Positions 1-64,000 of a stretch of 64,000 nt of DNA are shown here, piece after piece. The DNA is from Acuticoccus mangrovi (GTDB lineage: Bacteria > Pseudomonadota > Alphaproteobacteria > Rhizobiales > Amorphaceae), in NCBI RefSeq assembly GCF_016411865.1, contig NZ_JAEKJA010000003.1, forward strand, positions 372,001 to 436,000, written 5' to 3'. How positions within the stretch are numbered: the stretch's first letter is position 1; each line of letters begins with the position of its first letter. The position numbers were made by a program, and so were the translations under genes. The notes beneath the pieces were generated by a model. That model searched no databases, was not told the DNA's origin, and saw only the letters and a program-made list of their open reading frames with translations.

Positions 1-188
1 ATGCCGAGCGTCTCCATGATCGCGTTGTCGCGATAGCCGGTGTCGACCACGATCGGGTAGCGCCCGCCGAGGATCAGGAAGCCGTAGACCGGGACGCGGC
101 GGGTCCGGCCGCACTCGCGCCCCAGAACGAGGAAGCTCGATTCCAGTTCGATGTCGCCATAGTCGAGCAACTTGATCTCAAGCGCCAT
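1..188 (-). CDS. N-acyl homoserine lactonase-type MBL-fold hydrolase (partial, N-terminal 62 codons)
   Basis: The reading frame begins at an ATG at 186-188 and runs off the left window edge. The N-terminus (MALEIKLLDYGDIELESSF) followed by VPVYGFLILGG and PIVVDTGY is the opening strand pair of metallo-beta-lactamase-fold lactonases annotated as the N-acyl homoserine lactonase family in Rhizobiales. The Asp in VVDTG lies just before the HxHxDH zinc motif, which falls outside the window. The likely role is hydrolysis of an acyl-homoserine lactone or another lactone, but the catalytic motif cannot be checked here. A GGA-type ribosome site precedes the ATG. The family call is inference from a short fragment. 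Confidence 0.7.
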   Translation of the reverse strand, partial: MALEIKLLDYGDIELESSFLVLGRECGRTRRVPVYGFLILGGRYPIVVDTGYRDNAIMETLG

Positions 189-326
189 GTTTCCGTCCCG
201 TCGATTGTTGTCGTGTGGCCCCTCGTGACGGCGGCCTTGGCCACAAAGGCTATCAGCGCCGGCGACCGGGTGCAGGCGGTCGCAGCGAAAAATGAGACGC
301 GGGGGTAAGTCGCCCGGCGCACGAAA

Positions 327-350
327 AAGGCCGCCCGAATGGGCGGCCTT
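327..350 (-). terminator. Rho-independent terminator after the small secreted protein gene
   Basis: A perfect 10-bp inverted repeat (AAGGCCGCCC / GGGCGGCCTT) with a 4-base loop. Read on the minus strand it is followed directly by a run of T (TTTTTC). It lies 25-48 bp past the stop of the gene at 375-791, so it should end that transcript before the lactonase gene. Confidence 0.8.
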
Positions 351-374
351 CGCGTCGGTCGAGGGGGGAGACGC

Positions 375-791
375 TCAGTCGGCGTCGAGGCGGATCGTCA
401 GACCGCCGTCGTTGCGATCGCGATCATGGTGATAGTCCGGATGATCGCGCTGGTCCTGCCAGCGGTTGCGGCTCTCGCGCCACTCGACCTGGTCCTCGCG
501 ACGCTCGGTCTGGCGCTCGATCTTCTCGGCCTTGTTGTAGCCCTTGCGGCGCATGTCGTTGGCCTTGGCGTAGTTGCCGCGGCTCTCGGCGATGCGGGCG
601 CGCTGCTCGCCGCGATCGGCGGCGCGGTCGGCCCGCTTCTCGCCCTGACGCTCGACGCGGTTCTCTGCCGGCGAATCGGTGGTGAGGCGGATCACCTGGG
701 CCTCGGCCGGCGTCGCGGCGGTCATCATCGGCGCCGCCGCACCGAGGGCGAGAGCACCGGCAACGATCAGGGTCTTGGCGGAAGTCATCAT
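375..791 (-). CDS. Small secreted highly charged protein of unknown function
   Basis: 138 aa. The first 31 residues form a clear signal peptide with a hydrophobic stretch (LIVAGALALGAAAP) and an AEA cleavage site. The mature part is dominated by Arg, Glu, Asp and Gln (for example RADRAADRGEQRAR), with a basic/acidic helix-prone centre and a His/Asp-rich C-terminus (HPDYHHDRDRND). No catalytic domain is recognised. It resembles the small periplasmic Arg/Asp-rich proteins common in Rhizobiales, whose function is unknown. Start ATG at 791 is preceded by GGAG at a 7-base spacing. It is a single gene with its own terminator, flanked by genes on the same strand. Confidence 0.75.
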   Translation of the reverse strand: MMTSAKTLIVAGALALGAAAPMMTAATPAEAQVIRLTTDSPAENRVERQGEKRADRAADRGEQRARIAESRGNYAKANDMRRKGYNKAEKIERQTERREDQVEWRESRNRWQDQRDHPDYHHDRDRNDGGLTIRLDAD

Positions 792-990
792 CGTTCAACT
801 CCATTCACTGTGCGGCCGCAGCGGGTGCGGCCGGCGTCGCGACCGAAGCCGCGAGGCGTGTGGTGGAGAGAACGTCGCCTTGCCTCCATCGTTCCCACTC
901 AGGATGAATTCCCAACAATTCGATCCCAATATGGCTCAACTATGGCGTCAACCTGAACGTCGAATGAAGACATCAATCGCATCTATGTCT

Positions 991-1881
991 CTATGTCGCG
1001 GTGAGACGATACACCTTCTCCGCGCAAGTTCTGAACACGGACTGCCTGTCTTCCTTCGATAGGGGACTGGCGGCCGTCGTAAACGCCCCAATCAGCGATG
1101 CATAGTCGGTCCACAACTTCTCTATCGGAAAGTTCGAGCCGAAAAGGCAGCGCTCGGCGCCGAAGAGATCGATCGCCTCGCCGAAGGCCCAGGCGACGTG
1201 GTCCGGATCGTTGCGCCGCAGGAAGGTGCCGAAGCCGGAGACCTTGCACACAACGTTCGGAAGACGGGCGAGGGTTCCGATCCGCTCGCGCCACTGCGCC
1301 TTGCCCTCGGCCGACAGGTTCTCCGGCATCCCCGCATGCTGCAGCACGAAGGTGACCTCGGGGCAGGCCTCGACGAGCCGCGCCGCCGCCTCCGCCTGGC
1401 CGGCGAACACCTGCAGCTCGAACACGAAGCCGTAGTCGGCGAGGTGGCCCACATTTCGGATCACGGCGTCGCTGCCGACGGCCTCGGCATCGGGCGCGAA
1501 GCGGTAGAGCGGATTGTGATGCCAGTGCATCTGATGGCGGATGCCGCGCATCAGCGGGAAGGCGGCGAGCTTGTCGAGATCGCGGCGCGCGTCCTCCTGC
1601 ATCATGTTGGCGTAGGCGGTGATCGCGTGCGGCCAGCCCGTCCGCCCGGCGACGCCCGACACCCAGGCCACCTCGTCGACGAACCAGTTGGGCGCCCAGT
1701 TCGCCTGCACGTAGACCGACTTCTCGACGCCCGAGCCGGCGATGTCGGCGAGATACTCCTCGATCAGATAGTCCCGCTTGATGGCGTCGTAGGCGCCGAA
1801 GATGCGTGGCTGGGTCGGACCCAGAAGCCACGGCAGGTCGGTGCGGCGCCAGATATGGTGGTGTGCGTCGACAATCCTCAT
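991..1881 (-). CDS. Amidohydrolase family protein (Amidohydro_2, COG3618 type)
   Basis: 296 aa TIM-barrel metal-dependent hydrolase. The N-terminal DAHHHIW (residues 5-11) supplies the HxH metal ligands. Further landmarks are GIRHQMHWH, LQHAGMPE and the C-terminal LFGSNFPIEKLW, which sits where related enzymes have the active-site GSDWP/GSNFP loop. Members of this group hydrolyse lactones or cyclic carboxylates, or act as decarboxylases; the substrate here is unknown. Its ATG overlaps the stop of the upstream VWA gene by 4 bp (1878-1881), so it is translationally coupled to the molybdenum hydroxylase cluster and is probably its last gene. It could open a ring or lactone made by the hydroxylase (inference). 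Confidence 0.85.
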   Translation of the reverse strand: MRIVDAHHHIWRRTDLPWLLGPTQPRIFGAYDAIKRDYLIEEYLADIAGSGVEKSVYVQANWAPNWFVDEVAWVSGVAGRTGWPHAITAYANMMQEDARRDLDKLAAFPLMRGIRHQMHWHHNPLYRFAPDAEAVGSDAVIRNVGHLADYGFVFELQVFAGQAEAAARLVEACPEVTFVLQHAGMPENLSAEGKAQWRERIGTLARLPNVVCKVSGFGTFLRRNDPDHVAWAFGEAIDLFGAERCLFGSNFPIEKLWTDYASLIGAFTTAASPLSKEDRQSVFRTCAEKVYRLTAT

Positions 1882-2978
1882 GAAGCTCTCGCGAAGGTCA
1901 GGATCTCATGGGTGACGGCCGCCGGCGAGGAGGCATCGCCGATGCGGTCGAGGAAGGGGGCGACGGCGCGCAGCGCCTCCGTCTGCGGCTCGAAGCGCGC
2001 GCCGGTCGCGAGCGGCGACAGCCACAGGACGGACCAGGCGAGCCGCGACAGGCGCTCCATGGCGCCGACGAGGGCGGCCGGGTCGCCGCGCTCCAGCCCG
2101 TCGGACAGGATCACCACGTAGGCGGAGCGCGCGAACCCCGCGTAGCGCGGGATGACGAGGAAGGCGGCGAGCGCATCGCCGAGCCGGGTGCCGCCGTCCC
2201 AATCCGACACGGCGGCGGCCGCGGCCGCGAGCGCCGCCTGCGGGTGGCGGCGGCCGAGGGCACGGGTCACGCGAGTGAGGCGCGTGCCGACGGTGAACAC
2301 CTCCACCCGCTCGGCCGCATGGACGAGGGTGTGGGCGAAGCGCAGCGCCCGGTCGGTCTCGCCCTTCATCGAGCCCGAGATGTCGACGAGGAGAAGGATG
2401 CGCCGCTGGCGGGTGCGGCGGGCGAGGCGCGGCAGGCGCACCACCTCGCCGTCGCGGGCGACCGCCTCGCGCAGCGCGCGGCGCATGTCGGGCCGCGCCC
2501 CCCGGCGCCGCGCCACGAGCCGGCGCGAGCGCCGCCGGGGCAGCGCGGCGGGCGCGGCGCGGCGAAACCGCCGCAGCGCCTCCCCCTCATCCATCGCCGC
2601 GAAGCCGCGCACGCCGAGCGCCTCGAGCACGCTCGCCTCTCCGCCCGAAAGCGTCTCCTCCTCCGGCTCGATCGGAGCGTCCTCCCCCTCCGGCTCGCTG
2701 ACGACGGTCTCCTCGTCGTCCTCGGCGCTGGCGGGAGCGGCGACCGTCTGGCCGAGGAAGTGGGCGCGGAAGAGCGCATCGAAGCGGGCGCGGTCTTCCG
2801 GCCGGACCGCGAAGGTCGCGAGCGCCGCGCGATGGATGTCGCCCATCTGCCGCGGCCCCAGCAGGCCGACGGCGGCGACGAAGCTCGCCGTCTGCTCCGG
2901 CGCCACGGCGATCCCCGCCGCCCGCAGGCGCGGCGCGAAGCTCACCAAGGGGGCGACGGCGCGCGGCAGCTCAGCCAT
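1878..2978 (-). CDS. VWA domain protein, CoxE-like molybdoenzyme maturation factor
   Basis: 366 aa from the ATG at 2978, chosen because GGTGAGG lies 6 bases upstream; a GTG at 2990 is also in frame. The protein has an N-terminal helical region, an acidic linker (residues about 80-120, rich in Glu/Asp), an Arg-rich segment, then a von Willebrand A domain with the MIDAS motif DISGSM. CoxE proteins work with the AAA ATPase CoxD, which precedes it here, in assembling the copper or sulfido-molybdenum site of molybdenum hydroxylases. The gene follows the CoxD-like gene with a 36-bp gap and overlaps the amidohydrolase by 4 bp. Confidence 0.88.
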   Translation of the reverse strand: MAELPRAVAPLVSFAPRLRAAGIAVAPEQTASFVAAVGLLGPRQMGDIHRAALATFAVRPEDRARFDALFRAHFLGQTVAAPASAEDDEETVVSEPEGEDAPIEPEEETLSGGEASVLEALGVRGFAAMDEGEALRRFRRAAPAALPRRRSRRLVARRRGARPDMRRALREAVARDGEVVRLPRLARRTRQRRILLLVDISGSMKGETDRALRFAHTLVHAAERVEVFTVGTRLTRVTRALGRRHPQAALAAAAAAVSDWDGGTRLGDALAAFLVIPRYAGFARSAYVVILSDGLERGDPAALVGAMERLSRLAWSVLWLSPLATGARFEPQTEALRAVAPFLDRIGDASSPAAVTHEILTFARAS

Positions 2979-3014
2979 CACGCGCCTCACCGGGCACGAC
3001 GCCCCGCCCGCCCC

Positions 3015-3896
3015 TCACGCGGCGGCCTCCTCAAGGATCCCGTCGAGCCGCCCGTCGAGAAAGGCGAGGTCGTCCTGGTCCTTGAGCGCCACCCCGATGG
3101 CGCGGCGGAAGGCGGCGGGCCAGGGGCTCCCCTGAGCATGGAGGAGGGTCGCCGCCTCGGCCCACTCCACCGTCTCGGCGACGCCGGGGGCCTTGGCGAG
3201 CGGCTCCGCCCGCAGCGCCGTCACGGCCCGCACCACCTTGTCGGCGGTGTCGCGGGCGACGGTGGAGGCGCGCATCATCACGATGTCGGCCTCGCGGCGG
3301 GCGTCGGGATAGTCGATCCAGTGGTAGACGCAGCGCCGCCGCAGCGCCTCGTGCAGCTCGCGCGTACGGTTGGAGGTGAGGATCACCACCGGCGCCTCGT
3401 CCGCCCGCACCGTCCCCCGCTCGGGGATCGAGATCGAGAAGTCGGAGAGGAACTCCAGGAGGAACGCCTCGAACTCGTGATCGGCCCGGTCGATCTCGTC
3501 GATCAGGAGCACCGTGTCGCGCGGATGGCGCAGCGCCTCCAGCATCGGCCGGCCTATCAGGAAGTCGTCGGCGTAGATGTTGACCCACGCCTCGCCCGCC
3601 TGGCGGATCGCCAGCATCTGGCGCGGATAGTTCCACTCATAGAGGGCGGCGGCGGCGTCGATCCCCTCGAAGCACTGGAGGCGCACGAGGCGGCGGCCGA
3701 GGACCGACGCGATCGCCTTCGCCGCCTCGGTCTTGCCCACGCCGGGCGCGCCTTCGAGGAGCAGCGGCTTGCCGAGGGCGAGCGCCAGATAGGCCGCGGT
3801 CGCGAGCTCCTCACCGGCGAGATATTGGGCGTCGGCGAGGGCGCGCGCCAGCGGACCCGGCCCGTCGATGCCGACGATGGACGGGGTCACCGGCAT
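3015..3896 (-). CDS. AAA+ ATPase, MoxR/CoxD family
   Basis: 293 aa. Walker A is GAPGVGKT (residues 49-56), Walker B is LLIDEID (about 130-136), and sensor 1 lies in ILTSNRTRELHEALRRRC. This is the MoxR/CoxD type of AAA ATPase, which with a VWA partner remodels or activates a metalloenzyme; CoxD acts on the Mo site of CO dehydrogenase. The ATG at 3894-3896 shares a base with the upstream stop (TGATG), fixing the start. Its neighbours are a small membrane protein upstream and a CoxE-like VWA gene downstream. The expected client is the split molybdenum hydroxylase encoded by the same cluster. Confidence 0.9.
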   Translation of the reverse strand: MPVTPSIVGIDGPGPLARALADAQYLAGEELATAAYLALALGKPLLLEGAPGVGKTEAAKAIASVLGRRLVRLQCFEGIDAAAALYEWNYPRQMLAIRQAGEAWVNIYADDFLIGRPMLEALRHPRDTVLLIDEIDRADHEFEAFLLEFLSDFSISIPERGTVRADEAPVVILTSNRTRELHEALRRRCVYHWIDYPDARREADIVMMRASTVARDTADKVVRAVTALRAEPLAKAPGVAETVEWAEAATLLHAQGSPWPAAFRRAIGVALKDQDDLAFLDGRLDGILEEAAA

Positions 3897-4186
3897 CAGC
3901 CCGATCCCCTGCGCTTGGCGACGAGGAGCACCGCGAGCGCGAGCCCCGCCGCGACGAGGAAGATGACGGCCGTCGCGAAGAGCCCGCCGCCGCCGCGCAT
4001 CAACCCGTAGAGCGCGGCGAGCGCCACCATCAGCGCGGTGCCGGCCGGCACCGCCACCGCGAGCAGCCCCGCGCCGAAGACGCTCTCGCTGAGGCCGAGG
4101 ATCCCCTCCCCGACCATGCCGAGAACGGCGCCCGCCCCCTCGATCAGGGCGTCGAGATAGCCGGGCAGGGCGACCCGCATCACCAT
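3896..4186 (-). CDS. Small membrane protein in the Mo-hydroxylase cluster
   Basis: About 96 aa from ATG 4186 (94 aa from ATG 4180). Two hydrophobic stretches are visible: LLAVAVPAGTALMVALAALY and LFATAVIFLVAAGLALAVLL, with a short GGGG turn between them and a basic tail (KRRGSG). No family is recognised. CO dehydrogenase clusters carry a membrane protein (CoxG/CoxK-type recruitment or anchor functions), so a membrane-anchoring role for the hydroxylase or its maturation factors is possible, but this is inference from position only. The start overlaps the 3' end of the large-subunit C-half gene by 7 bp, and the stop overlaps the CoxD-like start. Confidence 0.7.
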   Translation of the reverse strand: MVMRVALPGYLDALIEGAGAVLGMVGEGILGLSESVFGAGLLAVAVPAGTALMVALAALYGLMRGGGGLFATAVIFLVAAGLALAVLLVAKRRGSG

Positions 4187-5217
4187 CCCCCCGACGCGGC
4201 GCGTCGCGAGGGCCGCACCCCGCCGTTCTCGCGGATGCCCCGAAGCACCTTCTCCGGCGTGATCGGCAGCTCGCGCACCCGCACCCCCACGGCGTCGAAC
4301 ACGGCGTTGGCGACGGCGGGCAGCACCGGATTGGCGCACATCTCGCCGGGCCCCTTGCCGCCATAAGGCCCGTCGGGCGCCGGGCGCTCCAAAATCGCGA
4401 TGTCGTGCGGGGCGATGTCACCCGGCCCCGGCATCAGGTAGGTGTTGAAGTCGGTCGGCCCGTGGGCGCGGTCGGGATAATAGGGCTCGGTGGTCTCGTA
4501 GAGGGCGTGCGACAGCCCCATCCAGGCGCCGCCGACGAGCTGCTGCTCGACGAGGCGCGGATTGAGCGCCCGCCCCACCTCGTAGGCGGAGTTGATCTTG
4601 GCGACGGTCACCTCGCCGGTCTCGTCGTCCACCTCCACGTCGACGATCATCGCAGCGTGGGCGAAGCAGGAGACGGGCGTCATCTCGCCGGTCTCCGGGC
4701 TCACCTCCGAGAGCGGGATGAGGAAGATGCCGCGCCCCGACACGGTGCGGCCCTGCTTGAACTGCGCCGCCATCGCCGCCTCGCCGGTGGTGATCGAGCG
4801 CGAGGGGGCGCCGCGCACGTGGATGTTGCCGCGCCCGTCGGTGACGAGGTCGGCGGCGTTCACCTCGAGCTCCTCGGCGGCCGCCTCCAGCATGACGGCG
4901 CGCGCCTCCTTGGCCGCCTCGATCACGGCGTTGCCGACGCGGTGGGTGCCGCGCGAGGCGAACGAGCCCATGCAGTGCGGACCGGTGTCGCTGTCGGCGG
5001 TGTCGACATAGACGTCCTCCACCGGCACCCCCAGCGTCTCGGCGGCGATCTGGCGGGTGACCGACTTCATCCCCTGGCCGAGGTCGATCGAGGAGAGCGA
5101 GACCATGAACTTGCCGTCGGGGTTCGAATGCACCAGCGCCTGGCTGGGATCGCCCCCGAGGTTCATGCCGATCGGGTAGTTGATGGCGGCGAAGCCCCGC
5201 CCTTTGTGCACCGTCAT
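4180..5217 (-). CDS. Molybdenum hydroxylase large subunit, C-terminal half (split gene)
   Basis: 345 aa. It begins exactly where the second Moco-binding half of xanthine dehydrogenase/aldehyde oxidase large subunits begins: GRGFAAINYPIGMNLGGDPS, then DLGQGM (residues about 45-50), MGSFASRGTHRVGN, and the C-terminal GGKGPGEMCANP. The last holds the conserved catalytic Glu that activates the Mo-bound hydroxyl. It lacks the hammerhead and first Moco domain, which are encoded at 5990-7714. The start at 5217 gives a protein that begins at the domain boundary, so this looks like a stable split rather than a decayed gene. Nicotinate dehydrogenase of Eubacterium barkeri is an established example of a Mo subunit split into two polypeptides. 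The substrate is unknown. Confidence 0.9.
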   Translation of the reverse strand: MTVHKGRGFAAINYPIGMNLGGDPSQALVHSNPDGKFMVSLSSIDLGQGMKSVTRQIAAETLGVPVEDVYVDTADSDTGPHCMGSFASRGTHRVGNAVIEAAKEARAVMLEAAAEELEVNAADLVTDGRGNIHVRGAPSRSITTGEAAMAAQFKQGRTVSGRGIFLIPLSEVSPETGEMTPVSCFAHAAMIVDVEVDDETGEVTVAKINSAYEVGRALNPRLVEQQLVGGAWMGLSHALYETTEPYYPDRAHGPTDFNTYLMPGPGDIAPHDIAILERPAPDGPYGGKGPGEMCANPVLPAVANAVFDAVGVRVRELPITPEKVLRGIRENGGVRPSRRAASGGW

Positions 5218-5536
5218 GCCGCCCTCCCGCTTCCTGCGCGCGCCCCATCCGCCCCGCGTCGGCCCGAGCCCCCGAGGACGCATCCGGCCGCCCCCTGCCG
5301 TGCCGCCGCCGCGGCGGTGCCCCTCCCCGTTCCGGTGGTGAGACGAGAGCGACGTTCCGGCGGAGCCGACACCCTCAGAACCGCGCCGAAGGGCTCGCGG
5401 GTCAAGGCCGAAGAGCGCAGCGTGCCTTGAGGCGCGAGCCCTTCGGCGCGAGACTTATGGGGTGTGGTCGCCTCACGGTACCCCGCGCCCGCGATGCCGC
5501 CCGTAAGGGCGGCGAGGCGTCCAGCGCCTGCGCCCG
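5218..5536. other. 319-bp non-coding spacer inside the Mo-hydroxylase cluster with a long palindrome
   Basis: No credible gene. Minus-strand frames through it lack domain similarity and only extend neighbouring frames. The main content is the stem-loop at 5382-5450 (separate entry). The spacer separates the GFA-type gene from the C-half of the molybdenum hydroxylase subunit, which is unusual in a cluster whose other junctions mostly overlap. Confidence 0.6.
5382..5450. repeat. Long inverted repeat (18-bp perfect arms, nested 7-bp stem)
   Basis: The left arm CGCGCCGAAGGGCTCGCG (5382-5399) is perfectly complementary to 5433-5450. Inside it, TCAAGGC (5402-5408) pairs with GCCTTGA (5424-5430), leaving a 15-base apical loop. 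The structure would form on either strand of RNA. There is no T-run on either side, so a simple intrinsic terminator is unlikely. It could be an mRNA processing or stability element between the two halves of the split subunit, or a remnant of a small repeated palindrome. Confidence 0.75.
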
Positions 5537-5887
5537 CTAGCGGTCGCTGTCGTGGTTCACCCCGTCGACCCACTCCCAGTCCACGGCGCGGATGTCGATC
5601 CCGTCGACGCAGGCGACGTTCACCCCGCACTCGCGCGGATCGGAGCGGCGCTGATGGTGGGTGTAGATCCCGCAGACGCCGCAGAAATAGTGCTTCGCCG
5701 TCATGGTGTGGAATTGATAGAGGCGCAGCGTGTCGCCCTTTTCCACGGTCAGCTCGGCGACCGGCACCGTCACCATGATCGCGCCGCGCCGGCGGCAGAG
5801 CGAGCAGTCGCAGCGGATCGCGCTCGAGAGGTCGAGATGCGGGAAGGAGAGGCGCACGGCGCCGCAGTGGCAGGTGGCGATGGGCAT
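5537..5887 (-). CDS. GFA (CENP-V/DUF636) family zinc protein
   Basis: 116 aa. The zinc ligands of the glutathione-dependent formaldehyde-activating fold are all visible: C6-x-C8, C26-x-C28-x2-C31 and C69-x2-C72, with a further C87/C93 pair. Length is normal for the family. Founding members bind an S-hydroxymethyl-glutathione adduct, but most members have no known activity. The gene sits between the two halves of the molybdenum hydroxylase large subunit on the same strand, 102 bp downstream of the N-half and 319 bp upstream of the C-half. Whether it functions with the hydroxylase (for example on an aldehyde or a thiol adduct) is unknown. Confidence 0.88.
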   Translation of the reverse strand: MPIATCHCGAVRLSFPHLDLSSAIRCDCSLCRRRGAIMVTVPVAELTVEKGDTLRLYQFHTMTAKHYFCGVCGIYTHHQRRSDPRECGVNVACVDGIDIRAVDWEWVDGVNHDSDR

Positions 5888-5989
5888 CGGCGGACCTCGC
5901 GGCTCGGGAGGCGGCCACTCTAGCCCCGCCCCGGCCGGCGGGGCAGCCCGCGCGCGCCGCGGTGAGCGTGCGATGGCGGGTTGTCCCCA

Positions 5990-7714
5990 TCACCGCCGCC
6001 TCAGCCCGGAGATCGAGGAGAAGCGCGTCGGCGCGCGGCGCGGCGGCTCGCCGGGGGCCGGCGGCGCGGGCGACGGCGGCTCCGGCCGCGGCGGCGCCCC
6101 GGCATAGGCGGGCTCGCGCCGCGGCTCGGGCGTCCTCGACGGTTCATGACGCGGTGGCTCGTGGCGTGGCGGCTCGTGGCGTGGCTCGGGCCGGGGCGCG
6201 GAGCCTGGTGCGGGGCGCGGGTCGCCGCGGCCCGTCGGCTCGGCGGGCCGCCCGCCCTGCGCGTAGCTGCCGGAGGAGAAGCCGGCGACGCGGCCGTGCT
6301 CGTCGGTCGCGGTGAAGGCGGGGAGCTCGGCGCGCGCGCCGCCGCCCCCCGTCAGCGAGGAGGCCGCCCTCGCCGCCTGAGACAGTCCCCACCCCGCCTT
6401 CCCGGCCGCCACCTGGCAGCACTCGACGAGCGCCGTGTTCTTCGCGAGCCGGCGGTGGGCCTTCATGTCGCCGTCGCGGTAGGCGTTGAGGATGCGCAGC
6501 TCGATCGGATCCATGCCGATCGTGTCGGCCACCTCGTCCATGTGGCTCTCGATGGCGAAGTCGACGCCGGTCACGCCGAAGCCGCGCATCGCCGTCGCCG
6601 GGGTACGGTTGGTGAAGACGCAGTAGACGTCGGCATAGACGTTGGGGATCGTATAGGGCCCCGGCAGGTGCCCGACACCCTTGATGATCGCGTAGGAGGA
6701 GAGCCGCGTGGTGGCGCCGGCGTCGAAATAGCCGACGAACTTGCGCGCCACGATGCGCCCGTCGTTCATCACCCCGTCGGTGAGATACCAGCGCTCGGCG
6801 CCGCGCGGGGCGCCCACCTGCATCTCCTCCTCGCGATCGAACATGTACTTGCAGGGCCGGCCCGTCAGCATGGTGCCGAGGATCGCCATCGGCTCGTGCA
6901 GGCTGTCGACCTTGCCGCCGAAGCCGCCGCCCACCGTGCCGCCGATGAAGTGGAGCCGCGCCGACGACACGTCGAGGAGCTTCACCGCGGTGCCGAGCGA
7001 GAAGAACAGCGCCTGGGTGGAGGTGTAGCAGACGAAGCGGTCGTTGGTCTCGGGCGCGGCGATGGCGCCGCACGTCTCGATCGGTGCCTGCTCGATGGGC
7101 GACATCTGATAGCGCCCGGTGACGACGTGGTCGGCCGTGCGCAGGGCCGCCTCGACGTCGCCATAGCGCAGCTTCTGGTGGTCGTACTTGCCGTGATAGA
7201 CGAAGAGGTTGCCGGGATAGGCGGGGTTCACCGCCGGCGCCCCCGGCTTGATCGCCTCCTCGACGTCGAGGACGTGCGGCAGCGCCTCCCAGTCGACCCG
7301 CACCGCGCGGCATGCCTCGCGCGCCTGGCGCTCGGTGTCGGCGATCACCGCCGCGACCGGCTCGCCCTTATAGGCGACGCGCTCGGAGGCGATCAGCTCC
7401 TCGTCGTCGAGACCGAAATCGAGGAGCGACAGCAGCGTGTTGAGGTTGTGCGGCACGTCGCGCGCGGTGATCACGCGGCGCACCCCCGGCATCCGCTCCG
7501 CCGCGCTCGTGTCGACGCGGCGGATGCGGGCGTGGTGGTGCGGCGAGCGCGCGCAGCGGATGTGGCAGAGGCCGTCGAAGAGGTGGTCGTCGTAGAACGG
7601 CGAGCGGCCGGTGACGTGGCCGAGCATGTCCTGGCGCTGCGTCGGCTTGCCGATCTCGTTGAGATCGTCGTCGCGCTCGTCGGCGAAGAGGTCCTTGCGG
7701 AATTCGATGGCCAT
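5990..7714 (-). CDS. Molybdenum hydroxylase large subunit, N-terminal half with Pro/Arg/His-rich tail (split gene)
   Basis: 574 aa. Residues about 15-150 form the a/b hammerhead domain. The first Moco-binding domain follows, with GGTVGGGFGGK and TAMRGFGVTG. The recognisable fold stops near residue 460 (KNTALVECCQVAAGKAGW), where full-length enzymes continue into the half encoded at 4180-5217. A low-complexity tail of about 100 residues follows, containing three RHEPP-type five-residue repeats encoded by 15-bp DNA repeats near 6148-6190. The AMRGFG loop is that of xanthine dehydrogenase/aldehyde oxidase-type enzymes, not the AYxCSFR loop of true CO dehydrogenase. It lies 4 bp downstream of the 2Fe-2S gene. 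Confidence 0.9.
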   Translation of the reverse strand: MAIEFRKDLFADERDDDLNEIGKPTQRQDMLGHVTGRSPFYDDHLFDGLCHIRCARSPHHHARIRRVDTSAAERMPGVRRVITARDVPHNLNTLLSLLDFGLDDEELIASERVAYKGEPVAAVIADTERQAREACRAVRVDWEALPHVLDVEEAIKPGAPAVNPAYPGNLFVYHGKYDHQKLRYGDVEAALRTADHVVTGRYQMSPIEQAPIETCGAIAAPETNDRFVCYTSTQALFFSLGTAVKLLDVSSARLHFIGGTVGGGFGGKVDSLHEPMAILGTMLTGRPCKYMFDREEEMQVGAPRGAERWYLTDGVMNDGRIVARKFVGYFDAGATTRLSSYAIIKGVGHLPGPYTIPNVYADVYCVFTNRTPATAMRGFGVTGVDFAIESHMDEVADTIGMDPIELRILNAYRDGDMKAHRRLAKNTALVECCQVAAGKAGWGLSQAARAASSLTGGGGARAELPAFTATDEHGRVAGFSSGSYAQGGRPAEPTGRGDPRPAPGSAPRPEPRHEPPRHEPPRHEPSRTPEPRREPAYAGAPPRPEPPSPAPPAPGEPPRRAPTRFSSISGLRRR

Positions 7715-7718
7715 GTCC

Positions 7719-8204
7719 CTACCCCGCCCGTCGCGCGCCGCCGCTGCCGGCGGCCGTGAGGATCGCCTCGATGATCGCCTCGTAGCCGGTGCAGCGGCAG
7801 AGGTTGCCGGAGATCGCCTCCACCACCTCCTCCCGCGTCGGCCGCGGGTTGTCTTTCAGGAGCGCCGTCGCCGACATCAGCATGCCGTCGGTGCAGTAGC
7901 CGCACTGGGCGGCGAAGTGGCTCATGAACGCCTCCTGCAGCGCCGACAGGCGGTTCCCCTCGGCGAGCCCCGCCACGGTGTCGACGCGGCCGCCGTCCAC
8001 CGTCTCGGCGAGGGTGAGGCACGAAAGGCGCGGCGCGCCGTCGACGATCACGGTGCAGGCGCCGCAGGTGCCCTGGCCGCAGCCATATTTCGGCGTCAGG
8101 TCGCCGACGCCGCGACGCAGCACGTCGAGGAGGTTGGCGCCCTCCTCCACGAACACGGCGCGCTCGGCGCCATTGTGGGTGAAACGGATCGGCTTCTGGG
8201 CCAT
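7719..8204 (-). CDS. Molybdenum hydroxylase 2Fe-2S small subunit
   Basis: 161 aa, normal size for CoxS/XdhC-type subunits. The N-terminal plant-ferredoxin cluster ligands are C42, C47, C50 and C62 (GCGQGTCGAC). The C-terminal four-helix cluster ligands are C101, C104, C136 and C138 (QCGYCTDG and NLCRCTGY). It passes electrons from the Moco subunit to the FAD subunit. Its ATG overlaps the stop of the FAD subunit gene (8204), and it ends 4 bp before the large-subunit N-half, giving the order medium-small-large. Confidence 0.95.
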   Translation of the reverse strand: MAQKPIRFTHNGAERAVFVEEGANLLDVLRRGVGDLTPKYGCGQGTCGACTVIVDGAPRLSCLTLAETVDGGRVDTVAGLAEGNRLSALQEAFMSHFAAQCGYCTDGMLMSATALLKDNPRPTREEVVEAISGNLCRCTGYEAIIEAILTAAGSGGARRAG

Positions 8205-9004
8205 CAGCGGATCCCCGTGAGGAGGCGGGCGAGGTGGACGCCGGCGACCTCGCGCCGGTACCAGGCGCTGGCGAGGGCGTCGTCGGGCGGGTCGAACCCC
8301 TCTGCCGCCGCGCGCGCGGCAGCGGCGATGGCGGCAGCGTCGAGGCTGCGCCCCTCGAGCGCGCGCTCGGCCTCCGCCGCCCGCACCGGGCGCGGCCCCA
8401 TGCCGTTGAAGACGATGCGCGGGCGCTCGATGCGGCCGCCGGGGCGCGGCAGGAGCGCCGCGATCGAGATCAGCGAGACGCCCTTCGGCTTCACCCGCGA
8501 CACCTTGCAGAAGTGGAAGGCGCCGCGCGGGTCGGCGACGCGCACCGCGGCGACGAGGCCGCCGGCGCCACTGCCGGAGGGGCGCATCAGCTCCTCGATC
8601 GGCTGGCGGCGGCCGTCGGCGGTCTCGATCGTCGCGCCGAGGGCGAGGAGCGCCGCCGCCATGTCGCCGTAGGGCGCGGCAGCGAAGAGGTTGCCGGCGA
8701 CGGTCGCGGCCGCGCGCACCTGCGGCCCGCCGATCACCCGCGCGACGGGGGCGAGGAAGGCGGTGTCGCGGTGGCGCGCGAGCTCGGCCATCGTGACGCC
8801 GGCGCCGATCATGATCTCGCCGCCCTCGGGGCGGATCTGACGCAGCGCCGGATCGGTGGCGCGCACGATGGTGCTAATCGACGGGTCGGCCTCGTTGAGG
8901 GCGCGCATCAGGATGGTGCCGCCGCCGAGGAAGCGGGCGCGGCCGCCGGCCATCGCGCGCTGCGCCTCGGCGAGCGTCGCATAGGTCTCGACCGTCACAG
9001 CCAT
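8204..9004 (-). CDS. Molybdenum hydroxylase FAD-binding medium subunit
   Basis: 266 aa, typical of CoxM-like subunits. The FAD-binding motifs of the vanillyl-alcohol-oxidase-like fold are seen: RFLGGGT near residue 25 and ATVAGNLFAAAPYGD near residues 100-115. The C-terminal CO_deh_flav_C-type domain follows, with GPRPVRAAEAE. It accepts electrons from the 2Fe-2S subunit and passes them to an external acceptor. It is first of the hydroxylase subunits, preceded by a 274-bp spacer that separates it from the SRPBCC genes, so it may have its own transcription or processing signal. Confidence 0.93.
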   Translation of the reverse strand: MAVTVETYATLAEAQRAMAGGRARFLGGGTILMRALNEADPSISTIVRATDPALRQIRPEGGEIMIGAGVTMAELARHRDTAFLAPVARVIGGPQVRAAATVAGNLFAAAPYGDMAAALLALGATIETADGRRQPIEELMRPSGSGAGGLVAAVRVADPRGAFHFCKVSRVKPKGVSLISIAALLPRPGGRIERPRIVFNGMGPRPVRAAEAERALEGRSLDAAAIAAAARAAAEGFDPPDDALASAWYRREVAGVHLARLLTGIR

Positions 9005-9087
9005 GGGCGGGCCTCCCCGGCTCCGTGCGCGGGGGCGCCGACGAAGGGGAGCGCGCGGCAGACGCCCACCGCCCTCATGCCCGAAGG

Positions 9088-9176
9088 ATCGCCCGGCGGC
9101 CCGGACGCGTCAACGGCTCCGCCGTCCTCCACTTCGTTCCGGCCCTCCGGGTGACCCGTCCGGACCGCCGGGCGAT
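9088..9176. repeat. Inverted repeat (20-bp arms, one mismatch) upstream of the FAD subunit gene
   Basis: Bases 9088-9107 pair with 9157-9176 (left arm begins ATCGCCCGGCGG) with a single mismatch. The 49-base interior itself contains short complementary segments. It lies in the 274-bp gap between the SRPBCC gene and the FAD subunit gene. There is no T-run. It has the same kind of long-arm, large-loop architecture as the palindrome at 5382-5450 in the same cluster, though sequence similarity between them is weak. Confidence 0.7.
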
Positions 9177-9278
9177 GGCGGTCGCATGACGGCTCCGGAG
9201 GAACGACGGGGGCTCGACTCTCCAGAGGAACGGGAGGGAGTGCCGGCGGCAGCGCCGCCCGGATGGGGAGAAGGTCCA

Positions 9279-9731
9279 TCAATGCTCGCTCCCTCCGCTC
9301 GCGATGTGGGCGCGGATCGCCGTCATGCCGGCGCCGTAGATCTCTTCCGACACCATCCGCTTCAGCTCCGCCTCGCGGCCCGCGGGGGTGTCGAAGCGCG
9401 ATTCCCACTGCCAGAAGGTCAGGTCGCCGTCGGTCACCGGGAAGAGGCGCACGTGGGCGACGTAGTTGAAGAGCGGCACCGGCGTGTCGAGCAGGCAGTA
9501 GGTGAAGGCCATGTCTATGTCGGAGAGCGTCAGGAGCTGCTCGCGCAGCTCAGAGCCGTCGGCGAGATGGAAGCGCCGCACGCCGCCCACCTTGTCGGTC
9601 GGGGCGCCCCGCTCCATGGCGCTGTCGGCTACCGCCGGGTGCCAGCGGTCGTGGCCGTTGAAGTCGCGCAGCACCGCCCACACCGGCTCCACCGGCGCCT
9701 CGATGATGGTGCTCATGGAGATCTTCACCAT
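9279..9731 (-). CDS. SRPBCC (START/PYR-like) family protein, copy 2
   Basis: 150 aa from ATG 9731. Single helix-grip domain of the polyketide_cyc2 type, binding a hydrophobic ligand in a deep pocket: N-terminal IEAPVEPVWAVLRDFNG, then DRWHP, DKVGGVRRF, LREQLLTLSD and PVTDGD. It is a paralogue of the gene immediately upstream (9734-10171), sharing the WHP, DK-x-G-x-VR-x-F and LSD-x-D blocks in order. CO dehydrogenase clusters contain CoxG, a member of this superfamily linked to membrane anchoring or quinone delivery; these two shorter proteins are not clear CoxG orthologues. The start is 3 bp after the previous stop. Confidence 0.85.
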   Translation of the reverse strand: MVKISMSTIIEAPVEPVWAVLRDFNGHDRWHPAVADSAMERGAPTDKVGGVRRFHLADGSELREQLLTLSDIDMAFTYCLLDTPVPLFNYVAHVRLFPVTDGDLTFWQWESRFDTPAGREAELKRMVSEEIYGAGMTAIRAHIASGGSEH

Positions 9732-9733
9732 GG

Positions 9734-10171
9734 TCAGCGCGTGAAGTGGCGCTTCAAGGCGTCGAAGCCCGCCTGGAAGACGTTGGTGCCGACGCCCGCG
9801 ACGAGATCGTCGGCCGCCTCGGGGGCGCACTCGAACTCGGCCGACCACTCGCAGAAGGCGCGGTCGCCGTCGGTGATCGGGGTGATCCTGAGCGTCGCCA
9901 CGTAGTCGGTGAGCGGCATCGGGCTCTCGAGGATCGCGTAGGTGCAGAAGAGGTCGTAGTCGGAGAGGCCGAGCAGCTTCTCGCGGATGCGGTCGCCGTT
10001 CTGCAGGCGGAAGTCGCGCACGCAGCCGATCTTGTCGGACGGCTCGCCGTTCTCGATGCGGCTCTCGCGGATGCGCGGGTGCCAGCGCGGCAGGCCGTTG
10101 AAGTCGCGCACCCGCTCCCAGACGCGCCCCGACGGCGCGTCGACGACGCTGGAGATGTAGATGCGGGGCAT
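9734..10171 (-). CDS. SRPBCC (START/PYR-like) family protein, copy 1
   Basis: 145 aa. Same fold and block order as its neighbour: VVDAPSGRVWERVRDFNG, PRWHP, DKIGCVRDF, IREKLLGLSD and PITDGD. The start shares its first base with the stop of the flotillin gene (TGATG at 10169-10173), so the pair is translationally coupled to flotillin. Tandem duplication followed by divergence is the simplest origin. A role in binding or handing over a lipophilic substrate or quinone between membrane and hydroxylase is plausible but inferred. Confidence 0.85.
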   Translation of the reverse strand: MPRIYISSVVDAPSGRVWERVRDFNGLPRWHPRIRESRIENGEPSDKIGCVRDFRLQNGDRIREKLLGLSDYDLFCTYAILESPMPLTDYVATLRITPITDGDRAFCEWSAEFECAPEAADDLVAGVGTNVFQAGFDALKRHFTR

Positions 10172-13100
10172 CAGCGCGACCCGCCGTCCGAGCCGCTGCC
10201 GGGGCCGGAGCTGCCGGCGCTGCCCGGGGAGCGCTCCGCCGTCGCGGTGTCGCCACCCTCGGAGCGGCCGCCCGAGGCGCCGCCGCCACCCGGACCGGCG
10301 CCGGAGCCGCCCCCCGCGCCGCCACGCCCCGCCTCCTTGGCGATGCGCTGCATGTCGCTCGCCTCGCGGATCAGGCCGCCCATCTTGGAGAGGTTGCCGC
10401 CCTCGATGCCGATGTCGGCGAGGAGACTGTCGACGAGCGGCGCCTGCACGCGGTAGCGCAGCGCCGAGTTGATCACCTCGTCCGTCGCCGTGCGGTAGGT
10501 GCCGTCGCCGTTCGAGTAGCCCCCGCCGCCGTTCGCGCCGTCCATCTGCACGATGCGGATGTCGGAGATGCGCTCCATCGGCTTGACCGAGGCCGCCACG
10601 ATGCCCTCGATCCGCTCCAGCAGGCGCCGGCGGAACAGCGAGGCGCGCGAGCCGTCGGTGAGGACGTTCTCGGCCTCGTTGATGAGCTTCTGCGCCTCCG
10701 CCTCCACCGCGCGGCGCACCTTCTCGGCGTCGGCGGCGTAGCGGGCCTCCTCGGCGGCCTTCTCGGCCATCAGGACGTCGATCGACTTCCGGCGGTTCGC
10801 CTCCTCGGTCTCGCGCACCGTCTTGACGCGCTCCTCGGCCTCGGCGGCGCGGGCCTTCGCGGTGTCGGCCTCGATGCGGGCGGCGGTCTCCTCGAGGCTC
10901 TTCGCGTAGAGCGCGATGGCGCGCTCCATGTTGGCGAGCTCCACCTCGCGCTCGCGCACGATCTCGCGGCGGCGCCGCTCGGTCTCGTGGCCGATGCGCG
11001 CCTCGTCGAGGCCGCGCTCGGAGGCGATGCGGGCGCGCTCGATCTCCTCGGTGGAGGCGATCTCCGCTTCGCGCAGAGCCTGCACGCGGGCGATCTCGAG
11101 CTGCTCGGTGGAGCGGCGGCGCTCGAGCTTCGCCGCATCGAGGGCGCGCTCGCGCTCGATGTCGGAGCGCGCCACGTCGCGTCCCGCCTCGATCTCGGCG
11201 CGGCGCACCTTGGCGTCGGCGACGGCGCGCTCGGCCTTCTTGGCGGAGAGCTGGATGACGCGGCCCTCGTCGGCCTCCTCCACCGCGCGGCGGCGGTCGA
11301 TGTCGGACACCTCGCGCTCCTGCTGGGAGGCGATGCGCTCGATCTCGAGCCCCAGCTCCATCTCGATGCGCTGGCGCTCGGTGGCGTCGCGGCGGCGGAT
11401 GTCGGCCGCCTCCACCGCGCCCTCGCGGCTGATCTCGCGCTCGCGGGTGTCCTGCTGGGCCGCGATGCGCTCCGCCGACAGCATCTTGTCGCGGGCGATG
11501 CGGGCGGCTTCGACGGCCTCCGCCGCCTTCACCTCGGCCTCGTCGAGCGCCTGGTTGCGGCGGATCTCCAGCGCGCGCACCGCCTCGTCGCGGCCGATGC
11601 GGGCGGCCTCGGTGCGCTCCGAGGCGGCGGTCGCCGAGATATCCGTCACCGCGCGCGCCGCGATGCGCTCCTCCTCGATGACCTTTTCGTTTGCGATGCG
11701 GGCGCCCTCCACCGTGCGGCGGGCGGCGATGTCGGCCTCGTCGACGGCGCGGGTTCGGGCGATCTCGCGCTCGCGAGTATCCTGCTCGGCGGCGATGCGC
11801 TCGGCCGCCACCACCTTCTCGCGGGCGATGCGCGCCGCCTCGATCGCCTGCTCGGCGGCGATCGCGGCCGCCTCGACGGCCTCCTGGCGGGCGATCTCGA
11901 GCTCGCGCACGCGGCGGTCGGTGGCGATCCGCTCCTCCGACGTCACCGCGGCCTCGGCGATGCGCATCTTCTCCACCGTCTCGCGGGCGAGGATCTCGGC
12001 CTCCTCCACGGCGCGGTTGCGGGCGATCTCGCGGCGGCGCGTCTCCTCCTCGCTCGCAAGGCGCGCCTCGAGGATCGCGCGGTCCTGCGCGATGCGGGCC
12101 TTCTCGGTCTCCTCGCGCGCGGCGATCTCGGCCGCATCGAGGGCGCGCTGGCGGGCGATGGCGCGGGCCCGCGTCGTCTCCTCGGCGGCGATCCGGCCCT
12201 CCTCGACTGCCCGCTCCTGGTCGATGCGGGCGCTCTCGGTCGCCTCGCGGGCGGCGATCTCGGTCTCCTCGATCAGCCGGCGGCGGGCGATCTGGCGCGC
12301 CTCGACGTCCTGCTCGGAATGGATGCGGGCCTCGGCGACGGCGCGCTCCTGGGCGATACGGGCGGTGTCGGTCTCCTGGCGCGAGGAGATCTCGGCGGCA
12401 TCGATCGCGCGCTGGCGGTGGATCTCGCGCTCGCGGATCTCGCGCTCGGAGGTGATGCGCACCTCGGCGATCGACTGCTCGTTGGCGATGCGGGCGAGCT
12501 CGATGGTCTCACGCGCGGTGATCTGGGCGCGCTCGGCCTCGGTCTCCCGCTCGGCGCGCTCGCGGGCGATCTCGGCGCGCTGCTGCGCGCGGCGGAACTC
12601 CACGTCCCGCTCCTGCTCGAGCCGCGCCTCCTCCGACTGCCGCTCGATGGTGAGCGCTTCCTTCTCCGCCTCGAGATTGCGGGCGCGGATGCGGATCATC
12701 GAATCCTGCTCGATCTCGTTACGCGCTGTGCGACGCGCCTCGATCTCGCGGATCAGCTCGGTCAGGCCCTCCGCGTCGAACCGGTTGGAGGGGTTGAAGA
12801 ATTCGAGCGCCGTCTGGTCGATGTCCTTGATCGCGACGCTCTCGAGCTCGAGGCCGTTCTGCTCCAACGCCTCCTGGGCGAGCTCCTTGACGCGGCGGAC
12901 ATAGTGGCCGCGCTGCTCGTGAATGGCGGCCATCGCCATCTCGGCGGCCGCCGTGCGCAGGGCCGATTCGAACTTGCCCGCAAGGAGCGGCTGCAGCCGG
13001 TCGGGGTCCACCGTGCGCCGGCCGAGCGTGGAGGCGGCCCGCGACACGGCCGCCCGCTCCGGCCGCACCCGCACGTAGAACTCCGCCTCGACGTCGACCC

Positions 13101-13374
13101 GCATTCGGTCCTTGGTGATGATCGCGTTCTCGCGGTTGCGGATCACCTCCAGAGGCAGCGTGTGCATCGCCACCGGGGTGATGTCGTGGATGATCGGCCA
13201 GACGAAGGCGCCGCCGTCGATCACCACCTTCTCGCCGAGAAAGCCGGTGCGCACGAACGCCGTCTCCTTGGTGGAGCGGCGATAGAGCCAGTGCATCACC
13301 CAGTAGACGACGAAGACGACGATGACCGCGAGGATCAGCCACAAGATGAGCTGGCCGATGAATTCCCCCGTCAT
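10171..13374 (-). CDS. Giant flotillin (SPFH) family protein with expanded 11-residue repeat coiled coil
   Basis: 1067 aa, well over the usual 450-700 of flotillins. Residues 6-30 form a membrane helix. Residues about 35-215 are the SPFH/band-7 domain ([34 protein letters not shown]). Residues 294-700 are 37 consecutive 11-residue units of the pattern xRIAxERAVxE, grouped as six clean 44-residue super-units (294-557) and then more diverged copies. Residues about 700-900 continue as charged coiled coil. Residues about 1010-1067 are a Gly/Ser tail. Flotillins scaffold membrane microdomains. The ATG overlaps the upstream stop by 4 bp. Many long frames on the opposite strand here are shadows of the repeats. 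Confidence 0.92.
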
Positions 13375-14567
13375 GATGACCTCCCGAAGTTGCCGGCGCT
13401 TTGGCCGATCTCTTTGAATTTTCTCGTATTCTCGGTGAGTGCGATTTCCGTCGGCAGGCGCTCCATGGAGGACGCGCCATAAAAGCCGTGGCAGTGCTCG
13501 GTGTTGGCGAGGACGAAGGCGGCGTCGTCGGGCGTCGCCACCGGGCCGCCATGGACGAGGACGAGGACGTCGGGCTTCACCGCGAGCGCCGCCGCCGCCC
13601 AGGCGTCGACGAGGGCGGGGCAGTCCTTCAGCGTCAACGCCGTCTCCGCGCCGATCGAGCCGCCGGTGGTGAGCCCCAGATGGGTGACGATGATGTCGGC
13701 CCCCGCCTTGGCCATCGCCACCGCGTCGGCCTCGCCGAAGACGTAGGGCGTCGTCAGGAGGTCGCGAGCGCGGGCCTTGCGGATCATCTCCACCTCGAGG
13801 GCGTAGCTCATGCCCGTTTCCTCGAGGTTGGCGCGAAAGGTGCCGTCGATCAGACCGACGGTGGGGAAGTTCTGCACCCCGGCGAACCCCACCCGTTTCA
13901 CCTCGTCGAGGAACGCGTCCATCGAGCGGAAGGGGTCGGTGCCGCAGACCCCGGCGAGCACGGGGGTGCGCTGCACCACCGGCAGCACCTCGGCGGCCAT
14001 CTCCATCACGATGGCGTTGGCGTCGCCATAGGGCATCAGCCCGGCGAGGGAGCCGCGACCGGCCATGCGGAAGCGGCCGGAATTGTAGATCACGATGAGG
14101 TCGATCCCGCCGGCCTCCTCGCACTTGGCCGAGAGGCCGGTGCCCGCGCCGCCGCCGATGATGGGGCGGCCGGCCGCGAGCTCGGCCCTCAGGCGCGTCA
14201 GGATCGGGATGCGGCCCATCGAATGGCTCTCCGTCATGGCGTCGAAACGGTTGGCGAGGACGTCGCGCATGTCGCGGTGCGCGAGGTCGAGCCAGCGGTG
14301 GAGCGGCAGGGGCTCGACCGCGAGGCCGGCGCGCGCATAGTCGACGAGGACGGTGCCGGCGTGGGCGGGCGAATAGGCGAAGATCCAGTCGGCGGCGGGC
14401 AGGTGGGCGAAGGGCTCGAAGCGCGCCGTCCCGTTCCCCTCGGCGAGCCAGGCCTGGGCGTTCGCCATCTCCTCGGCCGACTGGATGAGGCGGAAGTAGC
14501 CGACGTGGGAGAGGCCGTTGCGGCGCATCTCGTCGAACACCTCGCGCACCTCCTCGAGCGTCGTCAT
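13371..14567 (-). CDS. Phosphoenolpyruvate hydrolase family / TIM-barrel signal transduction protein
   Basis: 398 aa, matching the PF09370-type TIM-barrel proteins annotated as phosphoenolpyruvate hydrolase family. Landmarks: [24 protein letters not shown], the loop [53 protein letters not shown] and [12 protein letters not shown]. The N-terminal ~95 residues ([13 protein letters not shown] to the YARAGL segment) are an extra region. Enzymatic function of the family is poorly known; it is regularly found next to, or fused with, Tm-1-like (UPF0261) domains, as here. The start ATG overlaps the fusion gene's stop by 4 bp and the gene's stop overlaps the flotillin start by 4 bp. Confidence 0.88.
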
Positions 14568-16738
14568 CCGGCCTTCCTCCGCTGGGAGGCGCCGTGGAGG
14601 GCGCGGAAGGCGTCGACGAGCGCCGCCGAGAAGCGCGGGTCGTTGATGTGGTAGGGCAGGCGCACGAGCCGGCGGTTGGCGCTCTCGCGCACCGTCGCCG
14701 TCAGCGCGTCGAAGAGCGCGGCGTCGGCGACGGGATCGTGGAACGGGCCGCCCGGCACGTCGAGCGCCGACACGCCCCCTTCCGGCAGGAAGAAGCGCAC
14801 CGGCCCGTCCATCTCGTTGAGCCGGGCGCCGATGTGGGCACCCATGCGGGCGTTCTCCTCGGCGGTGGTGCGCATCAGCGTGATGTGCGGATTGTGGTGG
14901 TAGAAGGTGCGGCCGCGATAGCGCTCCGGCACCGTGTCGGGGGCGGCGAAGTTCACCATGTCGAGGGCGCCGACCGAGCCGACATAGGCCGCCTTGGTGC
15001 GGATGAAGGCGCCGAAGCGGTCCGCTGTCGCCGGGAACACGCCGCCCATCATCATGTCGCAGATCTCGGTGGTGGTGACGTCGATGACGCCGCGCACCAT
15101 GCCGGCGTCGACGAGCGCCTCCATCGCCTCGCCACCGATGCCGGTGGCGTGGAACACGAGCGGATCGAAGTCGCCCTTGAGCGCGGCCGCGATCTGGTTC
15201 ACGCACGCCGTGGTGACGCCGAACATCGTGATCGCCATCGCCGGCAGGGCGGCCGGCGACGGGGCCGCCGCCGTCACCATGCCCGCCATCGCGTGGGCGG
15301 CGTTGGAGAGCACCCGCCGGGTGATCGAGTTGAGCCCCGCGACGTCGGCGACGGCGTGCATCATCATGATGTCGGAGGCGCCGACATATTGGCGCACGCT
15401 CCCCGAGGCGACCGTCGACACGATGAGCTTGGGCACGCCGACCGGAAGGCGCCGCATCGCCGGGGCGACCATCGCCGTGCCGCCCGACCCGCCGGCGGCG
15501 AGGATGCCCGACACCCCCCCTTGCCGCGCCATGAAGCGCTCGAAGGCGAGCGTCATCCCGGCGACGCTCTCGCCCCGGTCGGCGGTGAAGACGGCCGCCG
15601 CCCCGCGCGGGTGGAAGGCGGCGATCTGGTGGGCCGGGATCTCGGCGCCCGAATGACGACCGGAGGTGGAGAGGTCGGCCATCCGCACCGCGATCCCCTC
15701 GGCGCGCAGGATGTCGCGCATGAAGCGCAGCTCCTCGCCCTTGGTGTCGAGCGTGCCGGCGACGATCACGACGCTCTCGCCCGGCGCCGCGAGCGGCCGT
15801 AGCTCGGTCTCCACCATCGCCGCGGCGATCCCCGTCTCGGTGCGCGCGCCCTGCTCGATGAGACGCACGGGCGTGGGCTGCGACCAGCGCGTCGGCAGGC
15901 TCGGGTTGGAGAGATAGACCTTGCGTGGCCCGGCCGGCACCGGCGCGGCCGCCGCCGCTTCGGCCGGCCTCTCGGCTGCCGGCGTCTCGTCGTGGGCGTG
16001 GCGGCCGACGCCCAGAAGGCGCTGCTGCATGTCGCGGTCGGCGGCGAGGGCGCCGGCGTCGAGCAGGCGGTCGACGCGCCCGTTCACCATGATCGCGACC
16101 CGCGGCGCCACCGCCGTCGCGACGCCGATATTCTGCTCGATGACGAGCACGTGCGCCCCCTCCTCGCCGAGGCGCACCAGCATCTCCTCGACCTGCGCGA
16201 CGATGACGGGGGCGAGCCCCTCCGTCGGCTCGTCCATCACGAGGAGCTTGGGGTTGAGGAGCAGGGCGCGGGAGATCGCCAGCATCTGCTGCTCGCCGCC
16301 CGAGAGCTGGCCGCCGCCGTTGCCCTTGCGCTCGGCGAGGCGGGGGAAGGTCGCGTAGATGCGTTCCACCGACCATGGGCCGCTCTGCCCTGCCGCCACC
16401 ATGCGCAGGTGCTCGTCGACCGTCAGCGAGCGCCACAGGCGGCGGCCCTGCGGCACGTAGCCGATGCCGAGGCGAGCGATGTCGGCGGGGCCGCGGCCGC
16501 GGATCTCGTGCCCGTCGAAGCGGATCGAGCCGGTCGCCGGCACCATCCCCATGATGGCCTTGCAAAGGGTGGTCTTGCCCATGCCGTTGCGGCCCACCAC
16601 CGAGAGCACGCCGGCGGTCAGCGTGAGGTCCACGCCCTGCAGCGCATGGGACGCGCCGTAGTAGACGTTGAGGCCGCGTACCTCGAGGATCGGCGGGGCG
16701 GCCGCCGCGCTCTTTCCCCTAGCGGCCGCCATCGCCAC
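14564..16738 (-). CDS. Fusion of LivF-like ABC ATPase and Tm-1-like ATP-binding (UPF0261) domain
   Basis: 724 aa. Residues about 15-245 form a branched-chain-amino-acid-type ATPase: Walker [10 protein letters not shown] (49-57), signature LSGGEQQ, Walker B LLVMDEP, H-loop region VLVIEQN. A linker (Ala/Pro-rich, about 245-270) follows. Residues about 315-724 form a full Tm-1-like domain ([70 protein letters not shown]). Tm-1 domains bind ATP in the plant antiviral protein; their bacterial function is unknown. The ATPase should pair with the LivG-like protein upstream (20-bp overlap) on the LivHM permeases. Confidence 0.9.
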
Positions 16739-17513
16739 CGCCTCCGAGGTAGAGCGCCTGAACCTCCGGGTCCTCCTCGATCTCGTGCGGAGCGCCTTCC
16801 TTGAAGATGCGCCCGTTGTGCATCATCGTGACCCGTGTCGCGACGCGCAGCGCCACGTCCATGTCGTGCTCGATGATCATGTAGCCGATGTGCTCGGGCA
16901 GCCCGGTGAGGATCTCGATGAGCTCGGCCCGCTCGGTGGGCGAGAGGCCCGCCGCCGGCTCGTCGAACAGGATGAAGCGGGGCGCGCCGGCGAGCGCCAG
17001 AGCGATCTCGAGCTGGCGTTGCTGGCCGTAGGCGAGGTTGGCGACGAGCTGGTCGCGCACCTCGTGGAGGTGGACGGCGGCGACGAGGTCCTCGGCCGAC
17101 TGTGCGAGCGCGTCGCCACGCCGGGGCCGGATCAGCGAGAAGCGCCCCCGGCTCACCCCGCGGCAGGCGAGGTAGACGTTGTCGATCACCGACAGGCCGT
17201 TGAAGAGCAGCGAGATCTGATAGGTCCGCCGCAGCCCGCGCCGGATGCGCTCGTAGGGGGGAAAGGCCGTCACGTCCTCGCCGAAGAGGCGGATCGCGCC
17301 GGAGGTCGGCGCGAAGTCGCCGGTGATGCAGTTGAAGAGGGTCGTCTTGCCGGCGCCGTTGGAGCCGAGCACGGCGCGCCGCTCGCCGGGGCGCACCGTC
17401 ATCGAGATGTCGACGAGGGCGGCGAGCGCGCCGAAATAGCGCGAGACGCCGCGCAGCTCGAGCGCCGCGGCGGTGCCGGCGGCCGACAGGCGCGCGGCGA
17501 CGGTCTCAGCCAT
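16719..17513 (-). CDS. ABC transporter ATP-binding protein, LivG-like
   Basis: 264 aa. Walker A is GSNGAGKTT, the signature is the LivG-type LAYGQQRQLEIALAL instead of LSGGQ, Walker B is FILFDEPAAGL, and the switch His lies in MIIEHDMDV. The protein ends with the BCA_ABC_TP_C segment (PHEIEEDPEVQALYLG). It partners with the LivF-like half of the downstream fusion in energising the LivH/LivM permeases. The stop lies inside the next gene (20-bp overlap), and the start lies 8 bp inside the LivM-like gene. Confidence 0.93.
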   Translation of the reverse strand: MAETVAARLSAAGTAAALELRGVSRYFGALAALVDISMTVRPGERRAVLGSNGAGKTTLFNCITGDFAPTSGAIRLFGEDVTAFPPYERIRRGLRRTYQISLLFNGLSVIDNVYLACRGVSRGRFSLIRPRRGDALAQSAEDLVAAVHLHEVRDQLVANLAYGQQRQLEIALALAGAPRFILFDEPAAGLSPTERAELIEILTGLPEHIGYMIIEHDMDVALRVATRVTMMHNGRIFKEGAPHEIEEDPEVQALYLGGGGDGGR

Positions 17514-18558
17514 CGGCGACCTCCCCCGTCAGCGGATCGCGCCGCGCCCGCTCCCGGTAGCGCCGCCACAGCCCGAGCAGCCCGTCGGAGGAGAAGAACA
17601 CCACCACGAGGAAGCCGAGACCGATGAGGAGCTGGAAGCGCTCCCCCGCGAGCCCCAGCGACACCAGGATGTCGAGCGCGAAGGTCCGCAGGAGCACGTA
17701 GAGCAGCGCGCCGAGGAAGGGGCCGATGGGGTGGGAGATGCCGCCCACGACGGCGATGATCAGGATGTCGATCGCCGGCCCCACCGCGATGGTGCCGGGC
17801 GAGACCTGCCCGTTGAGCCAGACGAGGAGCACCCCGGCCACGGCCGCGACCAGGCTCGCGAAGGCGTAGGCGGCGATGCGATGCCAAGTGACGTTGAAGC
17901 CGAGAGCCGCCATGCGGCGGGGATTGTCCCGCACACCCTGGAGGGCGAGGCCGAACGGCGAGCGCGACACGTAGACGACGGCGAAATAGCTCACCGCCGC
18001 CACGGCGAGGCTGAGATAGTAGAACGGCACGGGGCTGCGCCAGTCGATGCCCCAGAAGCGCGGCGCGCGCACCTGGTTGAGGCCGGAGAAGCCGTTGAAC
18101 AGCGTGTAGTTCTGCCGCACGAGGTAGAACATCGCCGCGGCGATCGCGAGGGTGATCATGATGGTGTAGATGCCCTCGGTGCGCACCGCGAGGGCGCCGG
18201 AGAGGGTGCCGAACGCCACCGCCACCAGGATCGCGAGCGGCACCGCCACCCACCACGGCCAGCCGAGGCTGATGGTGTCGACCGCCGAGGAGCCGAAGAT
18301 CGCCACCATGTAGGCCGCGACCCCGGCGACGGTCATCTGCACGAGGCTCACCATGTTGCCGTAGCCGGCGAGGAACATCAGCGACAGCGCGATGGTGCCG
18401 AGGATCATCGCCCAGGCGAAGATCTGGGTGAGCACGAAGGAGCTCGCCACCACCGGCAGGAGCACGAGCGCAGCGCCGACGATCCAGTAGGCCGTCGCGA
18501 TGCGCTGCGGCGAGTACCAGCGCAGCGGCCGGGCGGCGGGAACCTCGATCACCGCCAT
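17506..18558 (-). CDS. ABC transporter permease, LivM-like
   Basis: 350 aa with about ten hydrophobic segments, an N-terminal extension before the first helix (YWIVGAALVLLPVVASSFVL), and the cytoplasmic coupling loop GVRDNPRRMAALGFNVTWHR found in LivM proteins. GGISHPIGPFLGALLYVLL is the conserved late segment. It forms a heterodimeric membrane channel with the LivH-like protein. Substrate class in this family spans branched-chain amino acids, urea, amides and aromatic acids; this one cannot be assigned. It follows LivH with a 1-bp gap. Confidence 0.92.
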   Translation of the reverse strand: MAVIEVPAARPLRWYSPQRIATAYWIVGAALVLLPVVASSFVLTQIFAWAMILGTIALSLMFLAGYGNMVSLVQMTVAGVAAYMVAIFGSSAVDTISLGWPWWVAVPLAILVAVAFGTLSGALAVRTEGIYTIMITLAIAAAMFYLVRQNYTLFNGFSGLNQVRAPRFWGIDWRSPVPFYYLSLAVAAVSYFAVVYVSRSPFGLALQGVRDNPRRMAALGFNVTWHRIAAYAFASLVAAVAGVLLVWLNGQVSPGTIAVGPAIDILIIAVVGGISHPIGPFLGALLYVLLRTFALDILVSLGLAGERFQLLIGLGFLVVVFFSSDGLLGLWRRYRERARRDPLTGEVADG

Positions 18559-18559
18559 C

Positions 18560-19576
18560 TCAGCGCCTCACCGCCACGAGGCCCTGCGGCCGGAAGGCGA
18601 GCACCACCACCATGATGAGGAAGGTCAGCACGACCGCGTAGGTGGGGGCGTAGACCGAGCCGAATTGCTCGGCGAGGCCGATCAGCAGCGCCCCGAGCGC
18701 CGCCCCCGGGATCGACCCCATGCCGCCGACGATCACCACCACCAGCGAGGCGAGGAGGAAGCGGATGTCCTCCCCCGGCGCCATCGACTGGAAGGTTCCG
18801 CCGATCACCCCGGCGACCCCCGCGAGTCCCGCCCCAAAGGCAAACACCAGGATGAAGACGCGCTGGATGCGCACCCCCGTCGCCGAGAGCATGTCGCGAT
18901 CGTCCACCCCCGCGCGCACCAGCATGCCGATCCGCGTGCGGTTGAGCACCAGCCACATGCCGACGCCGATGGCGATGGCCGCGAGCAGGATGACGAGGCG
19001 CACCACCGGATAGGTGAGGTAGATATAGTCCCCCGACCGCCGCGAGATGCCGGTGATGAGCGGCAGCTCCACCGGCCCCGTCAGCCACGACGGCGTCAGA
19101 ATCTGATAGAAGTCGCCACCCCAGATCCACAGCATGACGTCGGCGATGACGATGGAGATGCCGATCGTCACGAGGGTCTGCTTGAGGTCCTGCCCCTCCA
19201 TGCGGCGGAACACGAAATATTGCAGCAGGACGCCGAGCGCCCCGACGACCACGAACGCGACGACGAAGGAGAGGAGCCACCAGCCCGTGGCGTCGGCGAC
19301 CTCGTAACCGATATAGCCGCCGAGCATGTAGAGCGAGCCGTGCGCGAGGTTCACGTTCTTCATCAACCCGAAGATCAGCGTGAAGCCCGACGCGACGAGG
19401 AAATAGAGCGCCCCGAGGGTGATGCCGTTGAAGAGGGCGTTGAGGAAGATCTTCTTGCGGCCGACGAGATCCTCCAGCGAGTCCGGCCACGGCGCGAAGA
19501 TCGCCCAGACGAGGAGCGCCACGAGAAAGGCGACGATCGCCGAACCGATCGGGTGACGCTCGACGAAGCGGACCAT
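18560..19576 (-). CDS. ABC transporter permease, LivH-like
   Basis: 338 aa. A cytoplasmic/first-helix N-terminus (SAIVAFLVALLVWAIF) precedes the LivH core: NALFNGITLGALYFLVASGF, NLAHGSLYMLGGYIGYEV, the coupling loop RAGVDDRDMLSATGVRI, and GGMGSIPGAALGALLIGLAEQ. It is the first gene of the 18-gene minus-strand cluster, preceded by a strong Shine-Dalgarno (GGGGGGAGGGG). No gene for a periplasmic binding protein lies upstream or anywhere in the cluster; the gene upstream is an AraC regulator. The binding protein must come from elsewhere, or the transporter works without one. Confidence 0.93.
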   Translation of the reverse strand: MVRFVERHPIGSAIVAFLVALLVWAIFAPWPDSLEDLVGRKKIFLNALFNGITLGALYFLVASGFTLIFGLMKNVNLAHGSLYMLGGYIGYEVADATGWWLLSFVVAFVVVGALGVLLQYFVFRRMEGQDLKQTLVTIGISIVIADVMLWIWGGDFYQILTPSWLTGPVELPLITGISRRSGDYIYLTYPVVRLVILLAAIAIGVGMWLVLNRTRIGMLVRAGVDDRDMLSATGVRIQRVFILVFAFGAGLAGVAGVIGGTFQSMAPGEDIRFLLASLVVVIVGGMGSIPGAALGALLIGLAEQFGSVYAPTYAVVLTFLIMVVVLAFRPQGLVAVRR

Positions 19577-19693
19577 CCCCTGGATCCCCTCCCCCCGGTT
19601 GTTGTTGTCGCGCCGGATTTCACCGGCTTGCCCGGAAGGATATCGACGGCCCGCGCCGGGGGCATACCCGAAAGTCTCGTCTTTTCCGGTGCC

Positions 19694-20521
19694 TCACGCC
19701 GCGTGCAGCGACACGCGACGATAGTCGGTGGGCGCGATGCCGATGTTGTTGCAGAAGAAGCGGGTGAAGCTCGCCTGGCTCGCAAAGCCGAGGTCGAGGC
19801 CGATCGAGGTCACCGGGTCGTCCGTCTCGGTCAGCCGGTGGATGGAGCGCTCCAGCCGCAGCGTGTTGAGATAGAGGTTCGGCGTGAGGCCGATATTCTG
19901 GCGGAAGAGCTTGTAGAAGTGCGGCCGCGAGAGGCCGGCGTCGCGGGCGATGCGGTCGAGCACGCAGGCATCCGTCACCCGCTCGTTCATCAGCCGCACG
20001 GCGTTGCGGATGCGGAAGTCGGCGATGCGCGGCCAGCCGCTCGCCGGCGGCATGTCCGACGTCAGCGACCACGACGCCTCGAAGGCGGCCGCGGTCAGTT
20101 CGTGCATCAGCCCCGGCAGATGCTCGCCGGCATGGCCGGAGGCGAGGTGCTCGGCGATCTGCTCGGCGAGGCGGCGCATGCGCGCGTCGACGACCACCAG
20201 CGGCGCGCCGAAGCGCATCACCTGACCGATGTGGCGCGACATCTCCAAAAACCAGTTGGGCGAGATGTAGAGGGTGAGGAAGATCGCCCCCGCGCCGAGG
20301 TCTCGCGGCCGGAACTCGTGCGGCTGCCACGGGCTCACCGCCACGGCGTGGCCGCGGTCGACCGCATGGACGGCCCCGTCGACGGCCACCGTCGCGGGCA
20401 TGCCGTCGACGAGCAGAACGATGTGTCCCTCCCGATGGGCGTGCGGTGCGAGCGGCTTGTTGAGACGGTAGAGCGACGCCCGGCCGAAACGGCCGTGGCA
20501 GACGGCAAGTGCCGTGCCCAT
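19694..20521 (-). CDS. AraC family transcriptional regulator
   Basis: 275 aa from the second of two adjacent ATGs; GGGGAGGA ends 1 base before the first ATG, so the second fits better. An N-terminal cupin-like AraC binding region (APHAHREGHIVLLVDG, GHAVAVSPWQPHEF) is followed by two helix-turn-helix units (CVLDRIARDAGLSRPHFYKLF and PVTSIGLDLGFASQASFTRFF). It is co-directional with and 117 bp upstream of the LivH-like gene, so it is the natural candidate regulator of the Mo-hydroxylase/flotillin cluster, either read through from its own promoter or acting on the 19577-19693 region. The effector is unknown. Confidence 0.9.
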   Translation of the reverse strand: MGTALAVCHGRFGRASLYRLNKPLAPHAHREGHIVLLVDGMPATVAVDGAVHAVDRGHAVAVSPWQPHEFRPRDLGAGAIFLTLYISPNWFLEMSRHIGQVMRFGAPLVVVDARMRRLAEQIAEHLASGHAGEHLPGLMHELTAAAFEASWSLTSDMPPASGWPRIADFRIRNAVRLMNERVTDACVLDRIARDAGLSRPHFYKLFRQNIGLTPNLYLNTLRLERSIHRLTETDDPVTSIGLDLGFASQASFTRFFCNNIGIAPTDYRRVSLHAA

Positions 20522-20581
20522 CATGTCCTCCCCGGACCCGGGGCCTTCAGGCCCTCTTGGTAGTGGGAGGAATTAGGGCAT

Positions 20582-20614
20582 GGGCGGCCCGACCTGTCAA
20601 AGCGAGGGCCGCCC
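20582..20614 (-). terminator. Stem-loop after the adenylate cyclase gene
   Basis: A perfect 9-bp inverted repeat (GGGCGGCCC at 20582-20590, GGGCCGCCC at 20606-20614) with a 15-base loop lies 3 bp past the cyclase stop on the minus strand. There is no T-run, so termination would be weak or factor-assisted. It separates the glpK-cyclase unit from the AraC gene. Confidence 0.5.
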
Positions 20615-20616
20615 GC

Positions 20617-21930
20617 TCAGGCGGCGCGCTCGCAGCCGCTGTCGAGCATCCAGAGGGCGACGGGCGCGCTGCGGCCGCGGATCGGCGTGGGCGGCAGCGC
20701 GCGCCATCCCGCCGCGGTCGCCCCGTCGCGCTCGCCGGCGGCGACGAGCACGGCGTCGGTGGCGATGATCTCCGCATGCTGCGCCCGCGTCTCTTCCTCG
20801 GCGCGGGCGGCGACGTTCACCGTGTCCCCGACGACGGTGAACTCCAGCCGCGCGTCGTCGCCGACGGCGCCCACGAAGGCCTCCCCCGCGTTGATCCCGA
20901 TACCGATCGCGACGGGCGGATCGCCGGCGGCCACGCACGCTGCCGACCACTCGGCGACGGCGGCGCTGATGATGCGGGCGCAGTCGAGCGCGCGCACGGC
21001 GTCGTCGGGCTGGGGATCGGGCACGCCGAACACGATCATCGCCCCGTCGCCGATGAACTTGTCGATGATCCCGCCGCACTGCGTCGCGGCGGCGTCGAGC
21101 GCGGCGCGGTAGCGCGACAGGAAGCGCCCCACCGCCTCCGGCGCCATCGCCTCGCTGCGCCGCGTGAAGCCGCGAATATCGACGAACATCACCACCACGG
21201 GCTGGCGTCGGCCGGTCCGCAGCTCATGGCTATTTCGCTCTTCGATCAGCGCGGCCACCTTGGGCGGCAGATATTTGGTGAGGGAGCGGCGCCGCAGCCC
21301 CTCTTCGAGTGCCTCGCGCAGATGGCCGCGGATGCGCCCCGCCGCGAGCGCGATGACGATGCACGCCATCAGGATCATCGCAGAGCGCATGATGTTGGGG
21401 GGATGGGCGAACAGCGAGGTGAGGATGGTCGTCGAGGGGGGAAGCGTCCACTCGCTCGTCGTCGGCACGCCGACGATGACGAGGCCGCCGATCAGCGCCA
21501 CCAGTCCCCAGATCTGCAGCCAGGGCGAATAGCGCATCGCCCCGAAGGCGAGGATGATGGGCAGCAGCCATACGCCCGGCAACGCCGTCAGATAGTTGCG
21601 GGTGAGGCCGGAGTTCGACAGCGACGCGTCGAGCGACATCGCCAGGAACACCGCGTCAGCCGTGACGAACAGGAATATGAAGGCGTGCCGAAACAGCGGG
21701 CGGAAGGAGAGCACGATGGCGAGCACGCCGAGCGCGGCGTAGCCGGCAAGCGTCACCCAGGCGAGCGACACCTGTTTCGAGACCGGCAGATGGGCGGGCG
21801 GCGCGACGCCCGCCATCGTGAGGTAGAGAATCACGCCGAGGCCGCACGCCATCAGGATGCGGATGATGCCGATGACGCGCTCGGCGCGCCGTTCCGCATC
21901 ATAGACCAGACGCCTCACATCATCCCGCAC
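20617..21930 (-). CDS. Membrane-bound class III adenylate cyclase
   Basis: 437 aa. An N-terminal membrane domain of about six helices (residues about 20-200: IGIIRILMACGLGVILYLTM, AGYAALGVLAIVLSF and others) is joined to a C-terminal class III cyclase domain. The metal-binding Asp residues are in VVMFVDIRGFT and IDKFIGDGAM. The Lys of DKF and the Asp of VVGDTVN, which specify adenine, and the Asn/Arg of NVAAR are all present, so ATP to cAMP conversion is expected. The gene starts 39 bp after the glycerol kinase stop with no terminator between, suggesting co-transcription with glpK. Confidence 0.9.
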   Translation of the reverse strand: MRDDVRRLVYDAERRAERVIGIIRILMACGLGVILYLTMAGVAPPAHLPVSKQVSLAWVTLAGYAALGVLAIVLSFRPLFRHAFIFLFVTADAVFLAMSLDASLSNSGLTRNYLTALPGVWLLPIILAFGAMRYSPWLQIWGLVALIGGLVIVGVPTTSEWTLPPSTTILTSLFAHPPNIMRSAMILMACIVIALAAGRIRGHLREALEEGLRRRSLTKYLPPKVAALIEERNSHELRTGRRQPVVVMFVDIRGFTRRSEAMAPEAVGRFLSRYRAALDAAATQCGGIIDKFIGDGAMIVFGVPDPQPDDAVRALDCARIISAAVAEWSAACVAAGDPPVAIGIGINAGEAFVGAVGDDARLEFTVVGDTVNVAARAEEETRAQHAEIIATDAVLVAAGERDGATAAGWRALPPTPIRGRSAPVALWMLDSGCERAA

Positions 21931-21969
21931 ACAAGCCCTCCCCTGCGCCGACCGTCCGCCGCGAAGTCC

Positions 21970-23454
21970 TCAGCGGCGGGTCAGCGTGCGCGACACGGCA
22001 TCCTTCCACTTGCTGATAAGCCGCATCCGGGCCGCTTCGTCCATCCCCGGCTCGAACCGGCGGTCGCGCTCCCAGGCCGCGGCGAACCCCGCCTGGTCGG
22101 GCCACACCCCGGCCTTCGACCCGGCGAGCCAGGCGACGCCGAAGGCGGTGGTCTCGCCAATCACCGGCCGGTCGACCGGTGCGGCGAGAATGTCCGACAG
22201 ACGCTGCATCGCAAAGTCGGAGGCGACCATGCCGCCATCGACCCGCAGCACGGTGTCGGCGTCGCCCCGCCAGTCGCCGTGCATCGCCTCAAGGAGATCG
22301 TAGGTCTGCAGCGCCACGCTCTCGAGCGCCGCCCGGGCGAGCTCCGCCGGTCCCGTCGCCCGCGTGATGCCGAAGATCGCCCCCCGCGCCTCCGCGTCCC
22401 AGTGGGGCGCCCCGAGGCCGACGAAGGCGGGCACCAAAAACACCTCCTGCCCCGGGTCGGCCTGCTCGGCGAGCGGCCCCGTCTCGGCCGCCTCCTTGAT
22501 GATGCCGAGCCCGTCGCGCAGCCACTGCACCGCCGCCCCGGCGACGAAGATCGCCCCCTCGAGCGCATAGTGGGTGGTCCCGTCGAGGCGGTAGGCGATG
22601 GTGGTGAGAAGGCGGTTCTGCGAGGCGACGCGGCGGGTGCCGGTGTTGAGGAGGGCGAAGCAGCCGGTGCCGTAGGTCGACTTCACCATCCCCGGCTCGA
22701 AGCAGGCGTTGCCGATGACGGCCGCCTGCTGGTCGCCCGCCACGCCGAGAACCGGGATCGACGCGCCGAAGAGCTCTGGCCGCGTCACGCCGAAATCGGC
22801 GGCATTGTCCTTCACCTCCGCGAGCATCGACGCCGGCACGCCGAGGATGCCCATCAGCTCCTCGTCCCACCGCTCCTTGCCGATGTCGTAGAGGAGGGTG
22901 CGCGAGGCGTTGGTCACGTCGGTGGCGAAGGCGCCGGTGAGGCGGGCGATGAGGAAGCTGTCGATGGTGCCGAAGGCGATCTCGCCGGCCTCGGCCCGCG
23001 CCCGCAGCCCCTCCACGTTGTCGAGGAGCCAGGCGAGCTTGGTGCCGGAGAAATAGGGGTCGAGGAGGAGGCCGGTCTTCTCCGCCACCATCGGCTCCAG
23101 CCCGTCCGCCTTCAGCTCGGCGCAGCGCTCGGCGGTGCGCCGGTCCTGCCACACGATGGCGTTGTGGACGGGCTTCAGCGTCGCCTTCTCCCACACCGCC
23201 ACCGTCTCGCGCTGGTTGGTGATGCCGACGGCGGCGATCTCCCGCGCCTCCAGCCGCGCCGCCGCGAGCGCCTCGCGAACGGTGAGGACGGTGCTCTCCC
23301 AGATCTCGTCGAGATCATGCTCGACCCAGCCGGACCGCGGAAAATACTGACGGAACTCGCGCTGGCTGGCGCCGAGGACGGCGCGCTCGCCGCTGAAGAC
23401 GATCGCGCGGGTGGAGGTCGTGCCTTGATCGATGGCGAGGATGGGGGCGGTCAT
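21970..23454 (-). CDS. glpK: Glycerol kinase
   Basis: 494 aa, normal for GlpK. It phosphorylates glycerol to sn-glycerol-3-phosphate with ATP. FGGY-kinase landmarks: N-terminal phosphate-binding [10 protein letters not shown] (residues 9-18), [29 protein letters not shown] and [12 protein letters not shown]. The ATG at 23454 is chosen because the protein then starts at [13 protein letters not shown]; upstream frame extensions are not family-like. It is separated from the glp transport operon (29113-38167) by about 5.7 kb but surely serves the same pathway: GlpPQSTUV import, GlpK phosphorylation, GlpD oxidation. A divergent HAD gene starts 89 bp away. Confidence 0.96.
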
Positions 23455-23543
23455 GCTCTTGTCGTTGTTGGCCCTTGGAGACGCGAGGCTGTGCAATTCG
23501 CCAGTTTCTGTCAAACACGATGCCGATCTTTCGGAGGCTTTCG

Positions 23544-24152
23544 ATGACCGTCCGCCACATCGTGCTCGATATCGGCCGCGTGCTGTTGAAATGGGACCCG
23601 GAGCTGCCCTACCGGCGGCTGATCCCCGACCCGGAGCGGCGCCGCTGGTTCCTGTCCGAGGTCTGCACACCGGCCTGGAACCATGCCCAGGACGGCGGCC
23701 GCAGCTGGGCCGAGGGCGAGGCGGAGCTGATCGCGCGCTTTCCCGCCGAGGCCGACCTCATCCGCGCCTATCGCGCCACGTGGTGCGAGATGGTGCCGGA
23801 GCCGCTCGCCGAGACGCCGCAGATCATGGCCGACCTCGTCGCCGCCGGCCACGACGTGACCCTCCTCACCAACTTCCACCCCGAGACCTTCGCCATCGCG
23901 CTGCAGCGCTTTCCGTTCCTTCAGGCGGCGCGGGGGCGCACCGTGTCGGGCGAGGTCGGCATCACCAAGCCCGACCCGGCGATCTACGCCCTCCACGCGC
24001 GCCGCTTCGGCCTCGAGCCGGCAGCGACGCTGTTCTTCGACGACAGCGCCGCCAACGTGGCGGCGGCCGAGGCCGCGGGCTGGACGGGCCGCCTCTTCAC
24101 CGACGCCGCCCGCATGCGCGCCGACCTCGCCGCGACGGGCGTCGCCTATTGA
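23544..24152 (+). CDS. HAD-superfamily (IA) hydrolase
   Basis: 202 aa from the ATG at 23544; GGAGG lies about 7 bases upstream, and an in-frame start at 23475 gives a non-conserved leader. Motif I is VLDIGRVL (nucleophile Asp, with Gly where many phosphatases have the second Asp), motif II is LLTNF, the motif III Lys is in GITKPDP, and motif IV is FFDDS. This is the YihX-like alpha-D-glucose-1-phosphatase/epoxide-hydrolase-N subgroup of HAD phosphatases; the substrate is not predictable. It is divergent from glpK. Confidence 0.88.
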
Positions 24153-24174
24153 GCCGCCCGCACCGGGAGGGAGC

Positions 24175-24220
24175 GTGCGGAAGAAGGCTGTGCGGCGAGA
24201 GGTTGTGCCGCGAGCGGGTT
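24175..24220. repeat. Three degenerate 15-16-bp tandem repeats
   Basis: Three adjacent units beginning GTGCGG, GTGCGG and GTGCCG (24175, 24190, 24205), each followed by a purine-rich GA/AG block, in the 206-bp spacer between the HAD and dienelactone hydrolase genes. They diverge at several positions. No function is apparent. Confidence 0.5.
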
Positions 24221-24358
24221 GCGACCGAACGTCCGGATCGGCCGGAACGGCTCACAAACGCGTCATCACTGCGGGAGGCGGGCTGGTATCGCGGCCGCCG
24301 ATCAAAGACCATCGCGCCGCGCCCGGCCCAACAAGGGCGCCCGCGATGGAGGACAGCG

Positions 24359-25261
24359 ATGCAGGCGATCAACCCACAGCCCCGCAAGACCGCGAAAGAC
24401 TTCCCCCAGGAGCTTCTCGACCTTTACGACTACTACGCCCACGGGCGCCTCACCAAGCGCGAATTCCTTGACAAGGCGGCAAAATTCGCCGTCGGCGGGA
24501 TCACGGCGGCGATGCTGTTGCGGCAGCTCTCGCCGAACTACGCCCTCGCCGCCCAGGTGGCGGAGGACGACCCGGCCATCGAGACGAGCCGCATCACCTA
24601 CCCCTCCCCCAACGGCAACGGCGAGATCAACGCCTATCTGGTGCGCCCCGTCGGGGCGGAGGCGCCGATGCCGGCGGTGCTCGTGGTGCACGAAAATCGC
24701 GGTCTCAATCCCTACATCGAGGACGTCGCCCGCCGCCTCGGCAAGGCCGGCTTCCTGGCGATGGCGCCGGACGGCCTCACCCCCGTCGGCGGCTATCCCG
24801 GCAACGACGACGAGGGGCGCGAGCTGCAGCGCACCGTCGATCCGGAAAAGCTGATGAACGACTTCTTCGCCGGCTTCGAATATCTCCTGGGCCTCGACGA
24901 GACCACCAAGGTCGGCGCCGTCGGCTTCTGTTACGGCGGCGGGGTGGTGAACGCCATCGCCGTCGCCTACCCCGAGCTCGGCGCCGGCGTGCCATTCTAC
25001 GGCCGCCAGCCCGATCCGGCCGACGTCGCGGCGATCAAGGCTCCCCTCCTCATCCAGTACGCCGCGCTCGACGAGCGCATCAACGCCGGCTGGCCGGCCT
25101 ATAAGGAGGCGCTCGACGCCGCCGGGGTGGACTACACGATGGAGATGTACGAGGGCGTCAACCACGGCTTCCACAACGACACCACGCCCCGCTACGACAC
25201 GGAGGCGGCCGAGCTCGCCGAGGAGCGCACCATCGCCTTCTTCAAGGAGCACCTCGGCTGA
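24359..25261 (+). CDS. yghX: YghX-type exported dienelactone hydrolase family protein
   Basis: 300 aa. The whole sequence follows the E. coli YghX pattern: [19 protein letters not shown], then [15 protein letters not shown], a Tat-like or membrane-anchoring segment with KR in place of RR, then [13 protein letters not shown] and [18 protein letters not shown]. The alpha/beta-hydrolase triad is visible as nucleophile Cys in GFCYGGG, Asp in [10 protein letters not shown] and His in NHGFHND. The Cys nucleophile and ENRG loop are typical of dienelactone hydrolases. The natural substrate is unknown. GGAGG lies 8-9 bases upstream of the ATG. Confidence 0.93.
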
Positions 25262-25328
25262 GGCCGCTCGACGGCTCGCCCGCCGGCCTCTAGGCTCGCC
25301 GTGTGCGAGCCTTCAGGAGGAGCGAGCC

Positions 25329-25814
25329 TTGCGCATCCGAGCCGCCGCGGCGACCGACGCCGCGGCCATCGTCGCGATCTGGAATCCGGTGATCCGCGAC
25401 CCGTTCATCACCTTCACCACCATCGAGAAGACCGAGGCGGGCATCGCCGCCCTCATCGCCGAGCGTCAGGCGGCCGGCCAGACGGTGATCGTCGCCGAGG
25501 CCGACGGCGTCGAAGGGTTCGCGACCTACGGCCCGTTCCGCGCCGGCCCGGGCTATCTGCGCACCATGGAGCACACGATCCTGATCGCTCCGGAGGGACG
25601 CGGCCGCGGCGTCGGCCGGCGCCTGATGGCGGCGCTCGAGGAGCACGCCCGCGCCGCCGGCATCCATTCGCTGATCGGAGGGATCAGCGGCGCCAATCCC
25701 GCCGCCATCGCCTTCCACGCGGCGGCGGGCTTCGTCGAGGTGGGCCGCATCCCGGACGCGGGATGGAAATATGGCCGCTACCTCGACCTCGTGCTGATGC
25801 AGAAGCGCTTCTGA
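25329..25814 (+). CDS. GNAT N-acetyltransferase, phosphinothricin acetyltransferase-like
   Basis: 161 aa. The start is TTG, supported by AGGAGG at 25315-25320 with 8-base spacing. N-terminal IRAAAATDAAAIVAIWNPVI and ITFTTIEKT, the acetyl-CoA loop APEGRGRGVGRRLM (motif A, Q/RxxGxG/A) and the C-terminal GANPAAIAFHAAAGFVEVG place it with the PAT/MddA-like GNAT proteins. These acetylate amino acid analogues such as methionine sulfone or phosphinothricin. The stop abuts the convergent gene's stop with no spacer. Confidence 0.9.
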   Translation: MRIRAAAATDAAAIVAIWNPVIRDPFITFTTIEKTEAGIAALIAERQAAGQTVIVAEADGVEGFATYGPFRAGPGYLRTMEHTILIAPEGRGRGVGRRLMAALEEHARAAGIHSLIGGISGANPAAIAFHAAAGFVEVGRIPDAGWKYGRYLDLVLMQKRF

Positions 25815-27980
25815 CTATTTGCCGAGCTTGCCGATCGGGAAGAAGAAGGTCTCGCCCGAGGAGTCGTCCACGCCGTCGTTGTCGGTCACCACGTACGCGG
25901 TGCCGTCGCCGGCCACCGCGAAGCCTTCCACCTTGTCGACCACGTAGCCGTTGTAGGCGGCAAGGTCGGGGATGAAGTCGTGCACCAGCGTCTTGCTGAC
26001 GGTCGGCAGATCGCCACCGAGGGCGGCCGGCTTCAGCTCCGCGGCGGGCACGCTATAGAGCCGCTTCACCTTGGCCGCGGCACCGATCTGGTTGTCGCGC
26101 TCCACGATGTAGACGGAGTCGCCCACCGCGGTGATCTCCGACAGGCCCATCCACCCCTTCTCGGGCGTCTCGAGCGGGTAGCGCACCGCGCCCCAGGTCT
26201 TCGCCTTGGTGTCGTAGGCGAGGAGCTTCACCGAACCCTTCGGATCGTCGCCCCATTCGCGCTGGATCGCCACCCACAGCGTGTCGCCGATCTTGGTGAC
26301 GCCCTCGGCGCCGAAGCGACGCTCGCCGGCGAGGAGCTCGGCCGGGAACGGCACCTCCTCCTTGATCTCGCCCTTCATGTTGGTGCGGTAGAGGGCGTGC
26401 GGCACGAGGCGATCCGACCGCCCCTCGGAGGCGAGCCAGAAGCCGCCGTCGACGGCGACGATGCCTTCGAGATCGAGCTTCTGGGCCGGCATTCCGTCCC
26501 GCGTCACCGGGATCGCGTCGACGATGGTCGCCGGGGTCGAGGAGACGTCGACGACGAAGATCGTCGGCTGGCTCTTAAAGAAGCTGTCGTTGATGGCGTA
26601 GAGCTTGGTCGGGTCGGCGGGGTCGGCGGAAAGGCCCGACAGCGCCCCCCAGCCGAGCGGCGTCTCGCCCTCGCTGACGGAGACGATGGTCGGATAGGTC
26701 GGCGCCGCGTCCTCCAGGCGATAGATCATCACGTGGGAGCGGGCGCCGCCGTCCGGCCCGAGGTCGGCCTCGTTGGCGGTCACGAGCAGGTTGCGCGAGG
26801 GGATCGCCACCGCCCCTTCCGGCGCGATGCCGGAGGGAAGCAGCCCCTTGAGCACCGGCGCCGACGGGTCGGTCATGTCGTAGACGCCCACCACCGAGGC
26901 GCGCTCGGCGAGGACGAAGGCGTAGGGCGTCCCGGCGAAGGTGCCGAAGGCGAGGCCCTCGGGCTCCACGCCCTTGTTGCCGGAGCGCTTCTCCGGGTAG
27001 TGGCCGGCCGCCGCCACCGCATATTCGAACGCGAGGCCCGCCTCGTAGACGACGCCGCCGTCGCGGTCGAACACGGTGAAGCCGCGCGTGCCGCCCTTGT
27101 AGTCGCCCTCGTTGGCGACGATCAGGTGCTCGGTGTCGAGCCACTTCACCGCGTCGGGCTCGCGCGGCGCCTCGACGGTGCCGGCGAAGGTGAGCGCGCC
27201 CTCCTCCTCGGTGTCGGCGCCGGTGAGGCGCACGCTGCCCGCCGAGAAGTGCGACAGCACCTCGCCCGCGGGCGACAGGATCACGATGTGGTTGTTCTCT
27301 TGCAGCGTCACCGCGATGGCGCCGTCGGCGTTGATGTCGACGAATTCCGGCTCCGGATCGTCCGCGCCTTCTTCGGCGAGGCCGGTGAGGTCGGGGAAGA
27401 TCGCCGCGTCGCAGTCGGGCGCGCCGTCGGTGAGCGGGATGATCGCCACGGTGCCGGCCGGAAGCTGCGGCAGGGCGCCGTCGTTGAGGTCCTCGTCGCG
27501 CTCGTTCTCGATGGCGATCGCGAGGAAGGAGCCGTCGGCGGCGATGGCGGCGGAGTCCGGCTGACCGCCGAGGTCGCAGCTCTCCGTCACCGTCTTCGCG
27601 GCGATGTCGACGAGCTTCAGGACGCCCGACGGCTCGGTGTAGCTCGCCGAGGTGTTGACGGCGACGTAGGCCGTGCCGCCGGAGATGACGAGCGAGGTGG
27701 GCTCGCCGTCCATCATGATCGCGCCGCCGGCCTTGGGTGCGGCGGGGTCGGAGATGTCGACGATGCCGACGGCGCCGAGCGGGCTGTCGGAATAGACGAG
27801 GGTCATCCCGTCGTCGGTGGCATCGATGATCTCCGACGAGCTCTCGGTGGCCGGATCCATGCCCTTGGGCAGGTTGTCGGCCACGGAGAAGCTGGCGATG
27901 CGGTTGAAGGTGTCGGCGTGCGCCGGGATCGCGGCGCCGGCGACGATCATGGTCGTGACGGCCAGGTGCTTGATGGTCAT
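25815..27980 (-). CDS. Secreted esterase-like-activity-of-phytase family protein
   Basis: 721 aa with a signal peptide (KHLAVTTMIVAGAAIPAHA, cleavage near residue 22). The N-terminal ~400 residues form a beta-propeller of LVIVD/choice-of-anchor-I type with repeated GxVGIVDISDPAAPK-like and YDMTDPSAPVLKG blades. The C-terminal ~300 residues are a phytase-like esterase domain (LSGLSADPADPTKLYAINDS, LDLEGIVAVDGGFWLASEGR, GMPAQK, GFAVAGDGTAYVVTDNDG). Acidic loops (DNDGVDDSSGE) suggest calcium binding. A periplasmic or extracellular phosphoesterase role is likely, but no activity is established for most members. Convergent with the GNAT gene. Confidence 0.85.
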   Translation of the reverse strand: MTIKHLAVTTMIVAGAAIPAHADTFNRIASFSVADNLPKGMDPATESSSEIIDATDDGMTLVYSDSPLGAVGIVDISDPAAPKAGGAIMMDGEPTSLVISGGTAYVAVNTSASYTEPSGVLKLVDIAAKTVTESCDLGGQPDSAAIAADGSFLAIAIENERDEDLNDGALPQLPAGTVAIIPLTDGAPDCDAAIFPDLTGLAEEGADDPEPEFVDINADGAIAVTLQENNHIVILSPAGEVLSHFSAGSVRLTGADTEEEGALTFAGTVEAPREPDAVKWLDTEHLIVANEGDYKGGTRGFTVFDRDGGVVYEAGLAFEYAVAAAGHYPEKRSGNKGVEPEGLAFGTFAGTPYAFVLAERASVVGVYDMTDPSAPVLKGLLPSGIAPEGAVAIPSRNLLVTANEADLGPDGGARSHVMIYRLEDAAPTYPTIVSVSEGETPLGWGALSGLSADPADPTKLYAINDSFFKSQPTIFVVDVSSTPATIVDAIPVTRDGMPAQKLDLEGIVAVDGGFWLASEGRSDRLVPHALYRTNMKGEIKEEVPFPAELLAGERRFGAEGVTKIGDTLWVAIQREWGDDPKGSVKLLAYDTKAKTWGAVRYPLETPEKGWMGLSEITAVGDSVYIVERDNQIGAAAKVKRLYSVPAAELKPAALGGDLPTVSKTLVHDFIPDLAAYNGYVVDKVEGFAVAGDGTAYVVTDNDGVDDSSGETFFFPIGKLGK

Positions 27981-28026
27981 GGTGTCCTCGCAGAAGCGTC
28001 GAGGACGTAGCAGCCGTTGATGATGG

Positions 28027-28821
28027 TCAGATGACGGTCGCGGGCGCCGCCTCCCCGGCCGGCAGGGCGAGCCCGTCGAGCGCGGCCGCGAGACCCCACC
28101 ACGACGCCTCCTGCAGTCGGCGCGAGCGGTACATGTGATGGTTGATCCGCCAGCGCACGAAGCGCGACTTCAGCCGCCCGCGACGCCCCACCAGCGCCCG
28201 GTCGATGTCGAAATAGCCGATGCCCTCCGCCTCGCAGCGGCGCCGCAGCGCGGCGTTGAAGAAGCGGTGGCGACGGTCCATCTCGGCAGGCTCCGGGTAG
28301 ATGTCGCGCAGCCCCGCGGTGACCTCGGCCTCGTCGAGGTCGGTCGGCTCCGCCGTCCCCTCGCTGCGCGCGATCAGCATGGCGAGATAGGCGAAGCGCT
28401 GCCGCGGCCAGTGGGTGAGGGTCGAGGGGAAGATGCCCTTCGCGAGCTTCGTCTGGAGAATGTCGAGAGCGCCGATGTCGGCGACATAGTCCTCGGCGAG
28501 GGCCTCGGCGAACGCGTCGAAGGGCATGTCGTCGCCCTTGACGAGCCGGCGGTAGTAGTAGCCGACCTCCACGTCCACCTGGCCAAAGGCGAGGACGACG
28601 GCGGCGTCGTCGTCCCGGATCGCGCCCAGCGCCCGGCGGCGAACCTGCAGGACCGAGGTGCGCCGACCGAAGCCGCGCACAGTCGCACCGCGCAGCTTCA
28701 CCACGTTGAGGTCGAGCACGCGCCCGTCGGCGAGGGTCACCGGCGAGCGGGTCTTGCGATCCTCGAAGCTGCGCGAATGGCTGTCGCCGAGGAGCGTGAC
28801 CTTGAGCACGTCGCGGCTCAT
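28027..28821 (-). CDS. SGNH/GDSL-like protein of unknown function
   Basis: 264 aa from ATG 28821 (MSRDVLKVTLLGDSHSRSFE). The GDSHSR block near residue 12 is a GDSL/SGNH block I, as in carbohydrate esterases or sulfotransferase-associated proteins. A later block with Gly (AFGQVDVEVGYYY) resembles block III (GxND-like). No block V DxxH is obvious, but the C-terminus has RINHHMYRS. A carbohydrate-binding or deacetylase-like role is possible; the function is unknown. It is on the minus strand 46 bp upstream of the phytase-like gene and may be co-transcribed with it. Confidence 0.7.
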   Translation of the reverse strand: MSRDVLKVTLLGDSHSRSFEDRKTRSPVTLADGRVLDLNVVKLRGATVRGFGRRTSVLQVRRRALGAIRDDDAAVVLAFGQVDVEVGYYYRRLVKGDDMPFDAFAEALAEDYVADIGALDILQTKLAKGIFPSTLTHWPRQRFAYLAMLIARSEGTAEPTDLDEAEVTAGLRDIYPEPAEMDRRHRFFNAALRRRCEAEGIGYFDIDRALVGRRGRLKSRFVRWRINHHMYRSRRLQEASWWGLAAALDGLALPAGEAAPATVI

Positions 28822-28968
28822 CCGCCCCACTCCCGATCCGAAAACGGCTGGATCAGCCCGATAGCGATCGCTTCTCTCCCACAAGGCACGCGAACGAAGC
28901 CGGCCCGCCCGCCGCCGAAGCCGGCGAGCGATGGGCCAAGCATGCGGACAACTTGCCTCGATATCAAG

Positions 28969-28989
28969 AAGCCGGCACGAGGCCGGCCT
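28969..28989 (-). terminator. Possible terminator of the glpV transcript
   Basis: On the minus strand an 8-bp stem (AGGCCGGC / GCCGGCTT, one G-U) with a 5-base loop is followed by TTCTTGAT. It lies 124 bp downstream of the glpV stop and 148 bp upstream of the next minus-strand gene. The T-run is imperfect, so this is a candidate only. Confidence 0.4.
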
Positions 28990-29029
28990 CTCTCTTGGGG
29001 CGCGCCCTCCGGGCCACCGCGGCGGCACC

Positions 29030-29091
29030 GACAGCGCCCGCGCGGGCACGACAGCACTCGCGCGGGGGGTCCTGACAGCGCTCGCGCGAGC
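29030..29091. repeat. Three degenerate direct repeats of GACAGCxCxCGCGCG
   Basis: Copies begin at 29030, 29050 and 29074, each GACAGC followed by G/A-C-C/T-CGCGCG, in the 291-bp spacer between the SGNH-like gene and glpV. Nothing else coding is visible in that spacer apart from the hairpin at 28969-28989. Confidence 0.5.
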
Positions 29092-29112
29092 GATGGCGCC
29101 CGCGGCGAAAGC

Positions 29113-30846
29113 CTACTGCCAGCGTTTGATCAGCTCCTCGTAGGCGATCGTCTGGCCCTGCGGCTTCTCGCTGTCGAGCTTGGGCTTGGGCGAGCCCTCC
29201 ACCTCGTTCAGCCAGTAGGACGCGTCGCGCTCCTCGTTGAGGCGCGGGCCGCAGCCGCCGTAGACGTTGGCCCGCTCGTCGGCCACCTGCATGCGGCCCA
29301 TGATCTGGTCCATCTCGCCCGCGAGCCGGTCCATCGCCTCCTGCGGCGACAGGTTCCCGGAGTTCACGTCACCGATATACTGCCACCAGAGCTGCGCGAG
29401 CTTCGGATAGTCGGGCACGTTGACGCCGGTCGGGGTCCACATCACCCGGTCGGGCGAGCGGTAGAACTCGACGAGGCCGCCGAGCTTGGGCGCCCGCTTG
29501 GTGAAGCTCTCGTCGCGCACCGTGGAGTCGCGCACGAAGGTGAGCCCCACGTGGCTCTTCTCCACGTCCACCGTCTTCGACGTGACGAACTGGGCGTAGA
29601 GCCAGGCGGCCTTACGACGATCGACCGGGGTGGACTTCATGAACGTCCACGAGCCGACGTCCTGATAGCCGATCTTCATGCCCTCTTCCCAATAGGGCCC
29701 GTGCGGCGAGGGAGCCATGCGCCACAGCGGCATGCCCTCGTCGTCGACGGTGTTGTTGCCCTCCGACTTCGGCTTCACCATGTCGGCGGTGAAGGCGGTG
29801 TACCAGAAGATCTGCTGGGCGGCGTTGCCCTGGGAGAGCGCCGGCAGCGACTGGTAGAAGTCGTAGGAGGCGGCCGCCGGCGGGGCGTACTCGCGCAGCC
29901 ACTCGTCCCACTTGCGGATGGCGTAGACCGAGGCGGGCGCGTTGGTCGCCCCGCCGCGCGTCACGCTGGCGCCGACGGGGTTGCACGAGCCCTCCTCCAT
30001 GCGGATGCCCCACTCGTCCACAGGGCGCCCGTTGGGCAGGCCCTTCGAGCCGGCACCCGCCATCGACAGCCACGCGTCGGTCATGCGCCAGCCGAGGTCG
30101 GGCGCGCGCTTGCCGTAGTCCATGTGACCGTAGATGCGGACGCCGTCGATCTCCTTGATGTCGTTGGTGAAGAACTCGGCGATATCCTCATAGGCCGACC
30201 AGTTCACCGGCACGCCGAGGTCGTAGCCGTACTTCTCCTTGAACTTCGCCTGGATGTCCGGGTCGTCGAACCAGTCCTTGCGGAACCAGTAGAGGTTGGC
30301 GAACTGCTGGTCGGGAAGCTGCCACAGGTCGCCGTCGGGACCGGTGGTGAAGGAGATCCCCATGAAGTCCTCGAGGTCGAGGGTGGGGCTCGTGACGTCC
30401 GCCCCCTCCCCGGCCATGAAGTCGGTGAGGTTCACCGCGCTCTGCAGGCGCGAGTGGGTGCCGATGAGGTCGGAATCGTTGACGTAGGCGTCGTAGAGAT
30501 TGCGGTTCGTCTGCATCTGGGTCTGAACCGCCTGCACCACCTCGCCTTCGCCGAGGAGCTGGTGGTTCACCTTGATGCCGGTGATCTCTTCGAAGGCCTT
30601 GGCGAGGGTCTCCGCTTCATAGGCATGGGTCGGGATCGCCTCCGACAGGACGTTGATCTCCATGCCCGCATAGGGCTTGGCGGCGTCGATGAACCACTGC
30701 ATCTCCGCCATCTGCTCGTCGCGGGTCAGGGTGGAGCGCTTGAACGTCTCGTCGACCCAGCGCTCGGCGGCGGCCATGTCGGCGAAGGCAGGGCTCGTGC
30801 CGACGAGGGCCGCGAGGCACGTGGATGCCAGCAATAGGCGTTTCAT
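29113..30846 (-). CDS. glpV: Glycerol ABC transporter substrate-binding protein GlpV
   Basis: 577 aa, the large size typical of GlpV. A signal peptide (LLLASTCLAALVGTSPAFA) precedes a type-1 extracellular solute-binding fold: EAETLAKAFEEITGIKV near residue 80, LPDQQFANLYWFRKDWF, PVNWSAYEDIAEFF, and C-terminal MDQIMGRMQ and NVYGGCGPRLNE. It captures glycerol in the periplasm for the GlpP/GlpQ permeases. Unlike the compact glpD-S-T-P-Q-U block, it is cut off from glpU by a plus-strand gene (30960-31298), so it needs its own promoter in 30847-30959. Identification rests on the full glp gene order known from Rhizobium leguminosarum. Confidence 0.92.
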   Translation of the reverse strand: MKRLLLASTCLAALVGTSPAFADMAAAERWVDETFKRSTLTRDEQMAEMQWFIDAAKPYAGMEINVLSEAIPTHAYEAETLAKAFEEITGIKVNHQLLGEGEVVQAVQTQMQTNRNLYDAYVNDSDLIGTHSRLQSAVNLTDFMAGEGADVTSPTLDLEDFMGISFTTGPDGDLWQLPDQQFANLYWFRKDWFDDPDIQAKFKEKYGYDLGVPVNWSAYEDIAEFFTNDIKEIDGVRIYGHMDYGKRAPDLGWRMTDAWLSMAGAGSKGLPNGRPVDEWGIRMEEGSCNPVGASVTRGGATNAPASVYAIRKWDEWLREYAPPAAASYDFYQSLPALSQGNAAQQIFWYTAFTADMVKPKSEGNNTVDDEGMPLWRMAPSPHGPYWEEGMKIGYQDVGSWTFMKSTPVDRRKAAWLYAQFVTSKTVDVEKSHVGLTFVRDSTVRDESFTKRAPKLGGLVEFYRSPDRVMWTPTGVNVPDYPKLAQLWWQYIGDVNSGNLSPQEAMDRLAGEMDQIMGRMQVADERANVYGGCGPRLNEERDASYWLNEVEGSPKPKLDSEKPQGQTIAYEELIKRWQ

Positions 30847-30959
30847 GAGCGTAACGTCTCCCTTCGTTATGGTTGGGCGTGTGTCGCCGTGGTGGCCGCG
30901 CTAGGATCGCGCGGCCAGGGGCCAGTCCCCGCACGCTGCCATGCAGAGACAGGATGGGT
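30847..30959. promoter_or_regulatory. Divergent promoter region of glpV and the lipoprotein gene
   Basis: The 113-bp gap is the only upstream DNA available to both glpV (minus) and the lipoprotein gene (plus). GGGAG lies upstream of the glpV ATG. No confident -35/-10 pair and no AAACGAAA-type box like those near glpR/glpD was recognised, so the call is positional. Confidence 0.45.
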
Positions 30960-31298
30960 ATGAAACAGAGCGCCACTGCACGCCGGCTCGCCGGCGGCGC
31001 CCTTCTGGGGTGCGCCGTTGCCGCGCTCGCCGGGTGTGCCGACAAGATCGATCTGCGCGACGACGTCTTCGTGGGCGACTGGAACTGCGCGGGCAAAGAC
31101 CTGAAGCTCACCACGCGCACGATCACCGCCGACGGCATCACCGAGAACATCGCCTGGATCGAGATGGCGAAGAACGCCGACTACGGCCTCTTCACCACCA
31201 AGGGGGCGCACTATTCGGTGTTCGACACCCAGCGCAACTCGATCACCTGGCACGCCCACGGCAGCGGCGAGACGCTCGCCTGCACGCGCGTGAAGTAG
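30960..31298 (+). CDS. Small lipoprotein of unknown function inserted in the glp operon
   Basis: 112 aa from the ATG at 30960; GACAGGA is about 7 bases upstream, and a second ATG at 30954 would place the SD too close. A lipoprotein signal peptide ends with the lipobox LAGC (GCAVAALAGCADK), so the mature N-terminus is a lipidated Cys. The remaining ~85 residues (DLRDDVFVGDWNCAGKDLKL and HAHGSGETLACTRVK, with a Cys pair) look like a small beta-rich periplasmic domain. No family is recognised. It lies antisense between glpU and glpV, convergent with glpU and divergent from glpV. Confidence 0.82.
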   Translation: MKQSATARRLAGGALLGCAVAALAGCADKIDLRDDVFVGDWNCAGKDLKLTTRTITADGITENIAWIEMAKNADYGLFTTKGAHYSVFDTQRNSITWHAHGSGETLACTRVK

Positions 31299-31324
31299 CG
31301 CCCGTTCCGCCGCCGCCGGCGCGC

Positions 31325-31606
31325 TCATACGAACGAGAACACGAGGATCGCGACGACGATCGCGACGATCGAGGCGATCCACAGCGGGCCGGTGGCGAAG
31401 GCGAGCCAGCCGAGATGGATGTAGGCGGCGGCGAGCAGCGAGATGAAGAGCCGATCGCCGCGCGTCGTGTGGAGGCCGAGCACGCCGTGACGCGGGTGGC
31501 CGCCGGGGCGGGCGATCTCCCACACCGTCATCAGCGCGAGGGCGGCGGCGATCGCGGCGAAGAACACCGCCGTCTGCCATGTCCACGCCATCCATGCGAG
31601 ACCCAT
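31325..31606 (-). CDS. glpU: GlpU, small membrane protein of the glycerol ABC operon (DUF2160)
   Basis: 93 aa. Two or three membrane helices (TWQTAVFFAAIAAALALMTV, LFISLLAAAYIHLGWLAFA, LWIASIVAIVVAILVFSFV) flank the conserved loop PGGHPRHGVLGLHTTRGDR. It matches the DUF2160 proteins always found beside GlpPQ-type permeases. Its role in the transporter is not known. The start is 11 bp after the glpQ stop. Confidence 0.9.
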   Translation of the reverse strand: MGLAWMAWTWQTAVFFAAIAAALALMTVWEIARPGGHPRHGVLGLHTTRGDRLFISLLAAAYIHLGWLAFATGPLWIASIVAIVVAILVFSFV

Positions 31607-31617
31607 GGTGCCCTCCC

Positions 31618-32411
31618 TCAGACGCGCCCAAGGGCAAAGCCCTTGGCGATGTAGTTGCGCACGAAATAGATGACGATCGCGCCCGGAATGATGGTGAGGA
31701 CGCCGGCCGCCGCGAGCAGTCCCAGCTCGTAGCCGGAGGTGGAGGCGGTCCGCGTCATCACCGCCGCGATGGGCTTCGCCGCCACCGACGTCAGCGTCTT
31801 GGCGAGCAGCATCTCCACCCAGGAGAACATGAAGCAGAAGAAGGCGGTGACGCCGATGCCGGACGCGATCAGCGGCATGAAGATCTTCACGAAGAAGCGC
31901 GGGAACGAGTAGCCGTCGATATAGGCGGTCTCGTCGATCTCCTTCGGCACGCCGGACATGAAGCCTTCCAGGATCCACACCGCCAGCGGGATATTGAAGA
32001 GGCAGTGGGCGAGCGCGACGGCGATGTGCGTGTCGAACAGCCCCACCGAGGAGTAGAGCTGCAGGAAGGGCAGCGCGAACACCGCCGGCGGCGCCATGCG
32101 GTTGGTCAGGAGCCAGAAGAAGAGGTGCTTGTCGCCGAGGAAGCGGTAGCGCGAGAAGGCGTAGGCCGCCGGCAGCGCCACCGCCACCGAGATCACCGTG
32201 TTGAGCACCACGTAGATCATCGAGTTGATGTAGCCCCAGTACCAGACCGGGTTCGTCAGGATCTCGACGTAGGACTCGATGGTGAACTTCTGCGGAAAGG
32301 GGCTGAATCCGGCCAGAATCTCATTGGTCGTCTTGAAGCTCATGTTGATGAGCCAATAGATCGGCAACATGAGGAAGACGATGTAGAGCGTCGGCACGAG
32401 CCATTTCCATC

Positions 32412-32415
<4 letters not shown>
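31618..32415 (-). CDS. glpQ: Glycerol ABC transporter permease GlpQ
   Basis: 265 aa, six predicted helices, starting MRWKWLVPTLYIVFLMLPIY. The cytoplasmic EAA-type loop is GVPKEIDETAYIDGYSFPRF (EAA variant ETAYIDGYS), typical of MalG-like permeases. It forms the channel with GlpP. The start overlaps the glpP stop by 4 bp. Confidence 0.93.
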
Positions 32416-33277
<862 letters not shown>

Positions 33278-33281
<4 letters not shown>

Positions 33282-34360
33282 GCGGCGGGCTCCTTCGTCG
33301 CCGGGGCGAGCCGCCAGTCGTCGGCATAAAGGTTGATGCGGTCGAGGCGGAAGCGGGCACGCGGCTCGGCCGGCACCTCCGCCCCCTCCGGCAGGATCGC
33401 CGCCACGTCGCGCCCGGCGATGGTGCCGTGCACGATCTTCTCGCGCCCGACATCGTCGACCCGGGTCGTGGTGAAGGCGAGCCCCTCGGCGCCGAGCGTC
33501 ACGAACTCCGGCCGCACGCCGAGCTCGACGCGGGCGCCGGCGGGCGCGGCGAAGGCCGCCGGCAGCGCCACCTCCTCGCCGCCGACGCGGGCCGTCGTCC
33601 CCTCCAGCGTCACCGGCAGCACGTTCATGCCCGGCGAGCCGATGAAGTAGCCGACGAAGGTGTGGGTCGGGGTGAGGAAGAGCTCCTCGGGCGTGCCCAC
33701 CTGCACCACCTCCCCGGCGTACATCACCACCACCTTGTCGGCGAAGGTCAGCGCCTCCGTCTGGTCGTGGGTCACGTAGACCATGGTGTGGCCGAACTCG
33801 CGGTGGAGCCGCTTCAGCCCGGCGCGCAGCTCCCACTTCAGATGCGGGTCGATGACGGTGAGCGGTTCGTCGAACAGGATCGCCGCCACGTCGTCGCGCA
33901 CCATGCCGCGGCCCAGCGAGATCTTCTGCTTGTTGTCGGCCGTCAGCCCCGCCGCCTTCTTGTCGGCGATGGCGGTGAGGCGCAGCATGTCGAGGACGCG
34001 GGCGACACGGGCCTTGATCTCCGCCGCCGGCACGCCCCGGTTCTTGAGCGGGAAGGCGAGATTCTCGGCGACGCTCATGGTGTCGTAGACCACCGGGAAC
34101 TGGAACACCTGGGCGATGTTTCGCGCCTCCGGCGGCAGCCCCGTCACGTCCTTGCCGCCGAAGAGGATGCGGCCTTCCGAGGGGGTCAGCAGCCCGGAGA
34201 TGATGTTGAGGAGCGTGGTCTTGCCGCAGCCGGAGGGGCCGAGCAGCGCATAGGCGCCGCCGTCGGACCACACGTGGTTGAGCTCCTTCAGCGCGTAGTC
34301 GTCGCGGCTCTTCGCCGGGCCGTAGGCGTGGCGGATGTGATCGAGGGTGATTTCGGCCAT
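33278..34360 (-). CDS. glpT: Glycerol ABC transporter ATPase GlpT (degenerate signature motif)
   Basis: 360 aa. Walker A GPSGCGKTT, Walker B AILFDEPLTVID and the switch His in MVYVTHDQTEAL are intact. The ABC signature is replaced by TADNKQKISLGRG instead of LSGGQ-type residues. A C-terminal TOBE domain follows (ELGVRPEFVTL). It should pair with GlpS, which has the opposite defects. ATG 34360 starts at MAEITLDHIRH; upstream in-frame codons are not family-like. One bp separates it from glpS. GlpT here is the rhizobial ABC ATPase, not the E. coli glycerol-3-phosphate antiporter of the same name. Confidence 0.93.
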
Positions 34361-34361
34361 C

Positions 34362-35495
<1,134 letters not shown>

Positions 35496-35748
35496 TCGCT
35501 CTCCCCTTGGTGCGACGCGTACGCCGCCAATCGTTTCCCGGCAGCCGCGGCCGCCCATCCCACGGCGACACTTCGGCCGCCTCTTCATTGCCCGAAGCGA
35601 CCGACGTCGCTTCTTCGTTGCCCGAAGCGATCCCGGTCGCTTCTTCGTCGTGCGCAGCGACCGAGGTCGCTTCTTCCTGATCTGAAGCGACCGAGGTCGC
35701 TTCCCGTCTCACCGCCGCCGGGCTGGCTGCCCCGCGGGGTCGCCGGCG
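35496..35748. other. Spacer between glpD and glpS
   Basis: 253 bp inside an otherwise overlapping operon. It contains four 30-bp tandem palindromic repeats (35591-35710, separate entry) and no credible gene. Confidence 0.7.
35591..35710 (-). repeat. Four tandem 30-bp units, each carrying a 20-bp palindrome, in the glp operon leader of glpS
   Basis: Units at 35591, 35621, 35651 and 35681 are exactly 30 bp apart. Each contains a version of GAAGCGACCGAGGTCGCTTC, a perfect 9+9 bp hairpin with a 2-base centre in the fourth copy; the other three carry one to a few substitutions. A partial fifth copy may precede them (TTCGGCC..CTTCATTG). In the glpD-glpS transcript they would give a row of four hairpins. 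Such arrays can retard exonucleases or uncouple expression of upstream and downstream genes; that role is inferred. Confidence 0.85.
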
Positions 35749-37290
35749 CTAGCGTGCGCCGGAGGTCTCGCCCTGTGTCTGCCCGTCGGGGGCTGCCGCC
35801 GCGGCTTCGGTCATGAAGGCGTCGAGCGCCGCCACCTCCGCCTCGCTCATCCGCAAGCCCAGCTTGGTGCGGCGCCAGACGACGTCCTCGGCCCGCATCG
35901 CCCACTCCTGATCCATCAGGTAGGCGACCTCGCTCTCGTAGAGATCGGCGCCGAAGTGGCGGCCGAGATCGCCGAGCCCCTTCGCGTCGCGCAGGATCTC
36001 CTGCGCCCGCAGGCCGTAGAGCCGCGCGAGGCGCTTCGCGAGAGCGGGATCGAGGAAGGGATGGGTCTCGCAAAGGTGCTGGTGCAGCGTCTCCGCCGCC
36101 GACACCGGCATGTGGCCGCCGGGCAGCGACGCCCCCTCGGTCCACGCCTCGCCCTTCACGCCGATCAGCTCGCCCACCTTCTCCACCGCCGCCTCGGCGA
36201 GCTTGCGATAGGTCGTGAGCTTGCCGCCGAACACGTTGAGAAGCGGCGCCTCGCCCGCCGTCCCGTCGGTGCGCAGCACGTAGTCGCGCGTCGCCTCTTG
36301 CGCCTTGGAGGCACCGTCGTCGTAGAGCGGGCGCACGCCGGAGAAGGTCCACACCACGTCCTCCACGCGGATCGGATGGCGGAAATAGGCGCTGGCGTTC
36401 TGCAGGAGATAGTCCCGCTCCTCGGCCGTGATGGTGGCGTCGGCCGGATCGCCCTCGAAGTCGCGGTCGGTGGTGCCGATGAGAACGAAATCGTCCTCGT
36501 AGGGGATCGCGAAGATGATCCGCGCGTCGGCGTTCTGGAAAATATAGGCCCGGTCGTGGTCGAAGGGCCGCTTGACGACGATGTGGCTGCCCTGAACGAG
36601 CCGCACATTGTGCGCGTCGGCGCGGCCGAACGAGCTCTTCAGCACCCGGTCGACCCACGGCCCGGCGGCGTTCACCACGAGCCGCGCCGTCCACTCCGAG
36701 CGGGCACCCGCCCCGTCGGTGAGGGTGAGGCCCCACCCCGCCCCCTCGCGCCGCATCGCCGTCACCTCGGTGCGCGGCAGCAGCGTCGCGCCGCGGTCGG
36801 CGGCATCGCGCGCGTTGAGCACCACGAGGCGCGCGTCGTCGACGCGGCAGTCGGAATATTCGAAACCCTTGGTGAAGGAGGGCTTCAGCGGCGCGCCCGC
36901 CTCGTCCCGCGTGAGGTCCAGCGTGCGCGTCGGCGGCAGCCGGTCCCGCCCGCCGATATTGTCGTAGAGGAAAAGGCCGAGGCGCAGGAGCCAGCTCGGG
37001 CGCAGGCCGCCGTGATGCGGCAGCACGAAGCGCAGCGGGCGGATGATGTGAGGCGCCATGCGCCACAGCACCTCGCGCTCGAGCAGCGCCTCGCGCACCA
37101 GGCGAAACTCGTAGTGCTCCAGATAGCGCAGGCCGCCGTGGATGAGCTTGGTGGACCAGGAGGACGTGCCGGAGGCGAAGTCGTTCATCTCCGCGAGGGC
37201 GACGCTGTAACCCCGGCCGACGAGATCACGCGCGATGCCGCACCCGTTGATGCCGCCGCCGATGATGAAGACGTCCACGTCGCGATCCAC
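35749..37290 (-). CDS. glpD: Glycerol-3-phosphate dehydrogenase (FAD, aerobic)
   Basis: 513 aa, normal for GlpD. It oxidises glycerol-3-phosphate to DHAP at the membrane, reducing quinone. The FAD dinucleotide fold is at the N-terminus (DVFIIGGGINGCGIARDL), followed by the GlpD motif TSSWSTKLIHGGLRYLE, LVNAAGPWVD, GVRPLYDDG, FGGKLTTYRKLAE and a C-terminal cap domain. The start is a GTG at 37290, chosen for the GGGGAGGGG SD 8 bases upstream; no ATG fits. The 88-bp gap to glpR holds operator-like boxes. It is followed by the tandem hairpins before glpS. Confidence 0.94.
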   Translation of the reverse strand: MDRDVDVFIIGGGINGCGIARDLVGRGYSVALAEMNDFASGTSSWSTKLIHGGLRYLEHYEFRLVREALLEREVLWRMAPHIIRPLRFVLPHHGGLRPSWLLRLGLFLYDNIGGRDRLPPTRTLDLTRDEAGAPLKPSFTKGFEYSDCRVDDARLVVLNARDAADRGATLLPRTEVTAMRREGAGWGLTLTDGAGARSEWTARLVVNAAGPWVDRVLKSSFGRADAHNVRLVQGSHIVVKRPFDHDRAYIFQNADARIIFAIPYEDDFVLIGTTDRDFEGDPADATITAEERDYLLQNASAYFRHPIRVEDVVWTFSGVRPLYDDGASKAQEATRDYVLRTDGTAGEAPLLNVFGGKLTTYRKLAEAAVEKVGELIGVKGEAWTEGASLPGGHMPVSAAETLHQHLCETHPFLDPALAKRLARLYGLRAQEILRDAKGLGDLGRHFGADLYESEVAYLMDQEWAMRAEDVVWRRTKLGLRMSEAEVAALDAFMTEAAAAAPDGQTQGETSGAR

Positions 37291-37328
37291 GACCGCAACC
37301 CCTCCCCGTTCTTTTCGGTGAGGCTCGC

Positions 37329-37355
37329 TCGAAAAGAACCGAATGTCAAACGAAA
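37329..37355 (-). promoter_or_regulatory. Possible GlpR operator between glpR and glpD
   Basis: AAACGAAA (37348-37355; TTTCGTTT on the coding strand) lies 10-20 bp from TCGAAAAGAA (37329-37338). DeoR-type regulators, including GlpR of E. coli, bind T/A-flanked TTCG/CGAA half sites. The same box recurs upstream of glpR (38184-38217). Assignment is by motif resemblance and position only. Confidence 0.35.
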
Positions 37356-37378
37356 GACATATGGGAAAAATCGCGCGC

Positions 37379-38167
37379 TCAGTCGGGACAGACTTCGTGC
37401 AGGCGCACCTCGTGGTCGCGGCAGACCCGCCGCAGCGGCTCGGGGCAACGATCGGTGACGAACGTGTCCATCTGGCTGAGATGCGCGATGCGCACCGGCG
37501 CGCCACGATCAAATTTCGAGCAGTCGGACACGAGGATCACGTGCCGCGCGTTCTCGATGATCGCCTGAGCAACTTTCACTTCCCGAAAATCGAAATCGAG
37601 AAGCGAGCCGTCCCGGTCGATGGCGGATACGCCGATCACCGCGTAGTCGACCTTGAACTGACGGATGAAATCGCCCGCCGCCTCACCGACGATGCCCCCG
37701 TCGGAGCCGCGCACCACCCCACCGGCGATCACCACCTCGAACTGCGGATAGAGCCGCATGCGGTTCGCGACGTTGATGTTGTTGGTGATGATCATCAGCG
37801 CGCCATGATGCACCAGCGCCTCGCTGACCGCCTCGGTGGTGGTGCCGATGTTGATGAAGAGGGACGCGTCGTCCGGGATCATCGCCGCCGCGGCCCGGCC
37901 GATGGCGGCCTTTTCCCCCGAGGCGATGAGGCGCCGCTTCTCATATTCCACGTTGGCGGTGCCCGACGGGCTGACCGCCCCGCCGTGGACCCGGGTCAGC
38001 AGGCGGCGGCCGGCAAGGTCGTTGAGGTCCTTGCGGATCGTCTGCGGCGTCACCCCGAAGTAGGCGGCGAGATCGTCCACCGTCACCCGCCCGTTCACTC
38101 TGGCGAGCCCGACGATCGCCTCCTGCCGAGCCGCCACGTCGACGGGGCGCCCCGCCGTATCGTTCAT
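37379..38167 (-). CDS. glpR: DeoR-family glycerol-3-phosphate regulon repressor
   Basis: 262 aa from ATG 38167 ([11 protein letters not shown]); ATG 38179 is also in frame but its SD would abut it. The N-terminal DeoR winged helix ([44 protein letters not shown]) is followed by the sugar-phosphate effector domain ([42 protein letters not shown]). It is first in the minus-strand operon ahead of glpD, the arrangement of rhizobial glycerol loci; glycerol-3-phosphate is the expected inducer. It is divergent from the fur-like gene. Confidence 0.92.
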
Positions 38168-38183
38168 CGCCACGCGCATCCCC

Positions 38184-38217
38184 TTCGTTTCGAAAGATAA
38201 TAACCACAAAACGAAAA
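38184..38217 (-). promoter_or_regulatory. Possible GlpR autoregulatory operator/promoter
   Basis: An unusually A+T-rich block in this high-GC window with TTCGTTTCGAAAG (38184-38196) and AAAACGAAAA (38208-38217) flanking GATAATAACC. The CGTTT/AACGA half sites match the box near glpD. It lies directly upstream of glpR, where an autoregulated DeoR promoter is expected. Confidence 0.35.
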
Positions 38218-38406
38218 TGGCTGAACCGAATTTGTCGGCCGGCGACCGACACCGCTCGCGCGCCGTCGACGCATCGTGGAGCGGGCCCGCGGATGGCGCC
38301 GCCCGTCCCCGCCGCCGTCGCGGATTGCCATCGCGGTCGGCGAGTTGCTAACGACCGCGTTCGGGCGATTTGTCGAGTCCCCGCGAACCCGGTATTTTCC
38401 ATCGCC

Positions 38407-38835
38407 ATGACGCACACCGTCGCAACGGCCAAGAAACTGGAAGAGGCGCTGCGCGCCGATGGCGTGCGCATCACCCGCCAGCGGGCGGCCATCCTCAAGG
38501 TGCTGTCGGAAGCCGAGGACCATCCCGACGCGACCGAGCTGCATCGTCGCGCCCGCGACATCGACGAATCGGTGTCGCTCGCCACCGTCTACCGCACGCT
38601 GACGGCGCTCGAGGAGCAAGGCATCGTCCACCGCCACTCCTTCGAGGGAACGCCCGCCCGCTTCGAGACCGCGGACCTTCCCCACCACGACCACATCATC
38701 GACCTCGACACCGGCGAGGTGGTGGAGTTCCGCTCCGACAAGATCGAGCGCCTGCAGGCCGCCATCGCCGAAGAGCTCGGCTACGACGTCGTGCGCCACC
38801 GTCTCGAGCTCTACTGCCGCCGCAAGGACAAGTAA
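38407..38835 (+). CDS. fur: Fur family metal-responsive regulator (Fur/Mur type)
   Basis: 142 aa. Fur landmarks: [15 protein letters not shown] (N-terminal wing helix), [18 protein letters not shown] (recognition helix), [22 protein letters not shown] and [14 protein letters not shown]. The CxxC structural zinc motif of enterobacterial Fur is absent: Asp and Thr stand in place of the Cys pair in IIDLDTG. This is typical of alphaproteobacterial Fur/Mur proteins that respond to Mn or Fe. ATG 38407 gives the conserved short N-terminus. It is 135 bp upstream of the sugar ABC operon and likely an independent unit. Confidence 0.92.
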
Positions 38836-38970
38836 CCGCCGCTCGCTCTTGAGAAAGCGGGCCGTATTCAACGTGAAAGCGGTTTGATCACGCGGGGCGG
38901 TGTGCTACTCATCGCCGCATCAAGGCAGCGTTAGCCTGCCGGACAAGAAGAACATAGCTGGAGGAAATCG

Positions 38971-39996
38971 ATGACCGTTCGCGTCTCGTCGCTTGCGCTC
39001 GCCCTCATCACGGCCACCGCGCTCACCCCCCTCGCCGCTCTGGCCGACACGGCCGACAAGCGCATCGCCCTCTCCAACAACTACGCCGGCAACTCCTGGC
39101 GTCAGGCGATGCTGCAGTCGTGGGACAAGGTCACGAGCGCGGCCGTGCAAGACGGTGCCGTCGCCGCCGCCGATGCCTTCACCACCGCCGAGAACCAGGT
39201 GACGGAGCAGGCCGCCCAGATCCAGAACCTCATCCTGCAGGGCTACGACGCCATCGTCATCAACGCCGCCTCGCCCGAAGGCCTCAACGGCGCGGTGCAG
39301 GAGGCCTGCGACGCCGGTCTCACCGTGGTGTCCTTCGACGGCATCGTGACGGCCGACTGCGCCTGGCGCATCGCCGTCGACTTCAAGAAGATGGGCAAGG
39401 ACGAGGTCACCTACCTCGCCGAGAAGCTGCCCGACGGCGGCAACCTCCTCGAGATCCGCGGCCTCGCCGGCGTGTTCGTCGACGACGAGATCTCCGCCGG
39501 CATCCACGAGGGCGTCTCGGAGAACCCGCAGTTCAAGATCGTCGGCTCGGTGCATGGCGACTGGGCGCAGGACGTCGCCCAGAAGGCCGTCGCCGGCATC
39601 CTGCCGAGCCTTCCCGAAGTGGTCGGCGTCGTCACCCAAGGGGGCGACGGCTACGGCGCCGCCCAGGCCTTCAAGGCCGCCGGCCGCGACATGCCGATCA
39701 TCGTCATGGGCAACCGCCAGGACGAGCTCGCCTGGTGGAAGGAGCAGAAGGACGCCAACGGCTACGAGACGATGTCGGTCTCGATCGCCCCGGGCGTCTC
39801 CACCCTCGCCTTCTGGGTCGCCCAGCAGATCCTCGACGGCGCCGACGTGCCGAAGGACCTCACCGTGCCCTTCCTGCGCATCGACCAGGACAATCTGGAA
39901 GAAAACCTCGAGACCACCCAGAAGGGCGGCGTCGCCAACGTGGAATATGCGCTGGACGACGCCAAGAAGGTGATCGCCGAGGCGAAGGGCGACTAA
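38971..39996 (+). CDS. Sugar ABC transporter periplasmic binding protein (RbsB-type)
   Basis: 341 aa. Signal peptide ([18 protein letters not shown]). Type-I periplasmic binding fold of the Peripla_BP_4 group: [67 protein letters not shown] and [21 protein letters not shown]. It is first of a four-gene operon with one double ATPase and two permeases, the carbohydrate-uptake-type-2 arrangement. The sugar is unknown. GGAGGAAA precedes the ATG. Confidence 0.92.
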
Positions 39997-40004
39997 GGCC
40001 GCCC

Positions 40005-41486
40005 GTGAGCCTGCAGGAGGTCGACAGCGGGCCCGCGCCCGCCCTCGCGCCGGCGGCGGTTTCGCTCGCCGGCGTGGAGAAGCGCTTTGGTGCGGTGACG
40101 GCGCTCGCCGGCGTCTCGCTCGCCGTGCCGAAGGGGGCGTGCGTCGGCCTCGTCGGCCACAACGGGGCGGGCAAGTCCACCCTGATGAACGTGCTCGCCG
40201 GCACCCTTGCCCCCGACACCGGCAGCGTGGCGATCACCGGCCGCGACGTGACGGCCGGCTACGCCATCGCCACCGCCCGCGAGAACGGCGTGCGCTGCAT
40301 CTTCCAGGAAGGCTCGCTCTGCCCCAACCTCACGGTGGCCGAGAACGCCCGCATCGAGCACCCCTCGCTGACGGGCTTCTCCTGGCGCACCGACGCCGGC
40401 CGGCTGATCCGCCAGAAGCTCGACGAGATCTTCCCCGGCCACGGCATCCGGCCGGGCGCAATGGTGGCCGACCTGTCGATCGCCCGCCGGCAGATGGTGG
40501 AGATCGCCCGAGCCTTCACCGTGACCGCCTCGCCGGTCGACGTGGTGATCCTCGACGAGCCAACCTCCTCGCTCGATCAGACCATCGCCGAGCAGCTCCT
40601 CGCCCACATCCGCCGCTTCGTGGAGGCCGGCGGCAGCGCCATCTTCATCTCCCACCTCCTCGGCGAGGTGCTGGAGATCTCCGACCGCGTCGTGGTGATG
40701 CGCGACGGCAAGGTCGTCGCCGAGCGGCCCGCGCGCGACTTCGACCGCGACGGCCTCGTCGCCGCGATGGGCAGCGTCGCCGCCGCCGCGAGCGCGGCGC
40801 CCGCCGCCTCGCGCCGCACCGCCGCCCCGCGGGTCGACATCGACGCCGGCCGCGGCTCCACCGTGCGCCTCACCGCCCACACCGGAGAGATCGTCGGCCT
40901 CGCCGGCCTCGCCGGCCACGGCCAGACCGATGCCCTCCTCACCGTCTTCGACGGCGGTGGCGCGGGCGACCGCGTCGAGGGCGCGGTCGCCTTCATCGCC
41001 GGCGACCGGCAGACCGACGGCGCCTTTCCGCTCTGGTCGATCGCCGAGAATCTCGGCATCAGCTCGCTCGGTGCGCTGCGCCGAGGCCGCCTCATCTCCA
41101 CCGCCGCCGAGGACGCCCTCGCCGCGCGCTGGCGCGAGCGCATCGGCATCCGCACCCCCGACGTGTGGAACCCCCTCCTGTCGCTCTCCGGCGGCAACCA
41201 GCAGAAGGTGCTGTTCGCCCGCGCCCTCGCCTCCGACGCCGACATCATCCTGATGGACGACCCGATGCGCGGCGTCGACGTCGGCACCAAGCAGGAGGTC
41301 TACAAGATCCTGCGCGAGGAGGCGGACAAGGGGCGCACCTTCCTCTGGTACACCACCGAGATGGACGAGCTCCTGATCTGCGATCACGTCTACGTCTTCC
41401 GCGACCGCATGATCGTCGCCGACCTCGCCCGCGCCGACCTCACCGAGGAAGCGGTGATCCAAGCCTCCTTCCGTCACGACGCCTGA
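40005..41486 (+). CDS. Sugar ABC transporter double ATPase (RbsA/MglA-type)
   Basis: 493 aa from a GTG at 40005, 8 bp after the binding-protein stop. NBD1: Walker [10 protein letters not shown], signature region [14 protein letters not shown] (LSGGQ-like residues reduced), Walker [13 protein letters not shown], switch [12 protein letters not shown]2: no P-loop Lys (GLAGHGQTD), as is normal in this family, with intact LSGGNQQKV but Walker [12 protein letters not shown], where Asp replaces the usual catalytic Glu. Only NBD1 is expected to hydrolyse ATP efficiently. A poly-Ala linker ([13 protein letters not shown]) joins the halves. Confidence 0.92.
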
Positions 41487-41508
41487 TGCCCCACGCGCTT
41501 TCTCACCT

Positions 41509-41544
41509 CAACGAGCTGTCGCCCCCCAACGAGCTGTCGCCCCC
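41509..41544 (+). repeat. Two perfect 18-bp tandem repeats just before the first permease gene
   Basis: CAACGAGCTGTCGCCCCC occurs at 41509-41526 and 41527-41544, ending immediately before the ATG at 41545. The second copy therefore sits where a Shine-Dalgarno would be expected, and no good SD is visible, so the translation start may depend on coupling to the upstream gene. Confidence 0.8.
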
Positions 41545-42483
41545 ATGACGGGACCCGCCTTCGCCCGCCTCCTGCGCGGCGCGCTGCCCGCGCTGTCGCT
41601 CGCCCTCCTCCTCGGCGCGATCTTCTATCTGCAGCCCCGCACGATGAGCTATTTCGGGCTCAATCTGCTGCTCAATCTCGCCGTGCCGATCGCGCTCGCC
41701 ACCGTGGCGCAGATGCTGATTCTCACCGTCAACGACCTCGATCTGTCGATCGGCAGCTACGTCTCGCTGACCGCCTGCATCGCCGCCACCTGGCTGCGCG
41801 ACACGCCGCTCCTCGGCCTCCTGGCGCTCGGCGGCGGCGTCCTCGCCTACGGCGCGCTCGGCGCCCTCATCCATCTGCGCAACCTGCCCTCCATCGTCGT
41901 CACCCTCGGCATGAGCTTCGTGTGGCTCGGTCTCGCGATCCTCGTGCTGCCCACCCCCGGCGGCAAGGCGCCCGACATCGTGCGCGCGCTGATGACGTGG
42001 AAGCCGCCCTACGTGCCGTTTCCGATCATCGCCTGCGTCGTCATCGCCGCGCTCGCCCACGTGGCGCTGATGCGCTCGCCCTACGGCGCCGTGCTGCGCG
42101 GGGCGGGCGGCAACCCGCGGGCGGTGGCGCGGGCCGGCTGGTCGCTCCTGCGGGTCAAGGTGACGATGTACATGGCGGCGGGCTTCGTCGGCGCCCTCGC
42201 CGGCATCGCCCTCGTCGGCCTCACCACCTCGGCCGACGCCAACATCGCGCTGCGCTACACGCTGCTGTCGATCGCCGGCGCGATCCTCGGCGGGTCGGAG
42301 TTCGTGGGCGGGCGCGTGTCACCCATCGGCGCCGTCATCGGCGCCATCACGCTGACCCTCGCGGCCTCCTTCCTCTCCTTCCTGCGCCTCAATCCCGACT
42401 TCCAGATCGGCGCGCAGGGGGCGATCCTCATCCTGGTGCTGGCGCTCAGGGCGCTGATCGGACGCGCGGAGAAAGACCGATGA
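41545..42483 (+). CDS. Sugar ABC transporter permease 1 (RbsC-type)
   Basis: 312 aa with about nine hydrophobic segments. RbsC/BPD_transp_2 landmarks: NDLDLSIGSYVSLTACIAA, GALIHLRNLPSIVVTLGMSF, VLRGAGGNPRAVARAGWSL (coupling loop) and AGAILGGSEFVGGRVSPIGAV. It pairs with the following permease as a heterodimer. Its stop overlaps the next ATG (ATGA at 42480-42483). Confidence 0.9.
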   Translation: MTGPAFARLLRGALPALSLALLLGAIFYLQPRTMSYFGLNLLLNLAVPIALATVAQMLILTVNDLDLSIGSYVSLTACIAATWLRDTPLLGLLALGGGVLAYGALGALIHLRNLPSIVVTLGMSFVWLGLAILVLPTPGGKAPDIVRALMTWKPPYVPFPIIACVVIAALAHVALMRSPYGAVLRGAGGNPRAVARAGWSLLRVKVTMYMAAGFVGALAGIALVGLTTSADANIALRYTLLSIAGAILGGSEFVGGRVSPIGAVIGAITLTLAASFLSFLRLNPDFQIGAQGAILILVLALRALIGRAEKDR

Positions 42484-43430
42484 GCGCGATCGCCAAACTC
42501 GCCCGCCAGCCGTGGATCTTCGCCTTCGTGGCGGCGGTCGCGGTGTGGCTCGCCACCGCCGCCTTCACCCATGGCCAGGGCGCCGGCGGGGTGCTCTCGG
42601 TCGCCTTCACCTTCGCGACCTTCTTCGTCATCGTCGCCATCGGCCAGATGTTCGTCGTCACCCTCGGCCCCGGCAACGTCGACCTCTCGATCCCGGCCAC
42701 CATGACGCTCGCCGGCACCGTCTCCATGAAGATCATGGACGGGGCCAACTGGATGATCCTGCCGGGCTACCTGATCGCCGTCGCGGTGGGCCTCGTCGTC
42801 GGCCTCTTCAACGTGGCGCTGATCCGCCTCCTGCGGATCCCGCCGATCATCGCCACACTGTCGTCGAGCTTCGTGATCCAGTCGGCCGCCATCTGGTACA
42901 ATCGCGGCCTGCGGGTGAAGCCGCCCACGCTGCTCGCCGACTTCACCACCGCCAAGATCTTCGGCCTGCCGGTGCTCGCGATCATCGTCATCCTGATCGC
43001 CGCCGTGATGCACGTGGTGCTGACGCGCACCGTCTACGGGCGCACCGTCATCGCCATCGGCCAGAACGCCCGCGCCGCCCGCCTCGCCGGGCTCGACGTC
43101 GGCCGCGTGCGCCTCGCCACCTACGTGATGTGCGCCGTGTTCGCCGCCTCCTGCGGCTACGTGCTCGCCGGCTTCTCGGGCGGCGCGGCGCTCAACATGG
43201 GCCAGGAATATCTCCTCAGCTCCATTGCCGTGGTGGTGATCGGCGGCACGTCCGTGGCGGGCGGCTTCGCCAACGTGCCGGGCCTTTGGGGCGCCGCCCT
43301 CTTCCTGTTCCTGCTCGTGACGATGCTCAACACCTTCGGCCTCGGCGCCGGCGTCCGCCTCGTCCTCACCGGCCTCATCATCATCACCGTCATCGTCATC
43401 GCCGGCGGCTCCCGCGCCAACGCCCGCTGA
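42480..43430 (+). CDS. Sugar ABC transporter permease 2 (RbsC-type)
   Basis: 316 aa. Landmarks: GPGNVDLSIPATMTLAGTVS, VALIRLLRIPPIIATLSSSF, the coupling loop AIGQNARAARLAGLDVGRVRL, and VVVIGGTSVAGGFANVPGLWG. The last codons GCC CGC TGA are also the first part of the 15-bp minisatellite unit, which then continues for 57 copies. In this frame every unit contains the same TGA, so array growth or loss cannot extend the protein. Confidence 0.9.
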   Translation: MSAIAKLARQPWIFAFVAAVAVWLATAAFTHGQGAGGVLSVAFTFATFFVIVAIGQMFVVTLGPGNVDLSIPATMTLAGTVSMKIMDGANWMILPGYLIAVAVGLVVGLFNVALIRLLRIPPIIATLSSSFVIQSAAIWYNRGLRVKPPTLLADFTTAKIFGLPVLAIIVILIAAVMHVVLTRTVYGRTVIAIGQNARAARLAGLDVGRVRLATYVMCAVFAASCGYVLAGFSGGAALNMGQEYLLSSIAVVVIGGTSVAGGFANVPGLWGAALFLFLLVTMLNTFGLGAGVRLVLTGLIIITVIVIAGGSRANAR

Positions 43431-44280
43431 CCCGCCGCCCACTGACCTGGCGCCCGCTGACCCGGCGCCCGCTGACCCGGCGCCCGCTGACCCGGCGCCC
43501 GCTGACCCGGCGCCCGCTGACCCGGCGCCCGCTGACCCGGCGCCCGCTGACCCGGCGCCCGCTGACCCGGCGCCCGCTGACCCGGCGCCCGCTGACCCGG
43601 CGCCCGCTGACCCGGCGCCCGCTGACCCGGCGCCCGCTGACCCGGCGCCCGCTGACCCGGCGCCCGCTGACCCGGCGCCCGCTGACCCGGCGCCCGCTGA
43701 CCCGGCGCCCGCTGACCCGGCGCCCGCTGACCCGGCGCCCGCTGACCCGGCGCCCGCTGACCCGGCGCCCGCTGACCCGGCGCCCGCTGACCCGGCGCCC
43801 GCTGACCCGGCGCCCGCTGACCCGGCGCCCGCTGACCCGGCGCCCGCTGACCCGGCGCCCGCTGACCCGGCGCCCGCTGACCCGGCGCCCGCTGACCCGG
43901 CGCCCGCTGACCCGGCGCCCGCTGACCCGGCGCCCGCTGACCCGGCGCCCGCTGACCCGGCGCCCGCTGACCCGGCGCCCGCTGACCCGGCGCCCGCTGA
44001 CCCGGCGCCCGCTGACCCGGCGCCCGCTGACCCGGCGCCCGCTGACCCGGCGCCCGCTGACCCGGCGCCCGCTGACCCGGCGCCCGCTGACCCGGCGCCC
44101 GCTGACCCGGCGCCCGCTGACCCGGCGCCCGCTGACCCGGCGCCCGCTGACCCGGCGCCCGCTGACCCGGCGCCCGCTGACCCGGCGCCCGCTGACCCGG
44201 CGCCCGCTGACCCGGCGCCCGCTGACCCGGCGCCCGCTGACCCGGCGCCCGCTGACCCGGCGCCCGCTGACCCGGCGCTG
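43426..44280 (+). repeat. 57-copy 15-bp minisatellite (GCTGACCCGGCGCCC)
   Basis: The array is exactly 855 bp (57 x 15). Units 3-56, 54 in a row, are identical as given. Unit 1 has one substitution (CCCGCC), unit 2 has two (ACTGACCTGG) and unit 57 ends GCGCTG; variation is thus only at the edges, as in a recently expanded array. Unit 1 includes the stop codon of the upstream permease. Five of six frames are open through the array (ADPAP, LTRRP, GAGSA, APGQR, VSGRR), producing false long frames. The 952-bp gap 43431-44382 contains only this array, about 100 bp of flanking DNA and the pxpA ribosome site. Confidence 0.97.
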
Positions 44281-44382
44281 GCGAGACCCGCGGCGCGGAT
44301 GTCTCGCCGCACCGTGCCGCGGCTCCCTCCCCCATCGCGGTATCAATCCTGCATAATGCGGGCGCCGGCACGGAGGGATCGA

Positions 44383-45111
44383 ATGACGATTATCAATTGC
44401 GACATGGGGGAGAGCTTCGGGCTCTATCGCATGGGCGACGATGCGGCGCTGATGCCGCACATCTCGGTGGCCAACGTCGCCTGCGGCTTCCATGCCTCCG
44501 ACTTCAACCACATGCGCGCCACCTGCCAGCTCGCCAAGACGCACGGCGTCAAGGTCGGCGCCCACCCCTCGCTGCCCGACCTCCAGGGCTTCGGCCGCCG
44601 CGAGATGAAGATCGGCCGCGACGAGCTCACCAACTGCATCATCTACCAGGTCGGCGCGCTGCAAGGCTTCCTCAAGGCCGAGGGCATGGAGATGAGCCAC
44701 ATCAAGCCGCACGGCGCCCTCTACGGCATGGCCGCGCGCGACGAGGCGGTGGCCCACGCCGTCTGCGACGCCGCCGAGATCTTCGGCCTGCCCCTCATGG
44801 GCATGATCAACTCCTGCCACGAGCGCATCTACACCGCCCGCGGCATCCCCTTCATCGCCGAGTTCTACGCCGACCTCGACTATGGCGACGACGGCCTCGT
44901 CATCATCACCCGCGAGCACCCCGAGCTCGATCCCGCCGCCGCGGCCGCCGTCTGCGTGCGCGCGGTGACGGAGGGGCTCACCACCACCATTTCCGGCCGC
45001 GACATCCCGGTGCGTGCGGACGCCATCTGCGTCCATTCCGACACGCCCAACGCCGCCGCCATCGCCGCCGCGGTGAACGACGCGGTGACGCCCTGGCTCG
45101 ACGCCGCCTGA
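44383..45111 (+). CDS. pxpA: 5-oxoprolinase subunit PxpA (LamB/YcsF family)
   Basis: 242 aa. LamB/YcsF landmarks: IINCDMGESFGLY, SVANVACGFHASD, KVGAHPSLPDLQGFGRR, MSHIKPHGALYGMAARD and AEFYADLDYGDDG. PxpA acts with PxpB and PxpC in ATP-dependent cleavage of 5-oxoproline; neither partner is in the window, so the substrate of this copy is uncertain. The ATG at 44383 has GGAGGG 5 bases upstream. The gene starts 103 bp after the minisatellite, so read-through from the ABC operon would cross the array. Confidence 0.85.
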   Translation: MTIINCDMGESFGLYRMGDDAALMPHISVANVACGFHASDFNHMRATCQLAKTHGVKVGAHPSLPDLQGFGRREMKIGRDELTNCIIYQVGALQGFLKAEGMEMSHIKPHGALYGMAARDEAVAHAVCDAAEIFGLPLMGMINSCHERIYTARGIPFIAEFYADLDYGDDGLVIITREHPELDPAAAAAVCVRAVTEGLTTTISGRDIPVRADAICVHSDTPNAAAIAAAVNDAVTPWLDAA

Positions 45112-45267
45112 GCGGGCACCCCCAGCTCTTTTCGTCGAGAGGGCTTGATCGGACAGCCGCTTGGGAGGATGACGGAAAGGTTCGTCGCTGCGATCCTGAC
45201 CGAGCCCGGCGCCGCCGGACCGGCGGTCGGCCCGGTCACGCCGCGACCCCATCCCGAAGGAAGTCTC

Positions 45268-45852
45268 ATGACGAGAACCGAAACCTTTCTCGCCGACGAG
45301 TTGGTCTCTCCGAGCCTGACGCGCAACATTGTCCTCGCCATCGCGGGCTCGCTGGCGCTGACGATCTCGGCCAAGCTGCACGTCCCCTTCTATCCCGTGC
45401 CGATGACCATGCAGACCTTCGCGGTGCTGATGATCGGCATGACCTTCGGCTGGCGTCTCGGCGGCGCCACCGTCGCCCTCTATCTCGCCGAAGGGCTCGC
45501 CGGCCTGCCGGTGTTCTCCGGCACGCCCGAGCGCGGTATCGGCCTCGCCTACATGATGGGCCCGACGGGCGGCTTCCTGTTCGGCTTCCTGGTATCGGCC
45601 GTCGTCGTCGGCTTCCTCGCCGAGCGGCGCTGGGATCGCGGGATCCTCTCCACCCTCGCCGCGATGGCGCTCGGCACCGCCATCATCTTGGTCTTCGGCG
45701 TCCTCTACCTCGGTGCGCTGATCGGCTGGGACAAGCCGGTGCTGGAGCTCGGCCTCACGCCCTTCCTGCCGGGCGCGGTATTCAAGATCCTGCTCGCGAC
45801 GGCCCTGCTGCCGCTCGCCTGGCGCTTCATCGGGGCGCGGCGCGAGGGCTGA
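45268..45852 (+). CDS. bioY: Biotin transporter BioY
   Basis: 194 aa S-component of an ECF-type or solitary biotin transporter. Six helices with the BioY signatures VPFYPVPMTMQTFAVLMIG, GGATVALYLAEGLAGLPVF, GLAYMMGPTGGFLFGFL and TPFLPGAVFKILLATALLP. ATG 45268 is chosen (GAAGGAAG upstream); an in-frame start 123 bp earlier gives a non-conserved leader. No bioM/bioN genes are adjacent. No TTATCTATAA-like BioR box was seen in the 156-bp upstream gap. Confidence 0.93.
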   Translation: MTRTETFLADELVSPSLTRNIVLAIAGSLALTISAKLHVPFYPVPMTMQTFAVLMIGMTFGWRLGGATVALYLAEGLAGLPVFSGTPERGIGLAYMMGPTGGFLFGFLVSAVVVGFLAERRWDRGILSTLAAMALGTAIILVFGVLYLGALIGWDKPVLELGLTPFLPGAVFKILLATALLPLAWRFIGARREG

Positions 45853-45860
45853 CCGCCCCG

Positions 45861-46532
45861 ATGCGCCGCACCCGCCTCAAGGTCTGCTGCATTCGGAGCG
45901 AGGCCGAGGCCGCGATGGCGGTCGCGGCGGGTGCCGATGCCGTCGGCCTCGTCGGTGAGATGCCGACGGGGCCCGGCGTCATTCCCGATACCGACGTCCG
46001 CGAGATCGCCGCGACCGTGCCCGCGCCGATCTCGCCCTGGCTCCTCACCGCCGAGGACGAGGCGGATACCATCCTCGACCACGCCGAGCGCTGCGCCGTG
46101 ACCACGGTGCAGCTCGTGCGCCACATCGCGCCGGAGGTGCACGACCACCTCGCCGAGCGCGCGCCCTGGCTGCGCCGCGTGCAGGTGATCCACGTCGAAG
46201 GCGACGACGCGCTCGACGTGGTCGCCGCCTACGGCGAGCGCCCGCACACCTTCCTGCTCGATTCCGGCCGCCCCTCCGTCGCCGAGCTCGGCGGCACCGG
46301 CCGGGTGCACGACTGGGACGTCAGCGCCCGCATCGTGGCGGCGGCGCCGCGGCCCGTCTTCCTCGCCGGCGGCCTCAATCCGGGCAACGTCGCCGAGGCG
46401 ATCCGCACCGTCCGCCCCTTCGGCCTCGACCTCTGCTCCGGCATCCGCCGCCAGAACCGGCTCGCCGAGGATCTCCTCACCGCCTTCGTCGGCGCCATCG
46501 CCACCACCGACGCGGAGCTCTCACTCACTTGA
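45861..46532 (+). CDS. Phosphoribosylanthranilate isomerase-like (TrpF family) protein
   Basis: 223 aa TIM barrel of the TrpF family: LKVCCIRSEAEAAMAVAAGADAVGLVG at the N-terminus (the catalytic Cys of the KICG motif is kept, Gly replaced by Cys), HTFLLDSGRPSVAELGGTGRVHDW with the conserved Asp and phosphate loop GGTG, and FLAGGLNPGNVAEAI and GLDLCSGIR. No other trp gene is nearby; it lies between bioY (8-bp gap) and a DMT exporter (4-bp overlap). It may be the genuine TrpF displaced from the trp operon, or a paralogue with another isomerase role. Confidence 0.75.
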   Translation: MRRTRLKVCCIRSEAEAAMAVAAGADAVGLVGEMPTGPGVIPDTDVREIAATVPAPISPWLLTAEDEADTILDHAERCAVTTVQLVRHIAPEVHDHLAERAPWLRRVQVIHVEGDDALDVVAAYGERPHTFLLDSGRPSVAELGGTGRVHDWDVSARIVAAAPRPVFLAGGLNPGNVAEAIRTVRPFGLDLCSGIRRQNRLAEDLLTAFVGAIATTDAELSLT

Positions 46533-47464
46533 CCATTCCCGCCACCAGCGCCGCCCCCTCCTACGCGACCGCCATCGGGCTGCGCGTCGCCTCCGCGCTC
46601 CTCTTCACCACGATGTCGCTCTTCGTGCGCCTCGCCTCGTTCGAGATGCCGGTGGGTCAGATCGTCTTCTGGCGCTCGGTGACCGCGGCGATCCCCATCG
46701 TCATCTACCTCGCCATCCTCGGGCAGATGCCCGGCGCCCTCGTCACCCGCCGCCCCATCGGCCATCTGATGCGCGGCGTCGTCGGCTGCGTGTCGATGTA
46801 CACCTTCTTCCTCTCCGTCGCCCATCTCGAGCTGAGCCTCGCGACGGCGCTGGTCTACCTCGCGCCGCTCATCGCGGTGCCGGCCGGGGCGATCTTCCTC
46901 GACGAGCGGCCCGGGCCGGTGGTCGTCGGCGCCGCCGTCGCCGGGTTCGTGGGCGTGGGGCTCATGCTGTGGCCCGCCTTCGAAGGGCCGGTGCTCGATC
47001 TCGCGATGCTCGCCGGCGTCATCGCGGGCCTCGTCTCGGCGCTCACCAACGTGTCGGTGCGCATCCAGATCAAGGAGCTGACGGCGACCGAGCACCCGGG
47101 CACCATCGCCTTCTACTTCACCGTGGTGTGCTCGGCCGGTGGCCTCGTCACGCTGCCGTTCGGCTGGGCGCCGCTCGATGGAACCTCGTTCACCTATCTC
47201 CTGTGCGCCGGCATTTGTGGAGCGCTCGCCCACATCGCCCTCGCCGAGGCGATCGCGCGGGCGCCGATCTCGCTGCTCGCCCCGTTCGAATATGCCGGGA
47301 TGGTGTTCGCCTTCGCTGCCGACATCGTGATCTTCGCCGCCGTGCCGACGCCGCTCGCCGTGTCCGGGGCGGTCATCGTGGTGGGCGCGTCGGCGGTCGT
47401 GGCGCTGCGCAGCCGGAGACGCAGCGTCGCCGCCCCACCGTCTGACAACGCGCCCCTCAAGTAG
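46529..47464 (+). CDS. EamA/RhaT-type DMT family permease
   Basis: 311 aa, about ten helices in two EamA repeats: GLRVASALLFTTMSLFVRLA, SMYTFFLSVAHLELSLATAL, LVYLAPLIAVPAGAIFLDER (EamA motif) and GALAHIALAEAIARAPISLL, with FEYAGMVFAF in the second repeat. A metabolite exporter, substrate unknown. The start is TTG at 46529 overlapping the TrpF stop; no upstream or near-downstream ATG gives a full first helix. Confidence 0.87.
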   Translation: MTIPATSAAPSYATAIGLRVASALLFTTMSLFVRLASFEMPVGQIVFWRSVTAAIPIVIYLAILGQMPGALVTRRPIGHLMRGVVGCVSMYTFFLSVAHLELSLATALVYLAPLIAVPAGAIFLDERPGPVVVGAAVAGFVGVGLMLWPAFEGPVLDLAMLAGVIAGLVSALTNVSVRIQIKELTATEHPGTIAFYFTVVCSAGGLVTLPFGWAPLDGTSFTYLLCAGICGALAHIALAEAIARAPISLLAPFEYAGMVFAFAADIVIFAAVPTPLAVSGAVIVVGASAVVALRSRRRSVAAPPSDNAPLK

Positions 47465-47500
47465 CCGCACGCGCGTCGCTCCCCGGCCGACCCCGAGCCG

Positions 47501-47521
47501 GGCCGGTTTCCAACCGGGCCG
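47501..47521. terminator. Hairpin between convergent genes
   Basis: GGCCGGTT (47501-47508) pairs with AACCGGGCC downstream, with one bulged G and a short loop. It is followed by a second small hairpin (GCCGGCCCTTGCCGGC). It lies in the 78-bp gap between the convergent DMT and hydantoinase B genes. No T-run is present, so it is only a candidate bidirectional terminator. Confidence 0.35.
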
Positions 47522-47542
47522 GCCCTTGCCGGCCGGAGAGCC

Positions 47543-49177
47543 TCAACCCTCGTCCGTCATGCCGCGCACCCGGTCGCGCTCGGCGAGCTCCGCGTCGCGC
47601 TCCTCGGGCGGGCCGAAGCCTCCGCCGCCGGGCAATTCCAGCACCAGACGGCGCTCCGGCGGCACGTACTGGCGGCCCTTGGCGGCCATCGGCGTGCCGT
47701 CGTCGAGCATCACGCGTCCGGGCGCCCCCGCCTCACCCCCCTCGCGGCCGCGCGCGGGGTGATCGACGCGGTCGAACATCGCGTTGAAGTGGAAGTGGTG
47801 GCCGACGTCGGCGCCGATCTCCACCACCTGCCCGAGCCCGCCGCGCTGGCGACCGCGGCCGCCCGAGCCCTCGCGAAACTCCTTGCGCCAGAAGATCAGC
47901 GGGCCGGTATGCTCGATCGCCTCGACCGGCATCGCCATCACGCCGGACGGGAAGGCCGTGGCGGAGAGGCCGTCCTTGGTGGGTCTCGCGCCGGAGCCGC
48001 CGGAGTTGAACATCATCACCTCCGTACTCTGGCGCGTCTCGCCGGGCGCGGCCTGGGCACCCGGGATCGGCCGCATGGAAACGATGATGTTCCACAGCGA
48101 CCCCGCCCCTTCCGCCGGGATCACGTCAGGCATCAGCCGGGCGAGCGCACCGAACACCGTGTCCGGAATGAAGTGGCCGAGGATGTGGCGCACCGCCACC
48201 GGCGCCGGGTGCACCGCGTTGAGGATGGAGCCCTCCGGCGCCGACACGGTGAACGGCTCCAGCGAGGCGAAGTTGTTCGGGATTTCCGGCGCCAGCACGC
48301 ACTTGAGCCCGTAGGCGGTGTAGGCGGTGGTGTAGATCATCGGCACGTTGATGCCGCGATCGGCGACGGGCGAGGTGCCCTCGTAGTCCGCATGCACGCC
48401 GTCCGGGCCGACGCTCAGTGTCACGGCGAGCGTCACCGGAGCGCCGAAACCGTCCACCGTCATGGTGTTGGCGGCGGTACCGTGGGGGATCGCCTTCAGC
48501 GCATCGAGCGTCGCGGCGCGGCTGTTCTCGAAGATGAAGTCGCGCAGCGCCTCCAGACCGTCGAGGCCGTACTCGTCCATCATGTCCATCAGGCGGCGAT
48601 GGCCGGTCTCGTTGCAGGCGGCGAGCGAATAGAAGTCGCCGATGAGCTGGTCCGGCTCGCGCACGTTGGCGCGCACGATCTTGATGAGGCCGCGATCCAC
48701 CTCGCCGCGCTTGGCGAACGGCATGATGGGGATGCAGATCCCCTCCTCGTAGACTTCGTGCGCGTCGGGCCCATAGCCGCGGCCGCCGACGTCGACCACG
48801 TGGGCCGTGGAGGCGAAGAAGCCCACCAGGGTGGCGTTGCGGAAGGAGGGCGTCACGAAGGTGATGTCGTGCAGATGGCCGGTGCCGAGCCAGGGGTCGT
48901 TGGTGATGTAGACGTCCCCCTCCTCGATGTTCGCCTCGCCGATCTCGCGGATGAAGTGGCCGACGGCGGCTGCCATCGAGTTGACGTGGCCGGGGGTGCC
49001 GGTGACGGCCTGCGCCATCATCCGCCCCTCGCGGTCGAACACGCCGGCGGAGAGGTCGCCCGCCTCGCGCACCGAGGCGGAGAAGGCGGTGCGCACCAGG
49101 GTGAGCGCCTGCTCCTCCACCACCGAGATGAGGCGGTTCCACATCACCTGATTGTGGACATCGGCGAGAGCGGTCAT
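47543..49177 (-). CDS. hyuB: Hydantoinase B/oxoprolinase family protein
   Basis: 544 aa, normal for HyuB-type subunits. Landmarks: FSASVREAGDLSAGVFDREGRM, VTGTPGHVNSMA, DVYITNDPWLGTGHLHDITF, YYGLDGLEALRDF-like region, FNSGGSGARPTKDGL and the Gly-rich C-terminus VLELPGGGGFGPPEERD. With HyuA it forms an ATP-dependent amidohydrolase acting on hydantoins, 5-oxoproline or similar rings (also acetone carboxylase relatives). The start overlaps the hyuA stop by 4 bp. Whether it acts on the same oxoproline as PxpA is unknown. Confidence 0.93.
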   Translation of the reverse strand: MTALADVHNQVMWNRLISVVEEQALTLVRTAFSASVREAGDLSAGVFDREGRMMAQAVTGTPGHVNSMAAAVGHFIREIGEANIEEGDVYITNDPWLGTGHLHDITFVTPSFRNATLVGFFASTAHVVDVGGRGYGPDAHEVYEEGICIPIMPFAKRGEVDRGLIKIVRANVREPDQLIGDFYSLAACNETGHRRLMDMMDEYGLDGLEALRDFIFENSRAATLDALKAIPHGTAANTMTVDGFGAPVTLAVTLSVGPDGVHADYEGTSPVADRGINVPMIYTTAYTAYGLKCVLAPEIPNNFASLEPFTVSAPEGSILNAVHPAPVAVRHILGHFIPDTVFGALARLMPDVIPAEGAGSLWNIIVSMRPIPGAQAAPGETRQSTEVMMFNSGGSGARPTKDGLSATAFPSGVMAMPVEAIEHTGPLIFWRKEFREGSGGRGRQRGGLGQVVEIGADVGHHFHFNAMFDRVDHPARGREGGEAGAPGRVMLDDGTPMAAKGRQYVPPERRLVLELPGGGGFGPPEERDAELAERDRVRGMTDEG

Positions 49178-51237
49178 GCGGCGTCTCCGAGGGTGATGGT
49201 GAGCGAGCCGTCGTCCTCGGCGACGGCCTCGGCCCCTTCGGGCACGATGGTGGTGGTCTCGCGCTCGGTCACGATGGCGGGACCGGTGACGCCCTCGCCG
49301 GGGCCCAGCACGTCGCGCGCCACCACGGCGGCGGCGAGCGTCCTCCCCGCGCCGGCGTCGTAGATCTCGCGGCGGGTCTCGCCCGTCACCGCCCGCTCGA
49401 GCCGGCGCGGGGCGACCGCCTCCACCGCCGGCACCGGGGAGGCGACGCGCACGGCGAGCGTCATGATCTCCACGTCGATCCCCTCGAGCGCGCGGCCGAA
49501 GAGGGTCACGTAGGCCGCCTCGAAAAGCTCCATCAGCGCCTCGTGGGAGAGGTCGGGATCCGGAAGGTCCACCGGGATCTCCCAGCCCTGCCCGCGATAG
49601 CGCATGTAGGCCTTGTGCGTGCGCGACAGGGTGGCGCCGGGCGCCCCCGCCTTCACCACCTTCTCCGCCTCCACCGCGAGGTCGGCGAAGGCGGCGGCGA
49701 GCGCCCGCTGGTCGTACGCGGAGAGGCGAACATGCACCCCCTGCACCGCCTCGTAGGCGAAGGGGGCGCGCAGGAAGCCGATCGCCGAGCCCACCCCCGC
49801 CCCGACCGGCACGAGCAGCCGCCCGATGCCGAGCTTCTGGGCGAGACGCACGGCGTGGAGGGGCGCGGCGCCGCCGAAGGCGATCATGGTGAAGGCGGCG
49901 AGGTCCTTGCCGTTCTCCACCGCGTGGACCCGGGCGGCGTTCGCCATCGTCTCGTCCACCACCTCCTTCACGCCGATGGCGCCGGTGTGGGCGTCCATGC
50001 CGAGGGGCTCGCCGACGTCGCGCACCATCGCGGCCGCGGCGGCGGCGGTGTCGAGCGTCATGGTGCCGCCGGCAAAGCCCTCCGGGTCGAGCAGGCCGAG
50101 GAGCAGGTCGGCGTCGGTCACGGTGGGGCTCTCGCCGCCGCGCCCGTAGGCGGCGGGGCCGGGCTCAGAGCCCGCGCTCTGCGGCCCGACACGGATCTGC
50201 CGCATGGTGTCGACCCGGGCGATGGACCCGCCCCCCGCACCGATCTCCACCATCTCGATGACGGGGATCGAGATCGGCATGCCCGAGCCCTTCTTGAAGC
50301 GCGTGGTGCGGGCGACCTCGAAGGTGCGCGCCGTCTTCGGCGTCCCGTCCTCGATGAGGCAGATCTTCGCCGTGGTGCCGCCCATGTCGAAGGAGAGGAC
50401 GCGGTCGAGGCCGTGCCGCATCGCGAGATCCGCGGCGAAGATCGCCCCGCCCGCCGGCCCCGATTCCAGGAGCCGCACCGGAAACTCGATCGCCTGCTCG
50501 ACGCCGATCAGCCCGCCGCCGGAGTGCATCAGGACCAGCGGGCAGGTGGTGCCGGCGGCCTTCAGCTGCTCGTCGAGCCGGGCGAGGTAGGAGGCCATCA
50601 GCGGCTTCACGAAGGCGTTGGCGCACACCGTGTTGAAGCGCTCGAACTCGCGCATCTGCGGCGACACCTCGCACGACAGCGACACGGCAAGGTGCGGTGC
50701 GCGCTCCGTGATGATGTCGCGCGCCCGCCGCTCGTGCGCCGGGTTGGCGTAAGCGTGGATGAAGCCGACGGCGACGCTTTCGTAGGCCGTCGCCGCGAGC
50801 TCGGCGAAGCGGGCGACGGCGTCCTCGTCGAGCGGCAGGAGCTCGCGACCGGAGGCGGAGATGCGGCCACCCGCGACGTGGCGATGCTCGCGGCTGACGA
50901 GCGGCGGCGGCAGCTCGATGTTGATGTCGTACTGCTCGAAGCGGCTCTCGGTGCGCATCTCGATGACGTCGCGGAAGCCCTCGGTGGTGAGGAGTGCGGT
51001 CTTCGCCCCGCGCCGCTCGATGAGGGCGTTGGTCGCGAGCGTCGTGCCGTGGATCACGAGGCCGAGATCGCCGAAGCCGACGCCCGCCGTCGCGAGCACC
51101 TTGTCGAGCCCGTCGAGGATCGCCCGCTCCGGCGCGTCGTGGGTGGTCAGCACCTTGGCGACGAACAGCGCGCCGTTCGCCTCGAGCGCCACGTCGGTGA
51201 AGGTACCGCCGATGTCGACGCCGACCCTGGCGCTCAC
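49174..51237 (-). CDS. hyuA: Hydantoinase/oxoprolinase family protein, subunit A
   Basis: 687 aa. The ASKHA-type ATPase fold opens with RVGVDIGGTFTDVALEANG, followed by IHGTTLATNALIERRGAKTALLTTEGF, LLESGPAGGAIFAADLA, LSFDMGGTTAKICLIEDG and GGGSIARVD. A C-terminal Hydant_A_C domain follows. It hydrolyses ATP to drive ring opening by the HyuB partner. First of a two-gene operon, it starts 36 bp from the stop of the Lrp-family gene on the same strand, which could therefore be upstream in the same transcript. Confidence 0.94.
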   Translation of the reverse strand: MSARVGVDIGGTFTDVALEANGALFVAKVLTTHDAPERAILDGLDKVLATAGVGFGDLGLVIHGTTLATNALIERRGAKTALLTTEGFRDVIEMRTESRFEQYDINIELPPPLVSREHRHVAGGRISASGRELLPLDEDAVARFAELAATAYESVAVGFIHAYANPAHERRARDIITERAPHLAVSLSCEVSPQMREFERFNTVCANAFVKPLMASYLARLDEQLKAAGTTCPLVLMHSGGGLIGVEQAIEFPVRLLESGPAGGAIFAADLAMRHGLDRVLSFDMGGTTAKICLIEDGTPKTARTFEVARTTRFKKGSGMPISIPVIEMVEIGAGGGSIARVDTMRQIRVGPQSAGSEPGPAAYGRGGESPTVTDADLLLGLLDPEGFAGGTMTLDTAAAAAAMVRDVGEPLGMDAHTGAIGVKEVVDETMANAARVHAVENGKDLAAFTMIAFGGAAPLHAVRLAQKLGIGRLLVPVGAGVGSAIGFLRAPFAYEAVQGVHVRLSAYDQRALAAAFADLAVEAEKVVKAGAPGATLSRTHKAYMRYRGQGWEIPVDLPDPDLSHEALMELFEAAYVTLFGRALEGIDVEIMTLAVRVASPVPAVEAVAPRRLERAVTGETRREIYDAGAGRTLAAAVVARDVLGPGEGVTGPAIVTERETTTIVPEGAEAVAEDDGSLTITLGDAA

Positions 51238-51273
51238 GAAACGCCCCGCGCAGGGCTCGAGGATCGCTGGGCG

Positions 51274-51744
51274 TCAGTCATCGGCATGGTCGTCATCGAG
51301 GGGGATCACCGTGGTCTCTTTCAGCGTTTCCATCGACAGGCTGGAGGTCACGCTGAAGAGATCCACCTCCGCCACCAACCGCTTATAGAACGCATCGAAG
51401 GCGCGTGTGTCGCGCACCCGTACTTTGAGCACATAATCGATCTCGCCCGCCAGCCGGTGCGCCTCCTGCACCTCGTCCATGGTGGCGATGGCGGCGGCGA
51501 AGCGCTCCAGCCAGTTCTTGGAGTGGCTCGAGGTCTTGATGGTGACGAAGAACACCTCGTCCTGATCGACCTTCGCCGGGTTCAGGATCGCCACCTGACG
51601 GTCGATGATGCCCGCCTCGCGCAGCTTGCGGATGCGGCTCCACACCGGCGACTTCGACGAGTTGACCATCTGCGCGATGCGCTCCACGGGGAGCGTCGCA
51701 TCGCGCTGCAATATGGCGAGGATCCTGCGGTCGAGGTCATCCAT
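51274..51744 (-). CDS. Lrp/AsnC family transcriptional regulator
   Basis: 156 aa from ATG 51744 (GGAAG 7 bases upstream; a TTG at 51750 also fits). An AsnC-type HTH (LDRRILAILQRDATLPVERIA, SPVWSRIRKLREAGII) is followed by a RAM domain (VDQDEVFFVTIKTSSHSKNW, MDEVQEAHRLAGEIDYVLKV). It is divergent from cysG across 148 bp and upstream of hyuAB on the same strand. Lrp/AsnC regulators often neighbour cysG-cysI clusters in Rhizobiales, so control of sulfate assimilation and itself through the intergenic region is likely. Confidence 0.92.
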   Translation of the reverse strand: MDDLDRRILAILQRDATLPVERIAQMVNSSKSPVWSRIRKLREAGIIDRQVAILNPAKVDQDEVFFVTIKTSSHSKNWLERFAAAIATMDEVQEAHRLAGEIDYVLKVRVRDTRAFDAFYKRLVAEVDLFSVTSSLSMETLKETTVIPLDDDHADD

Positions 51745-51774
51745 GGTCAATCTTCCGGGTGGCGAGGTCGGTCA

Positions 51775-51830
51775 AAGGAAATTATTACGCATTTTCGTAT
51801 CTCGCGTCACTCTCTGGCTTATTTTGTCCC
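51775..51830. promoter_or_regulatory. A+T-rich divergent promoter/operator region of the Lrp gene and cysG
   Basis: A block with AGGAAATTATTACG, CATTTTCGTAT and GGCTTATTTTG stands out from the ~70% GC background. AAATTAT matches the core of the Lrp-type consensus (AWATTWT), and ATTACG / CGTATC form a short imperfect dyad. It is positioned to control both the divergent Lrp/AsnC gene and cysG. No -35/-10 pair is asserted. Confidence 0.4.
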
Positions 51831-51892
51831 GTCCATTGCGGCTTCCGCGGGACAGCGCCATCCTTTGTAGACCGCTGAGCCGGGAGTTTGCC

Positions 51893-53305
51893 GTGGACAC
51901 CTTTCCGATCTTCTGGTCCGTCAGGAACCGCACCGTGGTGCTGTTCGGGGGCGGCGACGAGGCCGCAGCCAAGCTGCGCCTCCTGAAGAAGACCAGCGCC
52001 CAAGTCGTTGTCATTGCTGACGAATTCTCCGAGATTATCGACCTCGAAGGCGTCGAGGCGGTGACGGGCGACGCGCTCGCCTACACGCTTCCCGCCGACA
52101 CCGCCTTCGCATATGCAGCGACGGGCGAGCCGGCGAAGGATGCCGCCATCGCGCGCCACATGCGCCGCCTCGGCGTGCCGGTGTGCGCGGCCGACCAGCC
52201 GGCGGTGTCCGACTTCATCACCCCCGCCTTCGTCGACCGCGACCCCGTCGTGGTGGCGATCGGCACCGAAGGCACCGCCCCCGTCCTCGCCCGCGAGATC
52301 AAGGCGCGCGTGGAGCGCATGCTCCCCGCCGGCCTCGGCGAGGTGGCGACGAAGGCCGCCGCCCTGCGCGAGCGGGTCGCCGCCGCCATCACCCCCGGCG
52401 AGCCGCGCCGCCGCTTCTGGCACGCCCTCTTCGGCCCCGCGCTCGACGGTGCCTTCGAGCGCGGCGGCTTCGCCGATGCGGCCGAGACGCTGCTTGCCCG
52501 CGACACGCGGCCCGAAGGCCTCGTCTCCTTCGTGGGGGCGGGCGCCGGCGGGGCGGACCTCCTCACCGAGCGCGCCCGCCAGCGCATCGACCGGGCCGAC
52601 GTGGTGCTCCACGACGCCCTCGTCGCCCCCGAGATCCTGGAGCTCGCCCGCCGCGAGGCGACCATGGTGAACGTCGGCAAGCGCGCCGGCCGCCACGCGC
52701 TGAAGCAGGACGAGATCAACGCCCTCATCGTGCGCTACGCCGAGGGCGGGGCCCGCGTCGTCCGCCTCAAGGGCGGCGACCCGTCGATCTTCGGCCGGCT
52801 CGCCGAGGAGATCGACGCCGTTCAGTCCGCCGGCCTGCGCCTCGAGGTGGTGCCGGGCGTCACCGCCGCGAGCGTCGCCGCGGCGAGCGCCCTCGCCCCC
52901 CTCACCGAGCGCGGCCGCACCCAGGAGCTTCGCATGATCACCGCCCACGGCGTCCGCGGCGAGGACGACATCGAAAGCGTCGACTGGGCCGCCGCCGGCC
53001 GCGGCACCGCCCCGCTCGCCATCTACATGGGCCGCCGCAGCGCCCGCGGCGTGCAGCGCCGGCTGATCCTGATGGGCCGCTCGGCGATGACGCCGGTGGT
53101 GCTCGTGGAGAATGCCGGCCGCGAGGACGAGCGCATCGGCCACGCCACGCTCGCCGAGCTCGGCCAACGCGTCGAGAACTTCGGCGGCACTGGGCCGCTG
53201 ATGATCCTCGTCGGCGTCCACTCCCGCGCCGAGGCGAAGAACCCCCTCACCCTCTTCCTCAGCGAGAAGGGCCGCACGCCCAAGCACCACTCGGAGGCGG
53301 CATAG
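51893..53305 (+). CDS. cysG: Siroheme synthase (CysG)
   Basis: 470 aa. Start GTG at 51893 with GGGAG 6 bases upstream; no ATG is suitable. The N-terminal precorrin-2 dehydrogenase/ferrochelatase domain (TVVLFGGGDEAAAKLRLL, AVSDFITPAFVDRDPVVVAI, TEGTAPVLAREIKARVE) is joined to the C-terminal uroporphyrinogen-III methyltransferase (GAGAGGADLLTERARQRI, VVRLKGGDPSIFGRLAEEI, GVTAASVAAASALAPLTERG). It makes siroheme for the sulfite reductase encoded two genes downstream. It begins the operon cysG-DUF2849-cysI-DUF934-fpr-cysH. Confidence 0.96.
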   Translation: MDTFPIFWSVRNRTVVLFGGGDEAAAKLRLLKKTSAQVVVIADEFSEIIDLEGVEAVTGDALAYTLPADTAFAYAATGEPAKDAAIARHMRRLGVPVCAADQPAVSDFITPAFVDRDPVVVAIGTEGTAPVLAREIKARVERMLPAGLGEVATKAAALRERVAAAITPGEPRRRFWHALFGPALDGAFERGGFADAAETLLARDTRPEGLVSFVGAGAGGADLLTERARQRIDRADVVLHDALVAPEILELARREATMVNVGKRAGRHALKQDEINALIVRYAEGGARVVRLKGGDPSIFGRLAEEIDAVQSAGLRLEVVPGVTAASVAAASALAPLTERGRTQELRMITAHGVRGEDDIESVDWAAAGRGTAPLAIYMGRRSARGVQRRLILMGRSAMTPVVLVENAGREDERIGHATLAELGQRVENFGGTGPLMILVGVHSRAEAKNPLTLFLSEKGRTPKHHSEAA

Positions 53306-53307
53306 GA

Positions 53308-53616
53308 ATGGCCAAGCAACGCGTACCCAAGGGCCCCTCGGTCCTCACCGCGAACGACCTTTTGACGGGCACCATCGTCTACTGGACGGGGGACGACTGG
53401 TCGGCCTCGATGCACGACGCCCTGCGCGCCGACGACGAGGCGTCCCGCGCGGCTCTCGAGGCCGCCGCCCGCACCGAAGAGGACGCCAACCGCGTGGTCG
53501 GCGCCTACCTCTTCGCCCTCGACCCGGAGACGGGCGCGCCGGTGGCGCTGCGCGAGCGTCAGCGCCTCGGCGGCCCCTCCATCATCCTCCCCATCTCGAC
53601 GCCCCGAGCGGCCTGA
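53308..53616 (+). CDS. DUF2849 domain-containing protein
   Basis: 102 aa. Matches the small DUF2849 proteins found between cysG and cysI in Alphaproteobacteria: PSVLTANDLLTGTIVYWTGDDW and GAYLFALDPETGAPVALRERQR. Function unknown; the conserved position suggests a role in sulfite reductase assembly or activity. The start is 2 bp after the cysG stop, with AGGA overlapping the cysG end. Confidence 0.88.
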   Translation: MAKQRVPKGPSVLTANDLLTGTIVYWTGDDWSASMHDALRADDEASRAALEAAARTEEDANRVVGAYLFALDPETGAPVALRERQRLGGPSIILPISTPRAA

Positions 53617-53635
53617 TCGATCGACGAGGCTACGA

Positions 53636-55300
53636 ATGTATCAATATGACGGTCACGACCAGGCGTTCGTCGCCGCCCGCGCCGCGGAGTTCCGCGACCA
53701 GGTGGCGCGCCGCCTCGCCGGCCAGCTCTCCGAGGACGAGTTCAAGCCGCTGCGCTTGAAGAACGGCCTCTACCTGCAGCTCCACGCCTACATGCTGCGC
53801 GTGGCGATCCCCTACGGCGTGCTGTCGTCGGGCCAGATGCGCACCCTCGCGCACCTCGCCGACAACTATGATCGCGGCTACGGCCATTTCACCACGCGCC
53901 AGAACATCCAGTACAACTGGACCGAGTTGAAGGACGTGCCGGACATGCTCGACATCCTCGCCGAGGCGGGGATGCACGCGATCCAGACGTCGGGCAACTG
54001 CATCCGCAACGTCACCACCGACGCCTTCGCCGGTGCGGCGGGCGACGAGGAGGTCGACCCGCGGGCGACCTGCGAGCTCCTGCGCCAATGGTCCTCGCTG
54101 CACCCCGAGTTCGCCTTCCTGCCGCGCAAGTTCAAGATCGCCGTGATCGGCGCCGCCGAGGACCGCGCGGCGATGAAGTTCCACGACATCGGCCTGCGCG
54201 CCAAGCCCGACGTCCAGCGCCCGCGCTACGACATCTGGGTCGGCGGCGGCCAGGGCCGCACCCCGCGCGTCGCCCAGCTCTTCGAGGCGGACGTGCCGTT
54301 CGAGCGGCTGTTGCCGACGCTCGACGCGATGATGCGCGTCTACAATCTCCACGGCCGGCGCGACAACAAGTACAAGGCGCGGATCAAGATCCTCGTCGCC
54401 GAGATGGGCCTCGACGCCTACCGCGACGAGGTCTACGCCGACATGGCCGAGCGCGACCCCGCCGCCTTCGCCGTCGCCGGCAAGGAATATGACCGCATCG
54501 CCGCCTTCTTCGACCGCGGCCCCGTCGCCCCGATCGACGACGTGCCCGTCGCGGGCGAGGGCGCCTTCGCCGAGTGGCTCGACCAGAATGTGAGCGCCCA
54601 CAAGGTGCCGGGCCACGCCGTCGTCACCATCTCGCTGAAGGCGAAGGGCGCTATTCCGGGCGACGCGACGGGCGAGGAGATGCGCCTCGTCGCCGACCTC
54701 GCGGACGACTATTCGGCCGGCGAGATCCGCGTGACCCACCGCCAGAATCTGGTGCTCCCCTTCGTACCCCAGAGCGCGCTCGCGACGCTCTATGGTCGCC
54801 TCGTGGAGGCCGGGCTCGCGACCGGCAATGTCGGCCTCACGAGCGACATCATCTCCTGCCCCGGGCTCGACTATTGCGCCCTCGCGACGGCCCGCTCCAT
54901 CCCCATCGCCCAGGCGCTGTCGGATCGGCTGCGCGAGCGGGAGGCCAAGGCGCGCGCCGCCGGCGTGACCGTGAAGGGGCCGACGCTCAACATCTCGGGC
55001 TGCATCAACGCCTGCGGCCACCACCACGCCGCCAACATCGGCATCCTCGGCCTCACCAAGGCGGAGGAGGAGAGCTACCAGATCACGCTGGGCGGGCGCG
55101 CCGACGGCGGGGCGGCCGTGGGCGAGATCCTCGGTCCCGGCTTCACCGCCGAGGAGGTGCCGGACGCGGTGGAGAAGATCATCGAGGCCTGGGAGGCGAA
55201 CCGCCTCGAGGGCGAGAGCTTCACCGACGCCTATCAGCGGCTCGGCAAGGCCGTGTTCAAGGCCGCCGTCTACGAGGAGGCGCCCCGTGTGGCTGCTTGA
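53636..55300 (+). CDS. cysI: Sulfite reductase haemoprotein (nitrite/sulfite reductase family)
   Basis: 554 aa. Siroheme/4Fe-4S reductase: substrate-binding Arg region YGHFTTRQNIQYNW and TSGNCIRNVT in the first half, VTHRQNLVLPF in the second, and 4Fe-4S ligands CPGLDYC (C-x5-C) and CINACGHHH (C-x3-C). It reduces sulfite to sulfide with six electrons. The electron donor is probably ferredoxin or directly the Fpr-type protein downstream. Its 3' end overlaps the DUF934 gene by 14 bp. Confidence 0.94.
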   Translation: MYQYDGHDQAFVAARAAEFRDQVARRLAGQLSEDEFKPLRLKNGLYLQLHAYMLRVAIPYGVLSSGQMRTLAHLADNYDRGYGHFTTRQNIQYNWTELKDVPDMLDILAEAGMHAIQTSGNCIRNVTTDAFAGAAGDEEVDPRATCELLRQWSSLHPEFAFLPRKFKIAVIGAAEDRAAMKFHDIGLRAKPDVQRPRYDIWVGGGQGRTPRVAQLFEADVPFERLLPTLDAMMRVYNLHGRRDNKYKARIKILVAEMGLDAYRDEVYADMAERDPAAFAVAGKEYDRIAAFFDRGPVAPIDDVPVAGEGAFAEWLDQNVSAHKVPGHAVVTISLKAKGAIPGDATGEEMRLVADLADDYSAGEIRVTHRQNLVLPFVPQSALATLYGRLVEAGLATGNVGLTSDIISCPGLDYCALATARSIPIAQALSDRLREREAKARAAGVTVKGPTLNISGCINACGHHHAANIGILGLTKAEEESYQITLGGRADGGAAVGEILGPGFTAEEVPDAVEKIIEAWEANRLEGESFTDAYQRLGKAVFKAAVYEEAPRVAA

Positions 55301-55691
55301 GACCGACGGGTCCTTCACCCGCGACGACGACATCGCGACGGGCCTCGAAATCCCTGGCGAGGCGCCGCCCGCGGAGCGCCCGGCCGATCCCGTCGTCACC
55401 ATCCGCTTCGGCGGGGCGATGGACGGGCGCGGCTTCTCCACCGCCAACCGGCTGCGCGCGGAAGGCTATGACGGCCGCCTGATCGCCGCCGGCCCGCTGA
55501 TGCCCGACCAGGCTCGCCACGCCTTCCAGTCCGGCTTCGACGCCGTGCTCGTGTCCGACGCCCAGGTGCAGCGCCAGGGCGAGGACGCCTGGCGCAACGC
55601 GATCCACCGCTCGGTGCAGGAGCTCTACATGCCCGAGCCCGGCTCGCGCGGCCCCGAGCGCGGCATCTGGGCCGCCCGCCACGCGGACTGA
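55287..55691 (+). CDS. DUF934 domain-containing protein of the sulfite reductase operon
   Basis: 134 aa from a GTG at 55287 (GAGGAGG at 55274-55280, 6-base spacing). DUF934 features: TIRFGGAMDGRGFSTANRLR, RLIAAGPLMPDQARHAFQSGF and DAVLVSDAQ. These proteins always accompany alphaproteobacterial cysI; the exact role is unknown. Translationally coupled to cysI. Confidence 0.9.
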   Translation: MWLLETDGSFTRDDDIATGLEIPGEAPPAERPADPVVTIRFGGAMDGRGFSTANRLRAEGYDGRLIAAGPLMPDQARHAFQSGFDAVLVSDAQVQRQGEDAWRNAIHRSVQELYMPEPGSRGPERGIWAARHAD

Positions 55692-55734
55692 ACCTTTCTC
55701 GAACACGGAGGCGGGGCAGCCCCCCGCAAGTGTG

Positions 55735-56517
55735 ATGACGAGCATTCCGACCGAGACCGTGCTGGAGACCCGGCACTACACGGACGACCTCTTCTCCTTC
55801 CGCACCACGCGGCCGCAGTCCTTCCGCTTCCGCTCCGGCGAGTTCGCGATGCTCGGGTTGATGGGCGACAACGGCAAGCCGCTGCTGCGCGCCTACTCCA
55901 TCGCGAGCCCCAACTGGGCGCACGAATTGGAGTTCTTCTCCATCAAGGTGCCCGACGGCCCGCTCACCTCGCGCCTGCAGCACATCGCGCCGGGCGACGA
56001 GATCCTGTTGAAGCCGCGCCCCACCGGCACCTTGGTGCTCGACGCGCTGCTGCCCGGCCGCGTCCTCTGGCTCGTCTCGACCGGCACCGGCATCGCCCCC
56101 TTCACCTCGGTGGCGCGCGATCCGGAGACCTACGAGCGCTTCGACCGGGTGGTGCTGACCCAGACCTGCCGCACCACCGCCGAGCTGCAATACGGCATCG
56201 ACGTCGTCGACGGCATCCGCAAGGACGAGGTGCTCTCGGAGGTGGTCGGCGACCGCCTCACCCACATCGCCTCGGTGACGCGCGAGGACGCCGGCCCGGG
56301 CCAGCTCACCGGCCGCGTCACCGAGCTGATCGAGACCGGCGAGCTGTTCCAGGTGGCCGGGGTGCCGGCGTGGTCGCCCGAGGCGGACCGGGTGATGATC
56401 TGCGGCTCCTCCGCCATGATCAACGACACCAAGGCCCTGTGCGAACGGGCCGGCCTGGAGGAAGGCTCGAACGCGTCGCCCGGCGGCTACGTCGTCGAAA
56501 AGGCCTTCGTGGGTTGA
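55735..56517 (+). CDS. fpr: Ferredoxin-NADP+ reductase
   Basis: 260 aa from ATG 55735 (GTG 55732 is an alternative). FAD-binding RAYSIASPNW (RxYS), FFSIKVPDGPLTSRL, the pyrophosphate/NADP loops LVSTGTGIAPFTSV and VMICGSSAMINDTKAL, and the C-terminal EGSNASPGGYVVEKAFVG are those of bacterial Fpr (type B, subclass with a C-terminal extension). In this operon it should feed electrons to the sulfite reductase and possibly CysH's reductant pool. Confidence 0.93.
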   Translation: MTSIPTETVLETRHYTDDLFSFRTTRPQSFRFRSGEFAMLGLMGDNGKPLLRAYSIASPNWAHELEFFSIKVPDGPLTSRLQHIAPGDEILLKPRPTGTLVLDALLPGRVLWLVSTGTGIAPFTSVARDPETYERFDRVVLTQTCRTTAELQYGIDVVDGIRKDEVLSEVVGDRLTHIASVTREDAGPGQLTGRVTELIETGELFQVAGVPAWSPEADRVMICGSSAMINDTKALCERAGLEEGSNASPGGYVVEKAFVG

Positions 56518-56562
56518 GCCGGCGTCACCGTCCCGTCACCCCCCGATCGCAAGGAAATCGCC

Positions 56563-57282
56563 ATGCTTGATGTTCCGGGCCGCTCGGTACGCAACGCGGC
56601 CGCCGCTCTCGACGCGCGCTTCGGCACCATGGCGGCCGACGACCTGCTCGCCGTGATGACCCGCGACGTGTTCCCGGGCCGCATCGCGATGGTGTCCTCC
56701 TTCGGCGCGGATTCGGTGGCGCTCCTCCATCTCGTATCGCGCGTCGCCCCCGACATCCCGGTCCTCTTCATCGAGACCGGCATGCACTTCGCCGAGACGA
56801 TCGCCTACCGCAACGCGACCGCCCGCGCCCTCGGCCTCACCAACGTGATCGACGTGCGGGCCGGCAAGAAGGTGCTCTTGGAGGAGGATCCCGACGACAA
56901 CCTCCACATGTTCGACCCCGACGCCTGCTGCGCGGTGCGCAAGGTCGAGCCGCTCAACCGGGCGCTCAAGGAGTACGACGCCTGGATCACCGGGCGGCGG
57001 CGCGACCAGTCCTTCACGCGCGAGGCGATCCCCCACGTGGAGGCGGACGGGTCGCGGGTGAAGATCAACCCGCTCGCCGGCTGGACCCAGGCCGACGTCG
57101 ACGACTACATCGAGCGGCACGCGCTGGTGCGCCATCCCCTCGTCGCCCAGAGCTACCCCTCGATCGGCTGCGCCCCCTGCACGAGCCCCGTCGGGCCCGG
57201 CGAGGATCCCCGCTCCGGCCGCTGGCGCGGCACCGGCAAGACCGAATGCGGCCTGCACTTCCAGAACGCCGACTTCAAATGA
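56563..57282 (+). CDS. cysH: Adenylylsulfate (APS) reductase CysH, 4Fe-4S type
   Basis: 239 aa. PAPS-reductase fold with the PP-loop MVSSFGADSVALLHL and GKKVLLEEDP. The two Cys pairs of the APS-reductase class are present, CC in DACCAVRK and C-x2-C in GCAPCT, plus the C-terminal catalytic Cys in ECGLH. The paired cysteines bind a 4Fe-4S cluster, so APS rather than PAPS is the expected substrate. It ends the sulfate assimilation operon. Confidence 0.94.
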   Translation: MLDVPGRSVRNAAAALDARFGTMAADDLLAVMTRDVFPGRIAMVSSFGADSVALLHLVSRVAPDIPVLFIETGMHFAETIAYRNATARALGLTNVIDVRAGKKVLLEEDPDDNLHMFDPDACCAVRKVEPLNRALKEYDAWITGRRRDQSFTREAIPHVEADGSRVKINPLAGWTQADVDDYIERHALVRHPLVAQSYPSIGCAPCTSPVGPGEDPRSGRWRGTGKTECGLHFQNADFK

Positions 57283-57411
57283 CCCGCGGCGGCGGCCGGG
57301 AGCGTCCCGACCGCCGCGACGCGACGCGATCCCGTCGCACCCCGACGCAACGAGTTTGCACTTCCGCCGTCCTGCTCTAGCTTCCCGCCGACGCCAACAG
57401 GATCAGCCGGA

Positions 57412-58170
57412 ATGGATCTCTTCGCCTTCCTCCTCGACCCCACGACGTATGCCGCCCTCGTCACCCTCATCGCCATGGAGGTCGTGCTGGGGATCGACAA
57501 CCTCGTGTTCATCTCGATCCTGTCGAACAAGCTGCCGCCGGAGCAGCGCCAGAGGGCGCGGCGCATCGGCATCGGTCTCGCCCTCGTCCTACGCCTCGCA
57601 CTGCTGTCCACCGTGGCGATCATCGTGCGCCTCACCACGCCGCTGTTCGAGCTGTTCGGCCACGGCTTCTCCTGGCGCGACCTCATCCTGATCGCCGGCG
57701 GCCTGTTCCTCGTCTGGAAAGCGACGCGCGAGATCCACCACTCCGTCGACCCGACCGACCCCAAGGAGATGATGGTGGGTGGCGGCGCGACCACCACGAT
57801 CGGAGCGGCGATCGTGCAGATCCTGGTCCTCGATCTCGTCTTCTCCATCGATTCCATCATCACCGCCGTAGGCATGACGACCGAGATCGGCATCATGGTG
57901 ATCGCCGTGATCGTCGCCGTGGCGCTGATGCTCGTGGCGGCCGACCCGTTGTCGAAGTTCATCGAGGCGAACCCCACCGTGGTGATGCTCGCCCTCGGCT
58001 TCCTCCTGATGATCGGCATGACGCTGATCGCCGACGGCATGGGCTTCCACGTGCCGAAGGGCTACATCTACGCGGCGATGGCCTTCTCCGGCCTCGTCGA
58101 GGGCCTCAACATGCTCGCGCGCCGCAAGCGACGGCTCGACGCCGCCCGCCGCGCCGTCGCCGAGGCCTGA
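57412..58170 (+). CDS. TerC family integral membrane protein
   Basis: 252 aa, seven helices. TerC motifs: [15 protein letters not shown] (with the acidic DN pair), [15 protein letters not shown] (second acidic motif) and [21 protein letters not shown]. Members export metals, mainly Mn, or protect against tellurite; substrate here not determined. The first 129 bp upstream are a non-coding gap after cysH. Confidence 0.93.
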
Positions 58171-58173
58171 GCG

Positions 58174-58404
58174 ATGGCGCGCCTCCTCGTCACCGCCCTC
58201 ACCCACGATCTCGCGGCGAAGACCTCCCGCGTCACGCTGCGCTGGGACGACGACCCGGGCAAGGTCCTGAGCCGCGAGGTCGCCGACGCCAGCGCCCTCG
58301 CGGACGCCGGGGCGGCCGCGCGGAACGCGGTCCGCAGGCTCGCCGCGGAGCTCGCCGCCATCGAGGTGGCGACGGCCCCCGTCGTCGACGAAACGGAGAC
58401 CTGA
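58174..58404 (+). CDS. Small hypothetical protein after terC
   Basis: 76 aa, start 3 bp after the TerC stop, so probably co-transcribed. N-terminal RLLVTALTHDLAAKTSRVTLRWDDDP reads as two beta strands, followed by an Ala-rich helix and an acidic tail. No family recognised. The coding bias (GC-rich third positions) matches its neighbours, which supports it as real. Confidence 0.6.
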   Translation: MARLLVTALTHDLAAKTSRVTLRWDDDPGKVLSREVADASALADAGAAARNAVRRLAAELAAIEVATAPVVDETET

Positions 58405-58466
58405 GCGGGAGGCTTGAGCGGCGGCACGGTCCGTGTAGGCTGATTGCCCGACAGAGGAAGCCCGCC

Positions 58467-59282
58467 ATGAGCCTTGCCCCAGCGATCGACGCGGCCCCCG
58501 TCACGGCGGCGCCTCCCGTCCCGCTCCTGTCCGTCGCCGACGTGTCGCTCTCCTTCGGCGGGGTGAAGGCGATCCGCGGCGTCTCCTTCGACATCCGGCC
58601 GGGCGAGATCCGCGCCATCATCGGCCCCAACGGCGCCGGCAAGACGTCGATGCTCAACGTCATCAACGGCTTCTACCACCCGCAGGAAGGCACCATCACT
58701 TATAAGGGCGCGGTGCGGCGGCGCATGCGCCCGCACGTCGCCGCCGCCTCCGGCATCGCCCGCACCTTCCAGAATGTCGCCCTCTTCAAGGGTATGACGA
58801 CGCTCGACAACATCATTTCCGGCCGCACGCTGAAGATGCACGCGAATTTCCTCTTCCAGCTCGTGCGCTTCGGCCCCGCCCTCGCCGAGGAGGTGGAGCA
58901 TCGCCGCCGGGTGGAGGACATCATCGACTTCCTGGAGATCGAGGCGATCCGCAAGACGCCCGTCGGCCGCCTCCCCTACGGCCTGCAGAAGCGGGTGGAG
59001 CTCGGCCGCGCCCTCGCCATGGAGCCCGAGCTCCTGCTCCTCGACGAGCCGATGGCCGGCATGAATTTGGAGGAGAAGGAGGACATGTGCCGCTTCATCC
59101 TCGACGTGCGCGAGGAGTTCGGCACCACCATCGCCCTCATCGAGCACGACATGGGCGTGGTGATGGACATCTCCGACCGCGTCGTGGTGCTCGACTATGG
59201 CGAGAAGATCGCCGACGGCAGCCCCGACGAGGTGCGCGCCGACCCCGGCGTGATCGACGCCTATCTCGGCGTCGCCCACTAA
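58467..59282 (+). CDS. Orphan ABC transporter ATP-binding protein, LivG-like
   Basis: 271 aa. Walker A GPNGAGKTS, LivG-type signature LPYGLQKRVELGRAL, Walker B LLLLDEPMAGM and switch His in LIEHDMGVVMDISDRV; it ends with PDEVRADPGVIDAYLG. ATPases of this group normally head a LivHMF plus binding-protein operon. Here a non-coding element and a convergent cyclase gene follow, so the rest of the transporter is missing from this locus. It could be an orphan subunit shared with another transporter or a remnant of a larger operon. Confidence 0.9.
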   Translation: MSLAPAIDAAPVTAAPPVPLLSVADVSLSFGGVKAIRGVSFDIRPGEIRAIIGPNGAGKTSMLNVINGFYHPQEGTITYKGAVRRRMRPHVAAASGIARTFQNVALFKGMTTLDNIISGRTLKMHANFLFQLVRFGPALAEEVEHRRRVEDIIDFLEIEAIRKTPVGRLPYGLQKRVELGRALAMEPELLLLDEPMAGMNLEEKEDMCRFILDVREEFGTTIALIEHDMGVVMDISDRVVVLDYGEKIADGSPDEVRADPGVIDAYLGVAH

Positions 59283-59295
59283 CCCCGGCACGCGC

Positions 59296-59400
59296 TCCAG
59301 AGCGCGTTCAGGAAAAGTGGAGCCGGTTTTCCGCTCGGAACACGCGCAGACAAGGAAGCTGGAGACGGTTCGGTGAACGCGAGTTCATTGAACCGGCTCT
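59296..59400. repeat. Rhizobiales-type repeated intergenic palindromic element
   Basis: About 105 bp with nested inverted segments: CGCGTTCA (59303-59310) pairs with TGAACGCG (59374-59381), and GAGCCGGTT (59320-59328) pairs with AACCGGCTC (59391-59399). The phrase GGAAAAGTGGAGCCGGTTTT resembles the start of repeated intergenic elements common in Rhizobiales genomes. It lies between two convergent genes and its right end reaches the cyclase stop codon. Confidence 0.6.
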
Positions 59401-61117
59401 AGCCGCGGCGATCGAGCCGCGAGGACCAGTCGGTGTAGCTGTCGGCGTCGAAGAAGCGCGCCGTGAGCCGGCTCGGCAGGCCGCGAGGCTGCGTCTCGAC
59501 GGCGGCGACCGGCGGCTCCGGCGCGTCGAGGAGGTCCAGCGTCGCCTCCGAGAGGGCGACCACCGTGCCGTCGACCTTGGTCAGCCCCTCGAGGCGGGAG
59601 GCGATGTTGCCGGTGTCGCCCAGGAACTGGAAGGTGCGCTGCCCCAGCGGCCCCAGCATGCCGACGATCGAGTGGCCGGAGTGGACGCCGATGCCGAAGC
59701 GCAGCGGCGCGGAGAGCTCGCCCGCGAGCTCCCGGTTCAGCCGCTCCACGTTGGCGATGATGTGCCGGGCCGCCGCGATCGCGTCGCGCGCGCCGGCCTC
59801 CGCGTCGCCGCCGATCCCGAAGAGGCTCATCACCCCGTCGCCGGCGATGCCGGTGATCTCGCCTCCGTCGCGCTGGATCGCGTCGGCGACGGCGGCGATG
59901 AAGCGGTCGACGATATAGAAGGCGTCGTAGGGCAGGCGCGCCGCGGTGAGGCCGGTGGAATCGCGCATGTCGACGGCCACCGCCGTCACCAGCATCTCCC
60001 GGCCGCCGTCGTCGACCGGCCCGCCGCCGAGCGTGCCGCGCGGCAGGCTCTCCCCCGCGGGCGCCAAGGGCACCACCCGCATCGCGCCGGTGGGGCGCAG
60101 CTGGCAGGCGAGCCGCACCTCGGGCGCGGCCGCGATGCGGCGCAGCGTCGCCGCCTCCGTCGGCCCCGGCGGCGGCGCGTTCCTGAGCCCGGAGAGGATG
60201 CGCACCCGGCAGGTGGAGCAGCGCCCCCGCCCGCCGCAGACCGCGGCATGGGCGACGCCGCCCCATCGGCTCGCCTCGAGCACGGTGAAGCCTGCGGGGA
60301 TCACCACCCGGCGCTGGCCGGGATAGGTGATGGCGACGCCATGGAAGCGCCGCGCGTACCACTCGCGTCCGAAGCGCAGCCCGAGCAGCAGGACGACGAG
60401 GCCGGCATAGCCCGTCGTCGCCCAGAAATCGACCGACCCCACCCACGCCTCCGCGGCGGCGCGCGCGGTGCCGGGCTCGGCCGGGCCGAGATCGGCCCGC
60501 AGCGCCGGATCGGTCGCCGTCATCAGCTCGACCGTCCATCCCGCGTTGGACACGCCGACGAGGGCGAGCACCGGCACCAGCACGGCGAAGACCGAGAACA
60601 GCGGCAGCCACCGGCGGTACCCGTTCCGCCCGCGCAGCCACATGTGCAGCCCGATGATGCCGTGCACCCAGACGATGACGAGCAACGTCATCTGCTGCGG
60701 CAGAAGCTGGTCCGGCGAGGACACGAACATCGCGTAGAGCACTTTCGGGTAGCCCACCTCGAGCCCCGCGACGTTGGCGAGGAAGGTCCCGGTGACGTGC
60801 TTGATGAGAAACAGCGGGATGCTGAGGCCGAGCGCCATCTGCCACACCTCGCCGGGCGGGATGCGCAGGTGGCGGCGCCGCCAGATCGAGCGCAGCCCGA
60901 GCCCGATGTGCACCACGAAGGCGCCGTAGAGCGCCGCCGTCCCGATCGACGTCTGCCACGGCCCGAGGAGCACCGCCGTCGCCTTCTGCAGCGCCGCGAG
61001 GGTGCCGAGGCCGAACGCGTGGTTGACGAGGTGACACGTCGCGTAGGCGAACAGGATCAGCCCGCTGACCAGCCGCATGCGCGGCTCGCCGGGCCGCCGC
61101 TGCAGCACGCGACGCAT
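59399..61117 (-). CDS. Redox-sensor-like cyclase: haem-b-type membrane anchor, 2Fe-2S ferredoxin and class III cyclase domain
   Basis: 572 aa from ATG 61117 (an in-frame ATG at 61276 adds a non-conserved leader). Residues about 15-260 form about six helices with His residues placed as in succinate-dehydrogenase-type cytochrome b (YATCHLVNHAFGL, FVVHIGLGLR, FLIKHVTGTFLA, WVHGIIGLHMWL). Residues about 270-360 are a 2Fe-2S domain (CGGRGRCSTCRV and LACQL). The C-terminal class III cyclase domain keeps the metal Asp (AVDMRDSTG, IAGDGVM) and GDTGN. However, the segment aligned to DKFIGDG reads TGIAGDG, so the adenine-selecting Lys is replaced. The diheme anchor resembles CyaC of Sinorhizobium meliloti, a quinone-responsive cyclase. 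Confidence 0.85.
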   Translation of the reverse strand: MRRVLQRRPGEPRMRLVSGLILFAYATCHLVNHAFGLGTLAALQKATAVLLGPWQTSIGTAALYGAFVVHIGLGLRSIWRRRHLRIPPGEVWQMALGLSIPLFLIKHVTGTFLANVAGLEVGYPKVLYAMFVSSPDQLLPQQMTLLVIVWVHGIIGLHMWLRGRNGYRRWLPLFSVFAVLVPVLALVGVSNAGWTVELMTATDPALRADLGPAEPGTARAAAEAWVGSVDFWATTGYAGLVVLLLGLRFGREWYARRFHGVAITYPGQRRVVIPAGFTVLEASRWGGVAHAAVCGGRGRCSTCRVRILSGLRNAPPPGPTEAATLRRIAAAPEVRLACQLRPTGAMRVVPLAPAGESLPRGTLGGGPVDDGGREMLVTAVAVDMRDSTGLTAARLPYDAFYIVDRFIAAVADAIQRDGGEITGIAGDGVMSLFGIGGDAEAGARDAIAAARHIIANVERLNRELAGELSAPLRFGIGVHSGHSIVGMLGPLGQRTFQFLGDTGNIASRLEGLTKVDGTVVALSEATLDLLDAPEPPVAAVETQPRGLPSRLTARFFDADSYTDWSSRLDRRG

Positions 61118-61335
61118 CAGGCTCGGTCGTTTGGATCGAATGGACCGGTTCAAGCGCAGCCTCCGACGGACGGGCGGGCGGCCCGTCGCACTCGTCGAAG
61201 GAGGGCACTTAGCGTGCCCGATCCCCGCCGAGAAGGGTGTCCGCGCCATGATGCGTCGGGAGGATGACGTGTTCATGTTGTGACGCGGGCGGGTTTTGAT
61301 AGGGTGAGGGCGTACATCGGATCAGGATTTGGATC

Positions 61336-62739
61336 ATGGCCGTCGCCCATGCGCGCGTGTCGCGCAACGATGCCGGCATCGCCCTCGCGGTGCCGCTCCT
61401 CAAACAGCGCTTCGGCGAGCGGTGCGACACTGGCCAGGCGATGCGCGAGCAGCACGGCCACACCACCACCTGGCTCACCACCGAAGCACCCGACGCCGTC
61501 GTGTTCGTGGAAAGCGCGGACGAGGTGAAGGCGATCGTCGACATCTGCCGCGAGCACCTCGTGCCGATCGTCGGCTTCGGCGTCGGCACCTCGCTGGAGG
61601 GCCACGTCAACGCCCCCGCCGGCGGCATCTCGGTGGATTTCTCGCGCATGAACCGCGTGCTCGAGGTCTACGAGGAGGACCTCGCCTGCAAGGTCGAGCC
61701 CGGCGTGACGCGCAAGATGCTCAACGAATATCTGCGCGACCGGGGGCTCTTCTTCCCCATCGACCCCGGCGCGGACGCGACGCTCGGCGGCATGGCCGCC
61801 ACCCGCGCCTCCGGCACCAACGCGGTGCGCTACGGCACGATGCGCGACAACGTGATCTCGCTGGAGGCGGTGCTCGCCAACGGCGAGATCATCCGCACCG
61901 CGAGCCGGGCGCGCAAATCCTCCGCCGGCTACGACATCACCCGCCTCCTCGTCGGCTCGGAAGGCACGCTCGGCCTCATCACCTCGGTCACGCTGAAGCT
62001 CTCCGGCATCCCCGAGGCGATCTCGGCGGCGGTGTGCCCGTTCCCGACGGTCGAGGCGGCCTGCAACGCCACCATCCTCACCATCCAGTCCGGCATTCCC
62101 GTCGCCCGCATCGAGCTGCTCGACGAGATGCAGATCCGCGCCGTCAACGCCTACTCCAAGCTGGAACTGCCGGAGCGGCCCACGCTGTTCCTGGAGTTCC
62201 ACGGCTCGGAGGCCGGCGTGCACGAGCAGTCGGAGGCGGTCGCCGCCATCGCCGAGGAGCTCGGCGGCGGCCCCTTCGCCTTCTCCACCCGGCCGGAGGA
62301 CCGCTCGCGGCTGTGGCAGGCCCGGCACGACGCCTACTGGGCCGCCCTCGCCCTGCGCCCCGGCTGCGCCGGCATCTCCACCGACGTGTGCGTGCCGATC
62401 TCCCGCCTCGCCGAGTGCGTCGAGGAGACGCGGGCCGATCTCGCCGAGCTCGGCATCCTCGCCCCCATCGTCGGCCACGTCGGCGACGGCAACTTCCACA
62501 CCCTCGTCCTCCTCGACAACGACGACGCCGGCGAGCGGGAGAAGGCCGCCACCTTCATCGCCCGCCTGTCGGAGCGGGCGGTGCGGATGGAGGGCACCTG
62601 CACCGGCGAGCACGGCATCGGGCAAGGCAAGATGAAATATCTTCGCGCCGAGCTCGGCGGCACGGTCGACGTGATGAAGGCCATCAAGACGGCCCTCGAC
62701 CCCGACGGCATCATGAACCCGGGAAAGATCTTTTATTAA
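61336..62739 (+). CDS. FAD-linked D-lactate/glycolate-type dehydrogenase
   Basis: 467 aa. An FAD_binding_4 domain (VPIVGFGVGTSLEGHVNAPAGG, IDPGADATLGGMAATRASGTN, LLVGSEGTLGLITSVTLK) is followed by the FAD-oxidase C-terminal domain (ISTDVCVPISRLAE, VGHVGDGNFHTLVLLD, GEHGIGQGKMKYL). The pattern is that of D-lactate dehydrogenase (cytochrome) and GlcD-like enzymes, which oxidise 2-hydroxy acids and pass electrons to quinone or cytochrome. Divergent from the cyclase across 218 bp in which no clear promoter was recognised. Confidence 0.93.
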   Translation: MAVAHARVSRNDAGIALAVPLLKQRFGERCDTGQAMREQHGHTTTWLTTEAPDAVVFVESADEVKAIVDICREHLVPIVGFGVGTSLEGHVNAPAGGISVDFSRMNRVLEVYEEDLACKVEPGVTRKMLNEYLRDRGLFFPIDPGADATLGGMAATRASGTNAVRYGTMRDNVISLEAVLANGEIIRTASRARKSSAGYDITRLLVGSEGTLGLITSVTLKLSGIPEAISAAVCPFPTVEAACNATILTIQSGIPVARIELLDEMQIRAVNAYSKLELPERPTLFLEFHGSEAGVHEQSEAVAAIAEELGGGPFAFSTRPEDRSRLWQARHDAYWAALALRPGCAGISTDVCVPISRLAECVEETRADLAELGILAPIVGHVGDGNFHTLVLLDNDDAGEREKAATFIARLSERAVRMEGTCTGEHGIGQGKMKYLRAELGGTVDVMKAIKTALDPDGIMNPGKIFY

Positions 62740-62830
62740 TTCGCCGTCATTTTGATCGCCCGACACGCATTCGTGGCCACCTGAGAGACGACGAGCCCCT
62801 GCCGCGAGGGCGCATGGTTGAGGAGTGGGC

Positions 62831-64000
62831 GTGAACTGGACGATCATTGCGATCGGGGTGGCGCTGGTCATGGCGCTGACGGCGGCGGTCGTCGGCCCCT
62901 ATTTCATCGACTGGACCGCCTATCGGGCGACGATCGAGGAGAACGCCTCCCGCATCCTCGGCACCGACGTCGCGATCGACGGCGACGCGGAGGTGCGGCT
63001 GCTGCCCCGTCCGCGGGTGAAGTTCACCAACGTGCGCATCGGCGCGGCGGACGCCCCGCTGATCGAGGCGGAGAGCGTCGAGCTCGACGTCGACCTCACG
63101 CCGCTCCTGAAGCGCGAGGTGCACATCCTCGACATGCGTCTCATCCGCCCCACCGTCTACCTGCGGGTGAGCGACGCAGGGCGCCTCGCCGTGCCCGACA
63201 TCACCCGCCCGCGACGCCTCGGCAGCTATTTCGACGTCGACCGCGTGATGGTGGAGGACATCGCGGTGGAGGACATGCGCGCCGTCCTCAGCGACGCGCG
63301 CAGCGGCCATACCCGCACGCTGGAGCACGTCTCCCTCACCGGCAGCGCCCGCTCGCTGCGTGGTCCCTTCAACGCCAGCGGCGCCGCCGTGGTGAGGGGC
63401 ACGCCCGTCGCACTGCGCATCGCCGGCGGCGCCCCCGAGGCCGACGGTTCGATGGCGCTCTCGATCCGTGCCACGCCGGAGGACGAGGACATGAGCCTCG
63501 GCTTCGACGGCACGCTGGTGCCCGCCCCGGACGCCCCCTCCCTCACCGGCCGGCTGACGGCGGAGAGCACCGCCGGGCCGCGCTGGTCGGCGCGCGGCGA
63601 AATGACGCTCGATCCGACCGCCCTTCGCGTCGAGCGCGGCGTGGTGTCGTGGGGCGATGCGCCAGCCCCGCTGGAGCTCGCCGCGAGCGCCCGCTACGCT
63701 CTCACCGGCGCCGATCCGCTGGAGGTGGCGTTGGAGGCCCGCCAGGTGGACCTCGACCGGATCGATCGCGCCATTACCGGCGCACCGCTCCCGGCAATCC
63801 CCGTGCCCGCCGCCGAGGCGGCGGCCGCCGCCCCCCTCGCCCCGCCGGCAGAGGCGATCGGCCGCCTCGCGACGCATCTCGCGCCCGTCGCCCATAGCCT
63901 CTGGGGCGCCGGCGGGCACGGGGTGGACGCGCGCGTGACGCTCGACATCGGCACCGTCGTCGCCGGTGGCGCGCTGATCCGCGACGTGACGGCCGCCTTG
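62831..64000 (+). CDS. AsmA family protein (partial, runs off the right edge)
   Basis: Open from a GTG at 62831 (AGGAG 5 bases upstream) for 390 codons to the window end. It begins with a single membrane helix (WTIIAIGVALVMALTAAVVG) followed by the AsmA N-terminal pattern GPYFIDWTAYRATIEENAS, ILGTDVAIDGDAEVRLLPRP, VKFTNVRIG and ESVELDVDLTPLLKREV, then a beta-rich region. AsmA/TamB-like proteins bridge inner and outer membranes for lipid transport. The C-terminal half is outside the window. Confidence 0.88.
   Translation, partial: MNWTIIAIGVALVMALTAAVVGPYFIDWTAYRATIEENASRILGTDVAIDGDAEVRLLPRPRVKFTNVRIGAADAPLIEAESVELDVDLTPLLKREVHILDMRLIRPTVYLRVSDAGRLAVPDITRPRRLGSYFDVDRVMVEDIAVEDMRAVLSDARSGHTRTLEHVSLTGSARSLRGPFNASGAAVVRGTPVALRIAGGAPEADGSMALSIRATPEDEDMSLGFDGTLVPAPDAPSLTGRLTAESTAGPRWSARGEMTLDPTALRVERGVVSWGDAPAPLELAASARYALTGADPLEVALEARQVDLDRIDRAITGAPLPAIPVPAAEAAAAAPLAPPAEAIGRLATHLAPVAHSLWGAGGHGVDARVTLDIGTVVAGGALIRDVTAAL

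Follow-up and report, generated by a model that had tools for sequence, protein, structure and literature searches.

A probable lineage-specific 15-bp minisatellite carrying a sugar permease stop codon in an Acuticoccus genome, with a unit count that probably comes from the assembly

Minisatellites are head-to-tail arrays with units of about 6-100 bp. At the MIRU-VNTR locus of Mycobacterium tuberculosis, PMC2734929 describes such units between the genes rnc and fpg1; related species that lack the repeats have just a few bases in this gap. The phase-variable tandem repeats of M. tuberculosis described in PMC12817950 lie upstream of genes, in promoters, and vary within populations. CEB1 is a G-rich human minisatellite that is unstable in yeast lacking Pif1 (PMC2673046). 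The locus reported here shares the head-to-tail units between two genes with the first system and the position of the units upstream of a gene with the second. It differs from the MIRU-VNTR locus, as described, in that the repeat unit contains the stop codon of the upstream gene, the unit count is doubtful and the array is known from a single genome. It differs from the promoter repeats in that a scan for sigma-70-like promoters, the only type covered, returned none at 42400-44600. Like CEB1, the array has tandem units with G-triplets on one strand; unlike that human DNA studied in yeast, it is a bacterial locus, with predicted loops of 4 and 5 bases. We consider it most likely that this is a further bacterial minisatellite of the VNTR type, private to its lineage, and that its assembled length is not its true length.

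We analysed a stretch of 64,000 nucleotides (the window) from a draft genome of the genus Acuticoccus. As assembled, the array has 57 units of 15 bp on the plus strand, from 43426 to 44280, and the unit GCTGACCCGGCGCCC makes up 54 of the 57 without a difference. The two units on the permease side (43426-43455) are variants, the first with one changed base (GCTGACCCGCCGCCC) and the second with two (ACTGACCTGGCGCCC). Unit 57, which terminates in GCTG, is the third that departs from the consensus. Tandem Repeats Finder (TRF) reported a single array at 43421-44278 with period 15, 57.2 copies, 99% matches and a score of 1695, values that place it among minisatellites; with the reading of the units, the feature covers 43421-44280. 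None of the other TRF rows of the window (28 rows in all) combined at least 4 copies with at least 97% matches, and the array is far above chance expectation. A sequence-only reading of the locus had described a 57-copy array with 54 identical units and variants only at the edges, and this is exact for the letters of the assembled sequence. The unit dimer gave 53 overlapping matches in the genome, all inside the array, and a genome-wide repeat family was rejected on this ground.

The array begins at the 3' end of the second permease gene of a sugar-type ABC transporter (42480-43430, plus strand), whose translation has 316 aa and ends in NAR before the stop codon TGA at 43428-43430. The protein matched BPD_transp_2 (PF02653) with 86 bits against a cut-off of 26.8, and its best matches to the NCBIfam sugar-permease families stayed under their cut-offs. 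The operon holds genes for a binding protein, an ATPase (assigned by eye) and two sugar-transport permeases; the array follows, with pxpA and a BioY gene behind it. The first unit starts within the last codon of the permease, so that its NAR-TGA end sits in unit 1. We counted 57 in-frame stops over 43421-44278 in the frame of the permease and none in the other two plus-strand frames. This agrees with the earlier statements that the array starts in the last permease codon and that each unit carries the TGA. Since 15 bp make five codons and every unit holds a stop, the permease stays the same whether units are gained or lost, and this is the only firm point in the interpretation given by the sequence-only reading; its related remark on distance also holds, in that the spacing between the transporter operon and pxpA would change with unit number. 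Every minus-strand frame and two of the plus-strand frames run open across the array because the 15-base unit has no stop in them. A coding function of the array was rejected, and we propose no gene there.

We collected exactly periodic runs (two copies or more, periods of 4-799) from 2,165,562 bp (39.7% of the genome) in eight contigs or parts of contigs, chosen by hand and mostly large. Exactly three runs exceeded 109 bp. They measured 857 bp (period 78 bp, 11.0 copies), 830 bp (the 15-bp array, 55.3 copies, at 43449-44278) and 814 bp (period 186 bp, 4.4 copies). The next longest exact runs were 109, 101 and 95 bp, and no run of 110-800 bp occurred in the sequence scanned. The periods of the three unrelated arrays thus spread twelvefold against a 5% spread in length, and all three lengths result when one target between 822.5 and 837.5 bp is rounded to the phase of each period that is nearest. 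In draws from three assumed length distributions, three independent lengths lay as close together as these in 0.07%, 0.29% and 0.46% of cases; the test was devised after the data had been seen and rests on three arrays. Since one target length fits all three, an assembly step probably fixed the length. In 400 kb from three relatives, no exact run was longer than 86 bp.

The other two long arrays lie in long open frames. The 78-bp array (C63:169593-170449) has a perfect core with variants on both edges and lies in a gene for an S4/pseudouridine synthase with a long repeat tail of the PWQKREN type (L217:7736-10744 = G000:C63:167736-170744). The predicted length of this protein is doubtful because its array is 857 bp long and perfect. 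The 186-bp array (C23:195969-196782) has a perfect 814-bp core with variants on the right edge only, and lies in a cytochrome b561 and YceI-domain frame with a long Pro/Ala-rich tail (L121:13603-17637 = G000:C23:193603-197637). Both frames carry arrays with the common length, so these lengths are likewise in doubt.

The assembly of the host genome comprises 65 contigs. The sole 16S gene detected is on a contig of 5,958 bp with one rRNA operon (16S, two tRNAs, 23S, 5S), and no second rRNA operon was found in the genome with this whole contig as query. At both of its ends this contig shares exactly 41 bp with the ends of other contigs, in three dovetails. When 42 contig ends were compared, with the 8 that read N left out, every 41-base match (three dovetails and one shared prefix) involved the rRNA contig; away from it, the matches were a 40-base shared prefix, a 29-base shared prefix and a 22-base dovetail. 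The same search found three 16S copies on three contigs in A. kalidii and two copies in one other relative, but it is not exhaustive, with no copy found in 5 of 8 genomes of the genus and a positive result in only 9 of 14 control genomes. We take the overlaps and the lone rRNA contig as signs of a k-mer-graph assembly from short reads, one that leaves long exact repeats unresolved. The 41-bp overlaps all derive from one repeat, the rRNA contig. One further contig starts inside an 18-bp tandem array (L249:1-83; G000:C45:1-83), likely an assembly break at a repeat.

Taken together, these data make it probable that the array is a real but ordinary lineage-specific minisatellite, and that the count of 57, perhaps with the identity of 54 units, comes from the assembly. 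Its origin was probably a tandem duplication, at the 3' end of the permease gene, of 15 bp that included the stop codon; units 1 and 2 resemble divergent early copies. Slippage or unequal recombination would have lengthened it afterwards, probably beyond what a short read could span. In a k-mer graph, an array of this kind would become a cycle of 15 bases, which a repeat-closing step may then have written out to about 830 bp. Rare internal variants could have been smoothed out on the way. If the unit count was set by the assembly in this way, little can be read about age from the 54 identical units. The proposal of very recent or ongoing expansion is therefore left without support, as it rests on a copy count that apparently has this origin. 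We found nothing that points to a function, and infer that the array has none of its own. The artefact reading of the length was made from the assembled contigs, and an assembler that drew on insert sizes could have come close to the true length. The arrays of 186 and 78 bp sit in long open frames and could be genuinely long. A narrow literature search that required every term found no report on gap-closing artefacts at tandem repeats. Caution is called for with short-read drafts, where a perfect array some 830 bp long can be an assembly product.

The sequence may of course be taken at its word, as 57 recently homogenised units, probably variable among isolates and with no further function. 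The letters are unambiguous, the flanks are intact and the scanned contig that carries the array has no N, and bacterial arrays of variable unit number are described in PMC12817950 and PMC2734929. We regard this account as unlikely, since the length is shared with two unrelated arrays, nothing lies between 110 and 800 bp, and the assembly bears short-read marks. Should the array be real and variable in this way, it would neatly illustrate how a repeat can alter spacing and never the protein.

The opposite account, in which the cell holds only a few units and the assembler circled the cycle, so that nearly the whole array is artefact, takes the count from the assembly just as our preferred reading does. 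The common length of the three arrays speaks for it, and a k of about 41, judged from the 41-bp overlaps, would need few identical units for a cycle. However, arrays of up to 109 bp occur at many lengths in this assembly, so short arrays seem to have been resolved, and the 15-bp array therefore probably exceeded the read length. This leaves the account with a small chance of being right.

The preferred reading of a lineage-specific minisatellite agrees with the comparison of relatives. With up to 2 mismatches allowed, the unit dimer was absent from all 60 relatives searched, 7 of them congeners of the host. As an exact 24-mer, the dimer had no match in genome_contigs, a set from which the host or near genomes may be absent; each species is represented by a single genome in the collection that we searched. 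TRF found no array at the permease end in 47 named permease loci, each surveyed over the 1.5 kb after the permease. This survey left out L111 (a 30% match), and the stretch taken from L108 missed the permease end; the permease frame of L108 ends at 3930-3933, and the locus was scanned whole for exact arrays, with none found. The largest TRF item downstream of the permeases was a 264-bp repeat of 3.3 copies, 617 bp downstream in L101, and in L066 two 15-bp matches of 1.9 copies lay more than 600 bp away from the permease end. No exactly periodic run (two copies, at least 20 matching bases) was found in any of 48 loci.

The junction with pxpA is likewise peculiar to the host. The gene (44383-45111, plus strand) encodes the 242-aa subunit A of 5-oxoprolinase, as judged from its translation and a match to NF003814 (268.8 bits, cut-off 226), and is preceded by a GGAGG-like ribosome site seen by eye. 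In A. kalidii, whose permease is 87% identical, 5.2 kb of other genes stand between permease and pxpA at the position of the array, namely a GGDEF gene together with frames read by eye as binding protein, ATPase and permease. Otherwise the window is collinear with the A. kalidii contig, with gaps, over the stretch from about 26 to 47 kb. The 104-bp spacer that follows the array had no match on that contig better than E 0.04. In two further relatives (G006 and G019) the best pxpA match is on a different contig from the permease, and the flanks of the other named permease loci held no pxpA match of at least 45%. Judged from these sequences, pxpA adjoins this operon only in the host among the genomes compared, and the neighbourhood of array and pxpA is therefore not a conserved regulatory arrangement.

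Frames resembling accC (by eye) neighbour pxpA in A. kalidii and at 6 of the 18 other pxpA-family loci compared (matches of at least 45%), and the binding protein of A. kalidii has a best match of only 26% identity in the host genome. For these two reasons, the sequences favour, short of proof, a loss of genes in the host over an insertion in A. kalidii. The host pxpA has no accC-like neighbour and may be left over from a gene cluster that was lost.

A G-quadruplex motif consists of four or more GGG tracts with loops of up to 7 bases. On the minus strand of the array, a motif scan with loops of up to 5 predicted a motif of this type at 43453-44273, where GGG tracts run continuously over the core with loops of alternately 4 and 5 bases. 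In itself this is unremarkable, because 2837 of the 63985 15-mers of the window (4.4%) would give such a motif if repeated. By analogy with CEB1, it is possible that the motif would cause instability of the array. The GC skew of the contig is net negative on the plus strand, a hint that the G-rich strand may lie on the lagging template. Motifs of three GGG tracts number 2514 on the forward and 2072 on the reverse strand of the genome and were not used as evidence. A special structure of the array was dropped as evidence as well, with fold z-scores of 2.27 (plus strand) and -1.89 (minus strand) as DNA and -1.35 as RNA.

RNA structure hinders Rho. The earlier suggestion of an expression rheostat could be given a mechanism if the untranslated C-rich RNA of the array recruited Rho, so that more units meant less read-through into pxpA, a rival that is compatible with either account of the length and whose confidence overlaps with theirs. 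The RhoTermPredict rule (PMC6407284) looks for 78-nt stretches with C above G and a C every 11-13 nt. Such spacing with a C/G ratio above 1.5 was found in 727 of 780 windows of 78 nt in the array, compared with 9.0% of the remaining plus strand and 5.9% of the minus strand. The C/G ratio of the array is 1.61; among the other windows of 858 nt, taken at 50-base steps from both strands, it reaches at most 1.53. In M. tuberculosis the repeat length upstream of fpg1 tracks expression, according to PMC2734929. However, the array RNA is predicted to be strongly folded (-75.8 kcal/mol for 180 nt), although little beyond what its composition predicts, as 22 of 200 shuffles folded as well. The array is a candidate only, in which co-transcription with pxpA is assumed, pxpA lies away from the operon in the other genomes compared, and the relevant length is itself doubtful. 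We consider the mechanism very unlikely, and the rheostat as first proposed finds no support, given that the scan returned no sigma-70-like promoter and that pxpA adjoins the operon in this genome only. The further idea is that a stop-bearing minisatellite, having arisen at a junction left by a rearrangement, serves as an adjustable Rho-dependent insulator. In this view, with each unit in frame and ending translation, unit number tuning would set how much transcription passes from the sugar transporter into pxpA, the G-rich strand would speed its change and the protein would never be altered; we hold this to be most improbable.

An intrinsic terminator at the array was rejected, as none was found there; the one terminator-like site is inside the permease gene at 43288. 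At the end of the array, an 8-bp inverted repeat (GGCGAGAC / GTCTCGCC, by eye) with a 13-base spacer lies at 44280-44308 on the plus strand, without a T run. In the same operon, a perfect 18-bp duplication, with CAACGAGCTGTCGCCCCC present twice, lies at 41509-41544, immediately 5' of the start codon of the first permease. Elsewhere in the window, imperfect repeats with periods of 66, 132 and 264 extend over nearly 0.8 kb at 11756-12528.
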